Below are positions 1 to 51,329 of a DNA stretch of 51,329 bases, piece after piece; the first letter of the stretch is position 1, and every line of letters starts with the position of its first letter. This DNA is from Egibacter sp. (GTDB taxonomy: Bacteria; Actinomycetota; Nitriliruptoria; Euzebyales; Egibacteraceae). The stretch covers positions 1-51,329 of the forward strand of contig PWFH01000208.1 of the NCBI GenBank assembly GCA_003553795.1, in the 5' to 3' direction. Both the position numbers and the translations under genes were made by a program. The notes below the pieces were generated by a model. The model searched no databases. It was not told the DNA's origin and was given only the letters and a program-made list of their open reading frames with translations.

Positions 1-2
1 CA

Positions 3-581
3 CCCGCCGACGACGTCGTGCGCGAGGGGGCGCTGCGCGGCGCGCTCATGGCCGCCGGGTCGCTCGCCGGCGCCGCCCGGGAGCCCCACCTCGAGGTGCG
101 CGCGCCGAGCGAGGCCGCCGCCCGCCAGCTCACGACGCTGCTCGGCGAGCTCGGCGTCGAGGGGGCGGGCACCGGCGCGCACGGGCAGGGCTGGCGTGTC
201 GTCGTGAAGTCCGGCGAGGCCATCGGCGCGGTGCTCGCCCGCAGCGGGGCGCACGCGACGTTCCTCGCCTTCGACGACGGCCGCCTGCGGCGGCAGCTCC
301 GCGGGGAGGCGACGCGGGCGGCGAACGCCGACCGCGCCAACCTCGGACGCAGCGTCGCGGCCTCGGCACGGCAGATCGCCGTCATCGAGGGCCTGCTCGC
401 CGAGGTCGGCAGCGAGGAGCTGCCCGACGACCTCCGCGACGTCGCCCTCGCGCGCCTCGCCAACCCCGATGCGAGCCTCAGCGAGCTCGCCGGACTGCTC
501 GGCACCGGCAAGGCGACGGTGCACCGGCGGCTGTCGCGCCTCGTCGCCATCGCCGAGGGCGAGGCCGGCACGTGGCCATGA
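3..581 (+). CDS. whiA: WhiA sporulation/division regulator, C-terminal part
   Basis: The frame is open to the left edge, so the gene is cut; about 192 residues of a protein normally near 320 remain. The part of the LAGLIDADG-like domain present shows RGALMAAGSLAG, a WhiA hallmark. The C-terminal helix-turn-helix follows, with the segments SLSELAGLLG and TVHRRLSRLVAIAE. WhiA is a DNA-binding protein conserved in Gram-positive bacteria; in actinomycetes it controls cell division and development. It lies directly before gap-pgk-tpiA, its usual place in Actinobacteria. The identification is firm; only the 5' end is missing. Confidence 0.93.
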   Translation, partial: PADDVVREGALRGALMAAGSLAGAAREPHLEVRAPSEAAARQLTTLLGELGVEGAGTGAHGQGWRVVVKSGEAIGAVLARSGAHATFLAFDDGRLRRQLRGEATRAANADRANLGRSVAASARQIAVIEGLLAEVGSEELPDDLRDVALARLANPDASLSELAGLLGTGKATVHRRLSRLVAIAEGEAGTWP

Positions 582-668
582 GGACGGTGCCGGGTGTCGT
601 CCACCGGGGGCTGTCGGTCCCACGGGCGCAAGGACCCTCCGGATGCACGTAAACGCCCGGACGTTGGG

Positions 669-674
669 TAGGGT
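669..674 (+). promoter_or_regulatory. Possible -10 element before gap
   Basis: TAGGGT fits the TAnnnT pattern that recurs ahead of genes in this window and lies 36 bp before the gap start codon. No clear -35 box is visible. Confidence 0.28.
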
Positions 675-680
675 GAGTGA

Positions 681-1715
<1,035 letters not shown>

Positions 1716-1718
1716 GCC

Positions 1719-2909
1719 ATGGCCCCGGTACCTGGACTCGACACCTTCGACCCGGCCGGGCGGACGGTGCTCGTCCGCTCCGACCTCAACGTCCCGCTCA
1801 AGGACGGCGAGGTGGCCGATGACCTCCGCGTCGCCTCGTCGCTGCCGACGATCCGTCGGCTCGCCGACGCCGGCGCGAAGGTCGTCGTCATGAGCCACCT
1901 CGGCCGTCCCAAGGGCGCCCCCGACGAGAAGTTCCGGCTCGCGCCGGTCGCAGCCCGCCTCGGCGAGCTGCTCGGCAAGCCGGTCACCGCGGCCTCCGAC
2001 GTCGTCGGCGACGACGCCAAGGCCAAGGTCGCGGCGATGGCGCCCGGCGACGTCGTCGTCCTCGAGAACGTGCGGTTCGAGCCGGGGGAGACGAAGAACG
2101 ACCCCGACTTCGCCGACGAGCTCGCGGGCCTCGGCAACGCCTACGTCAACGACGCGTTCGGCTCGTCCCCCCGGGCCCACGCCAGCGTCGTGGGCATCCC
2201 CGAGCGCATCAGCCCGGCGGTGGCCGGCGAGCTGCTCGAGGCCGAGGTCGCGACGCTGTCGCGCCTCCTCGAGTCGCCCGACCGCCCGTTCGTCGCGATC
2301 CTCGGCGGCGCGAAGGTCTCCGACAAGCTCGGCGTCATCGAGAACCTCCTCGGCGTCGTCGACGCGCTGCTCATCGGCGGGGCGATGTGCTTCACGTTCC
2401 TCGCCGCCCAGGGCCACGACGTCGGCGACAGCAAGATCGAGGAGGATCAGCTCGAGACGTGCCGTGACCTCCTCTCGCGCGCCGAGGCTGCCGGCACGAC
2501 GATCCACCTGCCGAGCGACATCGTCGCCGCGGAGGCCTTCGCCGAGGACGCCGCGCACGAGACCGTGCCGGCCGGGGCCATCCCCGCCGGCAAGATGGGG
2601 CTCGACGTGGGCCCCGAGACCGTCGCGGCCTACGCGGCGGTGCTCGCCGACGCCCGCACGGTGCTGTGGAACGGCCCGATGGGCGTCTTCGAGTGGGAGG
2701 CGTTCGCGGCGGGCACCGAGGGCGTGGCCAAGGCCGTCGCCGCCTGCGACGGCTTCACCGTCATCGGCGGCGGCGACAGCGCCGCGGCGATCCGCGGCCT
2801 CGGCCTCGCCGAGGAGGTCTCCCACGTCTCCACCGGCGGCGGCGCCTCCCTCGAGTTCCTCGAGGGCGTCGACCTCCCCGGTGTCGCTGCGCTGCGGAAG
2901 GGAGCGTAA
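1719..2909 (+). CDS. pgk: Phosphoglycerate kinase
   Basis: It transfers phosphate from 1,3-bisphosphoglycerate to ADP in the cytosol. At 396 residues it is full length. Visible family motifs are VRSDLNVPL near the N terminus, [12 protein letters not shown], the [13 protein letters not shown] loop, [15 protein letters not shown], and the C-terminal nucleotide-binding [13 protein letters not shown] with [13 protein letters not shown]. It starts 3 bp after the gap stop and its stop abuts the tpiA start, so the three glycolytic enzymes are very likely translated from one mRNA. No unusual features are seen. Confidence 0.97.
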
Positions 2910-3680
2910 GTGGCTGACCGCACCCCGCTCATCGCGGGCAACTGGAAGATGAACAACGACCATCTCGAGGCGATCTCGCTCGTGCAGCAGGTCGCCTACC
3001 GGCTCGAGCCCGAGGACTACGAGCGCTCCGAGGTCGCGGTGATCCCACCGTTCACCGCGCTGCGCAGCATCCAGACGCTCATCGAGGCCGACAAGCTCCC
3101 GATGGCGCTCGGGGCGCAGAACTGCCACTGGGAGGACGCCGGCGCCTTCACCGGCGAGGTGAGCGTCGGGATGCTCTCCCAGCTCAACGTCACCTACGTC
3201 GTCTGCGGCCACTCCGAGCGCCGGGCGCTCTTCGGTGAGGACGACGCGACGGTCAACCGCAAGGTCCGCGCCGTCATCGACGCAGGGCTCGTGCCGATCT
3301 TCTGCGTCGGCGAGCCCCTCGAGCAGCGCGAGGCCGGCGAGGCGGAGTCCGTCGTCGACCGCCAGGTCCGCGCCGGGCTCGAGGGGGTCGACGACCCTGC
3401 CAGCGTCGTCATCGCCTACGAGCCGGTGTGGGCGATCGGCACCGGTCGCACCGCGACGAGCGAGGACGCCAACGCGATGTGCGGCTACGTCCGCGACATC
3501 ATCGCCGACCTCGCCGGCGACGAGGCGGCCGAGACCGTCCGCATCCAGTACGGCGGCAGCGTGAAGGCCGGCAACGCCGCCGAGCTCATGGGCCAGCCCC
3601 ACATCGACGGCGCCCTCGTCGGTGGGGCGAGCCTCAAGGCCGACGACTTCGCGGTGATCTGCCGGCACCACCGCGGCTGA
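2910..3680 (+). CDS. tpiA: Triosephosphate isomerase
   Basis: It interconverts dihydroxyacetone phosphate and glyceraldehyde 3-phosphate. The 256-residue barrel shows the substrate Lys in AGNWKMN, the catalytic His in VCGHSERR, the catalytic Glu in [11 protein letters not shown], and the phosphate-binding YGGSVKAGN and GALVGGASL. It uses a GTG start immediately after the pgk TAA, with the SD-like GGAAGGGAG just upstream. It is the last gene of the glycolytic operon; a strong GC hairpin follows. Confidence 0.97.
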
Positions 3681-3700
3681 GCGCCCACTGTCGACGGCCA

Positions 3701-3742
3701 CCGCCCGCGGCGCCCGGGGGGCACCCCCTGGCCCGCGGGCGG
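3701..3742 (+). terminator. GC-rich hairpin after tpiA
   Basis: CCGCCCGCGG (3701-3710) pairs perfectly with CCGCGGGCGG (3733-3742), and the loop contains a further G-run/C-run pairing. There is no T-tract, which is common for terminators in very GC-rich actinobacteria. It lies 20 bp past the tpiA stop. Confidence 0.65.
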
Positions 3743-3752
3743 TCGCGCGTCG

Positions 3753-3758
3753 TAGGAT
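3753..3758 (+). promoter_or_regulatory. Possible -10 element of the BlaI/M56 unit
   Basis: TAGGAT lies 66 bp before the repressor start codon and just past the tpiA terminator. It fits the recurring TAnnnT pattern; no -35 box is evident. Confidence 0.33.
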
Positions 3759-3824
3759 GCGCTCCCGAACCCAGACGACGGTGCCACGCACCGCCACCCC
3801 CGAGCCGAGGATGCGAGGGCTGCG

Positions 3825-4229
3825 ATGAGCCGACGACGCGAGGAGCCGGAGGGCCTGCTTGGCCCGCTCGAGACCGAGGTCATGGAGACCGTGTGGGAGC
3901 TCGGCGACACGACGGTGCGCGACGTGCACGAGGCGCTCGCCGACCGCCGTGACCTCGCCTACACCACGGTCATGACGACGATGGCCCGCCTGGCCTCGAA
4001 GGGCCTGCTCGAGCGTGACACGAGCGGCCTCGCCCACCGCTACCGCCCGGTCATCAGCCGCGAGGAGTACGCCGAGACGACGGTGACCTCCGTCGTCGAC
4101 TGGCTCGTCGAGCGCTTCCCGGAGCCGGCGATGAGCTACTTCGTGAAGGTCATGGCCGACGACGAGGAGCCCGCGGCCGACGAGGGCCTGAGGGCGCGGA
4201 TCGACGAGCTCCGGGCACAGGAGGGGTAG
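3825..4229 (+). CDS. BlaI/MecI-family transcriptional repressor
   Basis: A 134-residue winged-helix repressor of the penicillinase-repressor family. The core is seen in LETEVMETVWELGDTTVRDV and YTTVMTTMARLASKGLLER, and a C-terminal dimerisation segment follows. Family members bind operators as dimers and are inactivated by cleavage triggered by a partner M56 membrane peptidase. That partner is the next gene, overlapping by 1 bp, so the two form a BlaI/BlaR-type pair. Nothing shows a beta-lactam role; in actinobacteria such pairs also control copper or respiratory genes. The target is unknown. It sits between tpiA and secG, which are usually adjacent. Confidence 0.88.
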   Translation: MSRRREEPEGLLGPLETEVMETVWELGDTTVRDVHEALADRRDLAYTTVMTTMARLASKGLLERDTSGLAHRYRPVISREEYAETTVTSVVDWLVERFPEPAMSYFVKVMADDEEPAADEGLRARIDELRAQEG

Positions 4230-5683
4230 TGATCTCGGCGGGGTCGGGGGGCCTCTTCCTCCTGCTCACCGAGTCCTTCGCCGTGCGGGCGCTCCTCGGC
4301 TCGCTCGCCGCGGTGGGACTCGTGAGCCTCGCCGTGCGCTCCGGTCGGGTCCACTCCGGCCGTGGGCGACGCCTCCTCGTCCTCGCCCCGATGAGCACCG
4401 CGCTCGTCGTCGCCGCGCTCAGCGTCGGCGACGCCTTCCTCCCGCGGCTGTGGGTCACATCGTCCTCGGCGGCCGGTGGACAGCTGCTCGACCTCCTCGG
4501 CGAGTCCTGGGCGCTCGTGCCCCAGGCGCGCATCGACGTCCTCCTCCTCGCCTGGGCAGCCGTGGCCACGGCCCTGCTCGCCCGCCGCCTCGGCGGCGTC
4601 ATCGCCGTCCGGCGCCTCCTGCGCGAGGCCTCCCCGCCACTGGGCTACGGCGACCTCGTGCCGGTCGTCGAGCGTCTCACCGGCCGCCTCGGGCTGCGGC
4701 GCAGCCCCGAGCTCCTGCTGCTGCCGCGCTGCCCCGGTGGGGCGTTCACCGCCCGGGTCCGCCGCCCGGTCGTTGTCGTCGACCCCGCCGTCGTCGACGA
4801 GCTCGACCAGCGCGAGCTCGAGGGCCTGCTCGCTCACGAGCTCGCGCACATCCGGCGCCGCGACAACCTCCTCGCCGGCGCGACCGGGCTCGTCCGCGAC
4901 GTCCTCTTCTTCCTGCCGCCGGTGCACCTCGCGTCGCGCTGGCTGCACCGCGAGCGTGAGGAGAGCGCCGACGAGCTCGCGAGCGAGGTCACCACGCGGC
5001 CGGCGGCGCTGGCCTCGAGCATCCTCAAGGTGTGGGAGCACAGCGTCGCGACGCGCCGGCCGGTGGCCTGCGCCGCCGGGCCGACGCGACGGGCGGTCGC
5101 CGGTGGGGGAGCGGTCGTCGGCGCCCGCGTCGAGCGGCTCCTCGACCCCCCCGAGGACCTTGCCCCGTGGCGCCGCCGCGCCGAGGTCGGCATGGCCGGT
5201 GCGGTGACCGCCGCGGCGATCGGCGCGGCCCTCGCCGTGCCGACCTGGCTCGTGCAGCACCACGACGCCGCCGGGCTCGCCGTGGGCTACCTCAGCCCCG
5301 CCGCCAGCGAGCCCGAGCCCGTCGAGGCGCCAGCGCTCGCCACCTTCCGCCACCTCGCGCCTGCGCCGGGGGTGCGCAGCAGTGCCGTGCCAGCGGCCCT
5401 GCCCGCCGCCGTCGGGGACCTGGCCGTCGAGGGGCAGAGCCCGCCGGCAGCGGAGGCCGGGCGGCCGGCGATCCCCTCGCAGACCGAGCTGCGTGACCGC
5501 AGCGCGCCCGACGAGGGCCCGGCGTCGGCGGGGGTGCGCTGGGAGGGCGAGGCGAGCCGCCCCTGGGAGCTGCGCAGCGTCGAGCAGGCCGGTCAGACGC
5601 GCCACGCCCGGCCGCTCTGGACCGTCGACGAGCCGGGGCAGCACGTCGGGCTCTTCGTCCTTGGCAGCGTCGCGCAACGCTGA
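4229..5683 (+). CDS. M56-family membrane metallopeptidase (BlaR1-like)
   Basis: A 484-residue membrane protein. N-terminal hydrophobic segments lie around residues 20-40, 50-75 and 105-125. The zinc-binding HELAH is at 203-207, with a likely third ligand in REREESADELAS about 40 residues later. Another hydrophobic segment lies near residues 325-340, followed by a Pro/Glu-rich extracytoplasmic tail. M56 peptidases sense an external signal and trigger cleavage of a BlaI-type repressor; the upstream gene encodes one, with stop and start overlapping by 1 bp. The tail shows no penicillin-binding (SxxK) domain, so beta-lactam sensing is not supported. Confidence 0.85.
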   Translation: MISAGSGGLFLLLTESFAVRALLGSLAAVGLVSLAVRSGRVHSGRGRRLLVLAPMSTALVVAALSVGDAFLPRLWVTSSSAAGGQLLDLLGESWALVPQARIDVLLLAWAAVATALLARRLGGVIAVRRLLREASPPLGYGDLVPVVERLTGRLGLRRSPELLLLPRCPGGAFTARVRRPVVVVDPAVVDELDQRELEGLLAHELAHIRRRDNLLAGATGLVRDVLFFLPPVHLASRWLHREREESADELASEVTTRPAALASSILKVWEHSVATRRPVACAAGPTRRAVAGGGAVVGARVERLLDPPEDLAPWRRRAEVGMAGAVTAAAIGAALAVPTWLVQHHDAAGLAVGYLSPAASEPEPVEAPALATFRHLAPAPGVRSSAVPAALPAAVGDLAVEGQSPPAAEAGRPAIPSQTELRDRSAPDEGPASAGVRWEGEASRPWELRSVEQAGQTRHARPLWTVDEPGQHVGLFVLGSVAQR

Positions 5684-5720
5684 GGGCCCCCGCGGCGCCC
5701 CCCGGGACCCGCCAGGCTGC

Positions 5721-5726
5721 TAGCAT
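5721..5726 (+). promoter_or_regulatory. Possible -10 element for secG
   Basis: TAGCAT in the context GCTGCTAGCATCG lies 35 bp before the secG start. The GCTAnnnT arrangement matches elements before several other genes here. Confidence 0.38.
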
Positions 5727-5760
5727 CGCAGGTCACCAGCGCCTGCTCGGAGGTCCCCGC

Positions 5761-5994
5761 GTGCTCACCGGCGTGCTCATCGTCATCCACGTCCTCGTGT
5801 CACTCCTGCTCATCATGCTCATCCTGCTGAAGTCCGGGCGGGGTGGCGGCCTCTCGGACATGTTCGGGGGAGGCTCGGGCGGGGCGAGCATCGCCGGGTC
5901 GACGCTCGTGGAGCGCAACCTCGACCGGCTCACCGTCGTGACCGGCGTGCTCTTCGCCGCGACGACGATCATCCTCGCGCTGCGCTTGGCCTAG
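5761..5994 (+). CDS. secG: Preprotein translocase subunit SecG
   Basis: A 77-residue protein with two membrane helices, about residues 2-22 and 58-76. Between them lies the SecG loop LKSGRGGGLSDMFGGG, rich in Gly and Ser, followed by ERNLDRLT. SecG assists SecYE during export through the inner membrane. The start is GTG with GGAGG at 5749-5753. It lies in the whiA-gap-pgk-tpiA neighbourhood, its usual place, but is separated from tpiA by the BlaI/M56 pair. A substrate-binding lipoprotein gene follows after 11 bp. Confidence 0.93.
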   Translation: MLTGVLIVIHVLVSLLLIMLILLKSGRGGGLSDMFGGGSGGASIAGSTLVERNLDRLTVVTGVLFAATTIILALRLA

Positions 5995-6005
5995 CGGGAG
6001 CGAGC

Positions 6006-7607
6006 ATGCGTCGCCTCGGCGCGCTGCTCGTCCTCCTCCTCGCGCTCGCCGGCTGTCGCGGTGAGGAGGAGGCGGCCCGCGAGCCCCTGCTCGCCGAGCG
6101 CCCCGAGGTCGAGGGTCCCGCCCCCGCGGTGCTGCGCTGGGCCATCGGCGACGTCGAGGCGATCGTCCCGCCGCTCGCGACGACTCCCGACGAGCTGCGC
6201 GTCGCCGATGCGGTCTTCGACGGGCTCACCCGCCTCGACGAGGACCTCGAGCCCCAGCCGGCACTCGCCGAGCGCTGGCGCCACGACGACCGCGCGAGGG
6301 TGTGGACGTTCCGCCTGCGCCCCGACGCGACCTTCCACGACGGCACGCCGGTGACCGCCGCCGACGTGCGGTTCACCTGGGAGGAGGGCGTGCGGGAGGG
6401 TCGCGTCGCCCCGCACCTCCGCGACGTCCGTGGCTACGAGGCCCTCGCCCGTGGCGAGGCCGACGGGCTCGACGGCGTGCTCGTCCACGGCGAGCGCACC
6501 GTCCAGGTGCTCCTCGAGCGGCCACGTGCCGACCTCGCCGTGCGCCTCGCCCACCCCTCGCTCGCTCCGGTGCCCGAGGCGGCCTACCGCGCCGACCCCG
6601 AGGGCTTCGCCCGCCAACCCCTCGGCGCCGGCGCCTACGCGCTGCGCGAGCCCTGGTCGCCCGGCGCGTTCGCGCGCCTGCACCGCGTCGAGGGGCGGCA
6701 GGGGCCCGAGGAGGTCCTCTTCCGCTTCACCGACCCGACGACCGGCTACATCGCCTTCCAGCAGGGCCGCGTCGACCTCGCCACCGTTCCTGAGGGCGCC
6801 CTCGCCGAGGCCGAGGAGCGCTACGGTCGCGCCGAGGACGGGCGCACCGGCCCGGGGGTGCTCGGGGGCGAGGCCGCGCAGGTCTACCTCCTCGGCCTGC
6901 GCCTCGACGAGCCGCCCTTCGACGACACCGCCGTCCGGCGCGCCCTGAGCTTCGCCATCGACCGTGGCGCGCTCGTCGAGGACGTCGCCGACGGGGGGGC
7001 GGTCGTCGCGCGCGGGCTCACGCCGCGCTCGGTGCCCGGCGGTGCGGTGTCGGCCTGCAGCACGTGCCTGCACGCGCCGAACGCCGCCGAGCGGGTCTTC
7101 GCCGAGCGCGACATCGACGCGCTCGAGCTCTGGATCGACCGTGGCGGGGGTCACCGGCTGCTCGCCGAGCGTCTCGAGGCCGACCTCGCCGCGGTGGGCG
7201 TCGCCCTCGACGTCCGCGAGGTCGACACCGGCGAGCTCTACGACGCGATCGAGGACGGCCGCGCGTCGCTCTACCGCTACGGCTGGACGCTCGAGCACCC
7301 CACGCCCGAGGACGTCGTCGTGCCGTTGCTGCACTCCGCCTCGCAGGGGGTGGCCGGCGGCAACCCTGGTGGCTTCGCGAGCGAGGAGGTCGACGGGCTC
7401 ATCGACGAGGCGCTCGCGACGACCGACCGCGACGACCGGCTCGCGCTGCTGCGCTCGGCGGAGACCCTCGGGCTCGGCCGCGAGCAGGCGACGATCCCGC
7501 TGCTGTTCCCCACCCAGCGCCTCATCGTCGGCGACCGCGTCGACGGCTTCGTCGCCGAGCCCACCGGCCGCGCCGACCTCGAGCGCGTCGACGTCGTCGA
7601 GGACTAG
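6006..7607 (+). CDS. ABC transporter substrate-binding lipoprotein, family 5
   Basis: A 533-residue extracytoplasmic solute-binding protein of the SBP_bac_5 (dipeptide/oligopeptide/nickel) class. The lipobox LALAGC makes Cys17 the lipidated residue. The fold signature includes [16 protein letters not shown] near the N terminus, [22 protein letters not shown], and [18 protein letters not shown]. Family members capture peptides or similar solutes for an ABC importer. It has no permease of its own on this strand; the two peptide-type ABC operons that follow run in the opposite direction and could accept its substrate. GGGAG lies 6 bp before the ATG. Its stop shares a CTAG with the stop of the converging gene. 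Confidence 0.9.
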
Positions 7608-8674
7608 CGCACGTCGTCCCGCGCCTCGGCGAAGTGGCACGCGCTCGGGTGACCGTGGCCGAAGCGGTCGGTGAGCGCGGGCTCGTCGGTGGCGCAGACC
7701 TCCTCGGCCTTCCAGCAGCGCGTGCGGAAGCGGCAGCCCGACGGGGGGTTCGAGGGGCTCGGCACGTCGCCCTCGAGGACGATGCGCTCGCGCTTGCCGC
7801 GCTGGGACGGGTCGGTGATCGGCACCGCGGAGAGCAGCGCCTGGGTGTAGGGATGCGTCGGCTGGTCGAAGATCTGCCGCTTCGTGCCGAACTCGACGAT
7901 CTTGCCGAGGTACATCACCGCGACGCGGTCGGAGATGTGCCGGACGACCGAGAGGTCATGGGCGATGAAGAGGTAGGCGAGCCCGAGCTCGTCCTGCAGC
8001 TCCTCGAGGAGGTTGATGACCTGCGCCTGGATGGAGACGTCGAGCGCGCTGACCGGCTCGTCGAGGACGAGGAGCTGGGGGTCGAGGGCGAGGGCGCGGG
8101 CGATGCCGATGCGCTGGCGCTGCCCGCCGCTGAACTCGTGCGGGAAGCGGTTGCGGTGCTCGGGGTTGAGCCCGACCGTGGCGAGCAGCTCCTTGACGCG
8201 GTCGACGCCCTGGCCTCCCCGGTAGCGGCCGTAGATCCGCAGGGGCTCGGCGATGATCTCGTTGACGGTCATCCGCGGGTTGAGGCTCGCGTAGGGGTCC
8301 TGGAAGACCATCTGGATCTCGCGGCGCATCTGGCGCATGCGCTTGCTCGAGAGGTCCGCGAGGTCGTGGCCCTTGAAGAGGATGCGCCCGCCGGTGGGGT
8401 CGAGGAGCCGGACGATGCAGCGGCCCGTCGTCGACTTGCCGCAGCCGGACTCCCCGACGAGCCCGACGGTCTCCCCGGCCTTGACGTCGAAGCTCACCTC
8501 GTCGACGGCCTGCACGGTGCCGACCTGGCGGCTGAGGAGCCCGCCACGGATCGGGAAGTGCTTCGTGAGCGACTCCACCCGGAGGATCTCGTCGCCGAGC
8601 GGCGCGCGCTCGTGGAGCTGCTCTGCGGGGACCGGGGCGCCGGCGGCGGCACCGGTGACGGGCTCGGCGCTCAT
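7604..8674 (-). CDS. Peptide-type ABC importer ATPase, OppF/DppF class (operon 1)
   Basis: 356 residues if started at ATG 8674, which has GGAGG about 6 bp upstream and overlaps the stop of the preceding ATPase gene by 4 bp. Motifs are Walker [10 protein letters not shown], signature [15 protein letters not shown], Walker [13 protein letters not shown] and switch FIAHDLSVV. The C-terminal oligopeptide-transporter extension contains [15 protein letters not shown], whose cysteines match the iron-sulfur or metal site seen in this class. It couples ATP hydrolysis to uptake through the two permeases upstream. It is the last gene of the five-gene minus-strand operon that begins at 13609. Confidence 0.93.
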
Positions 8675-9714
8675 GCGACCCCTCCCGCGCCGAAGGCCGC
8701 GCCGGTCTCCCGCTCGACGCGGCGGATCTCCTCGGCCATCTCGTCGGTGTAGTGGCACGCCGAGACGTGCCCGTCGCCGACGCCCACGAGGTCGGGGACC
8801 TCTCGGCGGCAGCGCTCGCGTCCCCGTGCCAGCGAGCAGCGGGGATGGAAGGCACAGCCCGGCGGCAGGTTGATGAGGCTCGGCGGCGACCCGACGATCG
8901 GCTCGAGCCGCTCGAGGTCGACGTCGAGACGCGGCAGGCTCGACAGCAGCCCGAGGGTGTAGGGGTGACGCGGCGCGTGGAAGATCTCCTCGACGGTGCC
9001 CATCTCGACGACCTTGCCGCCGTACATCACGACGACGCGGTCGGCCATCTCGGCGATGAGCCCGAGGTCGTGGGTGATGAGGATCGTCCCCGCGTCCGTC
9101 TCGCGCTTCGCGCTCTCGAGGACCTCGAGGACCTGCGCCTGGATCGTGACGTCGAGCGCGGTCGTCGGCTCGTCGGCGATGAGCACCTTCGGCTGGTTGG
9201 CGATCGCCATGGCGATCATCGCGCGCTGGCGCATGCCGCCGGAGTACTCGTGCGGGTACTGGTCGTAGCGCTGCTCGGCGTTCGGCACGCCCACGAGCTC
9301 GAGGAGCTCGATGACCCGCTTGCGGGCCTCGCTGTCGCTCATGCCGTTGTGGACGAGCAGCGCCTCGCTGAGCTGGTCGCCGATCGTGAGCACGGGGTTG
9401 AGCGAGGTCATGGGGTCCTGGAAGATCATCGCGATCTCGTCGCCGCGGACCTTGCGCATCTCCTTGGCGCTCGAGCGGAGGAGGTCGCGGCCCTCGAGGA
9501 GGATCTCCCCTCCGGCGATGCGGCCCGGCGGCTGGCTGATGAGGCCGAGGACGGTCATGACCGTGACCGACTTGCCGGAGCCGGACTCCCCGACGACGCC
9601 CACGGTCTCGCCGGGGAAGACGTCGTAGGAGACGCCGTTGACGGCGGAGACAACGCCGTCGGGCGTGTCGAACTCGGTCACGAGGTCGCGGATGGACAGG
9701 AGCGGCTCGGTCAC
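8671..9714 (-). CDS. Peptide-type ABC importer ATPase, OppD/DppD class (operon 1)
   Basis: 347 residues from GTG 9714; a longer upstream reading frame exists but runs back into the permease gene and has no family match. Motifs are Walker [10 protein letters not shown], signature [15 protein letters not shown], Walker [13 protein letters not shown] and switch LITHDLGLI. The C-terminal cysteine cluster [17 protein letters not shown] is typical of OppD/DppD. It pairs with the OppF-class ATPase that follows, overlapping it by 4 bp, to energise the permeases. Confidence 0.93.
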
Positions 9715-9758
9715 GGGTGGACCTCTGCGGTCGAGGGGCGTGCGGGGCGCACCGGGAG

Positions 9759-10742
9759 TCAGCTCTCGCGCTGGGTCGGGTCGAGGGCGTCGCGCAGGCC
9801 GTCGCCGACGAAGTTGATCGCGAGGGCGATCGCGACGAGCGTGAGCCCGGGCATGAGGATGAGCCACCACTGCGTCTGCATCGCGCTGCGGCCCTCCTCG
9901 ATGAGCAGCCCGAGGGCGGGCTCGGGCGGGTTCACCCCTAGGCCGAGGAAGGCGAGGGTGGCCTCGAGGATGATGACCGCAGCGAGGGTGAGGGTGAGGT
10001 TGACGACGATCGGCCCGACGGTGTTCGGCAGCATGTGCCGGAAGATGATCCGCAGGTCGGTCGCTCCCGACGCCCGCGCGGCCTGCACGAACTCCTTCTC
10101 GCGCAACGACAGGAACACCCCCCGCACGATGCGCGCGAGCGAGACCCACACGAGCAGGCCGATGATCACCGCGACCCGGACGGGCTGGCCCCGCCCGAAG
10201 AACGTCGCGGCCACGAGCAGGATCGCGAGCAGCGGGACGATGAGCACGAGGTCGGTCAGGCGCATGAGCAGCGAGTCGATCCAGCCTCGGTAGAACCCCG
10301 CGACGGCGCCGACGGCGGTGCCGACGGCGACGGCGATGAGGCCCGCGACGCCGGCGGCGATGAGCGAGGTCCTCGTGCCGTAGAGCACGCGGCTGAAGTA
10401 GTCCCGGCCGAGCTGGTCGGTGCCGAAGAAGTGGTTCTGCTCGAGCGTCGGGGGGGTCGAGCGCATGACGACGTTGATCTCGTCGTACTCGTACGGCGCG
10501 ACCCACTCGGCGTTGAAGGCCGTGAACGAGACGAGCAGGAGGAAGAGCAGGCTGCCCATCGCCAGCTTGTGACGCACGAACTTGCGGCGGAAGAGCTGCC
10601 ACTGGCTGCGCGACTCGACGGCCATGCCCTCGGTCGCGTCGACCTCGTCGGGCCGTGGTGCCTCGACCTGCTGCCCGGCCGGGGGCACGTCCTGACCGGC
10701 GGCGGCGCGAGCCTCGTCGCGTTGGCGCACGTCGTCAGTCAT
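9759..10742 (-). CDS. Peptide-type ABC importer permease, DppC class (operon 1)
   Basis: 327 residues. A cytoplasmic N-terminal extension of about 50 residues is rich in Glu and Pro. The first membrane helix is near [14 protein letters not shown], and the family N-terminal segment [18 protein letters not shown] follows. The EAA loop appears as [24 protein letters not shown], the contact site for the ATPases. About six membrane helices are expected. It overlaps the end of the DppB-class gene by 8 bp and is followed by the two ATPase genes. Confidence 0.92.
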
Positions 10743-11709
10743 ACCGGATCCTTGGGTCGAGGTAGCCGTAGACGAGGTCGGCGATGAGGTTGAAGATCAC
10801 GATGATCACCGCCACGACGGTGAGCCACGCCATGATCGGGTAGGGGTCGCGCCGTCCGAGCTGGAGGATGAAGTAGCGCCCCATCCCGTCGAGGCCGAAG
10901 ACCGTCTCGATGACGATCGCGCCGGACATGAGCGTGCCGAACGACAGCGCGGCGACGGTGATCGTCGGGATGAGCGCGTTGCGCATCGCGTGGCGCGTCG
11001 TGATCTTGCCCTCGCGCAGCCCCTTCGCCCGTGCGGTGCGCACGTAGTCGGAGTTGATGACCTCGAGCATCGAGGCGCGCATGTACCGGCTGTAGCTCGC
11101 GATCGAGAAGATCGCGAGCGAGATGACCGGCAGGACGAGGTGGTGCATCCGGTCGAGCACGAACGCCAGCCCCGTGCCGGGGTCGGCCGAGGAGAGGTTC
11201 GCGATCGGGAAGATGCGCACCCCCGTCGCGAAGAAGATCTGCACGACGATGAGCTGGAGGATGAGCGCGAACCAGAACGACGGCATCGAGTAGCCGAAGA
11301 AGCTGATCGTCGTCGTGGCGTAGTCGAAGACGCTGTACTGGCGCTTCGCGGAGATCGTGCCGAGGGCGATCGCGACGACGAAGGCGAGGACTTCCGCGGC
11401 GATGACGAGCTGGAGGGTGTTGCCCATGACCCGTTGGAGGTCCGGCCAGATCGGTCGCGGGGAGATGAGGTAGTCCCCGAAGCCCTCGGTGGGGATGTCG
11501 GTGACCCAGCGCCAGTACTGGACGTAGAAGGGCTGGTCGAGCCCCCGGGACTCGCGGATCTGGTCGATCTGCTCCTGGGTGATGTTCGGTGCCTGGCGCA
11601 GCTCCTGGAGAGGATCGCCGGTGATCGTCACGGCACCGAAGATGATGAACGTCGCGAGGGCGATGACCGGGATCGAGATGAGCAGGCGCCGGAGGGCGTA
11701 CTGGAACAC
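10735..11709 (-). CDS. Peptide-type ABC importer permease, DppB class (operon 1)
   Basis: 324 residues starting with the family pattern YALRRLLISIPVIALATFIIF. The EAA loop is DYVRTARAKGLREGKITTRHAMRNALIP. It ends with the conserved [14 protein letters not shown]. With the DppC-class partner it forms the transmembrane channel for the substrate delivered by the binding protein encoded upstream. A 169-bp spacer containing a hairpin separates it from that gene, which may keep channel levels below binding-protein levels. Confidence 0.93.
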   Translation of the reverse strand: MFQYALRRLLISIPVIALATFIIFGAVTITGDPLQELRQAPNITQEQIDQIRESRGLDQPFYVQYWRWVTDIPTEGFGDYLISPRPIWPDLQRVMGNTLQLVIAAEVLAFVVAIALGTISAKRQYSVFDYATTTISFFGYSMPSFWFALILQLIVVQIFFATGVRIFPIANLSSADPGTGLAFVLDRMHHLVLPVISLAIFSIASYSRYMRASMLEVINSDYVRTARAKGLREGKITTRHAMRNALIPTITVAALSFGTLMSGAIVIETVFGLDGMGRYFILQLGRRDPYPIMAWLTVVAVIIVIFNLIADLVYGYLDPRIRYD

Positions 11710-11793
11710 GTGGCCGGTCCTTCCCCACGAAGCGGGCCGTGCGGCGCGGGTCTACGTGGCCGCGGGCCCCGGACAGCCGAAGGGGCCGGGGGC

Positions 11794-11822
11794 CCGGTGA
11801 CCGCCGGTCGGGCGATCACCGG
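11794..11822 (-). terminator. Intercistronic hairpin between binding protein and permease (operon 1)
   Basis: CCGGTGA (11794-11800) and TCACCGG (11816-11822) are perfect 7-bp arms, 57 bp past the binding-protein stop. It could be a partial terminator or an RNA-stabilising stem. The second operon has a hairpin in the same place. Confidence 0.42.
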
Positions 11823-11826
11823 GACG

Positions 11827-11832
11827 AGGCTA
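11827..11832 (-). promoter_or_regulatory. Possible internal -10 element before the operon 1 permease genes
   Basis: TAGCCT on the minus strand, in the context GCGCTAGCCTCG, matches the -10 candidate seen ahead of the operon 2 binding protein. It lies about 118 bp before the DppB-class start, just upstream of the intercistronic hairpin. Confidence 0.25.
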
Positions 11833-11878
11833 GCGCCTGCCCCCCGGCCCCGTCACGTCGGAGCCATCGACGCGTGGG

Positions 11879-13609
11879 CTACTGCGTCATCGCCCAGTCG
11901 GCGGAGTTCCAGAACTGCGTCTGGTTCGTCGCGTTGAGCTGCGGGCCGGTGATCGCGTCGTCCCACGCGAGCAGCTGCGGCTGCTGGAAGAGCGGCACGA
12001 TCGGCACGCCGTCGGACATGATCTCGGCGACCTCGTTCCACAGCGCCGCCTGGTCGTCGGGGTCGACGGTCTGGGCGGCCTCGTCCATGAGGGCGCTGGC
12101 CTCCTCGTCACACCACACCGTCCAGTTCTGCGGACGGGGCTCCGGGTCCTCGCCGTCCTCGAAGTCACAGCCGTAGATGTTGCGGTTGGCCGTGGGGTCC
12201 GGCGAGCCGACCCAGGCGAAGAGCGCGATGTCGTAGTCGCAGATGCCGTCGCACGCCTCGGGGGTGTTGAGGCGGTCGAAGAACGCCGCGCCCTCGTCGT
12301 TCTCGATGGTGATCTCGATGCCGACGTCGGCGAGGTCGGACTGCATGAGCTGCTGGGCGAGCTCGCGCCGCTCGTTGCCGCCGGTCGTGCCGAGGCGGAA
12401 CGACAGGCGGGTGCCGTCGCACTCGTAGATGCCGTCGTCGCCCTGCTCGCAGCCGTTCTCCTCGAGGAGGGCCTGCGCGGCCTCAGGGTCGTGGTCGAGG
12501 TCGGCGAAGGCCTCCTCGTACTGGTCCTGGTTGGCCATGTAGATGGGGTTCTGCAGCACCACCGCGTCGGGGTCGACGGGGTTGATGAGCGTCTCGACGA
12601 TGACCTCGCGGTCGATGCCGAGGGCGATCGCCTGGCGCACGTAGTCGCGGTCGAGGCCGTCGACGAGGGTGTTGAAGTCGATGTGCTCCCACACCGGCCC
12701 GATGTCGACCTCGTAGGTGATCCGGTCGCTGACCTCGTCGAGCTGGTCGACGAGCTCGATCTGCGGCTGCGGGTCGTACATGTCGATCTCGCCGCCGCGC
12801 ATCTGCTGGGTCAGGGTCGTCGTGTCGGGGACGTAGCGCATGACGATCTCGTCGAGCGCGACGTCGCCGTCCCAGTAGTCCTCGTTGGCGACGAGGCGCA
12901 GCTGCGAGCCCTGGTCCCACGAGTCGAAGAGGAACGGACCGCTGCCGACGTCGGGCAGCTCGTCGTTCATGACCGCCTGGAAGTCCTCGCCCTCGAGCAC
13001 GTGCTCCGGCAGGAGGTTGCTGAAGAGCAGCGGCCAGGGGGCGTAGGGCTGGGTGAACTCGAAGGTGATCGTCTGGTCGTCGACGACCTCGTAGTCCTCG
13101 ATGTCCTCGTAGCCCTCACGGCTCGTCATCTGGTCGTTGTCCTCGTCGATCACCGTCTGCCAGGTGAAGACGAAGTCCTCCGGCGAGACGGGCTCCCCGT
13201 CGGACCAGGCCGCCTCGTCCTTGATGGTGTAGGTGACGGTGAAGGGGTCCTCGGTGATCTCGGCGATGCCGTCGACGAGCACCGGCTCGTACTCGAAGTC
13301 GGGGGTGATCCGGTGCGCACCGAGGAACTGGTTGTTGAAGACCTTCGAGGTCACGAGCGAGTTGCCCTCGAGCAGGAAGCCGTTGAGGATCGTCGGCTCC
13401 TGCTCGTCACCGAAGAGCACGGTGCCGCCCTCGACCGGCTCGGCCGCCTCTTCGTCCTCGTCGTCATCGACGTCGTCGTCGGGCTCCTCGACGTCGACGT
13501 CGTCGTCCTCTGGCTCGTCGACCTCGTCCTCCGCGCACGCGGCGACGACGAGGGCGAGCGCGGCGAGGAGCACGAGCCAGCGCCAGGGCCGGCTGAGTGT
13601 TGACCGCAT
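11879..13609 (-). CDS. ABC substrate-binding lipoprotein, family 5 (operon 1)
   Basis: 576 residues from ATG 13609, chosen because AAGGAGG lies 8 bp upstream; the ATG 27 bp earlier has no such site. The signal peptide ends in a lipobox with Cys25. A linker of about 40 residues that is almost entirely Asp and Glu follows. The SBP_bac_5 fold then shows DEAAWSDGEPVSPEDFVFTW and VRQAIALGIDREVIVETL. It should bind peptides or similar solutes outside the membrane for the permease and ATPases downstream. Its signal peptide nearly matches that of the operon 2 binding protein, but the mature domains have diverged. Confidence 0.93.
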   Translation of the reverse strand: MRSTLSRPWRWLVLLAALALVVAACAEDEVDEPEDDDVDVEEPDDDVDDDEDEEAAEPVEGGTVLFGDEQEPTILNGFLLEGNSLVTSKVFNNQFLGAHRITPDFEYEPVLVDGIAEITEDPFTVTYTIKDEAAWSDGEPVSPEDFVFTWQTVIDEDNDQMTSREGYEDIEDYEVVDDQTITFEFTQPYAPWPLLFSNLLPEHVLEGEDFQAVMNDELPDVGSGPFLFDSWDQGSQLRLVANEDYWDGDVALDEIVMRYVPDTTTLTQQMRGGEIDMYDPQPQIELVDQLDEVSDRITYEVDIGPVWEHIDFNTLVDGLDRDYVRQAIALGIDREVIVETLINPVDPDAVVLQNPIYMANQDQYEEAFADLDHDPEAAQALLEENGCEQGDDGIYECDGTRLSFRLGTTGGNERRELAQQLMQSDLADVGIEITIENDEGAAFFDRLNTPEACDGICDYDIALFAWVGSPDPTANRNIYGCDFEDGEDPEPRPQNWTVWCDEEASALMDEAAQTVDPDDQAALWNEVAEIMSDGVPIVPLFQQPQLLAWDDAITGPQLNATNQTQFWNSADWAMTQ

Positions 13610-13730
13610 GGATATGCCTCCTTGGACGCAGCGCACAGGTCCCGTCCACTCGGGTTTCGGGCCTGCGCCGACTGCAGGGATGACCCGGCGCGACCGCCGG
13701 GGGTTCGCATGTCGGGAGGGTGGTGTTGCG

Positions 13731-13758
13731 ACCTCCTATGACCTGGGTAGGAGGTTAG
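13731..13758 (-). promoter_or_regulatory. Inverted repeat overlapping the -10 of the operon 1 binding protein
   Basis: ACCTCCTA (13731-13738) and TAGGAGGT (13748-13755) are perfect 8-bp arms with a 9-bp spacer. On the minus strand TAACCT (13757-13752) looks like a -10 box inside one arm. The same layout, CTCCTA/TAGGAG with TAGCCT, precedes the operon 2 binding protein. Confidence 0.5.
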
Positions 13759-13815
13759 CAGACAGGCCGATGGGGGATCACGCCGTGACCTCGCGAAGCT
13801 GACGGCTCGCTGGCG

Positions 13816-14844
13816 TCACTCTTGCCCACTCGAGCCGATGACGTCGCTGACGTCGGCGTAGTGGCAGGCGCTGGGGTGGCCGTGGCCGAAGCGGTCGACG
13901 AGCGCGGGCTCCTCCTCGGCGCAGCGCTCGTCGGCCTTCCAGCAGCGGGTGCGGAAGCGGCAGCCGCTCGGCGGGTTCGCCGGGCTCGGCACGTCGCCCT
14001 CGAGGCGGATGCGCTCGCGTCGCGTGATCGTCGGGTCGGGGGAGGGCACCGCGGAGAGCAGCGCCTGGGTGTAGGGGTGGGCGGGCCGCTCGTAGATCTC
14101 GTCGGCGACGCCGCTCTCGACGATCTTGCCGAGGTACATCACCGCGATGCGGTCGGAGATGTGACGCACGACCGAGAGGTCGTGGGCGATGAAGAGCGCG
14201 GCGAAGCCGTACTCGTCCTGCAGCTGCTCGATGAGGTTGATGACCTGCGCCTGCACGGAGACGTCGAGGGCGCTGACCGGCTCGTCGAGGATGAGGACCT
14301 CGGGCCGCACCGCGAGGGCGCGGGCGATGCCGATGCGCTGGCGCTGCCCGCCGCTGAACTGGTGCGGGAAGCGGTCGGCGTGGCCGGCCTCGAGGCCGAC
14401 CTGCTCGAGGAGGCGGGAGACCTCGGCGCGGCGCTGGCCCTTCGGCACGAGGTCGGGATGGACCTCCCAGCCCTCGCCGATGATCGAGCCGACGGTCATC
14501 CGGGGGTCGAGCGAGGCGTAGGGGTCCTGGAAGATGATCTGGATGTCGCGGCGCAGCCGGCGCAGCTGCGCCCGGCTCATCGTGAAGATGTCCTCACCGC
14601 CGTAGATCGCCTCCCCGGCGGTCGGCTCGATGAGGCGCATGAGCAGCCGCGCCGTCGTCGACTTCCCGCAGCCGGACTCGCCGACGAGGCCGAGCGTCTC
14701 GCCCTCGTGGAGGTCGAAGCTCACGCCGTCGACGGCCTGGACCGAGCCGATCTGCCGCCGGAAGACGACCCCGCGCGTCAGCGGGAAGTGCTTCGTGAGC
14801 CCGCGGACCGACAGGAGCGGCTCGCTCATGGCGCTACTCGCCAC
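13816..14844 (-). CDS. Peptide-type ABC importer ATPase, OppF/DppF class (operon 2)
   Basis: 342 residues from GTG 14844. This start has GGAGG 6 bp upstream, while the ATG at 14829 has no good site. It overlaps the preceding ATPase by 11 bp. Motifs are Walker [10 protein letters not shown], signature [15 protein letters not shown], Walker [13 protein letters not shown] and switch FIAHDLSVV. The C-terminal segment is [15 protein letters not shown]. It is clearly a paralogue of the operon 1 ATPase at 7604-8674, differing mostly in the helical domain and N terminus. Confidence 0.93.
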
Positions 14845-15871
14845 CCTTGACCTCCTCCCAGTAGTGGCAGGCGCTCGCGCGCCCCTCGCCCACCCGTTCG
14901 AGGGGCGGCTCCACCTCGCGGCAGTGCTGCCGGGCGAAGGCGCAGCGGGGGTGGAAGGGGCAGCCCGGGGGGATCCGCGCGGGGTTGGGGGGCGTGCCGG
15001 GGATCGGGTCGAGCGCCGCCACCCGCCGGTGCAGCGGCGGGATCGAGTGCATGAGCCCGAGGGTGTAGGGGTGGGCGGGCTCGGTGAAGACCTCCGAGAC
15101 CGTGCCCTCCTCGACGATGCGCCCGGCGTACATCACCGCGACGCGGTCGGCGTTCTCGGCGACGACGGCGAGGTCGTGGGTGATGAGGACGAGGCCCATC
15201 CCCAGCTCGGAGCGCAACTCGGTGAGCAGGTCCATGATCTGCGCCTGGACGGTGACGTCGAGCGCCGTCGTCGGCTCGTCGGCGATGAGCACCTCGGGAT
15301 CGAGGGCGAGGGCCATCGCGATCATCGCGCGCTGGCGCATCCCGCCGGAGAACTCGTGGGGGTAGCTGTTGAGGCGCTCGTGCGCCGAGGGGATGCCGAC
15401 CCGGTCGAGGAGCTCGGCCGCCTTGGCGTAGGCCTCGCGCTTCGAGGTGCCGCGGTGCACGCGGTAGGTCTCGGCGATCTGCCAGCCGACGCTGAAGACC
15501 GGGTTGAGCGCGGTGAGCGCGTCCTGGAAGACCATCGCGACCCCGTCGCCGCGGATGCGCCGGCGGCGGTCCTCGCTCAGCGCGAAGAGGTCCTCGCCGC
15601 GGAAGCGGATCTCGCCCTCGGTGATGAAGCCGGGCGGCGAGTCGATGAGGCCCATGATCGCCTGGGCGCTCACGCTCTTGCCCGAGCCGGACTCGCCGAG
15701 GATCGCGAGGGTCTCCCCGGGCTCGAGCGACCAGCTCACGCCGTTGACGGCGCGCAGCGTGCCCCGGCGCGTGCGGAACTCGACGTGGAGGTCTCTGACC
15801 TCGAGGACCGGCTCGCCCGGCGGCAGCGGGGAGCGCCCGGAGGCGGTGGCGGCGTTGTAGTCGCCGTTCAT
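14834..15871 (-). CDS. Peptide-type ABC importer ATPase, OppD/DppD class (operon 2)
   Basis: 345 residues from ATG 15871, which overlaps the DppC-class stop by 4 bp; the longer open frame upstream is a shadow of the permease gene. Motifs are Walker [10 protein letters not shown], signature [15 protein letters not shown], Walker [13 protein letters not shown] and switch LITHDLAVV. The C-terminal cysteine cluster is [15 protein letters not shown]. It is a paralogue of the operon 1 OppD-class protein and energises the permeases encoded just upstream. Confidence 0.93.
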
Positions 15872-16797
15872 CGCAGCTTGGGGTCGAGGGCGTCGCGCAG
15901 GGCGTCGCCGGCGAGGACGAAGGACAGGACCGTGAGGGCGACGGGCACCGCGGGGAAGAGCAGGTGCGGGGTGTTGAGCAGCTCGGTCCGCGGCGGGGTC
16001 GACAGGAGCACGCCCCACGACAGCGCGGGCAGCTGCAGCCCTGCGCCGAGGAAGGTGATCGTCGCCTCGGCGCTGATGATGACCCCCATGAGGACCGTCG
16101 CGTAGGCGATGACCGGCGCGAGGGCGTTGGGCACGACGTGGCGGACGATGATCCGCAGGTTGCTCGCGCCGAGCGCGCGTGCGGCCTGCACGTACTCGGT
16201 CTCGCGCACGCTGAGCACCGTCGAGCGCATGAGCCGGAACATCGGTGGCCACGTGAAGAGCAGGAGCGCGCCGGAGACCTGGAGCAGACCCCGGTCGGCG
16301 ACGACGTTGAGGACGACGAGGGCACCGACGATGAGGGGGATGCCGAAGACGATGTCGGCGAGGCGCGCGGCGAGGGTGTCGACCCAGCGACCGACGTAGC
16401 CGGCGACCGAGCCGAGGATCACGGCGATGACGAAGGCGCTCACGGTGACGATGAGGGCGATGAGCAGCGACGCCCGGGTCGAGAAGACCGTCCGGGCGTA
16501 GAGGTCGCAGCCCTGGCGGTCGAAGCCGAGCCAGTGGCCGGCCTGGGGGGGATCGGCTGAGCGGGCGAGGTCGCAGCTCCGGGGCCCGAGATCGGTGAAC
16601 CACTGGGGGAAGAAGGCCACGACGGTGAAGAGCGCGATGACGAGGACCGGAAGAACGAAGAGCGGGTTGCGACGGAGGTCTCGCCAGGCCTCGCTCCACA
16701 GTCCGGCACCCTCCGCGGTGGCCTCCTGCCCGGCCTCGGGGGTCCCGTCGACGTCGACCTCGACCTCGACCTCGCGTCCGGCACGGGGGTCACTCAT
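15868..16797 (-). CDS. Peptide-type ABC importer permease, DppC class (operon 2)
   Basis: 309 residues. The N-terminal 35 residues are Glu/Val-rich and cytoplasmic; the first membrane helix is near FVLPVLVIALFTVVAFF. The segment HWLGFDRQGCDLYARTVFSTR matches the DppC pattern, and EYVQAARALGASNLRIIVRHVVPN is the EAA loop. It ends in [13 protein letters not shown]. It overlaps the DppB-class gene by 8 bp, the same junction length as in operon 1, supporting duplication of the whole operon. Confidence 0.92.
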   Translation of the reverse strand: MSDPRAGREVEVEVDVDGTPEAGQEATAEGAGLWSEAWRDLRRNPLFVLPVLVIALFTVVAFFPQWFTDLGPRSCDLARSADPPQAGHWLGFDRQGCDLYARTVFSTRASLLIALIVTVSAFVIAVILGSVAGYVGRWVDTLAARLADIVFGIPLIVGALVVLNVVADRGLLQVSGALLLFTWPPMFRLMRSTVLSVRETEYVQAARALGASNLRIIVRHVVPNALAPVIAYATVLMGVIISAEATITFLGAGLQLPALSWGVLLSTPPRTELLNTPHLLFPAVPVALTVLSFVLAGDALRDALDPKLR

Positions 16798-17722
16798 AGC
16801 GGATCCGGGGGTCGAGGGCGGCGTAGAGGACGTCGACGATGAGGTTGGCGACGAGGTAGACGAGGACGAACATCGTGACGATGCCGACGACGACGGTGCC
16901 GTCCTGCTGGCGGATCGCGTCGAAGACGATCCCGCCGATGCCGTTGAGGTTGAAGATCCCCTCGGTGACGATCGTGCCGGAGAGCAGCACGCCGAGGTCG
17001 AAGGCGAGGAACGTCACCACGGGGATCATCGAGTTGCGCAGGGCGTGACGGCCGACGACCCGGCTCCGGGGCAGGCCCTTCGCCGTGGCGGTGCGGACGT
17101 AGTCGGCTCTGAGGTTCTCCATGAGGCTGTTGCGGGTGAGTCGCGCGAGGTAGGCCAGCGACACCGAGGCGAGCGCGATGCCCGGCAGGAGGTAGCTCAC
17201 CGCACCCTGCTGCGTGCCGGCGACGGGGATCCAGTCGAAGCGCAGGCCGACGGCCACCTGGAGCACGAGGGCGGTGACGAAGATCGGCAAGGAGACGAGG
17301 AGGATCGTGCTGCCGCGGACGAGGTTGTCGACGAAGGAGCCGCGCCGCAGCGCGGCGACGACCCCGGCGGCGAGCCCGATGACGATCTCGAAGACGAAGG
17401 CGACGAGGGCGAGGCGCACGGTGACCGGCCAGGTGTCGGCGACGATCTCGGTGACGTCCTGGCCGCGGCGCACCGAGAGGCTCTCGCCGAAGTCGCCCTG
17501 CACCACGTTGCCCATGTACTTCGCGTACTGCACGAGCAGTGGGTCGTCGAGGTTGTAGCGCTCCCGGATCTGGTCCTGGACCTCCTGGGGCAGCGGCCGG
17601 TCCCCGCCGAGCGCGGCGACGGGGTCGCCGGGCAGCGCGAAGTTCATCGCGTAGATGAGGAACGTCGTGCCGATGAGCACGGGGATCATCTGCAGGAGGC
17701 GACGGAGGATGTAGCGGCCCAC
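16790..17722 (-). CDS. Peptide-type ABC importer permease, DppB class (operon 2)
   Basis: 310 residues from GTG 17722, chosen because AGGAGG lies 6 bp upstream and the protein then begins at the family pattern YILRRLLQMIPVLIG. A start 72 bp earlier is possible but adds unconserved sequence. The EAA loop is DYVRTATAKGLPRSRVVGRH, and the C terminus is LYAALDPRIRYE. It forms the membrane channel with the DppC-class partner. A 208-bp spacer with two hairpins separates it from the binding-protein gene. Confidence 0.92.
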   Translation of the reverse strand: MGRYILRRLLQMIPVLIGTTFLIYAMNFALPGDPVAALGGDRPLPQEVQDQIRERYNLDDPLLVQYAKYMGNVVQGDFGESLSVRRGQDVTEIVADTWPVTVRLALVAFVFEIVIGLAAGVVAALRRGSFVDNLVRGSTILLVSLPIFVTALVLQVAVGLRFDWIPVAGTQQGAVSYLLPGIALASVSLAYLARLTRNSLMENLRADYVRTATAKGLPRSRVVGRHALRNSMIPVVTFLAFDLGVLLSGTIVTEGIFNLNGIGGIVFDAIRQQDGTVVVGIVTMFVLVYLVANLIVDVLYAALDPRIRYE

Positions 17723-17769
17723 CCGCAGCCTCCTCTCGACGTCACCTCGCGGGATCGGGAGCGCGCGGA

Positions 17770-17797
17770 CGCGTGAGGCCACTGGTCTCCTCACGCG
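17770..17797. promoter_or_regulatory. Perfect inverted repeat before the operon 2 permease genes
   Basis: CGCGTGAGG (17770-17778) and CCTCACGCG (17789-17797) are perfect 9-bp arms with a 10-bp spacer, about 48 bp before the DppB-class GTG. It could be an operator or a 5' RNA stem. It is separate from the hairpin at 17871-17903. Confidence 0.45.
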
Positions 17798-17870
17798 CGG
17801 CGATCGCCGCCCGCCCTCGTGCGGCGGCGTGGCGGCGGCTCCCCTGTGCGCGGCGCATCATCGCACGAAG

Positions 17871-17903
17871 CGGCGGGCGGCCCCAAACCGGGACCGCCCG
17901 CCG
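17871..17903 (-). terminator. Intercistronic hairpin between binding protein and permease (operon 2)
   Basis: CGGCGGGCGG (17871-17880) and CCGCCCGCCG (17894-17903) form a perfect 10-bp stem, 27 bp past the binding-protein stop. There is no T-tract. It probably gives partial termination or protects the upstream mRNA, as known for binding-protein-dependent ABC operons. Confidence 0.55.
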
Positions 17904-17930
17904 TCGTCGCTCGCGGAGCCCTTGGGCTCG

Positions 17931-19607
17931 CTAGTCGACGACCTCCACCTTCGAGATCTCCATGAAGGTGCGGGTGTTGGCGATGACGTTGTCGACGCGG
18001 TCGGAGTGCGCGACGGTGTCGACCGAGTACCACAGCGGCGCGATCGGCATGTCGTCGAGGAGGACGTCCTCGGCCTCCTGGTAGACCGGGTCGGCGTCCT
18101 CGGGCAGCAGCGTGTTCGCCTCGGCGAAGAGCTCATCGAACTCCGGGACGTCCCACTGCGTGTAGTTCGACGGAGAGCCGGAGGTGTAGAGCTCCATCGA
18201 GTACTGCGGGCTCGGGTAGACCGTCACCCAGCCGAGGCGGAACGGCCCCTCCTGCTGGCCCTCCTGCAGCAGCGGGAGGTACTCCGCGAACTCGAGGCTC
18301 GTGAACTCGACCTCGGAGATCCCGAGGTTCTCCTCGAGCTGGAGGGAGATCGACTCCATCCACTCCTCGTGGCCGGCCCCGGAGTTGAAGTAGAGCTGGA
18401 GCGGCTCGTCGACGCCCGCGGTCTGCTCGTAGAGCTCCGCGGCGGCGTCGGGGTCGTACTCGCAGAACTCGCAGGCGTCACCGCGGTGCGCCGGCAGGGT
18501 CGGCGGGATCACGCTCGAGGCGGGCACGCGCGAGCCGTCGAAGATCACGTCGATGATCGACTGCCGGTCGATCGCCATCGAGATCGCCCGGCGCAGGTCT
18601 GGGTCGTCGTACGGCTCGGCGAAGACGGGGAAGCCGACGTACTCGAACGTCGAGACCTCGTTGTCGAAGGCGTTGTCGCCGAAGGTCTCGAAGGCCTGGC
18701 TGCGCAACGGCGGCGAGACGTTGTCGTGGATGTCGAGCTCGCCGGCCTCGAGGTCGAGGTAGGCGGTGTCGACGTCGTCGTAGATGCGCAGCTCGACCCG
18801 CTCGGCCCTCGCGAGCTCGGGGCCGCCGTAGTCGTCGAAGCGCTCGAGCACGATCTGCTGTCCGCGCTCCCACTCGCCGTCGATCTGGAACGGGCCGTTG
18901 CCGATCGGGGCGTTCTCGAAGTCGGCAGGGTCCATGTCGAAGAACTCGTCGGGCAGCGGGTGGAAGCCCGTGTAGCCGATGAGGAGCTCGAACGGCCCGA
19001 AGGGCTGATCGAGGGTCACCTCGATGGTGTAGTCGTCGACGACGCTGACCCCGGAGAGCTCGTCGGCCTCACCCTCGGCGACGGCGTCGTAGCCCTCGAC
19101 CCCGGCGGTGCTGAGGAAGAAGGCGTTGTCCATCTCGTTGGCGGGGTCGGCCATCCAGTTCCAAGCGTCGACGTAGTTGTCGGCGGTGACCTCCTCGCCG
19201 TTGTGGAAGAGCCAGCCCTCCTCGAGGGTGATCGTCCACGTGAGCTGGTCGTCGGTCTCGATCGAGCTCGCCATGCCGCCGTCGACGATCTCGCTCGTCT
19301 CGGGGTCGTAGGCCACGAGGCCGGTGAAGAGCTCCTCGAGGACCTGCGAGCCACAGACCTCGTTGGACGCCTGGGACAGGAGCTGCTCAGGCTCGCAGAG
19401 GTACATCGCGAACTCGCCGTTGCCGGGCTCGGCGGCGTCCTCGTCGGGCTCCTCGTCGGGCTCCTCGTCGGGCTCGTCGGGCTCCTCGACGTCGACGTCC
19501 TCGTCGGGCTCGTCGACCTCGTCCTCCGCGCACGCGGCGACGACGAGGGCGAGTGCCGCGAGGAGCACGAGCCAGCGCCAGGGACTCTTGAGGGATGCGC
19601 GCATCAT
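17931..19607 (-). CDS. ABC substrate-binding lipoprotein, family 5 (operon 2)
   Basis: 558 residues from ATG 19607, with AAGGA 5 bp upstream; an adjacent second ATG at 19604 is equally possible. The signal peptide ends with lipobox Cys26. An acidic linker built of repeated DEEP-like units follows, then an SBP_bac_5 fold with TLEEGWLFHNGEEVTADNYV and LRRAISMAIDRQSIIDVI. It heads a five-gene importer operon for peptide-like solutes. Signal peptide and promoter region resemble those of the operon 1 binding protein, while the mature domain differs greatly, so the two systems probably take different substrates. Confidence 0.93.
   Translation of the reverse strand: MMRASLKSPWRWLVLLAALALVVAACAEDEVDEPDEDVDVEEPDEPDEEPDEEPDEDAAEPGNGEFAMYLCEPEQLLSQASNEVCGSQVLEELFTGLVAYDPETSEIVDGGMASSIETDDQLTWTITLEEGWLFHNGEEVTADNYVDAWNWMADPANEMDNAFFLSTAGVEGYDAVAEGEADELSGVSVVDDYTIEVTLDQPFGPFELLIGYTGFHPLPDEFFDMDPADFENAPIGNGPFQIDGEWERGQQIVLERFDDYGGPELARAERVELRIYDDVDTAYLDLEAGELDIHDNVSPPLRSQAFETFGDNAFDNEVSTFEYVGFPVFAEPYDDPDLRRAISMAIDRQSIIDVIFDGSRVPASSVIPPTLPAHRGDACEFCEYDPDAAAELYEQTAGVDEPLQLYFNSGAGHEEWMESISLQLEENLGISEVEFTSLEFAEYLPLLQEGQQEGPFRLGWVTVYPSPQYSMELYTSGSPSNYTQWDVPEFDELFAEANTLLPEDADPVYQEAEDVLLDDMPIAPLWYSVDTVAHSDRVDNVIANTRTFMEISKVEVVD
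19441..19476 (-). repeat. Tandem 12-bp repeats coding the acidic linker
   Basis: Three consecutive 12-bp units, TCGTCGGGCTCC twice and then TCGTCGGGCTCG, encode repeated acidic Asp-Glu-Glu-Pro-like units in the linker after the lipobox of the operon 2 binding protein. Unit number could vary by slippage. Confidence 0.8.
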
Positions 19608-19706
19608 CGGTGTCCTTCCTGAGGCCCCGCAGGCGCGGGTGCCCCTTGTCATGGCCTGCCGGGGGAGGCCGCGTCAGCGCAGGGTCGGGCCGTCCGCGGC
19701 GACAGG

Positions 19707-19728
19707 CTCCTATACCGCTAGGAGGCTA
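19707..19728 (-). promoter_or_regulatory. Inverted repeat and -10 region of the operon 2 binding protein
   Basis: CTCCTA (19707-19712) and TAGGAG (19719-19724) flank a 6-bp spacer, and minus-strand TAGCCT (19728-19723) is a -10 candidate. GTCTGCTA(A/G)CCTCCTA is shared with the operon 1 promoter. Confidence 0.5.
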
Positions 19729-19753
19729 GCAGACCGCCCCATGGCCACCTGAC

Positions 19754-21355
19754 TCAGAAGCCGACGGCCGCGCCCTCCTTGCGTGGGTCGGACGCGGCGA
19801 GCCAGACCCCGTCGGGGTGCCGCTCGACGAGCTGGGCGCCGCCGAAGCCGAAGCTCGCGTCGGAGAGCCCGGGGGGACTCACGACGACATCGTGGCCGCG
19901 TCGCCGCAGGTCCTCGGCGACCGCCCCGCCGAGGCCGGCCTCGAGGGCGAGACGCCGGCCGGGATCGACGCGCCAGCGCGGGGCGTCGGCGGCGGCCTGG
20001 GGGTTCTGGCCGTGGGCGCCGAGGCGCAGGACCATCTGCAGGTGGCCCTGGGGTTGCATGTGCCCGCCCATGACCCCGAAGGCGAGCGCCGGCTCGCCGG
20101 CGGCGAAGGCGAAGGCGGGGATGATCGTGTGGAACGGGCGCTTGCCGCCCGCCACGGCGTTGGGGTGGCCCGGCGTCGTCGAGAAGCCCGCGCCGCGGTT
20201 CTGCAGCGACACCCCCGTGCCCGGCGCGACGACCCCGGAGCCGAAGCCCATGTAGTTCGACTGGATGTAGGAGGCCATGCGCCCCTCGCCGTCGGCGGCG
20301 GTGAGGTAGACCGTGCCGCCGGGCAGCAGCGAGGCGGGCGCCTCGCCGGCCGCGCGGTCGGGGTCGATCGCCGCGGCGTGCGCCGACAGGCGCCCTGCGT
20401 CGAGGAGGTCCTCGGGTCCGATGCGCATCGCCGCGGGGTCGGCGACCTCGGCGTGGGCGTCGACGAAGGCGCGCTTCATCGCCTCGACGGCGAGATGGAT
20501 GGCGTCGGCGCTGTCGGGGTCGGCGTCGGCCACCCCGGTGCGCTCGAGGATGCCGAGGGCGGCGAGCGCGGTGAGGCCCTGGCCGTTGGGCGGCAGCTCG
20601 GCGACCTCGAGGCCGAAGGCGGGGCGGCGCAGCGGCGTGACCCAGTCGGCCCGGTGCCCGGCGAGGTCGGCCTCGGCCCATGGCGCCCCCGCGGCCCTCG
20701 CGGCGGCGAGGATGCGCTCGGCGACCTCGCCGCGGTAGAACGCCTCCCCGCCGCTTGCCCCGATCGCCCGCAGCGTCGCCGCCTGGGCGGGCAGGGCGAA
20801 GCGCTCGCCGGGCCGGGGCGCGCGGCCGCCCGGCAGGAAGGCCTCGGCGAAGCCCTCCACCTCGGTGAGGCGACGGGACGCCTGCGCCCACGCCGCGGCG
20901 GTGATCGGCCCGACCGCCCAGCCGTGCTCGGCGTAGCGCGCCGCCGGCTCGACGAGCGCGTCGAGGCCGAGGCGGCCGAAGCGGGTCGCCAGCGCCGCCC
21001 AGGCCGAGACCGCCCCGGGCACGGTCACCGCGTCCCAGCCCCGCGTCGGCATCGCCGTCGACCCGAGGAAGCGCTCGGCGTCGAGCCCGGCGGGGGAGCG
21101 CCCCGAGGCGTTGAGCCCGTGAAGCGCCGTGCCGTCCCAGACGAGGGCGAAGGCATCGGAGCCCAGCCCGTTGCTCGTCGGCTCGACGACGGTGAGCGTC
21201 GCCGCTGCGGCGACGACGGCGTCGACGGCGGTGCCGCCGCGGCGCAGCGCGTCGAGGCCGGCCTCGGCCGCCAGCGGCTGCGAGGTCGCCACGACGTGCT
21301 CGGCGAGCACCGGCATGCGCTGGGACGGGTAGGGGAACTGCCAGTCGCTCGCCAT
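19754..21355 (-). CDS. ggt: Gamma-glutamyltransferase-family protein
   Basis: A 533-residue N-terminal-nucleophile hydrolase of the gamma-glutamyltranspeptidase family, which cleaves or transfers gamma-glutamyl groups such as that of glutathione. The family start is ATSQPLAAEAGLDALRRGG. The autoprocessing threonine is probably Thr348 in GGTVYLTAADGEG, aligned with the classic TTHxSVVD. Further downstream is MGGHMQPQGHLQM, also typical. No signal peptide is visible, so it may be cytosolic. The start has GAGGAGG upstream. It lies 10 bp after the ABC exporter genes and may be co-transcribed. The substrate is uncertain; many actinobacterial homologues are uncharacterised. Confidence 0.88.
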   Translation of the reverse strand: MASDWQFPYPSQRMPVLAEHVVATSQPLAAEAGLDALRRGGTAVDAVVAAAATLTVVEPTSNGLGSDAFALVWDGTALHGLNASGRSPAGLDAERFLGSTAMPTRGWDAVTVPGAVSAWAALATRFGRLGLDALVEPAARYAEHGWAVGPITAAAWAQASRRLTEVEGFAEAFLPGGRAPRPGERFALPAQAATLRAIGASGGEAFYRGEVAERILAAARAAGAPWAEADLAGHRADWVTPLRRPAFGLEVAELPPNGQGLTALAALGILERTGVADADPDSADAIHLAVEAMKRAFVDAHAEVADPAAMRIGPEDLLDAGRLSAHAAAIDPDRAAGEAPASLLPGGTVYLTAADGEGRMASYIQSNYMGFGSGVVAPGTGVSLQNRGAGFSTTPGHPNAVAGGKRPFHTIIPAFAFAAGEPALAFGVMGGHMQPQGHLQMVLRLGAHGQNPQAAADAPRWRVDPGRRLALEAGLGGAVAEDLRRRGHDVVVSPPGLSDASFGFGGAQLVERHPDGVWLAASDPRKEGAAVGF

Positions 21356-21365
21356 CGCGGCCTCC

Positions 21366-23183
21366 TCAGGTGTGGGCCTGCGTGCCCGCCATCCAGCTTG
21401 CGTGCAGCGCAGCGTAGACGCCGCCGCGGGCGACGAGGTCGGCGTGGGCGCCGCGCTCGACGATCCGCCCGTCGTCGAAGACGAGGACCTCGTCGGCGGC
21501 CTCCGCGGTCGAGAGGCGGTGGGCGATCGCGATCGCCGTGCGTCCCCGGGTGACGCTGTCGAGGGCGCGCTGGATGCGGACCTCGGTGGCGGGGTCGACC
21601 GCGCTCGTCGCCTCGTCGAGGACGAGGAGGTCGGGGTCGGCGACGTAGGCGCGGGCCAGCGCGACGAGCTGGCGCTCGCCGACCGACAGCGACTCGCCGC
21701 GCTCGCCGACCCGGGTGTGCTCAGCCTCGGGCAGGGCGTCGAGCCAGTCGGCGAGGCCGAGCTCGAGGAAGGCGAGTCGCACGCGCTCGTCGGAGGTGCC
21801 GGGGCGGCCGTAGCGGACGTTCTCAGCGATCGAGCCGTCGAAGAGGAAGCCGTCCTGGGGCACCATGACGACGCGCTTGCGCAGGTCGGCGAAGGCGACC
21901 TCGGGCAGGGGCACGCCCGAGAGGCGCACCGTGCCCTCCGTGGGGTCCATGAGGCGGGTCAGCAGCTTCGCGAAGGTCGTCTTGCCCGAGCCGGTCTCCC
22001 CGACGACCGCGACGCGGCGCTGGGCGCCGATCTCGAGGTCGACGTCGGCGAGGACGTCGCCGCCGGTGGGGTAGCGGAAGCGCACGCCGTCGAAGCGCAC
22101 GGCGACCGGTCCCTCGGGGATCGCGGTGCCGACGACGGGGTCGGCGACCTCCGGCTCGGTGTCGAGCACGCCGAGCACACGCCGCCAGCCCGAGATCGCC
22201 GTCTGCGCCTGCTCGAGGACCTCGGTGGCGATGCGCAGCGGCCCCACGAAGAGCGTGACGAGGAAGAGGAAGGCGGTGAGCCGGCCCACCCAGGGCTCCC
22301 CGGGTGGGGCGAGGCCGCCGGCGAGGCCGAGCCACACGCCGACGACGACGACCGCGGCGGTGGCGACCCCGGCGACGACCTCGGCGGAGGAGAACATCGT
22401 CGAGGCGAGCCGGCCCGCGCGGAACTGCGCGCGGAACTCCTCCTCGACGCGCTCGGCGATGCGGGCCTCGGTGCGGTCCTCGATGCCGTAGGCGCGCACG
22501 GTCGCGGCGCCGACGACGCTCTCGCTGACCGCGGTCATCATCGCCGCGTGGCGCTCGCGGACGGTGTCGAAGGCCCGCGAGAGCACGCCCTGGAACCAGG
22601 CGATGAGCGGCACCATCGGCCCGACGATGAGGAGGACGACGAGGGTGAGCTGCCAGGAGTACAGCGCCATCGCGGCGAGCGCGAGCAGCGCCTGCCCGCC
22701 GCGGACGATGAGGATGACCCCGCCCCACTGGATGAAGCGGCTGACCTGGTCGATGTCGCTCGTCACGCGGGCGACGAGCGCGCCCCGGTGCTCGGCGGCC
22801 TGGTGGAGGATCGACAGGTCGTGGATGCGCCGGAAGGCGCGCACACGCACCGCCGAGAGCGCGGTCTCGCTGGCCCGGGCGAGCCGGTAGGTCATCGCGT
22901 AGCCGGCGAAGGACGTCGCCACGAGGGCGAGCGCGGTGAGGGCCACCGCGACGGTGACGACGCCGAGGCGGGGATCGTCGACGCCGACGACGCCGCCGTC
23001 GATCGTCTGCTGCACGGCGACGGGCACCGCGACCTTGCCGGCGGTCGCGACGACGGCGAGGGCGAGGGTCAGCCCGAGGCCCTCGCGCAGCTCCGGGCTG
23101 AGCTGCAGGCCGCGCACGAGCGTGGCCCACGCGCCGGCGGGGCCGCGGCGGATGCCGAGGTCGGTGGCGTCGGGAGCGCTCAT
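21366..23183 (-). CDS. ABC exporter half-transporter with canonical Walker B
   Basis: 605 residues: an N-terminal six-helix type I exporter domain (about residues 30-320) and a C-terminal ATPase domain. Walker A is GETGSGKTT, Walker B LLVLDEATSAVD with the catalytic Glu, and the switch is IAIAHRLST. The signature is altered to LSVGERQLVALARA. The upstream gene encodes the partner with the reverse pattern, so the pair should form a heterodimer with one working and one degenerate ATP site, like BmrCD or TM287/288. Its start overlaps the partner's stop by 4 bp. The substrate, a drug, lipid or peptide, cannot be told. Confidence 0.92.
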   Translation of the reverse strand: MSAPDATDLGIRRGPAGAWATLVRGLQLSPELREGLGLTLALAVVATAGKVAVPVAVQQTIDGGVVGVDDPRLGVVTVAVALTALALVATSFAGYAMTYRLARASETALSAVRVRAFRRIHDLSILHQAAEHRGALVARVTSDIDQVSRFIQWGGVILIVRGGQALLALAAMALYSWQLTLVVLLIVGPMVPLIAWFQGVLSRAFDTVRERHAAMMTAVSESVVGAATVRAYGIEDRTEARIAERVEEEFRAQFRAGRLASTMFSSAEVVAGVATAAVVVVGVWLGLAGGLAPPGEPWVGRLTAFLFLVTLFVGPLRIATEVLEQAQTAISGWRRVLGVLDTEPEVADPVVGTAIPEGPVAVRFDGVRFRYPTGGDVLADVDLEIGAQRRVAVVGETGSGKTTFAKLLTRLMDPTEGTVRLSGVPLPEVAFADLRKRVVMVPQDGFLFDGSIAENVRYGRPGTSDERVRLAFLELGLADWLDALPEAEHTRVGERGESLSVGERQLVALARAYVADPDLLVLDEATSAVDPATEVRIQRALDSVTRGRTAIAIAHRLSTAEAADEVLVFDDGRIVERGAHADLVARGGVYAALHASWMAGTQAHT

Positions 23184-24961
23184 CGGGCGCGCTCGTAGGC
23201 GGTGACGAGCTCGGCGTAGGCCGGCAGGCGGGCGAGGAGCTCGGCGTGGGTGCCGCGGTCGGCGAGGCGGCCCTCGTCGAGGACGACGACCTCGTCGGCG
23301 AGCTCGATCGTCGCCCGGCGGTAGGCGACGATGACGACCGTCGAGGGCAGGGCGGCCTCGCGCAGCCCCTCGAGGATCTCCCGCTCGACGCTCGGGTCGA
23401 CGCTGGAGGTCGCGTCGTCGAGGACGAGCAGCCGTGGCCGGCGCACGAGCGCGCGGGCGAGGGCGACGCGCTGGCGCTGGCCACCCGACAGCGTCGCTCC
23501 GCGCTCGCCGACGACGGTGTCGTAGCCCTCGGGCAGGGCGGCGACGAAGTCGTCGGCGCGCGCGAGGGCCGCCGCCGCGCGCACCTGCTCCTCGGAGAAC
23601 GACGCGCCGAGGGTGATGTTCTCGCGCACCGAGGCGTCGAAGAGGAACGAGTGCTGGAAGACGATCGCCGCCTGGGCGGTGATCGCGGTGGGGGCGAGGC
23701 CCCGCAGGTCGTGGCCGTCGAGGGCGACCTGCCCGTCGCTCGGGGCGGCGAGGCCGACGAGCAGGGAGGCCAGCGTCGACTTGCCCGACCCGGTCGCCCC
23801 GACCACGGCGATCGTGCGTCCAGGGGTGACGCTCGCGGTGATCGCCTCGAGGGCCGAGGCCCCCTCGTCGTCGTAGCCGAAGGACACCTCGGCGAGGTCG
23901 ACTGCGGCGGGGCCCTCGGGCGAGGGCGGCTCGGCGAGGCCCTGCGGGGCGTCGGGTCGGGCCCGCAGGACGCGCTCGACGCGCTCCCAGCCGACGACCG
24001 ACCGGGGCAGCTCCATGAGGATGAAGCCGAGCGCGCGCAACGGGAACTCGAGGAGGACGAAGAGGTAGCCGATGCGGACGATGTCGCCGGTGGAGACCGC
24101 GCCGGCGGCCACGCGGCCCGCGCCGACGAGGAGGATCGCGAGGATCGCGAGGCTCGGCAGGGCCTCCATGACCGGCTCGAAGACCGCGCGCACCCTGCCG
24201 ACGGCGATGAGGTCGTCACGCAGGCGCTGCGAGGAGGCCTCGAAGCGCGCGGTCTCCTCCTCCTCGCGTCCGAGGGTCTTGACGACGAGGGCGCCGTCGA
24301 AGCTCTCGTGGGCGACCTCGGCGACCTCGGCGCGGCCCTGCTGCGCGCGCGTGGCCGGGCGGCGCACCGCGGCGTTGTAGCTGAGGTTCACCGCGATGAG
24401 GGCGGGGATGAGCAGGAGGCCCACGAGGGCGAGCCAGAGGTCGGTGGCGATGAGCACGCCGCCGGCGAGCACGAGCATGACGAGCACGCCGACGGTCAGC
24501 GGCAGCGGGGCGACCGGCCAGAACGTCGCCTCGACGTCGGCGTTGGCCGCCGAGAGCAGCTCGCCGGTGGAGCGCCGCCGGTGCCACGACAGGGGCAGAC
24601 GCGTGAGCCGCTCGGCGACGCGGCGGCGGAAGTGCGCGTGGAGGCCGTACTGCATCCAGTACGCCGCGGTACGGCGCACGACGATGCCGAGCGCGTTGGC
24701 CACGGCGATGCCGACGATGACCGCCGCGGCGAGCCCCAGGGTCGCGGTCGCGATGTCGCCGTCGCGGTAGGCCGGCTCGATGACGGTGTCGGTGACCCAG
24801 CCCAGGGCGACCGCCGAGCCGACGGTCGCGGTGGCGTAGAGCGTCGAGCCGGCCACGGCGATCGCGAAGGGCACCGGCATCGTGCGCACCGCCATCGCGA
24901 GCACGCCGAGGCCGCGCCGCACGATGCGGCGCTCGAAAGCGGTCGGGGCAGTCGTCGACAC
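23180..24961 (-). CDS. ABC exporter half-transporter with degenerate Walker B
   Basis: 593 residues from GTG 24961; longer frames run into ppk. No strong SD is visible, so the exact start is uncertain. Exporter-type membrane helices cover about residues 20-310, followed by an ATPase domain. Walker A is GATGSGKST and the signature is the canonical LSGGQRQRVALARAL. Walker B, LLVLDDATSSVD, has Asp in place of the catalytic Glu, and the switch reads VAYRRAT, with Tyr for His. Together with the next gene this is the degenerate half of a heterodimeric exporter. It begins 38 bp after the ppk stop. Confidence 0.92.
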   Translation of the reverse strand: MSTTAPTAFERRIVRRGLGVLAMAVRTMPVPFAIAVAGSTLYATATVGSAVALGWVTDTVIEPAYRDGDIATATLGLAAAVIVGIAVANALGIVVRRTAAYWMQYGLHAHFRRRVAERLTRLPLSWHRRRSTGELLSAANADVEATFWPVAPLPLTVGVLVMLVLAGGVLIATDLWLALVGLLLIPALIAVNLSYNAAVRRPATRAQQGRAEVAEVAHESFDGALVVKTLGREEEETARFEASSQRLRDDLIAVGRVRAVFEPVMEALPSLAILAILLVGAGRVAAGAVSTGDIVRIGYLFVLLEFPLRALGFILMELPRSVVGWERVERVLRARPDAPQGLAEPPSPEGPAAVDLAEVSFGYDDEGASALEAITASVTPGRTIAVVGATGSGKSTLASLLVGLAAPSDGQVALDGHDLRGLAPTAITAQAAIVFQHSFLFDASVRENITLGASFSEEQVRAAAALARADDFVAALPEGYDTVVGERGATLSGGQRQRVALARALVRRPRLLVLDDATSSVDPSVEREILEGLREAALPSTVVIVAYRRATIELADEVVVLDEGRLADRGTHAELLARLPAYAELVTAYERAR

Positions 24962-24999
24962 GGTGGGGCTGGCGGACCCGGGCGGGGGCGGGCGCGGCC

Positions 25000-27162
25000 T
25001 CAGCCGTCGCCGTTGGCGGCGCGGGCTTGGGCGGCGGCCATGAGCTCGGCCTGGCTGTCGCGACGCGCCTCGCCGTCCTCGGGCACTCGACGCCGCCACG
25101 ACCCGTCGGCCTCGAGGTGCCAGGCGTTGGCGTTGTCGGCCAGCATGAGGTCGAGGGTCGACAGCAGCTCGGCGCGCAGCTCGGGGTCCTCGATCGGCGT
25201 CATCGCCTCGACCCGGCGGTCGAGGTTGCGCGGCATCCAGTCCGCGGAGCCGATGAAGACGTCATCGGGGCCGAACTGCAGGATCCTCGCGTGCTCGAGG
25301 AAGCGCCCGACGATCGAGACGACGCGGATGCGGTCGCTGACCTCGGGCACGCCGGGGCGCAGCGCGCAGATGCCGCGCACGACGAGGTCGATCTGCACGC
25401 CGGCCTGGCTCGCCTCGTAGAGCTTGGCGATGAGGCGCGGGTCGAGCAGGGAGTTCATCTTCGCCCGGATGACCCCGCGGCGCTCCCCGGAGCGCTGCGC
25501 TTCGATCTCCCGGTCGACGAGCCGGGTGACGCGGTCGCGCAGCGACACCGGCGCGACGAGGAGCTTGCGGTAGCTCTCGTGGCGCGCGTAGCCGGTGAGG
25601 AAGTTGAAGAGGTCGGTGAGGTCACCGCCGATCGCCGGGTCGGCGGTGAGCAGGCCGAGGTCGGTGTAGATCCGGGCGGTCTTGTGGTTGTAGTTGCCGG
25701 TGCCGATGTGGCAGTAGCGCCGGATCCCGCCCTCCTCGCGGCGCACGATGAGCGAGGTCTTGGTGTGGGTCTTGAGGCCGACGAGGCCGTAGACGACGTG
25801 GACGCCCGCCTTCTCGAGCTCGCGGGCCCAGACGATGTTGGCCTCCTCGTCGAAGCGCGCCTTGAGCTCGACGAGGGCGACGACCTGCTTGCCGGAGTCC
25901 GCCGCGCGGATGAGCGCCTGCACGATCGGGGAGTCGCCCGCGGTGCGGTAGAGGGTCTGCTTGATCGCGAGGACGTCGGGGTCGTCGGAGGCGGCGGCGA
26001 TGAGCCGTCCGACGGTGTGCTCGAAGCTGTCGTAGGGGTGGTGGACGAGGAGGTCGCCCTCGCTGATCACCGAGAAGATGTCGGCGGGCTCACCGTCGGG
26101 GCCACTGCGGAGCGCGGGGTGGGGCACGGGGCTCCACGGCTCGTAGCGCAGGTCGGGGCGGTTGAGGTCGGCGAGGCCGGCGACGTCGGCGACGCCGAGC
26201 ATCCCCTCGACGGGGTAGACGTCGTCGTCGGTGAGCTCGAGCTCCTCCTTGAGCAGCTCGACGAGCCAGGTCGGCATCGCCTCGTCGATCTCGAGGCGCA
26301 CGACCGCGCCGAAGCGGCGCCGGCGCAGCTCCTGCTCGATCGCGAGGAGGAGGTCCTCGGCCTCGTCCTCCTCGAGGTCGAGGTCGGCGTTGCGGGTGAC
26401 CCGGAAGGCGTAGGCGTCGATGACGTCGGTGCCGGGGAAGAGCCGTCCGAGGCGGGCCACGACGAGGTCCTCGAGTGGCACGAGCAGCGGCTCGCCCTCG
26501 ACCTCGATGAAGCGCGGCAGCACCCCGGGGACCTTCACCCGGGCGAAGCGCCGCTCGTCGGTGCGGCGGTCGCGCACCGTGACCGCGAGCGACAGCGAGA
26601 GGTTCGAGATGTAGGGGAAGGGGTGGCCGGGGTCGACTGCGAGGGGGGTGAGGACCGGGAAGACCTCGTCCTCGAAGTAGCGGTCGAGGCTGATGCGCTG
26701 CGACTCGTCGAGGTCACCGAGGCCGACGATGCGGATGCCGGCGCGCTCGAGCAACGGCAGGAGCTGGCCGTGGAGGGTCTCCTGGGCGGTCGTGATCATC
26801 GGGTGCAGCCGCTCGGCGATCGCCTCGAGCTGCTCGGAGGGCGTGCGCCCGTCGGCGGTGCGCTTGGTCACGCCGGCGGCGACCTGCTGCTTGAGCCCGG
26901 CGACGCGGACCATGAAGAACTCGTCGAGGTTGCTGTGGAAGATCGACAGGAACCGGAAGCGCTCGAGCAGCGGCACCGAGGCGTCGGTCGCGAGGGTGAG
27001 CACCCGGCGGTTGAACTCGAGCCACGACAGCTCGCGGTTGAGGTAGAGGTCGGCGCTGACCTGCTCCCCGCCGTTCTCGCCGGCCTCGTCCTCCGGACGG
27101 CGGAACCGTCCGTCCGGCCCGCGCGGGGGCAGCGGGTGGGCGGGTGAGGCGAGCTGGGTCAC
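25000..27162 (-). CDS. ppk: Polyphosphate kinase (PPK1)
   Basis: A 720-residue enzyme that reversibly builds polyphosphate from ATP. N-terminal YLNRELSWLEFNRRVL is diagnostic. The autophosphorylated His is probably His485 in RRYCHIGTGNYNHKTARIYTD, and the second phospholipase-D-like half follows with IGSADWMPRNLDRRVE. The start is GTG; the N-terminal 35 residues are Pro/Gly-rich and unconserved. A -10 candidate lies 30 bp upstream. It diverges from the molybdoenzyme gene and leads a minus-strand run that includes the exporter genes. Confidence 0.95.
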   Translation of the reverse strand: MTQLASPAHPLPPRGPDGRFRRPEDEAGENGGEQVSADLYLNRELSWLEFNRRVLTLATDASVPLLERFRFLSIFHSNLDEFFMVRVAGLKQQVAAGVTKRTADGRTPSEQLEAIAERLHPMITTAQETLHGQLLPLLERAGIRIVGLGDLDESQRISLDRYFEDEVFPVLTPLAVDPGHPFPYISNLSLSLAVTVRDRRTDERRFARVKVPGVLPRFIEVEGEPLLVPLEDLVVARLGRLFPGTDVIDAYAFRVTRNADLDLEEDEAEDLLLAIEQELRRRRFGAVVRLEIDEAMPTWLVELLKEELELTDDDVYPVEGMLGVADVAGLADLNRPDLRYEPWSPVPHPALRSGPDGEPADIFSVISEGDLLVHHPYDSFEHTVGRLIAAASDDPDVLAIKQTLYRTAGDSPIVQALIRAADSGKQVVALVELKARFDEEANIVWARELEKAGVHVVYGLVGLKTHTKTSLIVRREEGGIRRYCHIGTGNYNHKTARIYTDLGLLTADPAIGGDLTDLFNFLTGYARHESYRKLLVAPVSLRDRVTRLVDREIEAQRSGERRGVIRAKMNSLLDPRLIAKLYEASQAGVQIDLVVRGICALRPGVPEVSDRIRVVSIVGRFLEHARILQFGPDDVFIGSADWMPRNLDRRVEAMTPIEDPELRAELLSTLDLMLADNANAWHLEADGSWRRRVPEDGEARRDSQAELMAAAQARAANGDG

Positions 27163-27191
27163 TCCTGCGGCTCCCGGTCGGGGGTGTGGTC

Positions 27192-27197
27192 ATGCTA
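27192..27197 (-). promoter_or_regulatory. Possible -10 element for ppk
   Basis: Minus-strand TAGCAT in the context GGCGCTAGCATGACC, 30 bp before the ppk GTG. It is identical to the secG element and fits the recurring GCTAnnnT pattern. Confidence 0.42.
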
Positions 27198-27244
27198 GCG
27201 CCAGGGCGTCGCGCGGGGCAGGGTCTCGCGCGGGCACGGCAGGC

Positions 27245-27250
27245 TAGCGT
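27245..27250 (+). promoter_or_regulatory. Possible -10 element giving a leaderless mRNA
   Basis: TAGCGT ends 8 bp before the ATG at 27259. A transcription start about 7 bp downstream would fall on or next to the start codon, and no Shine-Dalgarno sequence is present. Confidence 0.45.
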
Positions 27251-27258
27251 GGCCGGTC

Positions 27259-28836
27259 ATGGACGGCTCCCCGACTCCGGTCCCGCCGACCCGTGACCTG
27301 CGCCTGGTCGGCCTCGTCGCGGCGGCGGGAGCGCTCGGCGCCGGCGAGCTCGCCGGCGGCCTGCTGCCCGCGGCGTCCTCGCCGCTGCTCGCCGTGGCCA
27401 CCGCCGTCGTCGAGGCCGCGCCGCCGGCGCTGACCGACGCGGCGATCGACGCGCTCGGTCGGGCGAGCACGCCGCTGCTCGAGATCGTCGTCGCGGCCAC
27501 CGTCCTCGTCTGCGGCGCCTGGCTCGGCCCGCGGGCCTCCTCGGCGCCCAGCCGCGCCCTCGCCGGGGTGGTCGCGCTCGCCGCCGTGCCGCCGGCCCTC
27601 GCCTGGGCGACGGGGGGACCCGCCCTCGGCGCCCTGCTCGGCAGCGCGATCGCCGCCGTCGTCGGCCTCGCCCTGCTCGCCTGGCTCGGTCGCAGGGCCG
27701 CGGGGCTCGTCGGGGCCGACGCCGCCGAGGACGCCCCGCCCGCCGACAGCCCGCGGGGCCTCGCGGCGAGCCAGCGCGCGACCCTCGCGCGCCGGCCGCT
27801 GCTGCGCGCGCTCGGCGCGGTCACGGGCCTGGGCGCGCTGGGCGCCGTCGCGGGGCGCTGGCTCCTGGGCCGTGGCGCGGTCGACGAGGCGCGTGAGGCG
27901 GTGCGCCTGCCCTCACCCGACGGGGACCGACCCGCGCCGCCGGCCGGATCGACGGTGGCCGGGGCGAGCCCCGCGCTCGTGGCCAACGACGACTTCTACC
28001 GCATCGACGTCGAGGTCCGTGCCCCGCGCGTCGACCCGGCGACCTGGCGGCTGCGCGTCACCGGCCGGGTCGAGCGCCCGCTCGAGCTCACCTACGACGA
28101 GCTCGTGGCCCTCGCCACCGACGAGGCCGACGTCCTGCTCGCCTGCGTCTCCAACCCCGTCGGCGGCGACCTCGCCGGCACCGCCCGCTGGCAGGGGGTG
28201 CGCCTCGACGACCTCCTCGACCGCGCCGGGCTCGCCGAGGGCGCCGAGCAGGTCCTCGGCAAGGCCGTCGGCGGCTTCACCGCCGGGTTCCCCGTCGCCG
28301 CGCTCGACGGCCGCGACGCCCTCGTCGCGGTGGCGATGAACGGCGAGCCGCTGCCGATCGCGCACGGCTTCCCCGCCCGCCTCGTCGTCCCCGGCCTCTA
28401 CGGCTACGTCTCGGCGACGAAGTGGCTCACCGAGATCGCGCTGACCCCCGCCGACGTCGACGGCTACTGGGTGCCGCGGGGCTGGGCGAAGGACGCGCCG
28501 ATCAAGCCGTCCTCACGCATCGACGTCCCCCGCGACGGCGCGCGCGTCGACGCCGGGCGCGTCGCGGTGGCCGGGGTGGCCTGGGCGACGGTCGGCGAGG
28601 TCGCCGCCGTCGAGGTCGCCGTCGACGACGGGCCGTGGCGGACCGCCCGGCTCGAGCCCTCCCTCGGCCCCTACGCCTGGCGGCAGTGGGTCCTCGACTG
28701 GGACGCCGAGCCGGGTGGGCACACCCTCGCGGTCCGCGCGGTCGGCGAGGACGGCCAGCCCCAGACCGCCGAGACCGCGCCGCCGCGCCCCGACGGGGCG
28801 AGCGGGCACCACACGATCGCCGTCGAGGTGCGCTGA
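27259..28836 (+). CDS. Membrane-anchored sulfite-oxidase-family molybdoenzyme
   Basis: 525 residues. The first about 165 residues hold four or more hydrophobic segments, then a further hydrophobic stretch near 175-195, so the enzyme domain should face outward. The oxidoreductase molybdopterin-binding domain begins near DDFYRIDVEV; Cys296 in LLACVSNPVGGD is the expected Mo ligand. A C-terminal immunoglobulin-like Mo-co dimerisation domain starts near residue 410 (PSSRIDVPRDGARV). Related enzymes oxidise sulfite or reduce S- or N-oxides; the substrate cannot be told. A modABC operon lies about 10 kb away. The ATG has no SD and lies 9 bp after a -10 candidate. Confidence 0.87.
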   Translation: MDGSPTPVPPTRDLRLVGLVAAAGALGAGELAGGLLPAASSPLLAVATAVVEAAPPALTDAAIDALGRASTPLLEIVVAATVLVCGAWLGPRASSAPSRALAGVVALAAVPPALAWATGGPALGALLGSAIAAVVGLALLAWLGRRAAGLVGADAAEDAPPADSPRGLAASQRATLARRPLLRALGAVTGLGALGAVAGRWLLGRGAVDEAREAVRLPSPDGDRPAPPAGSTVAGASPALVANDDFYRIDVEVRAPRVDPATWRLRVTGRVERPLELTYDELVALATDEADVLLACVSNPVGGDLAGTARWQGVRLDDLLDRAGLAEGAEQVLGKAVGGFTAGFPVAALDGRDALVAVAMNGEPLPIAHGFPARLVVPGLYGYVSATKWLTEIALTPADVDGYWVPRGWAKDAPIKPSSRIDVPRDGARVDAGRVAVAGVAWATVGEVAAVEVAVDDGPWRTARLEPSLGPYAWRQWVLDWDAEPGGHTLAVRAVGEDGQPQTAETAPPRPDGASGHHTIAVEVR

Positions 28837-29856
<1,020 letters not shown>

Positions 29857-29882
29857 GGCGCACGCCCCCGACCAACGCCCCT

Positions 29883-29920
29883 CGACGGCGCCGGACCGCA
29901 TGCTGCGGCCGGCGCCGTCG
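29883..29920 (+). terminator. Strong hairpin terminator after the Rpf gene
   Basis: CGACGGCGCCGG (29883-29894) and CCGGCGCCGTCG (29909-29920) are perfect 12-bp arms. The interior also pairs (CCGCA/TGCGG), giving an almost unbroken 17-bp stem 27 bp past the stop. TCGTCT follows, with no long T-tract. Confidence 0.78.
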
Positions 29921-29968
29921 TCGTCTCCGGATTCGGACGGGCTGCCCGGCCACCGGCGGTCGGGCGGC

Positions 29969-29974
29969 TACCCT
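29969..29974 (+). promoter_or_regulatory. Possible -10 element for the zinc-ribbon pair
   Basis: TACCCT in the context GGCGGCTACCCTGCG, about 115 bp before the first small gene and just after the Rpf terminator. Confidence 0.28.
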
Positions 29975-30088
29975 GCGGGCCGGCGCCGCCGCGACCGGCG
30001 CGCCACCGTCGGGAGGCGTGCCGAGGGCAGGGCGCCCGCCCCGGCACCGCGCACCCGAGCACCCACCCCGAGCCCCGAGGAGGCGCCG

Positions 30089-30241
30089 ATGGCACGCGAG
30101 TCCACGTCGCTGCGCGAGCAGCCGGTCTGCGGCAACCAGGCGGGGGAGACCTGCCCGTCGTGCTGGAGCGCGACGTTGCGCCCCGAGGGCGCGCACGGCC
30201 GCTGCGACGTCTGCGGCTGGATCGGGAAGTGCTGCGAGTGA
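30089..30241 (+). CDS. Small cysteine-rich zinc-ribbon-like protein
   Basis: 50 residues, ATG with GAGGAGG just upstream. Cysteines appear as CGNQAGETCPSCW, then CDVCGWIGKCC at the C terminus, so two or more CxxC-type pairs could hold zinc. No family was recognised. The coding call rests on the ribosome site, the spaced cysteines and a 4-bp GTGA overlap with a second small zinc-ribbon gene, which suggests coupled translation. Confidence 0.62.
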   Translation: MARESTSLREQPVCGNQAGETCPSCWSATLRPEGAHGRCDVCGWIGKCCE

Positions 30242-30399
30242 GCGTGCCGGCCGAGATCGTCTGCCCCGACTGCGGCGGCGCCGCCAAGCTCCTCTCCCAC
30301 GACCCCGAGGGCGGCTTCGAGCCCGGTGACGTCGCCGCCTACCGCTGCGTGGACTGCCTCGACCGCTGGGACGTCGTCGTCGCCGACGACGACGCGTGA
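30238..30399 (+). CDS. Small zinc-ribbon protein
   Basis: 53 residues from GTG 30238, which overlaps the preceding stop (GTGA). A second GTG two codons later is possible. The sequence contains CPDCGGAAKLL and, 22 residues on, YRCVDCLDRWDVVV, a standard four-cysteine zinc ribbon. Its function is unknown; it may bind nucleic acid or a protein partner. It ends 4 bp before the convergent ATPase gene. Confidence 0.68.
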   Translation: MSVPAEIVCPDCGGAAKLLSHDPEGGFEPGDVAAYRCVDCLDRWDVVVADDDA

Positions 30400-30403
30400 G
30401 GGC

Positions 30404-31522
30404 TCACGGACGCGCCTGACCTCGGCCGTGGTGCAGGGCGCGCCCCTCGGTGTCGTAGAGCTGGCAGGCCCCGACGTCGAGGCGCAGCAGGAGCCCGTCG
30501 CCGGGGCGCGCGCGGGTCGCCGCCGGCAGTTGGGCGACGAGGTCGGCGGTGTGACCGCCGCCGAGGTCGACACGCACCTCCGCCTCCCGGCGCGGCCCCG
30601 CCGCGGGTGGCCCCACGAGCTCGCCGGCGAGGGCGACCCCGGCTGCGGCGTCCTCGGCGCGCAGCGCGCCGGGGCGTACCGCGAGGGTGACCCGGCGGTG
30701 CCCGGCGACGGCGCGACGCTGGCCCGAGCCCAGGGGCAGGGCCACCCCGCCGGCGTGCAGCGTCCGGTCGTCGACCTCGGCGTCGAGCAGGCGGGTCGCC
30801 TCGTCGAGGAGCACGGCGACCTGGGTGGTCGCCGGCCGGTCGTAGAGCGCCTGGGGCGCGTCGACCTGGACGAGGCGGCCGCTGTCGAGCACCGCGAGGC
30901 GGTCTCCGACGGCCATCGCCTCGGCGACGTCGTGGGTCACGTGCACCGTCGTGACCCCGAGGCCGCGCTGCAGCGCGAGGAGCTCGCCCCGCAGACGCAG
31001 CCGCTCGGGCGGGTCGGCGGCGGAGAACGGCTCGTCGAGCAGGAAGGCGCGGGGGCGCCGCACCGTCGCGCGGGCGAGCGCGACGCGCTGGCGGTCGCCG
31101 GCCGACAGCCCGTGGGGTCGGCGGTCGAGCAGGGCCTCGATGCCGAGCACGCGGGCCTCGGCGAGGACGCGGTCGTCGACCTCGGCGGTGTCGACGTGCT
31201 GGTAGCGCAGCGGCTCGCCGATCTGCGCGCGCACGGTGCGGTGGGGAAACGTCGTCACGTCCTGGGTGACGAGCGCGACGTCGCGCACCCGGGTGGGCTG
31301 GGCGGTGACGTCGACGTCGTCGAAGCGCACCTGCCCCTCGGTGGGCGCGTCGAGGCCGGCGACGACGCGCAGCAGCGTCGACTTGCCGCATCCCGCCGGG
31401 CCGGTGACTGCGGTGACCTGCCCCGACGGCAGGTCGAGGTCGATGCCGTCGAGGGCGGTGACGACCTCGCCCCGGCGCAGCCGGTGGCGGACGGTGAGGC
31501 CGCGCAGGGCGATCGCGACCAT
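30404..31522 (-). CDS. MalK/UgpC-like ABC ATPase without nearby permeases
   Basis: 372 residues from ATG 31522; the much longer frame upstream is the kinase gene region. Walker A is GPAGCGKST, Walker B AFLLDEPFSAAD and the switch HVTHD. The signature is altered to LSAGDRQRVALARA. About 130 C-terminal residues resemble the regulatory OB/TOBE region of sugar and polyol ATPases. No permease or binding protein is adjacent. In streptomycetes one such ATPase, MsiK, serves many sugar importers, which could apply here. It follows the sugar kinase by 11 bp, so both probably act in carbohydrate uptake. Confidence 0.85.
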   Translation of the reverse strand: MVAIALRGLTVRHRLRRGEVVTALDGIDLDLPSGQVTAVTGPAGCGKSTLLRVVAGLDAPTEGQVRFDDVDVTAQPTRVRDVALVTQDVTTFPHRTVRAQIGEPLRYQHVDTAEVDDRVLAEARVLGIEALLDRRPHGLSAGDRQRVALARATVRRPRAFLLDEPFSAADPPERLRLRGELLALQRGLGVTTVHVTHDVAEAMAVGDRLAVLDSGRLVQVDAPQALYDRPATTQVAVLLDEATRLLDAEVDDRTLHAGGVALPLGSGQRRAVAGHRRVTLAVRPGALRAEDAAAGVALAGELVGPPAAGPRREAEVRVDLGGGHTADLVAQLPAATRARPGDGLLLRLDVGACQLYDTEGRALHHGRGQARP

Positions 31523-31533
31523 CGGCGGGTCCG

Positions 31534-32463
31534 CTAGAGGTCGGCGCGACCCGGCGGGTCCGCCCCCGCCCGGGTGCACGTCACCGCGGCGACGCGCGCG
31601 GCGAAGCGCACGGCCGAGGCGAGGTCCTCGTCGTCGAGGGCGGCCACGGCGTCGCGGTGCAGCGCGTCGGCCTCGTCGAGCCAGGCCAGCAGTCCCGAGG
31701 TGAAGCTGTCGCCCGCGCCGACGGTGTCGACGACGTCGACGGCGACGCCCTCGACCTCGACGGTGCGCCCGTCGGCGGTCACCGCGACCGCCCCCTGCCC
31801 CCCGCGGGTGACGACGGCGAGGACCGGGCCGCGACCGAGCCAGGTGCGGGCGACCTCGACGGGGTCGGCGTCGGGATGGACCCAGGCGAGGTCCTCGTCG
31901 GAGACCTTCACGACGTCGGTGACCGCGAGCCAGCGGTCGAGGTCGTCGAGGTAGGCCTCGCGGTCGCTGATGAACGTCGGGCGGACGTTGGGGTCGAGGG
32001 TCGTCAGCCGCCCCCGCGCGCTCGCGCGCTCGAGCAGGGCGGCGACGGCGTCGCGGCCGGGCTCGAGCAGCAGCGCGAGCGAGCCGGTGTGCACCGCCCG
32101 CACCTCCTCGGGCAGCGGGTCGGGGAGGTCGTCGAGCGCGAGCTCGGTCGTCGCGCTGCCGGCGAGGTGGAAGCTGTACTGCGCCACACCGTCCTCGTCG
32201 AGGTGGACGAGCGCGAGCGGGCTCGGCGCCGTGGTCCGTGCCGCGTGGGCGAGATCGACGCCATCGGCCTCGAGCCGCGCGGCGAGGAGGTCGCCGAACG
32301 GGTCGGTCGACAGCCGCCCGAGGTAGCCGACGTCGCTGTCGAGGCGGGCGAGGCCGACCGCGACGTTGAACGGTGAGCCCCCGACGTGCGGGACGAAGCC
32401 CTCGGAGCCCTCGCAGCTCGCTGGCAGGCAGTCGATGAGCGCCTCGCCGCACACGATGATCAT
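31534..32463 (-). CDS. PfkB-family carbohydrate kinase (fructokinase-like)
   Basis: 309 residues from ATG 32463, with GGGAGG 5 bp upstream. N-terminal IIVCGEALIDCLP and HVGGSPFNVAVGLARLD are fructokinase-like. The C-terminal anion-hole motif is DTVGAGDSFTSGLL with the catalytic base Asp252. It phosphorylates a sugar, most likely fructose or a related hexose, using ATP in the cytosol. The ABC ATPase gene follows after 11 bp. Confidence 0.9.
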   Translation of the reverse strand: MIIVCGEALIDCLPASCEGSEGFVPHVGGSPFNVAVGLARLDSDVGYLGRLSTDPFGDLLAARLEADGVDLAHAARTTAPSPLALVHLDEDGVAQYSFHLAGSATTELALDDLPDPLPEEVRAVHTGSLALLLEPGRDAVAALLERASARGRLTTLDPNVRPTFISDREAYLDDLDRWLAVTDVVKVSDEDLAWVHPDADPVEVARTWLGRGPVLAVVTRGGQGAVAVTADGRTVEVEGVAVDVVDTVGAGDSFTSGLLAWLDEADALHRDAVAALDDEDLASAVRFAARVAAVTCTRAGADPPGRADL

Positions 32464-32489
32464 CCTCGCCTCCCTTCGCCCGGGGCTGC

Positions 32490-32495
32490 AGCCTA
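32490..32495 (-). promoter_or_regulatory. Possible -10 element for the kinase/ATPase unit
   Basis: Minus-strand TAGGCT in the context CCCGCTAGGCTGC, about 27 bp before the kinase ATG. It fits the GCTAnnnT pattern. Confidence 0.38.
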
Positions 32496-32535
32496 GCGGG
32501 AACATCCCCCGTGCCGCGCGGGTTGCAGCGAAGCG

Positions 32536-33816
32536 ATGGTCCTGCCGACCGAGCTCCTCGCCTCCGCCGCGCTCGCCGCGCTCGCCGCCGGCGTCGTCGT
32601 CTGGCGCCTCGCCCCGCGCCGCGGGGTCGCGCCCGGGGCGGTCGTCGACCTCCTCGCCGCGGTGATCGTCGCCGGGCTCGTCGCCGGGCGCGCCGCGACG
32701 GTCCTCGTCGACGTCGCCCTGTCGGGGCCGATCGCACCGACGGCGTGGCCGCGGCTGACCGCGGGGGTCTCCCTGCCCGCCGGGGTGGCCGGTGGCCTCG
32801 GCGCGGTCGCGTGGTGGCGGCGCCGCGGCGGGGCGGCGGCGCTCGAGGTCGCCGCCGTCGCCCTCGCCGCCGGGCTCGCCGCCTGGTCGGTCGCTGCGCT
32901 GCTGCGCGGCGACGCCGCGGGGATCGCCGCCGGCCCACCGCTGGGGGTGCCCCTCCCGGGGGAGACGGGCACGCGCGTGCCGGTGGCCCTGCTCGAGGCC
33001 GCGGTCCAGGGGCTCGCCGCGGTCGTGCTCGCTCGGCGTGGCCGCGGCGTCGACGCCGCCGTCGCCCTCGGCCTCGTCGTCGTGGCCACCCACCTCGCCG
33101 CGTGGCCGCTGCGGCCCGCCCCGCCACCCGCCGACGGCGCGGTCGACGTCCTGCTCGCGCTCGCCGTGGCCGGCGGGCTCGGTCTCGTCGCGCTGCGCGG
33201 GCGCGGCGCGACGCTGCGCACCACCGTCGCGGCGCTCGCGCTCGCCGCCGGGCTCGGCGCGGTCGGCGTGGCCCTCGCGGTGGCGCCGCCCGAGGCCGTC
33301 GAGGCCGAGCCCGTCGCCGGCGTGCCCCTCGAGGGGGCGATCCGCGCCGACGAGCCGACGCCCGGCGACGGCGACGTCCCGGCCTGGGGGGCACCCGAGC
33401 TCGCCGCGCTCGTCGCCGCCCACGATGGGCCCGTCGTCGTGAACTTCTGGGCGTCGTGGTGCGGGCCCTGCCACGCCGAGGCGCCGGCGCTCGCGCGCAC
33501 GGTCGCGGCGACGCCCGACGCTGCCGCCATCGGCGTGCTCATCGACGATCCCGTCGCCGACGGCGCGGCGTTCGCCCGGCGCTACGACCTGCCGTTCCCG
33601 ACGGTGCTCGACGGGGGCCTGCGCTCCGAGCTCGCGATGGCGGGGCTGCCGACGACCGTCGTGCTCGACGACGACGGGGTGGAGGCCGCGCGCCTCGTCG
33701 GCGGCCTCGACGCCGCGAGCCTGTCGGCGGCGATCGACCGGGCCCGCCGTGGGGGCGACCCCGGTGCCGCGGGGGCGCGGCACGGCGCCCCCTGGGCGGG
33801 TGCGCCGCCGTCCTGA
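32536..33816 (+). CDS. Lgt-like polytopic membrane domain fused to TlpA-like thioredoxin
   Basis: 426 residues. The first about 260 carry seven or so hydrophobic helices whose order and spacing recall prolipoprotein diacylglyceryl transferase: a GR pair after helix two (LVAGRAATVL), LTAGVSLPAGVAGGLGAVAW where Lgt has its HGG motif, and RVPVALLEAAVQG where Lgt has HPxQLYEA. The key His and other catalytic residues are missing, so enzyme activity is unlikely. The C-terminal domain (about 285-415) is thioredoxin-like with Trp308-Cys-Gly-Pro-Cys312 in VNFWASWCGPCHAEAPAL. It is probably an extracytoplasmic thiol oxidoreductase anchored by a degenerate Lgt fold. The Lgt link is my reading of the pattern. 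Confidence 0.72.
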   Translation: MVLPTELLASAALAALAAGVVVWRLAPRRGVAPGAVVDLLAAVIVAGLVAGRAATVLVDVALSGPIAPTAWPRLTAGVSLPAGVAGGLGAVAWWRRRGGAAALEVAAVALAAGLAAWSVAALLRGDAAGIAAGPPLGVPLPGETGTRVPVALLEAAVQGLAAVVLARRGRGVDAAVALGLVVVATHLAAWPLRPAPPPADGAVDVLLALAVAGGLGLVALRGRGATLRTTVAALALAAGLGAVGVALAVAPPEAVEAEPVAGVPLEGAIRADEPTPGDGDVPAWGAPELAALVAAHDGPVVVNFWASWCGPCHAEAPALARTVAATPDAAAIGVLIDDPVADGAAFARRYDLPFPTVLDGGLRSELAMAGLPTTVVLDDDGVEAARLVGGLDAASLSAAIDRARRGGDPGAAGARHGAPWAGAPPS

Positions 33817-33820
33817 GTGC

Positions 33821-33826
33821 TAGGTT
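33821..33826 (+). promoter_or_regulatory. Possible -10 element for the metallopeptidase-like lipoprotein
   Basis: TAGGTT in the context GAGTGCTAGGTTCG, 26 bp before the ATG. It lies directly after the stop of the preceding gene. Confidence 0.38.
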
Positions 33827-33851
33827 CGTCCCCCACGCGCAGGGAGGCCCC

Positions 33852-35177
33852 ATGAACGGCGCAGGCTCGCTCGCACGGCGCTTGGGCGTCGCCGCGGTCG
33901 TCCTGCTCGCACTGCCGGCCTGCACCTCAGGGGAGCCCGCCGAGCCCGAGCCCGAGCCGACGCCGGCGGAGGACCCCACCGAGGAGCCCACCGAGCCCGA
34001 GCCCGACCCCGAGGCCGAGGCCCTCTCCGAGACGATCGTCGAGATCACCGAGCAGGTCGCCGCCATGCGCGACCTCGAGGTCCTCGAGGAGGTCACCACC
34101 GAGATCGTCGAGCCCGACGAGCTCGCCGAGATCGTCACCGAGCGCGACCGCGACGCCGAGGCCGTCGAGCGGCTCGCCGCCTCCACCCGGGTGCTCGCCG
34201 CCTTGCGGCACGTCCCCGTCGACGCCGACCTCGAGCGCATCATCGACGACCTGCAGTCGGCGAGCGTCGTCGGCCTCTACGACGCCGCCGACGAGGTCGC
34301 CTACGTCTCCGGTGAGGAGCTGCCGCTGAGCCCCGCAGCGGCGACGACGGCGGCCCACGAGGTCCTCCACGCCCTGCAGGACCAGCACTTCGACCTCTCC
34401 CGCCTCGACGACATCCCCCTCGAGGACGGCGACTCCGCCCTCGCGTTCCTCTCGGTCGTCGAGGGCGACGCGGTCATCCTCGAGGAGGAGTGGGCGGCGA
34501 CCCACCAGGACGAGGAGGAGCGGCGCGAGGCCGAGCAGGAGCAGCTCGACGGCGCCGCCGAGCAGCTCGCGGTCCTCGACGACGTCCCCTCCTACGTCGT
34601 CGAGTCCTTCGTCTTCCCCTACGTCGCCGGCGAGCGCTTCGTCGCGAGCCTCATCGAGGAGGGCGGCTACGAGGCCGTCGACGCCGCGCTCGCCGACCCG
34701 CCGACGACCACCCTCGAGATCCTCGACCCGCAGGCCTACGTCGACGGCGTCGAGCTCGCCGAGGTCGAGGCCGGCACGGCCCCGGTCGACGGCGAGGAGG
34801 TCTTCGCCTCGAGCTTCGGCGCCTTCGACCTCCTCGCGCTCTTCGGCGCCGCCGAGGACCCCGAGGCGCAGGCCGGCTCGGCGACGTGGCCGTCGTGGCG
34901 GGGCGGGGCGCTGCGCGCCTGGGAGGTCGACGAGACCCTCGTCGTCGCCGCCGCCTGGCGCTTCGCCGACGACGAGTCGGCGGCCACCGCCTGCGACGCC
35001 GTCGCGGCGTGGTACCGCGACGTCGCCGCACTCGAGGACGAGGCCGAGGCCGACGACGCCGCGGTCGTGCTCGAGGCCGAGCGTGACGCGGTCGCGATCC
35101 GCTGCGACGGGCCGGACGTGCGCTTCGCCCTCTCCGAGGAGCCGACGCTCGCCGAGGACGTCAGCGCCGCCGACTGA
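33852..35177 (+). CDS. HEVLH-motif metallopeptidase-like lipoprotein
   Basis: 441 residues. Lipobox LALPAC gives lipidated Cys24, then a Glu/Pro/Thr linker to about residue 55. His169-Glu170-Val-Leu-His173 in AAHEVLHALQDQHFDL is a zincin-type site; EGDAVILEEEW downstream may give the third ligand. The segment with PYVAGERFVASLIEEGGYEAV and PPTTTLEIL resembles uncharacterised surface proteins of haloarchaea (Hvo_1808 type) and Chloroflexi as I recall them. Peptidase activity is inferred only. It should sit on the outer face of the membrane. AGGGAGG lies upstream of the ATG. Confidence 0.72.
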   Translation: MNGAGSLARRLGVAAVVLLALPACTSGEPAEPEPEPTPAEDPTEEPTEPEPDPEAEALSETIVEITEQVAAMRDLEVLEEVTTEIVEPDELAEIVTERDRDAEAVERLAASTRVLAALRHVPVDADLERIIDDLQSASVVGLYDAADEVAYVSGEELPLSPAAATTAAHEVLHALQDQHFDLSRLDDIPLEDGDSALAFLSVVEGDAVILEEEWAATHQDEEERREAEQEQLDGAAEQLAVLDDVPSYVVESFVFPYVAGERFVASLIEEGGYEAVDAALADPPTTTLEILDPQAYVDGVELAEVEAGTAPVDGEEVFASSFGAFDLLALFGAAEDPEAQAGSATWPSWRGGALRAWEVDETLVVAAAWRFADDESAATACDAVAAWYRDVAALEDEAEADDAAVVLEAERDAVAIRCDGPDVRFALSEEPTLAEDVSAAD

Positions 35178-35239
35178 CGGGCGCTCTCCCCGCCCCGGTC
35201 ACCGGCACGGGGGCTCGGCAGGGTCCCGCGGGCTCGTCC

Positions 35240-35680
35240 TCAGCGCTGCTCGTCGTCGTCCTCCGACTCGCGGGCCTCGTCGGCGACCGGCGCGTCCCCG
35301 CCCGGCTCGTCCCCGCCGTGGAGCAGCTGCCGTGCCCCGTCCTCGCCGACGTTGCCGCCGGACTGCCGCACGATGCTCGCGACGGCCTCGTGCTCCTCGA
35401 GGAGCTCGCGATCGAGGGCGCGTCGCAGCTCGCGGACGTGCTCGGCGAGCTCGTCGGCGTCGATGGGCTCCCGGTAGGTCGGCTCCGGCGCGGGCGCGGG
35501 CTCGGATGGCGGGGCGACCGGCGGACGCGTCGGCTCGGCCGGCGGGGTGTCGGGCACGGCGCTGTCGTCGTGGCCGTCGAGCCCGGCGTGGCGCTGCTGG
35601 GCCCGCTTGGCGTCGCGTACGAACAGGACGACGACGACGGCGAGCGCGATGAGGACGACGACGGTGACGATGGCGGCCAT
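35240..35680 (-). CDS. Small membrane-anchored protein with Pro-rich linker
   Basis: 146 residues from ATG 35680, with GGGAG upstream. One N-terminal membrane helix (residues 3-21, IVTVVVLIALAVVVVLFV) is followed by basic residues, a Pro/Glu-rich linker and a helical charged segment ADELAEHVRELRRALDRELLEEHEAVASIV. The C terminus is acidic. No family is recognised. The helix-positive charge order suggests that the soluble part is cytoplasmic. It is convergent with the lipoprotein gene and divergent from the GGDEF-EAL gene. Confidence 0.6.
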   Translation of the reverse strand: MAAIVTVVVLIALAVVVVLFVRDAKRAQQRHAGLDGHDDSAVPDTPPAEPTRPPVAPPSEPAPAPEPTYREPIDADELAEHVRELRRALDRELLEEHEAVASIVRQSGGNVGEDGARQLLHGGDEPGGDAPVADEARESEDDDEQR

Positions 35681-35835
35681 GCGCTGGCTCCCACGACGGT
35701 GCGGCGGTGGACGGCGGCTCGCGCGGGCGGATCCTGCAAGGGCGGCCCACCCGGCACGCCCTACCGTAGCGGCCCCGCGCGGAGGCGGCGTGTCCGGGCA
35801 CGCCCGGGACGTGGGCCGACGCCCCGGTTGTCCGC

Positions 35836-35841
35836 TAGTCT
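35836..35841 (+). promoter_or_regulatory. Possible -10 element for the GGDEF-EAL gene
   Basis: TAGTCT in the context TCCGCTAGTCTCGG, 37 bp before the ATG; again GCTAnnnT. Confidence 0.38.
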
Positions 35842-35877
35842 CGGATCCGTGTTGCAGACGGTAGGAGCGCCGAGGCG

Positions 35878-37947
35878 ATGAGTGACGAGGCCCGTCGCGC
35901 CGAGCGCGGCGCTGCTGCTCGTCGCCCGCCAGGGGGTGAGCGGGACCCCGTCGCGCTCGACGAGCAGCGCCGCCTCGCGCTCGCCGCGGCACGGATGGGC
36001 ACCTGGCAGTACGACCCCGCGAGCGGCGCGTTCTCCCACGACGGGATCTGCGCCGAGCTCCTCGTCGCCCCCGACGGACAGCGCGACCTCGACCTCGACG
36101 ACGCCTTCGCGGCACTGCATCCCGACGACGAGCCCGGCGTCCGACGCGCCCTCGAGCGCACCGTCGCCGAAGGCGTGGACTACGAGCTCACCTACCGGGT
36201 CGTGCGGCCCGACGGGCAGGTGCGCTGGCTCCTCGAGCGCGTGCAGCCCACGCTCCTAGCCGACGGGGAGGTCGCCCGGGTCGACGGGGTCCTCATGGAC
36301 GTCACCGAGCGTGAGGACCACGCGCGCCGCGTCGTCGACACCCTCGACAGCGTGACCGACGGCTATCTCGCGTTCGACGCCGAGTGGCGGATCACCCACA
36401 TCAACCGCAGCGCCGAGGAGCAGTTCGGCCGCAGCCGCGAGGAGCTCCTCGGCGAGGTCGCCTGGGAGCTCTACCCCGAGCTCGTCGGCACCGACTTCGA
36501 ACGTCACTACCGCGAGGCCGTCGAGACCGGTCGCCCCCAGGTCTTCACCGCCTACTACGAGCCGTGGCGGCGCTGGTACGAGGAGCGCGCGTTCCCCCAC
36601 GACGGCGGGCTCGTCGTCTTCTTCCTCGACGTGACCGAGCGCGTCGAGCGCGAGGCCGAGCTCGCCTATGCCGCGAGCCACGATGAGCTCACCGGGCTGC
36701 CCAACCGCCGGGAGTGCGAGCAGCGCCTCACGGCCATGCTCGACGACGGCGAGCCGGTCGTGCTCCTCCTCGACCTCGACGACTTCAAGCTCGTCAACGA
36801 CAGCCTCGGCCACGCCGTCGGTGACGAGGTGCTCGTCGGGCTCGCCGAGCGCCTGCACGGCCGACTGCCCGACGCGGCGGTGCTGTGCCGCTTCGGCGGG
36901 GACGAGTTCATCGTCATCGCCGACGGCGCGACGGTGAGCGAGGCCCTCGAGCTCAGCGCCCGCCTGCGCGCCGTGCTGCGCGAGCCCTTCAGCCTGGGTG
37001 GGCGCACCGTCGGCGTCAGCGCGTGCGTCGGGGTCGCCCCATCTGACGGCGCCAGGGACGCGGGCACGCTCATCCGCAACGCCGACGCCGCGCTGTTCGC
37101 CGCCAAGCGCCTCGGCCGCGGCCAGGCCGCGGTCTACGACGCCGGGCTCCACGAGCGTGCGCTCGAGCGCCTCGACCTCGAGCAGGGTCTGCGCGAGGCC
37201 CTCGAGCGCGGCGAGCTCGAGCTGCACTACCAGCCGATCTTCGGCCTCGTCGACGGCCGCCGCCGCGGCGCCGAGGCGCTCCTGCGCTGGCGGCATCCCC
37301 AGCGAGGCCTCCTCGCCGCCGGGCACTTCATCGACGCCGCCGAGGGGGCGGGGCTCACCGCGAGGATCGGCGCGCAGGTCCTCGAGTGGGCCTGCGAGAC
37401 GATCGTCGCCTCCCGCTCGAGCGCGCCGCTGGGGACGCTGTGGATCAACGTCGCCCCCGAGGAGCTCGTGAGCAGTGAGATCGTGGGCGCGGTCGCCGCG
37501 GCGCGACGGCGCTACCGCCTGCGCTCCGGCGAGCTCGGCATCGAGCTCACCGAGCGCACGCTCATCCGCGACCCGGTCACCGTGCGCGCCCAGCTCGAGC
37601 GGCTGCACGGTCTCGGGGTGTGTGTGGCCATCGACGACTTCGGCACCGGCTACTCGTCGATGAGCGCGCTGCAGCACCACCGTCTCGACGTCATCAAGAT
37701 CGACCGCGCCTTCGTCAGCCAGCTCGGGGAGCCCAAGGGGCGCGCCATCGTCGGGGCGGTCATCGAGCTCGCCCACGCCCTCGGGGCGAGCGCCTCGGCC
37801 GAAGGCGTGGAGGAGATCGAGCAGTGGGAGACGCTGCGCGCGCTCGGCTGCGACACCGCCGCGGGCTACCTCCTGGCCCGGCCCGCGCCGCTCGAGGCGG
37901 AGATGCCCGCGCGTGTCGACCTCGCCTCGACGGGCCCCCGCCGCTGA
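35878..37947 (+). CDS. PAS-PAS-GGDEF-EAL cyclic di-GMP turnover protein
   Basis: 689 residues, apparently soluble. Two PAS domains lie at about 25-145 and 155-265, each ending in a DVTER motif. The GGDEF domain has intact GGDEF at 340-344; no RxxD inhibitory site is seen at the usual position, which reads PDAA. The EAL domain has EAL at 466-468 in GAEALLRWRHP, plus WINVAPEEL, ELTE, IDDFGTGYSS, VIKIDRAFV and AEGVEEIE, so the phosphodiesterase residues look complete. It could make or degrade cyclic di-GMP depending on PAS input. It is monocistronic by layout. Confidence 0.93.
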   Translation: MSDEARRAERGAAARRPPGGERDPVALDEQRRLALAAARMGTWQYDPASGAFSHDGICAELLVAPDGQRDLDLDDAFAALHPDDEPGVRRALERTVAEGVDYELTYRVVRPDGQVRWLLERVQPTLLADGEVARVDGVLMDVTEREDHARRVVDTLDSVTDGYLAFDAEWRITHINRSAEEQFGRSREELLGEVAWELYPELVGTDFERHYREAVETGRPQVFTAYYEPWRRWYEERAFPHDGGLVVFFLDVTERVEREAELAYAASHDELTGLPNRRECEQRLTAMLDDGEPVVLLLDLDDFKLVNDSLGHAVGDEVLVGLAERLHGRLPDAAVLCRFGGDEFIVIADGATVSEALELSARLRAVLREPFSLGGRTVGVSACVGVAPSDGARDAGTLIRNADAALFAAKRLGRGQAAVYDAGLHERALERLDLEQGLREALERGELELHYQPIFGLVDGRRRGAEALLRWRHPQRGLLAAGHFIDAAEGAGLTARIGAQVLEWACETIVASRSSAPLGTLWINVAPEELVSSEIVGAVAAARRRYRLRSGELGIELTERTLIRDPVTVRAQLERLHGLGVCVAIDDFGTGYSSMSALQHHRLDVIKIDRAFVSQLGEPKGRAIVGAVIELAHALGASASAEGVEEIEQWETLRALGCDTAAGYLLARPAPLEAEMPARVDLASTGPRR

Positions 37948-37971
37948 GCGCGGGGCCCGACGCCGGGGATG

Positions 37972-37999
37972 CCGCGGCCCCCTGGGGTGGTGGCCGCGG
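37972..37999. terminator. Hairpin between convergent genes
   Basis: CCGCGGCC (37972-37979) and GGCCGCGG (37992-37999) are perfect 8-bp arms with a 12-bp loop, midway between the GGDEF-EAL stop and the modC stop. It may end transcription in both directions. Confidence 0.55.
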
Positions 38000-38019
38000 G
38001 GGGGCCGCGACCGCGGCGG

Positions 38020-38721
38020 CTACGCTCCGGCGCCGTCGACCGGATCGTCGAGGCGGGCCAGGGCGGTGGCGGTGTCGGTGACGACGCTGACGTCGCCGTC
38101 GGCGGCGAGCAGCACCTGATCGGCGAGGGCGGCGAGCTCGGCCGGGTCATGGGTGACGAAGACCGTCGGCACCCCCGCCTCGTCGACGAGGCTGCGCACG
38201 AGCGCGCGCAGCTGGCGGCGGACCGGCACGTCGAGCGCGCCGAAGGGCTCGTCGAGCAGGAGCAGGCGGGGCTGGCCGGCGAGGGCCCGGGCGAGGGCGA
38301 CGCGCTGGCGCTGCCCGCCGGAGAGCTCGCTGGGACGGCGTGCGGCGAGGGCCGCGGCGTCGACGCGGGCCAGCAGCTCCTCGGCGCGCTCGCGCCGCTC
38401 GGCGCGCCCGGCGCCGGACGCGGCGAGGGCGACGTTGCCCGCGACGGTGCGGTGGGGCAGGAGGTAGGGCTCCTGGAAGACCATGCCGATCCGCCGGCGG
38501 TGGGGCGCCAGTGCGGTCCCCGCGGCGGTGTCGGCGAAGACCGTCGGCCCGAGGCCGATGCGACCCTCGGCCGGGGCGTCGAGGCCGGCGACGAGGCGCA
38601 GCAGGCGAGTCTTGCCGGCGCCGGAGGGGCCAAAGAGCACGGTCAGCCCCTCGGGCAGGGCGAAGCGGGCGTCGAGGCGGAACTCGCCGATCGTGGCGCG
38701 GACGTCGACGGCGAGGCTCAC
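38020..38721 (-). CDS. modC: Molybdate ABC transporter ATPase
   Basis: 233 residues. Walker A is GPSGAGKTRLLRLVAG, signature LSGGQRQRVALARAL, Walker B LLLLDEPFGALD and switch FVTHD. It is shorter than classic ModC (about 350) because the C-terminal molybdate-binding TOBE/MOP domain is absent. The GTG start overlaps the modB stop by 4 bp. It powers oxyanion import through ModB; molybdate is favoured over tungstate only by context. Confidence 0.85.
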   Translation of the reverse strand: MSLAVDVRATIGEFRLDARFALPEGLTVLFGPSGAGKTRLLRLVAGLDAPAEGRIGLGPTVFADTAAGTALAPHRRRIGMVFQEPYLLPHRTVAGNVALAASGAGRAERRERAEELLARVDAAALAARRPSELSGGQRQRVALARALAGQPRLLLLDEPFGALDVPVRRQLRALVRSLVDEAGVPTVFVTHDPAELAALADQVLLAADGDVSVVTDTATALARLDDPVDGAGA

Positions 38722-39374
38722 AGCGCGCTCCGCTCGAGGCGGCGCACGAGCAGCAGGACGGCGATCGCCACCCCGGCCAGGACCGCCGAGAGCGCCCCGG
38801 CGGTGGCGTAGTCGAAGGCCTGCACCCGGTCGTAGACGGCGATCGGCATCGTCTGGGTGCGGCCGGGGATGTTGCCGGCGACCATGATCGTCGTCCCGAA
38901 GTCGCCGAGCGCCCGGGCGAAGGCCAGCGAGATGCCCGCGACGATGCCGCGCCCGGCCAGCGGCAGCACGACGGTGAACGCGAGGCGGCCGCCGTGCAGG
39001 CCCGCGACCCGGGCGGCCTCCTCGTAGCCGACGTCGACCGCGCCGATCGCCGCGGTCGCGGTGCGCAGGCAGTACGGCAGGCTCGCGACGCTCGCGGCGA
39101 CGACCGCGGCCTGCCAGGTGAAGACGAGCTGCTGGCCGAAGACCGCCTCCCAGGCGCGGCCGATGGGGGAGTTGCGGCCGATCGCGACGAGGAGGTAGTA
39201 GCCGAGCACCGTCGGCGGCAGGACGATCGGCAGGCTCGCGACCGCCTCGACGAGCCCGCGGCCGGGGAAGCGCACCCGCGCGAGCGCGTAGCCGCCGGCG
39301 ACCCCGACGATCGTCGTGATGAGCGTCGCGAGCGCGGCGACGCGCAGCGACAGCAGCAGCGGGAACCAGTCCAC
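38718..39374 (-). CDS. modB: Molybdate ABC transporter permease
   Basis: 218 residues starting at GTG, with GAGG 5 bp upstream. About five membrane helices are visible. Family signatures are LPIVLPPTVLGYYLLVAIG and FARALGDFGTTIMVAGNIPG, the ModB EAA-type loop. It forms the channel for the oxyanion delivered by ModA and overlaps modC by 4 bp. It lies 7 bp after the modA stop. Confidence 0.93.
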   Translation of the reverse strand: MDWFPLLLSLRVAALATLITTIVGVAGGYALARVRFPGRGLVEAVASLPIVLPPTVLGYYLLVAIGRNSPIGRAWEAVFGQQLVFTWQAAVVAASVASLPYCLRTATAAIGAVDVGYEEAARVAGLHGGRLAFTVVLPLAGRGIVAGISLAFARALGDFGTTIMVAGNIPGRTQTMPIAVYDRVQAFDYATAGALSAVLAGVAIAVLLLVRRLERSAL

Positions 39375-39381
39375 GGCCGCC

Positions 39382-40221
39382 TCAGTCCTCCCAGGCCGCG
39401 GGGGGATCCTCGCCCGGCAGGAGGAAGCCGTAGCGCCGCATGACCTCCCGCCCCTCCTCGCTGCCGACGTGGGCGATGAAGCGCTCAGCGAGCCCGGCGC
39501 GGTCGTCCTCGCCGGCGACGACGAGGAGGTCCTGCTGCAGCGGCTCGTGGAGCTCGGCGGCCACGAGGGTCCAGGCGCCTCCGCCGTCCTCCTCGGCGGC
39601 CAGGGCCAGCGACAGCGCGACGATCGCCACGTCGGCGTTGCCGGTGGCGGCCAGGCGCTGGGTGTCGGCGATGTTCTCGCCGTAGACGAGCCGCGGCTCG
39701 ACGTCCTCCCACACGCCCGCGGAGGTCAGCGCCTGCTCGGCGGCGAGGCCGTAGGGCGCGTGGGCGGGGTTGGCGATCGCGATCGTCCCGGCGGCGTCGT
39801 CGTCGGCGAGCGCCTCGAGCGAGTCCCAGCCTCGCCAGGCGTCCTCCGGCGACCAGATCGTGATCCGCCCGTAGGCGTAGGTCTCCTGCGTGCCGGGGTC
39901 GCCGACGCCGGCGGCGAGGACCTCCTCGACGTAGGCGACGTTGGCCGAGGCGTAGAGGTCCATCGGCGCGCCCTCGATGAGCTGTTGGGCGAGCTGCCCC
40001 GAGGACCCGAAGTTGAAGGTGACCGCCTCACCGGTGGCCGCCTCGAAGTCCTCGCCGAGGACGGTGAACGCGGGCATGAGGTCGGCGGCGCCGGCCACGA
40101 GCAGGGGCTCCTCGGCGGTGACCTCGCCCTCGGCGCTCGCGCAGGCCCCGGCGGTGAGGACGAGCAGCGCGAGGGCGGCGAGCGCGGCCCGGTGGCGCAC
40201 CGGTCGACGCCACCGGCTCAC
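39382..40221 (-). CDS. modA: Molybdate-binding lipoprotein
   Basis: 279 residues from GTG 40221, which overlaps the regulator stop by 4 bp. Lipobox LTAGAC lipidates Cys27. The ModA pattern is AAADLMPAF-like (VAGAADLMPAFTVLGEDFE), NFGSSGQLAQQLIEGAPMDLYASAN and YGENIADTQRLAATGNADVAIV. It binds molybdate or tungstate outside the membrane and delivers it to ModBC. Imported molybdenum could supply the molybdoenzyme at 27259-28836. Confidence 0.92.
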   Translation of the reverse strand: MSRWRRPVRHRAALAALALLVLTAGACASAEGEVTAEEPLLVAGAADLMPAFTVLGEDFEAATGEAVTFNFGSSGQLAQQLIEGAPMDLYASANVAYVEEVLAAGVGDPGTQETYAYGRITIWSPEDAWRGWDSLEALADDDAAGTIAIANPAHAPYGLAAEQALTSAGVWEDVEPRLVYGENIADTQRLAATGNADVAIVALSLALAAEEDGGGAWTLVAAELHEPLQQDLLVVAGEDDRAGLAERFIAHVGSEEGREVMRRYGFLLPGEDPPAAWED

Positions 40222-41225
40222 GCGGGCACCTCGACGCCCCAGTCGGCGAGGTCGTAGCCGCCGATCGCCTCGAGGCGGCGGTGCAGCCGCGGCCCGGTGA
40301 GCTCGTCGAGGTAGGCCTCGACGGCGGGCAGGCCACGGTGCGCGGTCGTGACCCACAGCTCCGAGGCGTGGGTCTCCAGCGGGTGGAAGGCGAGGCCGAG
40401 CGCGGTGGCCGAGGGCTCGATCGTCACCGCGACGAGGCCGTCGGAGGCCGCCCGCCACGCCGCCTCGAGGTGCCCGGCGGCCCGCGGGCCGGGAGCCGGC
40501 GAGGGGCTCTGCCGCGCGCGCTCGAAGGCCGCCTGGCTGCCGGCGCCGGCCTCGCGCTGCACGACGGCGACGCGACCGGCCAGGGCCGCCTCGGCCCAGG
40601 CGTCGCTGCGCTCGGCGTCGGCGGCGAGGCCGACCTGCCAGCGGGCCAGTCTCCAGCGCGCCACGCCCTGCGGTGGCCTCGGCAGCCGACCCTCGGGGCC
40701 GTGGACCGCCACGGCGTGGGCGCGCCCGCCGGCGAGCGCGTCGATCGCCGCGGCGGTCGACGCGGCGACCGCGACGACGCGGGGGCCGGCGTCGCCCTCG
40801 ACGAGGCGCCCGGCGAGGCCGAGGGCGGGCTCGCAGCCCGCGACGACCGCCGCGGGGCGCTCGCGGTCGAGCAGCTCGACGGTGCCGTCGCGGACGACGG
40901 CGTCGGCGTCGGCCCAGCCCTCGCCGTCGCGGGCGGAGCCGGCGCAGACGAGGCGGTCACCGACGCGCCCGACGCGCACGAGCGCGCCCTCGGGCGGGTC
41001 GGCGACGACCCCCCGGGCCGGGGCCTGCGCCACGGTGGGGTGCAGCAGCGCCTCGACGGAGGTGCCGAGCGCGCCGGCGAGGCCGGCGGCGGCGTCGACA
41101 CGGGGCAGGTGACGGCCCGCCTCGACCGCGCCGACGAGCTGGCGGCTCACCCCGGCGCGCGCGGCGAGCTGGGCCTGCGTCAGGCCGCGCTCCTGCCGCA
41201 GCCTGCGGACCTCCGAGCCGAGCAC
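40218..41225 (-). CDS. Xre-type HTH regulator with periplasmic-binding-protein-like domain
   Basis: 335 residues, GTG start with GAGGAGG upstream. An N-terminal Xre helix-turn-helix (about 1-60: RLRQERGLTQAQLAARAGVS, then RQLVGAVEAGRHLPRVD) is followed by a PBP-like ligand domain similar to the one in ModA-like regulators, with AGAGSQAAFERA and HLEAAWRAASDGLVAV. It is translationally coupled to modA and first in the operon, so it is probably the molybdate-responsive regulator in place of ModE. It would autoregulate; ligand and operator are inferred. Confidence 0.82.
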   Translation of the reverse strand: MLGSEVRRLRQERGLTQAQLAARAGVSRQLVGAVEAGRHLPRVDAAAGLAGALGTSVEALLHPTVAQAPARGVVADPPEGALVRVGRVGDRLVCAGSARDGEGWADADAVVRDGTVELLDRERPAAVVAGCEPALGLAGRLVEGDAGPRVVAVAASTAAAIDALAGGRAHAVAVHGPEGRLPRPPQGVARWRLARWQVGLAADAERSDAWAEAALAGRVAVVQREAGAGSQAAFERARQSPSPAPGPRAAGHLEAAWRAASDGLVAVTIEPSATALGLAFHPLETHASELWVTTAHRGLPAVEAYLDELTGPRLHRRLEAIGGYDLADWGVEVPA

Positions 41226-41252
41226 CGGCGACCTCCTCGTGGCGACGCCAGC

Positions 41253-41258
41253 AACCTA
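41253..41258 (-). promoter_or_regulatory. Possible -10 element for the mod operon
   Basis: Minus-strand TAGGTT in the context CGCGCTAGGTTGC, 28 bp before the regulator GTG; the GCTAnnnT pattern again. Confidence 0.38.
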
Positions 41259-41341
41259 GCGCGCGTGCTCGGAACGGGGCAAGCTCGCACCCGGGCCGCA
41301 CCGGTCAGGACCGGTGGGCCCCCGACGTCCCCGCGCTGGCG

Positions 41342-41593
41342 TCAGTCGGGGGGATCGCCGAGGTCGCGTCGCGCCTGCAGGTAGGCCTCGCGGTCGAGCT
41401 CGCCGCGGGCGTAGCGGGCATCGAGGATCTCGCGGGGGCGGTCCTCGCGGGGTGGTGACGGTGGCGGCGACGAGCCCTTCGTCGTCCCGCGGACGAGGGC
41501 GACGACGAGCGCGACCACCGCGATGATCACGAGGAGGCTCAGGAGCAACCACAGCCAGAAGCCGCCGGCCATCCACCCCCAGCCGTCCATCAT
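41342..41593 (-). CDS. Small membrane protein with C-terminal SHOCT domain
   Basis: 83 residues from ATG 41593, with AGGA 8 bp upstream; starts at 41590, 41608 or 41620 are possible. A Trp/Gly-rich start (MMDGWGWMAGGFWLWL) leads into one membrane helix to about residue 35, then a Pro-rich linker and a SHOCT motif EILDARYARGELDREAYLQARRDL. Such proteins are common in actinobacterial metal and stress loci; their function is unknown. It diverges from the copper ATPase gene. Confidence 0.75.
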   Translation of the reverse strand: MMDGWGWMAGGFWLWLLLSLLVIIAVVALVVALVRGTTKGSSPPPSPPREDRPREILDARYARGELDREAYLQARRDLGDPPD

Positions 41594-41716
41594 CGTTCCG
41601 TTCCTCATACGCTCCCACATCCTTGGGTGCGCGCGCCGGCGACGACCGTGACACCTTCGCGCCGGCCGCGGGCGGTGGGCGGGCGGTTGACGACGCCGTC
41701 GGCAGCCGTGCCGCCC

Positions 41717-41754
41717 ATGACCAGAAAGGTACCCACTGGTACGGTGTGCGTACC
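41717..41754 (+). promoter_or_regulatory. copB promoter with overlapping GTAC operator
   Basis: A -35-like ATGACC (41717-41722) and a -10 TACGGT (41740-41745) are exactly 17 bp apart. GGTACG (41738-41743) and CGTACC (41749-41754) form a perfect inverted repeat with a 5-bp spacer covering the -10 and the likely start site. A third GGTAC lies at 41728-41732, one helical turn upstream. The layout suits a repressor. Confidence 0.55.
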
Positions 41755-41827
41755 TCCTCCGTGGAGCCGGCGCTCACGAGCGAGGGCCCCGAGGTCGGGT
41801 CTGCCGTCGACGCGGATCGGATCGCTC

Positions 41828-43915
41828 ATGACCGCGCAGCACGGTGACGCCCAAGCCATCGCCACCGGCGACGGCTACGGCGACCACGAGGACCATGGGG
41901 ACCACGGCCACGGCGGGCACGGCGGGCACGGCGGGCACGGGGACCATGCGGTGATGTTCCGCGACCGTTTCTGGGTCGCGCTCGTGCTGACCGTCCCGGT
42001 GCTCGTGTGGGCCGAGAGCCTCCAGGAGTGGTTCGGCTACACCGCGCCGGTCTTGCCCGGCTCGGGGCTCATCGCTCCGGTGCTCGGCACGGTCGTCTTC
42101 GCCTACGGTGGCTGGCCGTTCCTGTCGGGGGCGGTCGCGGAGCTGCGCAGCCGCGAGCCGGGGATGATGCTGCTGGTGGGCATGGCGATCACCGTGGCGT
42201 TCGCCTCGAGCCTGGCCACGACCGTCGGGGTGCTCGACCTCGCGGACTTCTGGTGGGAGATGGCGCTGCTCGTCACCGTCATGCTGCTCGGGCACTGGCT
42301 GGAGATGCGCGCGCTGGGGCAGGCGCGTGGGGCGTTGGCGGCGCTGGCCGAGCTGCTGCCCGACACCGCCGAGCGGGTCGACGACGACGGTGGGGTCGAG
42401 ACCGAGGCGGTGGCGTCGCTGGTCGTCGGCGACCTCGTGCTCGTCCGCCCCGGTGCGCGGGTGCCCGCCGACGGGGTCGTGGCCTCCGGCAACGCCGAGG
42501 TCGACGAGTCGATGATCACCGGGGAGTCCAACCCCGCTGCGCGTGGGCCGGGCGACCGGGTCGTGGCCGGCACGGTGGCGACCGACGCCAGCGTGCGCGT
42601 CGAGGTCGACGCGATCGGCGAGGACACGACGTTGGCGGGGATCGGCCGGCTGGTCGAGCAGGCGCAGTCCTCGCGGACGCGGGTGCAGGCGCTGGCCGAC
42701 CGGGCTGCGGCGCTGCTGTTCTACGTCGCCGTCGCCGTCGCGGTGGTGACGCTGCTGGCGTGGCTCGCGGTGGGCCAGCCCGACGCGGCGGTGGCGCGGA
42801 CGATCACCGTCCTGGTGATCGCCTGCCCGCACGCCCTGGGCCTGGCGATCCCGCTGGTGACGTCGATCTCGACGAGCTTGAGCGCCCGGCACGGCATCCT
42901 CGTCAAGGACCGCCTCGCGCTCGAGCAGATGCGCACCGTCGACACCGTGCTCTTCGACAAGACCGGCACGTTGACCAAGGGCGAGCACGCCGTCGTCGAC
43001 ACCGCCGCGGTCACGGATGTCGACGCTGGCTGGGCGCTGGCGCTGGCCGCGTCGGTCGAGGCCGACAGCGAGCATCCGTTGGCCCGGGCCATCGTCGCCC
43101 ACGCCGCCGACCTGGGCGTGGAGGTGGCGGCCGCCAGCGACTTCCAGGCGCTGTCGGGCCGCGGGGTGACCGCGACCGTCGAGGGCCGCGAGGTCGCCGT
43201 GGGCGGCCCGGCGCTGCTGCGCGAGCGCGGCCTCGCCGTCGCCGAGGAGCTCACCGAGCCGGTCGGCCGCTGGCAGCAGCGCGGCGCCGCGGTGCTCCAC
43301 GTCGTCGTCGACGACCGGGTCGTCGCCGCGCTCGCCATGGAGGACCAGGTGCGTGAGGAGTCCCGCGCGGCCGTCGCCGCCCTGCGCGGGGACGGGGTGG
43401 GCGTGGCGATGATCACCGGCGACGCCCGCCAGGTCGCCGACGCCGTCGCCGCCGACCTCGGCATCGATGAGGTCTTCGCCGAGGTCCTGCCCGAGGACAA
43501 GGACAGCGCCGTGGTCGAGTTGCAGCAGCGCGGCGCGAAGGTCGCGATGGTCGGCGACGGCGTCAACGACGCGCCCGCCCTGGCCCGCGCCGACGTCGGC
43601 ATCGCCATCGGCGCCGGCACCGACGTCGCCGTCGAGTCCGCCGGCATCGTCCTGGCCAGCGACGACCCTCGCGGCGTCGTCGCCGTCCGGCACCTCTCCG
43701 AGCGCAGCTACCGCAAGATGCGCCAGAACCTCGTGTGGGCCGCCGGCTACAACGTCGCCGCGATCCCCCTGGCCGCCGGGGCGCTGGCCTGGGCGGGGTT
43801 CGTGCTGCCCATGAGCGTCGGGGCGGCGCTCATGAGCCTGTCGACGATCATCGTCGCCGCCAACGCCCAGCTGCTGCGCCGCACCGACCTGCGCCCCGCC
43901 CCAACCGCCGCGTGA
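41828..43915 (+). CDS. copB: Copper-exporting P1B-type ATPase, CopB class
   Basis: 695 residues from ATG 41828; upstream frame extension is unlikely and no strong SD is visible. The N terminus is a His-rich tail with GHGGHGGHGGHG rather than a CxxC heavy-metal domain. The translocation motif is Cys333-Pro-His335 (IACPHALGLAIPLV), diagnostic for CopB-type pumps. Actuator TGES (ITGESNPA), phosphorylation site Asp377 in DKTGTLTKG, and MVGDGVNDAPAL are intact. It should export copper (Cu+ or Cu2+) from the cytoplasm. Leucine codons CTG and TTG are frequent, unlike the left part of the window. Confidence 0.92.
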   Translation: MTAQHGDAQAIATGDGYGDHEDHGDHGHGGHGGHGGHGDHAVMFRDRFWVALVLTVPVLVWAESLQEWFGYTAPVLPGSGLIAPVLGTVVFAYGGWPFLSGAVAELRSREPGMMLLVGMAITVAFASSLATTVGVLDLADFWWEMALLVTVMLLGHWLEMRALGQARGALAALAELLPDTAERVDDDGGVETEAVASLVVGDLVLVRPGARVPADGVVASGNAEVDESMITGESNPAARGPGDRVVAGTVATDASVRVEVDAIGEDTTLAGIGRLVEQAQSSRTRVQALADRAAALLFYVAVAVAVVTLLAWLAVGQPDAAVARTITVLVIACPHALGLAIPLVTSISTSLSARHGILVKDRLALEQMRTVDTVLFDKTGTLTKGEHAVVDTAAVTDVDAGWALALAASVEADSEHPLARAIVAHAADLGVEVAAASDFQALSGRGVTATVEGREVAVGGPALLRERGLAVAEELTEPVGRWQQRGAAVLHVVVDDRVVAALAMEDQVREESRAAVAALRGDGVGVAMITGDARQVADAVAADLGIDEVFAEVLPEDKDSAVVELQQRGAKVAMVGDGVNDAPALARADVGIAIGAGTDVAVESAGIVLASDDPRGVVAVRHLSERSYRKMRQNLVWAAGYNVAAIPLAAGALAWAGFVLPMSVGAALMSLSTIIVAANAQLLRRTDLRPAPTAA
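41909..41935 (+). repeat. Three 9-bp repeats coding Gly-His units
   Basis: Three CACGGCGGG units in tandem encode His-Gly-Gly repeats in the metal-binding N-terminal tail of CopB. Confidence 0.85.
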
Positions 43916-43971
43916 GCAGGCCGCCCGGCGCGTCGTCGGGGGGTCCGGTGGGGCCCGGCGTCACCGTGCGG

Positions 43972-44340
43972 TCAAGCGCCGGGCCGAGCGCCCTCGTCGT
44001 GGTGGGCGTCGCAGTCCTCGCGCAGATCGGTGGGCATGTGCCCGCGCATCTGGGCGTGCAGCGCGTCGTGGTCCGCGCGGTGGCGGTGCGCCTCCGCGTC
44101 GCGGCGCAGCGCGTCGCGGTCGGCCTCCTCGAGGGGCGTGGCGCTCTCGCGGTGCATGCTCGCCGGGTCGGCGTGCGGCTCGTGCCACCCGTTCATCGCC
44201 GTGCTCATGGCGTCGACGGGGTTGCGCAGGAGCGTGTCGTCCTGGCTGCTGGTGGCGCCGGCCGCGAAGGCCGCGCCCGCGGTCACGACGAGCGCGCCGA
44301 CGAGCGCGGCGACGGTGAGGGTCCTGCGGATGCGCATCAT
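43972..44340 (-). CDS. Exported His-rich protein, possible metal buffer
   Basis: 122 residues from ATG 44340, with AGGAG 7 bp upstream; GTG 44343 and ATG 44337 are alternatives. A signal peptide covers about residues 1-27 (RTLTVAALVGALVVTAGAAFA). The mature part is rich in His, Met, Asp and Glu, for example HEPHADPASMHRE, EAHRHRADHDALHAQM and CDAHHDE. No family is recognised. It is convergent with copB and its promoter carries the same 11-bp direct repeat as the two-component operon. Copper binding outside the membrane is a guess from composition and context. Confidence 0.72.
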   Translation of the reverse strand: MMRIRRTLTVAALVGALVVTAGAAFAAGATSSQDDTLLRNPVDAMSTAMNGWHEPHADPASMHRESATPLEEADRDALRRDAEAHRHRADHDALHAQMRGHMPTDLREDCDAHHDEGARPGA

Positions 44341-44381
44341 CACGGTGCTCCTGTCGAATCGGTGTGGCGTTGCCGACCGAC

Positions 44382-44414
44382 AGCGTCGCCAGCGCCGATG
44401 AAGAAGCGGTGAAG
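44382..44414 (-). promoter_or_regulatory. Response-regulator box 1, before the His-rich protein gene
   Basis: On the minus strand CTTCAC (44414-44409), five bases, then CTTCAT (44403-44398), and after 10 bp GACGCT (44387-44382) as the -10 candidate. It lies about 60 bp before the start codon. Same layout as boxes 2 and 3. Confidence 0.62.
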
Positions 44415-44477
44415 GCCCCGTGTGGACGCTGCGAGGGTCCCGCTCGTGGCGTGCGCGCGGCCTCGGCCGGGCCGGTC

Positions 44478-44510
44478 CTTCACCGCATCTTCACGCCGGC
44501 ATCCGATACT
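44478..44510 (+). promoter_or_regulatory. Response-regulator box 2, before the two-component operon
   Basis: CTTCACCGCATCTTCAC (44478-44494) is a perfect direct repeat with 11-bp period. GATACT (44505-44510) begins 10 bp after it and is the -10 candidate, so the repeat covers the -35 region. This suggests autoactivation by the regulator encoded downstream. Confidence 0.68.
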
Positions 44511-44572
44511 GGTTGGGACGGCCCGGGCGGTGACGTGCCGGCCCGGGCAGCCGGTGAACGTCGAGGAGGGGT

Positions 44573-45274
44573 GTGGTGGGTCGGGCGACCGTGCTCGTGG
44601 TCGACGACGAGCGCAAGATCCGCAGTCTGGTCCGCCCCTACCTCGAGCGGGCCGGCTTCGCGGTGCTGGAGGCCGAGACGGGCGAGCGGGCGATCGCCAC
44701 CGCGTTGCGGGCCGAGCCGGACCTGGTGCTGTTGGACCTCATGCTGCCGGACCTGTCGGGGGAGGAGGTGGCGCGGTCGCTGCGGGCGGTCTCCGACGTG
44801 CCGATCGTGATGCTGACGGCGAAGTCCGACGAGGACGACCGCGTGGCCGGGCTGGGATTGGGCGCCGACGACTACGTCGTCAAGCCGTTCAGCCCGCGCG
44901 AGCTCGTCGCCCGGCTCGAGGCGGTGCTGCGACGCACCCGCGGCCCGGCGGCCGCGGAGGTCGACTCCTACGGCAGCGGGGCGCTCACGATCGACCAGGC
45001 CGCCCGCGAGGTCCGTTGCGACGACCGGCCGGTGGCGCTGACACGCTCGGAGTTCGACCTGCTCGCGGCACTGGCCCGCAGCCCCGGCAGGGTGGCGTCC
45101 CGCTTCGAGCTCATCACCCGCGTGCAGGGCTACGACCACGAGGGGTATGAGCGCACCATCGACGCGCACGTCAAGAACCTGCGACGCAAGCTCGGCGACG
45201 ACCCGAGGGCCCCGCGGTTCGTCGCCACGGTCACCGGCGTCGGCTACAAGCTCCTCGTCGGCCACGACCGGTGA
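44573..45274 (+). CDS. OmpR-family response regulator
   Basis: 233 residues, GTG start with GAGGAGGGG upstream. The receiver domain (about 6-120) has the acidic pair in VLVVDDERK, phospho-acceptor Asp55 in VLLDLMLPDLSG, and Lys in DDYVVKPFSPRE. The C-terminal winged-helix DNA-binding domain shows LTRSEFDLLAALARSPGRV and TIDAHVKNLRRKLGDD. It is paired with the kinase that follows after 10 bp. The boxes found before three nearby units are its likely targets. A copper or envelope thiol signal is inferred from the neighbours. Confidence 0.94.
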   Translation: MVGRATVLVVDDERKIRSLVRPYLERAGFAVLEAETGERAIATALRAEPDLVLLDLMLPDLSGEEVARSLRAVSDVPIVMLTAKSDEDDRVAGLGLGADDYVVKPFSPRELVARLEAVLRRTRGPAAAEVDSYGSGALTIDQAAREVRCDDRPVALTRSEFDLLAALARSPGRVASRFELITRVQGYDHEGYERTIDAHVKNLRRKLGDDPRAPRFVATVTGVGYKLLVGHDR

Positions 45275-45284
45275 GGAGACTGCG

Positions 45285-46709
45285 ATGACCGGCCCGATCG
45301 CGCGGCTGCGACGGTCGTTCGCACTGCGGCTGACGTTGGCGTTCGTCCTCGTCGGGGCGGTCGGCGCGGGGCTGGCGACCGTGCTCGTCAACGTCGCGTT
45401 CGAAGGTCGGTTCGCGGTCTACCTCGAGCAGCAGCAGTCCGAGCGCGAGGGGCAGCTGGTCGCCGCGCTGGCCGCCAGCTACGTGCGCTCGGGGGGCTGG
45501 GACCCCGACGACCTCGACGCCGCGACGCATCCGCTGTTGATGGAGGGCGCCGAGGTCGAGGTGCGCGACGCCGACGACACGCTGGTCTGGCACTCCGACG
45601 ACCATCCGATGGCCGACCTGCACCCGCATCCGGGCAGCCCCCCGCTGGGTGAGCCGCGCCCGCTGGTGGTGCAGGCCGGAGGCGAGCCCGTCGGATCCGT
45701 GGTCGCACGGCTGCCACAACCCGGGCTGCTGCCCGTCGACGCGGCGTTCCGCGCGGAGGTCAACCGGCTGCTGCTCGTCGCCGGGGCCCTCGCCGCGGTC
45801 GCCGCCTTGGCGCTGGGCGTCGCGTTGGCGAGGCGCACCACCCGCAGGGCAGGACGGCTGACCGTGGCCGCGCGAGCCCTGGCCGGCGGCGACCGCACCG
45901 CCCGCGTGCCCGACCTCGGCGCCGACGAGTTCGGCGAGGTCGGGCAGGCGTTCAACAGGATGGCCGACGCGGTCGAGTCGCAGGACCGCCTGCGCCGCGG
46001 GTTCGCCGCTGACGTCGCCCACGAGCTGCGCACCCCGCTGGCGATCCTCCAAGGCAGGCTCGAGGCGATCCAGGACGGCCTCGCCGACCCGGACCCTGCG
46101 GAGATCGACTCGTTGCACGCCGAGGCGCTGCGGCTGTCCCGCCTCGTCGCCGACCTCGAGACCCTCGCCAGGGCCGACGCCGCCGCGTTCGCGCTGACCG
46201 TCGAGCCCGTCGACCTCGCCGGCCTCGTCGAGGCGGTCGCCGCCGAGCACGCCGAGCGCCTCGCCGACCGCGGGATCACCCTCGACGTCGACGCCGCGCA
46301 CGTCACCGCCGACGCCGACGCCACCCGGCTGCGGCAGGTCCTCGACAACCTGCTGTCCAACGCGGCGAAGTTCACCCCCGACGGCGGCTGGGTCGCGGTC
46401 CGGCTGCGCCGTGCCGACGCCAGTGCGGTGCTCGAGGTCGCCGACAGCGGCCCCGGTGTCGCCGACGACGAGCGCGAGCGGGTCTTCGACCGCTTCTACC
46501 GGGGCCAGTCTGCGCGCGCCTCGGGCTCGGGGATCGGCCTGACGGTCGTCGCAGACCTCATCGCCGCCCACGGCGGCACGGTCGAGATGGGCGCCGAGCC
46601 CGGGGGCGGCGCCAGGGTGACCGCCGCCCTGCCCGCCGCCGACCGGGCCGATCCCCACGCCGACCCCACGCCGCCTTCACAGGATCTTCACCGCACGGAC
46701 CGACGGTAG
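45285..46709 (+). CDS. Sensor histidine kinase
   Basis: 474 residues from ATG 45285, with GAGGAG upstream; longer frames overlap the regulator. Two membrane helices (about 13-40 and 160-185) enclose an extracytoplasmic sensor of about 120 residues containing HSDDHPMADLHPHPG, a possible metal-binding His/Met patch. HAMP follows, then HisKA with phospho-acceptor His246 in DVAHELRTPLAIL, and HATPase with DNLLSNAAKFTP, DSGPGV and GSGIGLTVV. It phosphorylates the response regulator. Box 3, a promoter element, lies inside its 3' end. Confidence 0.93.
   Translation: MTGPIARLRRSFALRLTLAFVLVGAVGAGLATVLVNVAFEGRFAVYLEQQQSEREGQLVAALAASYVRSGGWDPDDLDAATHPLLMEGAEVEVRDADDTLVWHSDDHPMADLHPHPGSPPLGEPRPLVVQAGGEPVGSVVARLPQPGLLPVDAAFRAEVNRLLLVAGALAAVAALALGVALARRTTRRAGRLTVAARALAGGDRTARVPDLGADEFGEVGQAFNRMADAVESQDRLRRGFAADVAHELRTPLAILQGRLEAIQDGLADPDPAEIDSLHAEALRLSRLVADLETLARADAAAFALTVEPVDLAGLVEAVAAEHAERLADRGITLDVDAAHVTADADATRLRQVLDNLLSNAAKFTPDGGWVAVRLRRADASAVLEVADSGPGVADDERERVFDRFYRGQSARASGSGIGLTVVADLIAAHGGTVEMGAEPGGGARVTAALPAADRADPHADPTPPSQDLHRTDRR
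46675..46707 (+). promoter_or_regulatory. Response-regulator box 3, before the redox operon
   Basis: CTTCACAGGATCTTCAC (46675-46691), 11-bp period, followed after 10 bp by GACGGT (46702-46707). It lies within the last codons of the kinase gene and about 60 bp before the glutaredoxin-like start. Confidence 0.66.
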
Positions 46710-46766
46710 GGGGCATGCAGGCACCGCCTCGCGGCCTGCCCCTCGTCCCGCCGATCGGAGGTCGCC

Positions 46767-47063
46767 GTGCTCGACCTGGTCCTCGTCACCGCCCCGGGCT
46801 GCCGCTACTGCGCCCACGCCCGCGCGCTCCTCGACGAGCTGTCCGCCGAGTTTGCCCTGCGCTGGCGCGAGGTCGCCCTCGACTCCGACGAGGGCCGCGA
46901 CGCGGCCACCCGCTGGCGCCCTCCGTTCCCCCCGCTGCTGCTCGCGGACGGCTCGGGAGGTGAGGCGCCGCTCGGACACGGCCGGCTGTCCCGACGCCGG
47001 CTAGCCCGCCAGCTCACGCAGCACCTCGCCGACGCCGGCGGTGAGCGGACGGTGCGACGGTGA
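46767..47063 (+). CDS. Glutaredoxin-like thiol protein
   Basis: 98 residues, GTG start with CGGAGG 8 bp upstream. The thioredoxin-fold start is LDLVLVTAPGCRYCAHARALL, with Cys12-Arg-Tyr-Cys15, and a cis-Pro segment RPPFPPLLLADG follows. The C terminus is Arg-rich. It has no signal peptide, so it probably reduces or relays thiols in the cytoplasm. It overlaps the CcdA-like gene by 4 bp (GTGA), and the pair may pass electrons across the membrane. Confidence 0.82.
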   Translation: MLDLVLVTAPGCRYCAHARALLDELSAEFALRWREVALDSDEGRDAATRWRPPFPPLLLADGSGGEAPLGHGRLSRRRLARQLTQHLADAGGERTVRR

Positions 47064-48019
47064 CCGAGCTCGTGCTCGCCGGCGGCCTGGCCGCCGCGTT
47101 CCTCGCTGGCATCGTGGCGCTGTTCGCGCCGTGCTGCATCACCGTGCTGTTCCCGTCCTACCTCGCCGCGGCGGTGCGCAACCGCCGCTGGCGGCTGCTG
47201 CCGCTCACCGCTGTGTTCGCCGCCGGTCTGGCCGTCGTCCTGCTGCCGGTCACCATGGGCGTCGGCCTGCTCACCACGGGGCTGCTGCGCTTCCACGGGC
47301 TGGTGTACGCCGGCGCCGGCCTCGCGCTCCTCGCCTTCGCCGCCGTCGTCGCCCTCGGGCTGAGTTGGACGCTGCCGATGCTGCGCGGCGCCCCCGACGT
47401 CAGCCGCACCGACGCCGGCGGCGTGTTCACCCTCGGGGTGTTCTCCGGCGCCGCGTCGGCCTGCTGCGCCCCCGTCCTCGCCGGGGTGCTGACCCTGTCC
47501 GCGGTCGCCCCGGGCCTGGGCTGGTCGACGGCGTTCGGGCTCGCCTACGTCTTCGGGATGGTCTTCCCCCTCGTCGTGCTCACCGCCCTGTGGGACCGCT
47601 TCGGCCGCCGCGACCTCGGCTGGCTGCACGGCAAGCAGATCACCTACCGGCTCGCCGGCCGACACGTGACCACCACCACGATCGACCTCGTCGTCGCCGC
47701 CACCCTCGCGCTCATGGGCGCCGGGCTGCTCGTCGTCGCCGCCACCGGCGGCACCCTCGCCCCCGACGCGCAGACCGGCGCCGGCGTGTGGGCCGCCGGC
47801 GTCGCCGAGCGCGCCGCCGCGTGGCTCGCGCCCGTGCCCGACGCGCTCGTCGGCATCGCCCTGATGGCCATCGCCGCCGCCGCGGTCGCCGTCGCAGGCC
47901 GAAGGCGACACGAGTCCGCAGCACCCGGGCCCGCAGCACCAGGGCCCCCAGCACCCGGGCCCGCCCCACCTCACGACCATCCCGACCAGGAAGGGAGCTG
48001 CCATGGCTCGCCGCAGTAG
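47060..48019 (+). CDS. CcdA/DsbD-like membrane thiol transporter with doubled cysteines
   Basis: 319 residues with six to eight membrane helices. Cysteines Cys25-Cys26 in LFAPCCITVLFPSYL (helix 1) and Cys135-Cys136 in SGAASACCAPVLAG (helix 4) fall where CcdA/DsbD have single redox cysteines, each here a Cys-Cys pair. Family members carry electrons from cytoplasmic thioredoxin to extracytoplasmic thiol proteins. The tail is Pro/His-rich. The GTG start overlaps the glutaredoxin-like stop; the redoxin gene begins inside its 3' end. An added metal-handling role for the extra cysteines is only a possibility. Confidence 0.85.
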   Translation: MTELVLAGGLAAAFLAGIVALFAPCCITVLFPSYLAAAVRNRRWRLLPLTAVFAAGLAVVLLPVTMGVGLLTTGLLRFHGLVYAGAGLALLAFAAVVALGLSWTLPMLRGAPDVSRTDAGGVFTLGVFSGAASACCAPVLAGVLTLSAVAPGLGWSTAFGLAYVFGMVFPLVVLTALWDRFGRRDLGWLHGKQITYRLAGRHVTTTTIDLVVAATLALMGAGLLVVAATGGTLAPDAQTGAGVWAAGVAERAAAWLAPVPDALVGIALMAIAAAAVAVAGRRRHESAAPGPAAPGPPAPGPAPPHDHPDQEGSCHGSPQ

Positions 48020-48578
48020 GTCACCCAACGTCGTCCGCTGGCTCGGCGTCCTCGCGCCCCTGGCGATCATCGCCGCCATCGCGCTCGGTGCAGTGCTCGC
48101 CCCCGAGCAGACCGCCGACGCCGACGGCGACGCCGAGGCCGCGGACTTCACCCTGCCCGACACCCACGGCGGCACCATCACCCTCGACGACGCCCTCGCC
48201 GACGGGCCCGCCCTGCTGTACTTCTCCATGGGCGTGGGGTGCGACGGCTGCTTCGTGCAGATCCCCGAGATCGCCGACGACCTCGACAGCCGTGGCGTCG
48301 AGCTCGTGTCCGTGATGCCCGGCCAGACCGAGTGGGTCGCCGCCGAAGCGCGCCGTCTCGGCGTCGACGACCCCATCGCCGTCGACGCCGACGTCGCCGT
48401 CTCCGACGCCTACGGGATGCTCGGCCAGTACGGCCACGCCGACCAGCCCAGCCACAGCTTCGCCCTCGTCGGCCCGTCAGGGCAGATCGCCTGGGTCCGC
48501 CACTACGCCGAGATGTTCATCCCCGCCGACGACCTGCTTCCCGAGCTCGACGCCGCCCTCGAGGCCCTGCCTCGATGA
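48003..48578 (+). CDS. Membrane-anchored redoxin (AhpC/TSA fold)
   Basis: 191 residues, ATG with GGAAGGGAG upstream and 17-bp overlap with the CcdA-like gene. One N-terminal helix (about 13-32) anchors it. The thioredoxin-fold domain follows: FTLPDTHGGTITLDDALADG, then the active site Cys80-Asp-Gly-Cys83 in FSMGVGCDGCFVQIPEI. It should act outside the membrane, reduced by the CcdA-like protein. It may reduce thiols, copper-damaged proteins or peroxides; the target is unknown. Confidence 0.85.
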   Translation: MARRSRSPNVVRWLGVLAPLAIIAAIALGAVLAPEQTADADGDAEAADFTLPDTHGGTITLDDALADGPALLYFSMGVGCDGCFVQIPEIADDLDSRGVELVSVMPGQTEWVAAEARRLGVDDPIAVDADVAVSDAYGMLGQYGHADQPSHSFALVGPSGQIAWVRHYAEMFIPADDLLPELDAALEALPR

Positions 48579-48670
48579 CCGCGACCGAGGAGGGCCCCCA
48601 AGCCCGGGGCGGCCCACCTGCGGTCGGCGCCGCCGCCCTGCCAACCCCGACGCGCGAGAGGAAGCGAGCC

Positions 48671-49126
48671 ATGATCAAGCTCTCGTCCCGCACGACCCTG
48701 CTCGCCGCCGCAGCCATCGCCGGCACCGTCCTGCTGGCCGGCTGCGGAGACGAGACGGCTGAGACCTCCACCGAGCTGGCGATCACCGGCACCGACGACC
48801 TCACGTTCGAACCCGACACCGTCGCGGTGCCCGCCGGCGAGGAGGTGACCGTCGAGCTCACCTCCGAGCCATCCGTCGACCACGACCTCGTCGTCGCCGG
48901 AGCCGCGGCCCACGGCAGGGCCGGCGACGACGGGCACGGTGACGACACCGACGAGCACGCCACCGACTCCGAGGACCTGCACGTTGCCCACGCCGACCCG
49001 GGCCAGACCGTCACCGCCACGTTCAGCATCGACGAGCCCGGCGACTACGAGCTCTACTGCAGTGTCCCAGGCCACCGCAGCGCCGGCATGACCGGCGAGC
49101 TCACCGTCGTCGACGCCGGCGCCTAG
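48671..49126 (+). CDS. Cupredoxin-domain lipoprotein
   Basis: 151 residues from ATG 48671, with GAGAGGAAG upstream. Lipobox VLLAGC lipidates Cys25. The plastocyanin-like domain shows type-1 copper ligands His71 (SVDHDLVV), Cys130, His135 and Met140 (LYCSVPGHRSAGM). Between His71 and Cys130 lies an insertion of about 30 residues rich in His, Asp and Gly (GDDGHGDDTDEHATD). It probably carries electrons or binds copper at the outer membrane face of the cell membrane. It is the last gene of the redox operon. Confidence 0.88.
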   Translation: MIKLSSRTTLLAAAAIAGTVLLAGCGDETAETSTELAITGTDDLTFEPDTVAVPAGEEVTVELTSEPSVDHDLVVAGAAAHGRAGDDGHGDDTDEHATDSEDLHVAHADPGQTVTATFSIDEPGDYELYCSVPGHRSAGMTGELTVVDAGA

Positions 49127-49841
49127 CCGGCGGGTGCGGCGCGGCACCGCCTGCCGGGCGCCATGCTCCCCGGGGCTCCACTCACGGAGGCTGCGTCCCG
49201 TACCCACGCCCAGCAGGGGGTAGCGGGCATGGCGTGGTCCAGCACCGCGGCCAGGCGCAGGGGCTCGGCCATGGTGAGATCGGGCGTCCCGATGTCCGCG
49301 GCGCCGACGGCGGCTCCGTTGACCGGGGTGTGAAGGGGACGGCCCTGACGCGGGCACCGTGCTCGAGGTGACCGATCGGCACGCTGGCAGGCTCTGGCTC
49401 GTGCGCACCGACCGTCCCGACGGGCTCGCCTCAGCCTTGGCCGCACCGAGGCGGCGAACCGGCGGATCCTGACGTCGCGTCCCCTCTGCCAGCAGCTTTC
49501 CGGGCCCCCTGGCGCACCTGCCGAACCTGCCGTCCCTCCCCGTGGCGTCTTCCCTCGCGATCACCCGGGGTGCGGCACGCTGGCTCGGTCCGGCTTGCCT
49601 TCTCGGACGGTGCGGGCGGCAGCGGTACGAACGTGTCGGAGGTGATGGCGGGGCGCGCCCGCAGCGGCCCGGTCATCGCCCCGACAGGCCCTGCCATGGA
49701 CGCGCGGTGCCAGCCCCCAGCAAGAGTGACGCCCCTGGGCGCCAACGCCCGGATTCGCCTGGTCGTTGGGGTGGCGTCGCGCGGCTTGGTCGTCGGGTCG
49801 GGTCGCACGAGATCGCTGCGGCATCCCGCCTCGACGACGGT
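49127..49841. other. Stretch without a convincing gene
   Basis: About 715 bp with no reading frame that has both a good ribosome site and recognisable sequence. Open frames on both strands are short and Arg/Pro-rich. It separates the copper/redox block from the toxin-antitoxin operon and may be a decayed or boundary segment. Confidence 0.5.
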
Positions 49842-49860
49842 GGTAGCGAAATGCTACCGT
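49842..49860 (+). promoter_or_regulatory. Operator and -10 of the vapBC operon
   Basis: GGTAGC (49842-49847) and GCTACC (49853-49858) are perfect arms with a 5-bp spacer. TACCGT (49855-49860) is the -10 candidate, 7 bp before the antitoxin ATG, so the mRNA may be leaderless and the antitoxin may repress it. Confidence 0.55.
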
Positions 49861-49866
49861 ACGGGC

Positions 49867-50109
49867 ATGGCTGTGAACATGCACATCCGAGATCTGGACG
49901 AGCCCACGCATCGGGAGCTGGTCCGGCGCGCGGACGCTGCCGGGATGAGTCTGCGCTCCTACGTGGTCGAGGTCCTGCACCGCCACGCTGCCATCCCGAC
50001 CCTCGAGGAGTGGCTTGACGAGGTGCGGGCAGACCCTCCGCTGCCGAGCGAAGGCCCGGACAGCGTCACCCTGGTCGAGGAAGGCCGGCGCGACATCGAC
50101 GTCGCGTGA
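49867..50109 (+). CDS. vapB: VapB/FitA-type antitoxin
   Basis: 80 residues. The N-terminal ribbon-helix-helix is VNMHIRDLDEPTHRELVRRA, then AGMSLRSYVVEVL, which binds DNA as a dimer. The C-terminal part (EWLDEVRADPP onward) would wrap the toxin. It overlaps the PIN toxin gene by 4 bp. The inverted repeat directly upstream is the likely operator. Confidence 0.88.
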   Translation: MAVNMHIRDLDEPTHRELVRRADAAGMSLRSYVVEVLHRHAAIPTLEEWLDEVRADPPLPSEGPDSVTLVEEGRRDIDVA

Positions 50110-50498
50110 GCGCGCCGCTGTTCGTGGTCGACGCATCGGTGGTGGTCGAGGTGTTGCGCCGATCGCAACGTGGCGATGCGGTGACAGCCACGATGCGGGG
50201 CGCCACGCTCGCGGCACCCGCCCACCTCGATGCCGAGGTGCTGTCCGCACTGGGCCGACTGGTGCGGGCCGGCGATGCAGAGGTTGCCAGGGTCACGCAG
50301 GCGCTCGATCGCCTGGTGCGGCTTCCCGTTGAGCGCCTCCCGATCGCGCCGCTGATCCAGCGGGCGTGGGAGCTGCGGGAGAACATCGCTCTGCGTGATG
50401 GGCTCTACATCGCGTGCGCCGAGAGGCTCAACGCGACGTTGCTGACCCTCGACGGCCGCTTGACCCGATCCGCGCCGGTGCCGGTGCAGCTCCCGTGA
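50106..50498 (+). CDS. vapC: VapC PIN-domain ribonuclease toxin
   Basis: 130 residues from GTG 50106. Acidic PIN residues are present: Asp in FVVDASVVVEVL, Glu in HLDAEVLSALG, Asp in LRDGLYIACAERL and Asp in LLTLDGRL. VapC toxins cut specific RNAs with Mg and are neutralised by VapB. GTGA overlaps at both ends link it to the antitoxin gene and to a short downstream frame. The active site appears intact. Confidence 0.92.
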   Translation: MSAPLFVVDASVVVEVLRRSQRGDAVTATMRGATLAAPAHLDAEVLSALGRLVRAGDAEVARVTQALDRLVRLPVERLPIAPLIQRAWELRENIALRDGLYIACAERLNATLLTLDGRLTRSAPVPVQLP

Positions 50499-50668
50499 CA
50501 CGTGCCGCGTGGACCGCAGCGCCGCCTGGCTCCCGTCACGCCGCACCGCCGCCGACGTGGGACGCGGAGACCGTGACCCTGGGCGGCCTCGGTGAGAGGT
50601 TCGTACGCGCACCGGCGCCCAAGCTGGCAGTTCCCCTGGGGCGTGAAGCCGAGGAGGGAGCGCGCTGA
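50495..50668 (+). CDS. Doubtful short ORF between vapC and the SdpI-like gene
   Basis: 57 residues from a GTG overlapping the vapC stop (GTGA), ending in a TGA that overlaps the next start (CTGA). The product, rich in Ala, Pro and Gly, matches nothing I know. Only the overlaps favour it; the segment may simply be a leader. Confidence 0.3.
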   Translation: MTRAAWTAAPPGSRHAAPPPTWDAETVTLGGLGERFVRAPAPKLAVPLGREAEEGAR

Positions 50669-51066
50669 CCGATGAAGTCGAGATCTGGATCCTTGGCCTC
50701 GCACTGGTTGCGCTAGGCGCTGGCCTCCTCGTCGTTGGGCGCAAGCAGAAGGCGAGGACGCTGCAGCGGAACTGGCTCGTCGGGCTTCGCACGTGGGAGA
50801 CGCTGCGAAGCGACGCCGCCTGGTCCGCGGCGCACGAAGCGACGTCCGGCCTGGTCTCCGCGGCCGGCGTTGTTCAGGTCCTCGCGGGAGCTGCCGTGCT
50901 GGTCCTGCAGCCCACGGACGACGGCGCCATCGCCGCGATCGTGCTGGGCGGAGGCGCCGTGACCCTCGGTCTGGTGCTCACGGCTGGCGTCCGCGGGCAT
51001 CGGATCGCAGCAGGCGTCAACGAGCGCGGACCCGGAGGATCTGCCGCTGGGCAACCACGGCGTTGA
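50665..51066 (+). CDS. SdpI-family membrane protein, CTG start
   Basis: 133 residues. The frame has no ATG, GTG or TTG before the second helix, so the start is best placed at CTG 50665, with GAGGAGGGAG 4-9 bp upstream and overlapping the previous TGA. Three hydrophobic segments (about 7-25, 62-82 and 87-108) flank the SdpI signature NWLVGLRTWETLRSDAAW. SdpI in Bacillus gives immunity to the SdpC toxin; actinobacterial relatives are mostly uncharacterised. It may be co-transcribed with vapBC. No SdpC-like gene is seen. Confidence 0.75.
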   Translation: MTDEVEIWILGLALVALGAGLLVVGRKQKARTLQRNWLVGLRTWETLRSDAAWSAAHEATSGLVSAAGVVQVLAGAAVLVLQPTDDGAIAAIVLGGGAVTLGLVLTAGVRGHRIAAGVNERGPGGSAAGQPRR

Positions 51067-51329
51067 TGATCGAGCTCGCTCAGCGTGCGCCAGCGTTGCT
51101 CAGGTCGCCGGTCCCGGGTGCGGCTGCGCCGGGGCCTGCGGTGAGGATCTGGCTGCCAGCACCTCACCGGCCCCGTACGGCAGTGCGGTCCGTCTGGCGT
51201 CGTCGGCTCCGGTGGCGACGCTGGGGCAACGCAGGTGGGGGAATCGGGGGCGCGGCCCGCGCCCGCCACGCCTCGTCCGAGGCGGGCATGCGCGGGGGGG
51301 GCTCAGCCGGCTGGCCCCGGGAGGGGCGC
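51067..51329. other. Right-end non-coding stretch
   Basis: No convincing gene was found in 263 bp. It contains the hairpin at 51256-51297 and a run of eight G (51294-51301). Confidence 0.45.
51256..51297 (+). terminator. Hairpin near the right end
   Basis: GCCTCG (51270-51275) and CGAGGC (51278-51283) pair, and the flanks CCCGC and GCGGG extend the stem with small interruptions. It could end the vapBC-SdpI transcript, though it lies about 190 bp past the last stop. Confidence 0.38.

Follow-up and report, generated by a model that had tools for sequence, protein, structure and literature searches.

A putative pseudo-Lgt membrane domain fused to a TlpA/ResA-like thioredoxin in Egibacter sp.

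In a 51,329-nucleotide stretch of DNA from Egibacter sp. (the window), we identified a gene that joins a multi-helix membrane domain, a degenerate remote relative of prolipoprotein diacylglyceryl transferase (Lgt), to a TlpA/ResA-like thioredoxin domain. Lgt-like and TlpA-like proteins are paired in three phyla (Chloroflexota, Bacillota, and Actinomycetota), either as neighboring genes or as fusions. The best overall explanation, which we consider likely, is that the protein is an extracytoplasmic thiol-disulfide reductase on a membrane-docking pseudo-Lgt platform.

The fusion gene and its thioredoxin domain

We checked the open reading frame: it begins with ATG, encodes 426 amino acids, and is correctly placed at 32536-33816. 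Its features are:

32536-33816, + strand: fusion gene, predicted pseudo-Lgt membrane domain and extracytoplasmic TlpA/ResA-like thioredoxin (426 amino acids; orthologs P0003, P0004, P0005, and P0002)
32536-33291, + strand: membrane domain, amino acids 1-252, eight predicted helices (Pfam LGT, E = 0.0021; Chloroflexota profile, E = 4.4e-9)
32689-32691, + strand: Arg52 in transmembrane helix 2 (TM2), aligned with the invariant TM2 arginine of Lgt (GAR motif); invariant in 5/5 fusion proteins
32896-32982, + strand: predicted outside loop between TM4 and TM5, amino acids 121-149 (ALLRGDAAGI...TRV), at the site of the signature motif and head domain of Lgt
32998-33000, + strand: Glu155, at the E202 position of Lgt (HPxxxYE); kept in 4/5 members
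33208-33273, + strand: additional eighth TM helix, amino acids 225-246, which would bring the thioredoxin outside (predicted helices and topology)
33292-33390, + strand: acidic linker, amino acids 253-285, outside the membrane by predicted topology
33391-33750, + strand: TlpA/ResA-like thioredoxin domain, amino acids 286-405 (Pfam and PDB matches; model pLDDT of 78-90 up to residue 400)
33460-33471, + strand: redox-active CGPC, Cys309 and Cys312 (CPPC in three orthologs)

The initial annotation described an Lgt-like membrane domain joined to a WCGPC TlpA-like thioredoxin, and the open reading frame, Pfam, and profile evidence agree with this description. The C-terminal part of the protein matches the Pfam families AhpC-TSA (E = 5.9e-11) and Redoxin (E = 2.7e-9). 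Both matches exceed the curated cut-offs (42.8 vs. 26 and 37.4 vs. 26.6 bits). By sequence, the domain is most similar in PDB to CcmG/CycY, ResA, and other proteins of the TlpA type, and when we compared a model of the protein to known structures with Foldseek, the matches included CcmG (1kng), MPT53 (1lu4), and ResA. The hallmarks of the domain are present: CGPC at residues 309-312, a cis-proline loop (GLPTT, residues 370-374), and Glu315, which is the glutamate of the CxxCxxE motif of ResA and TlpA proteins and is invariant in 5/5 members of the fusion family.

The C-terminus of Lgt is cytoplasmic. Lgt has seven TM helices (PMC4728403). AlphaFold helices (of low confidence in the membrane part) and hydropathy indicate eight TM segments in the fusion protein, and all of its inner loops are positively charged, which fits an eight-helix topology with both the N-terminus and the thioredoxin outside. 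Because the fusion adds an eighth helix (residues 225-246) to a seven-helix protein that ends in the cytoplasm, its thioredoxin domain would lie outside the membrane. TlpA, ResA, and CcmG (1jfu, 1st9, and 1kng) also have the CxxCxxE glutamate and an AhpC-TSA/Redoxin domain outside the membrane, but they are anchored by one helix or by a lipid, instead of by a multi-TM, Lgt-derived domain.

The host genome assembly (3.13 Mb in 231 contigs) is 96.5% complete. The same fusion, which the initial annotation proposed to search for, does occur elsewhere. We found an ortholog in the same genus (genome G018; 85% identity) and orthologs in another family of the same order (genomes G022, G023, and G024; 44-47% identity). 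In total, the family is present in five genomes from two families of one order, and it is absent from the remainder of 396 sampled genomes of the phylum (at E <= 1e-25). Nucleotide-pattern scans of genome contigs recovered mainly thioredoxin-only relatives of the window protein, and they led to the fusions in Bacillota that are discussed below. Between the window protein and the ortholog from the same genus (the two closest members), dN/dS is 0.24 for the membrane domain and 0.17 for the thioredoxin domain, so both domains are under purifying selection.

Scanning for promoters and terminators found nothing, and we saw no conservation of the neighboring genes between the two families. Directly 3' of the fusion gene (33852-35177, + strand) lies a gene for a lipoprotein-like protein of 441 amino acids with an HEVLH motif. 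This might be a zinc protease; it has no Pfam match at E <= 0.001. Another gene in the window (27259-28836, + strand) encodes a sulfite-oxidase type molybdopterin oxidoreductase (Oxidored_molyb, E = 1.2e-42), whose N-terminal part has multiple TM segments.

Relationship of the membrane domain to Lgt

The Lgt family of Pfam (PF01790) matches residues 12-165 of the window protein with 17.9 bits (E = 0.0021) and matches its 85%-identical ortholog with 21.3 bits (E = 1.9e-4). Both scores are below the gathering cut-off of 24.9 bits. When we scanned 66 genomes of the class with PF01790, three members of the fusion family were the only non-Lgt matches at E < 0.01 (pieces of one broken Lgt were counted with the canonical Lgts). 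In the reverse direction, we built an HMM from the five fusion membrane domains, with no Lgt sequences included, and scored 286 multi-TM open reading frames. True Lgts came out on top (best E = 0.0022; Mann-Whitney p = 3.4e-6), and hhalign gave the same Lgt-first ordering (p = 3.8e-7).

Direct profile comparisons of the fusion family with the Lgts of the class were weak (E = 7.5e-4 and 0.011 in two runs). A stronger link runs through degenerate Lgt-like proteins from Chloroflexota, whose profile matches the fusion family with E = 4.4e-9 (96% probability over 212 columns) and matches true Lgt with E = 1.3e-35. When we searched with an HMM of these Lgt-like proteins, 25 Lgts ranked first, followed by the window protein (E = 1.3e-11) and its ortholog (E = 1.9e-10), then by TlpA-linked Lgt-like proteins from Bacillota and another fusion ortholog, and then by unrelated membrane proteins. 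An HMM built from the Lgts of the class alone did not have the window protein among the best matches listed, so the homology is seen in reverse and via intermediates. Since the PF01790 scan, the fusion-domain HMM, the Chloroflexota profile, and the ranking by the Chloroflexota HMM agree, we conclude from this transitive profile evidence that the membrane domain is a remote homolog of Lgt over a seven-helix core.

Structure prediction for the window protein itself was of little use. An AlphaFold model of its membrane domain from five sequences was poor (block pLDDT of 29-54), and Foldseek with a model of the whole fusion had only thioredoxins among the matches listed. But a related family from Paenibacillales, with members that are encoded separately from TlpA, gave a good model (21 sequences; pLDDT of 89 and pTM of 0.82). 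It has a β-hairpin, seven TM helices, and a pair of short helices that follow TM2 and precede TM3; the hairpin and the short helices correspond to arm-1 and arm-2 in the published description of Lgt (PMC4728403). Its sole confident match in PDB was E. coli Lgt (5azb; probability 1.00, TMq 0.63, E = 7.8e-3). The matches after that had probabilities of 0.44 or less, and neither DsbD nor VKOR was among the matches listed. Searching the sequences in PDB with the Paenibacillales profile found nothing. This profile is similar to that of the Chloroflexota Lgt-like proteins (E = 6.6e-7), and comparing it directly to the window family with hhalign gave no significant match (E = 0.59 and 0.12). The structural comparison with Lgt that the initial annotation called for thus succeeded for a relative and not for the window protein, whose own membrane model is unusable. 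The model of the related Paenibacillales protein supports an Lgt fold.

The fusion family shares with Lgt (PF01790; 5azb) the predicted helix order, the TM2 arginine, the positions of E151, G154, and E202, and the outside loop between TM4 and TM5. It differs from Lgt in having lost R143, N146, N149, R239, and E243, in scoring below the Pfam cut-off, and in the addition of TM8 and a thioredoxin. These fusion residues were matched to Lgt sites by alignment and, in part, by what we take to be the E. coli numbering. E. coli residues are numbered as in PMC4728403.

The Lgt signature GRxGNxxNxExxG is not matched in the fusion protein, where the aligned segment reads SVAALLRGDAAG: Val118 is at the position of R143, Ala121 is at N146, and Arg124 is at N149. 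The Arg239/Glu243/Arg246 network in TM6 is also broken, with His186 at R239, Trp190 at E243, and Arg193 near R246. Even these replacements are not conserved among the five fusion members: His186 varies, and Arg193 is threonine in one member. In E. coli Lgt, R143, R239, E243, and R246 are essential or intolerant to mutation (PMC4728403). Three other positions are kept in 4/5 fusion members: E151 (Asp126 in the window protein; Asp or Glu), G154 (Gly129), and E202 (Glu155). Asp126 and Gly129 lie in the TM4-TM5 loop, for which AlphaFold predicts two short strands. P0002 lacks this loop, so the residues kept there are not indispensable.

The initial annotation had also pointed to the loss of the HGG motif before TM3. 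HGG is indeed absent from the fusion protein, but FGG is invariant in nine aligned true Lgts of the class, among them the product of the genome's own canonical lgt (G000:C223; PF01790 E = 1.6e-61), whose presence the initial annotation had suggested checking. The loss of HGG does not discriminate between true and degenerate Lgts, so we rejected it as proof of degeneracy; the claim that catalytic residues are gone holds for R143, N146, N149, R239, and E243 instead.

The membrane domain is therefore best described, from its sequence, as a pseudo-Lgt that is predicted to be catalytically dead. A working Lgt isozyme, whose fused thioredoxin keeps the lipobox cysteine reduced, would make sense of the fusion, as Lgt acts on a cysteine thiol, and three Lgt positions (E151, G154, and E202) persist in most members. 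Given the five lost positions, the score below the Pfam cut-off, and the canonical lgt in the same genome, we consider an isozyme to be very unlikely.

Residues 1-308 contain no cysteine, and Cys309 and Cys312 of the CGPC motif are the sole cysteines of the entire protein. A membrane domain without cysteines cannot relay thiols as CcdA and DsbD do, and the suggestion in the initial annotation that the membrane part itself takes part in thiol chemistry does not stand. The combination of a multi-TM domain and a thioredoxin domain is the architecture of DsbD, and DsbD/CcdA and ScsB resemble the fusion in this respect. This speaks for the idea that the thioredoxin receives electrons through the membrane domain, which would be a relay similar to CcdA/DsbD or VKOR. 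But these proteins have cysteines in their membrane domains, where the fusion lacks a membrane-helix cysteine pair, and the fusion has no sequence or fold similarity to them. Profile comparisons with CcdA showed no similarity (E = 0.16 and 0.58), and the best fold match of the related Paenibacillales family is Lgt. The initial annotation had named a better match to the DsbD or VKOR folds as grounds for doubting the link to Lgt; such a match appeared neither with the CcdA profiles nor among the matches listed for the Paenibacillales model. Also, the Paenibacillales operons include their own ccdA. A relay is extremely improbable.

Lgt-like proteins and TlpA in Bacillota and Chloroflexota

We examined 11 Paenibacillales loci at which a gene for a seven-TM Lgt-like protein immediately precedes ccdA and tlpA; locus L200 is an exception, where about 2 kb separates the genes. 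Other Paenibacillales have the Lgt-like domain and TlpA in one fused protein (11 fused loci), and we found two more such fusions in Exiguobacterium. Two of the split loci (L200:3503-4429 and L207:5512-6071) also have a true lgt, about 1 kb away from tlpA-ccdA. The lgt of L207 is in two overlapping pieces, perhaps because this copy is decaying or because of an error in the sequence.

To look for functional associations, we counted genes for rhodanese, TusA, MBL-rhodanese, TauE/SafE, CstR, or CoA-disulfide reductase within about 7 kb. These sulfur genes were present near 7/11 of the split Paenibacillales operons and both of the Exiguobacterium fusions, as compared to 0/11 of the Paenibacillales fusions and 0/14 control loci with ordinary Bacillota TlpA. 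For instance, at L193:1-6446 and at L203, L205, L207, and L202, the Lgt-like, ccdA, and tlpA genes are in that order near a cluster of TusA, rhodanese, DsrE, MBL-rhodanese, and TauE/SafE genes, mostly with a CstR-like regulator. These TusA/rhodanese clusters resemble persulfide-detoxification clusters of the yrk or cst type. In Exiguobacterium (L052:1038-5288 and L108:4111-8324), the fusion gene is directly after a gene for an MBL-fold rhodanese and two rhodaneses.

The nearest relatives of the window's membrane domain are Lgt-like proteins from Chloroflexota (L239, L244, and L248-L279), which have the same partnership with TlpA. They are encoded by separate genes, and they keep HPVxxYE and often a TM6 motif, RxxxEPFR, which is lost in the window protein. 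In a search for Lgt-like proteins around genome G630, tlpA adjoined the Lgt-like gene in about 20 of 30 loci. Across all the Lgt loci that we collected, a thioredoxin neighbor was present at 27/78 loci without the canonical signature and at 1/42 loci with it (Fisher p = 2.4e-5, for loci that are not phylogenetically independent, with queries that were picked for lying beside tlpA and a crude pattern as the signature test). In many Chloroflexota genomes (L248-L279), a divergent Lgt-like gene of this kind lies directly beside tlpA, lacks the GRxGN signature, and keeps LPWA...HPVxxYE; such genes are likely to be mis-annotated as Lgt.

We searched the literature for Lgt together with TlpA, CcdA, or thioredoxin, and we found no paper on such a fusion or operon in the open PMC set, which is not proof that none exists. 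The folds are already known; the partnership of Lgt and TlpA is apparently undescribed. So far, Lgt has been regarded as an enzyme with one purpose. If a degenerate branch of Lgt is tied to extracytoplasmic thioredoxins in three phyla, the fold of this enzyme would have been put to a different thiol-related use. For many membrane proteins that lack annotation, the pairing suggests a partner that can be tested, and it cautions against labeling matches that resemble PF01790 as Lgt.

Possible functions of the fusion protein

In the mechanism that we favor, the N-terminal domain, descended from Lgt, would keep the helix order of its ancestor and be catalytically dead, and the added eighth helix would carry the TlpA/ResA-type thioredoxin to the outer face of the membrane. 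We infer that the thioredoxin acts in the reducing direction: it would most likely be kept reduced by a CcdA-type reductant encoded elsewhere, and would reduce disulfides or persulfides in substrates close to the membrane. It would be docked there by the pseudo-Lgt, which may also help in holding these substrates. The cavity of Lgt opens to both the bilayer and the periplasm and takes phospholipid and, it has been proposed, the peptide with the lipobox cysteine (PMC4728403). Because of this, the pseudo-Lgt might bind either a lipid or a cysteine substrate near the membrane, which it would then present to the thioredoxin. The proposal in the initial annotation that an Lgt fold without its catalytic residues was re-used as the thioredoxin's membrane module agrees with our results.

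The main rival is that the Lgt-descended domain is an inert anchor that merely tethers the thioredoxin. Most TlpA proteins need just one TM helix or a lipid as an anchor. The membrane domain diverges faster than the thioredoxin (34-42% vs. 59-65% identity among the fusions), and P0002 has lost the TM4-TM5 loop, as might be expected if only tethering matters. However, a single helix would do, yet six to eight helices persist in several lineages, and the membrane domain's dN/dS of 0.24 indicates constraint. A plain anchor also leaves unexplained the separate Lgt-like genes beside tlpA in Paenibacillales and Chloroflexota, whose products cannot tether the same chain. These observations make an inert anchor doubtful.

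We tentatively raise a broader possibility, which falls well short of probable: that there is an undescribed family of pseudo-Lgt proteins, in Chloroflexota, Bacillota, and Actinomycetota, that works obligately with TlpA-type thioredoxins. Its Lgt-derived cavity would hold either a lipid or a membrane-embedded substrate (a cysteine or a persulfide) and present it to the thioredoxin, which would make the pair a new kind of membrane thiol-redox module.

As for the substrate, the genes near the split operons and the Exiguobacterium fusions, and their absence from the 14 control loci, suggest persulfides as one possible class in Bacillota. Such sulfur genes are absent from the surroundings of the window fusion, of its orthologs, and of the 11 Paenibacillales fusions, and we think it unlikely that the window protein handles persulfides or other reactive sulfur outside the cytoplasm.

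The initial annotation had suggested a role in the maturation of lipoproteins or cytochromes. The thioredoxin domain is closest to the structures of CcmG, ResA, and MPT53, so it could be the organism's reductase for maturation of cytochrome c or cytochrome oxidase, as with ResA or TlpA. But the genome has an ordinary TlpA-CcdA-ResB set elsewhere that is more plausible for this job, the fusion is missing from most genomes of its family, and its gene neighborhood gives no hint of a role in maturation. Neither part of that suggestion is borne out, and a role in cytochrome maturation seems distinctly unlikely. The ordinary set is on contig C5 (L146:1235-4213), where genes for ResB, CcdA, and a TlpA lipoprotein are clustered beside genes resembling those of the bc1 complex. 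The host genome also has a second, weaker match to DsbD_TM.
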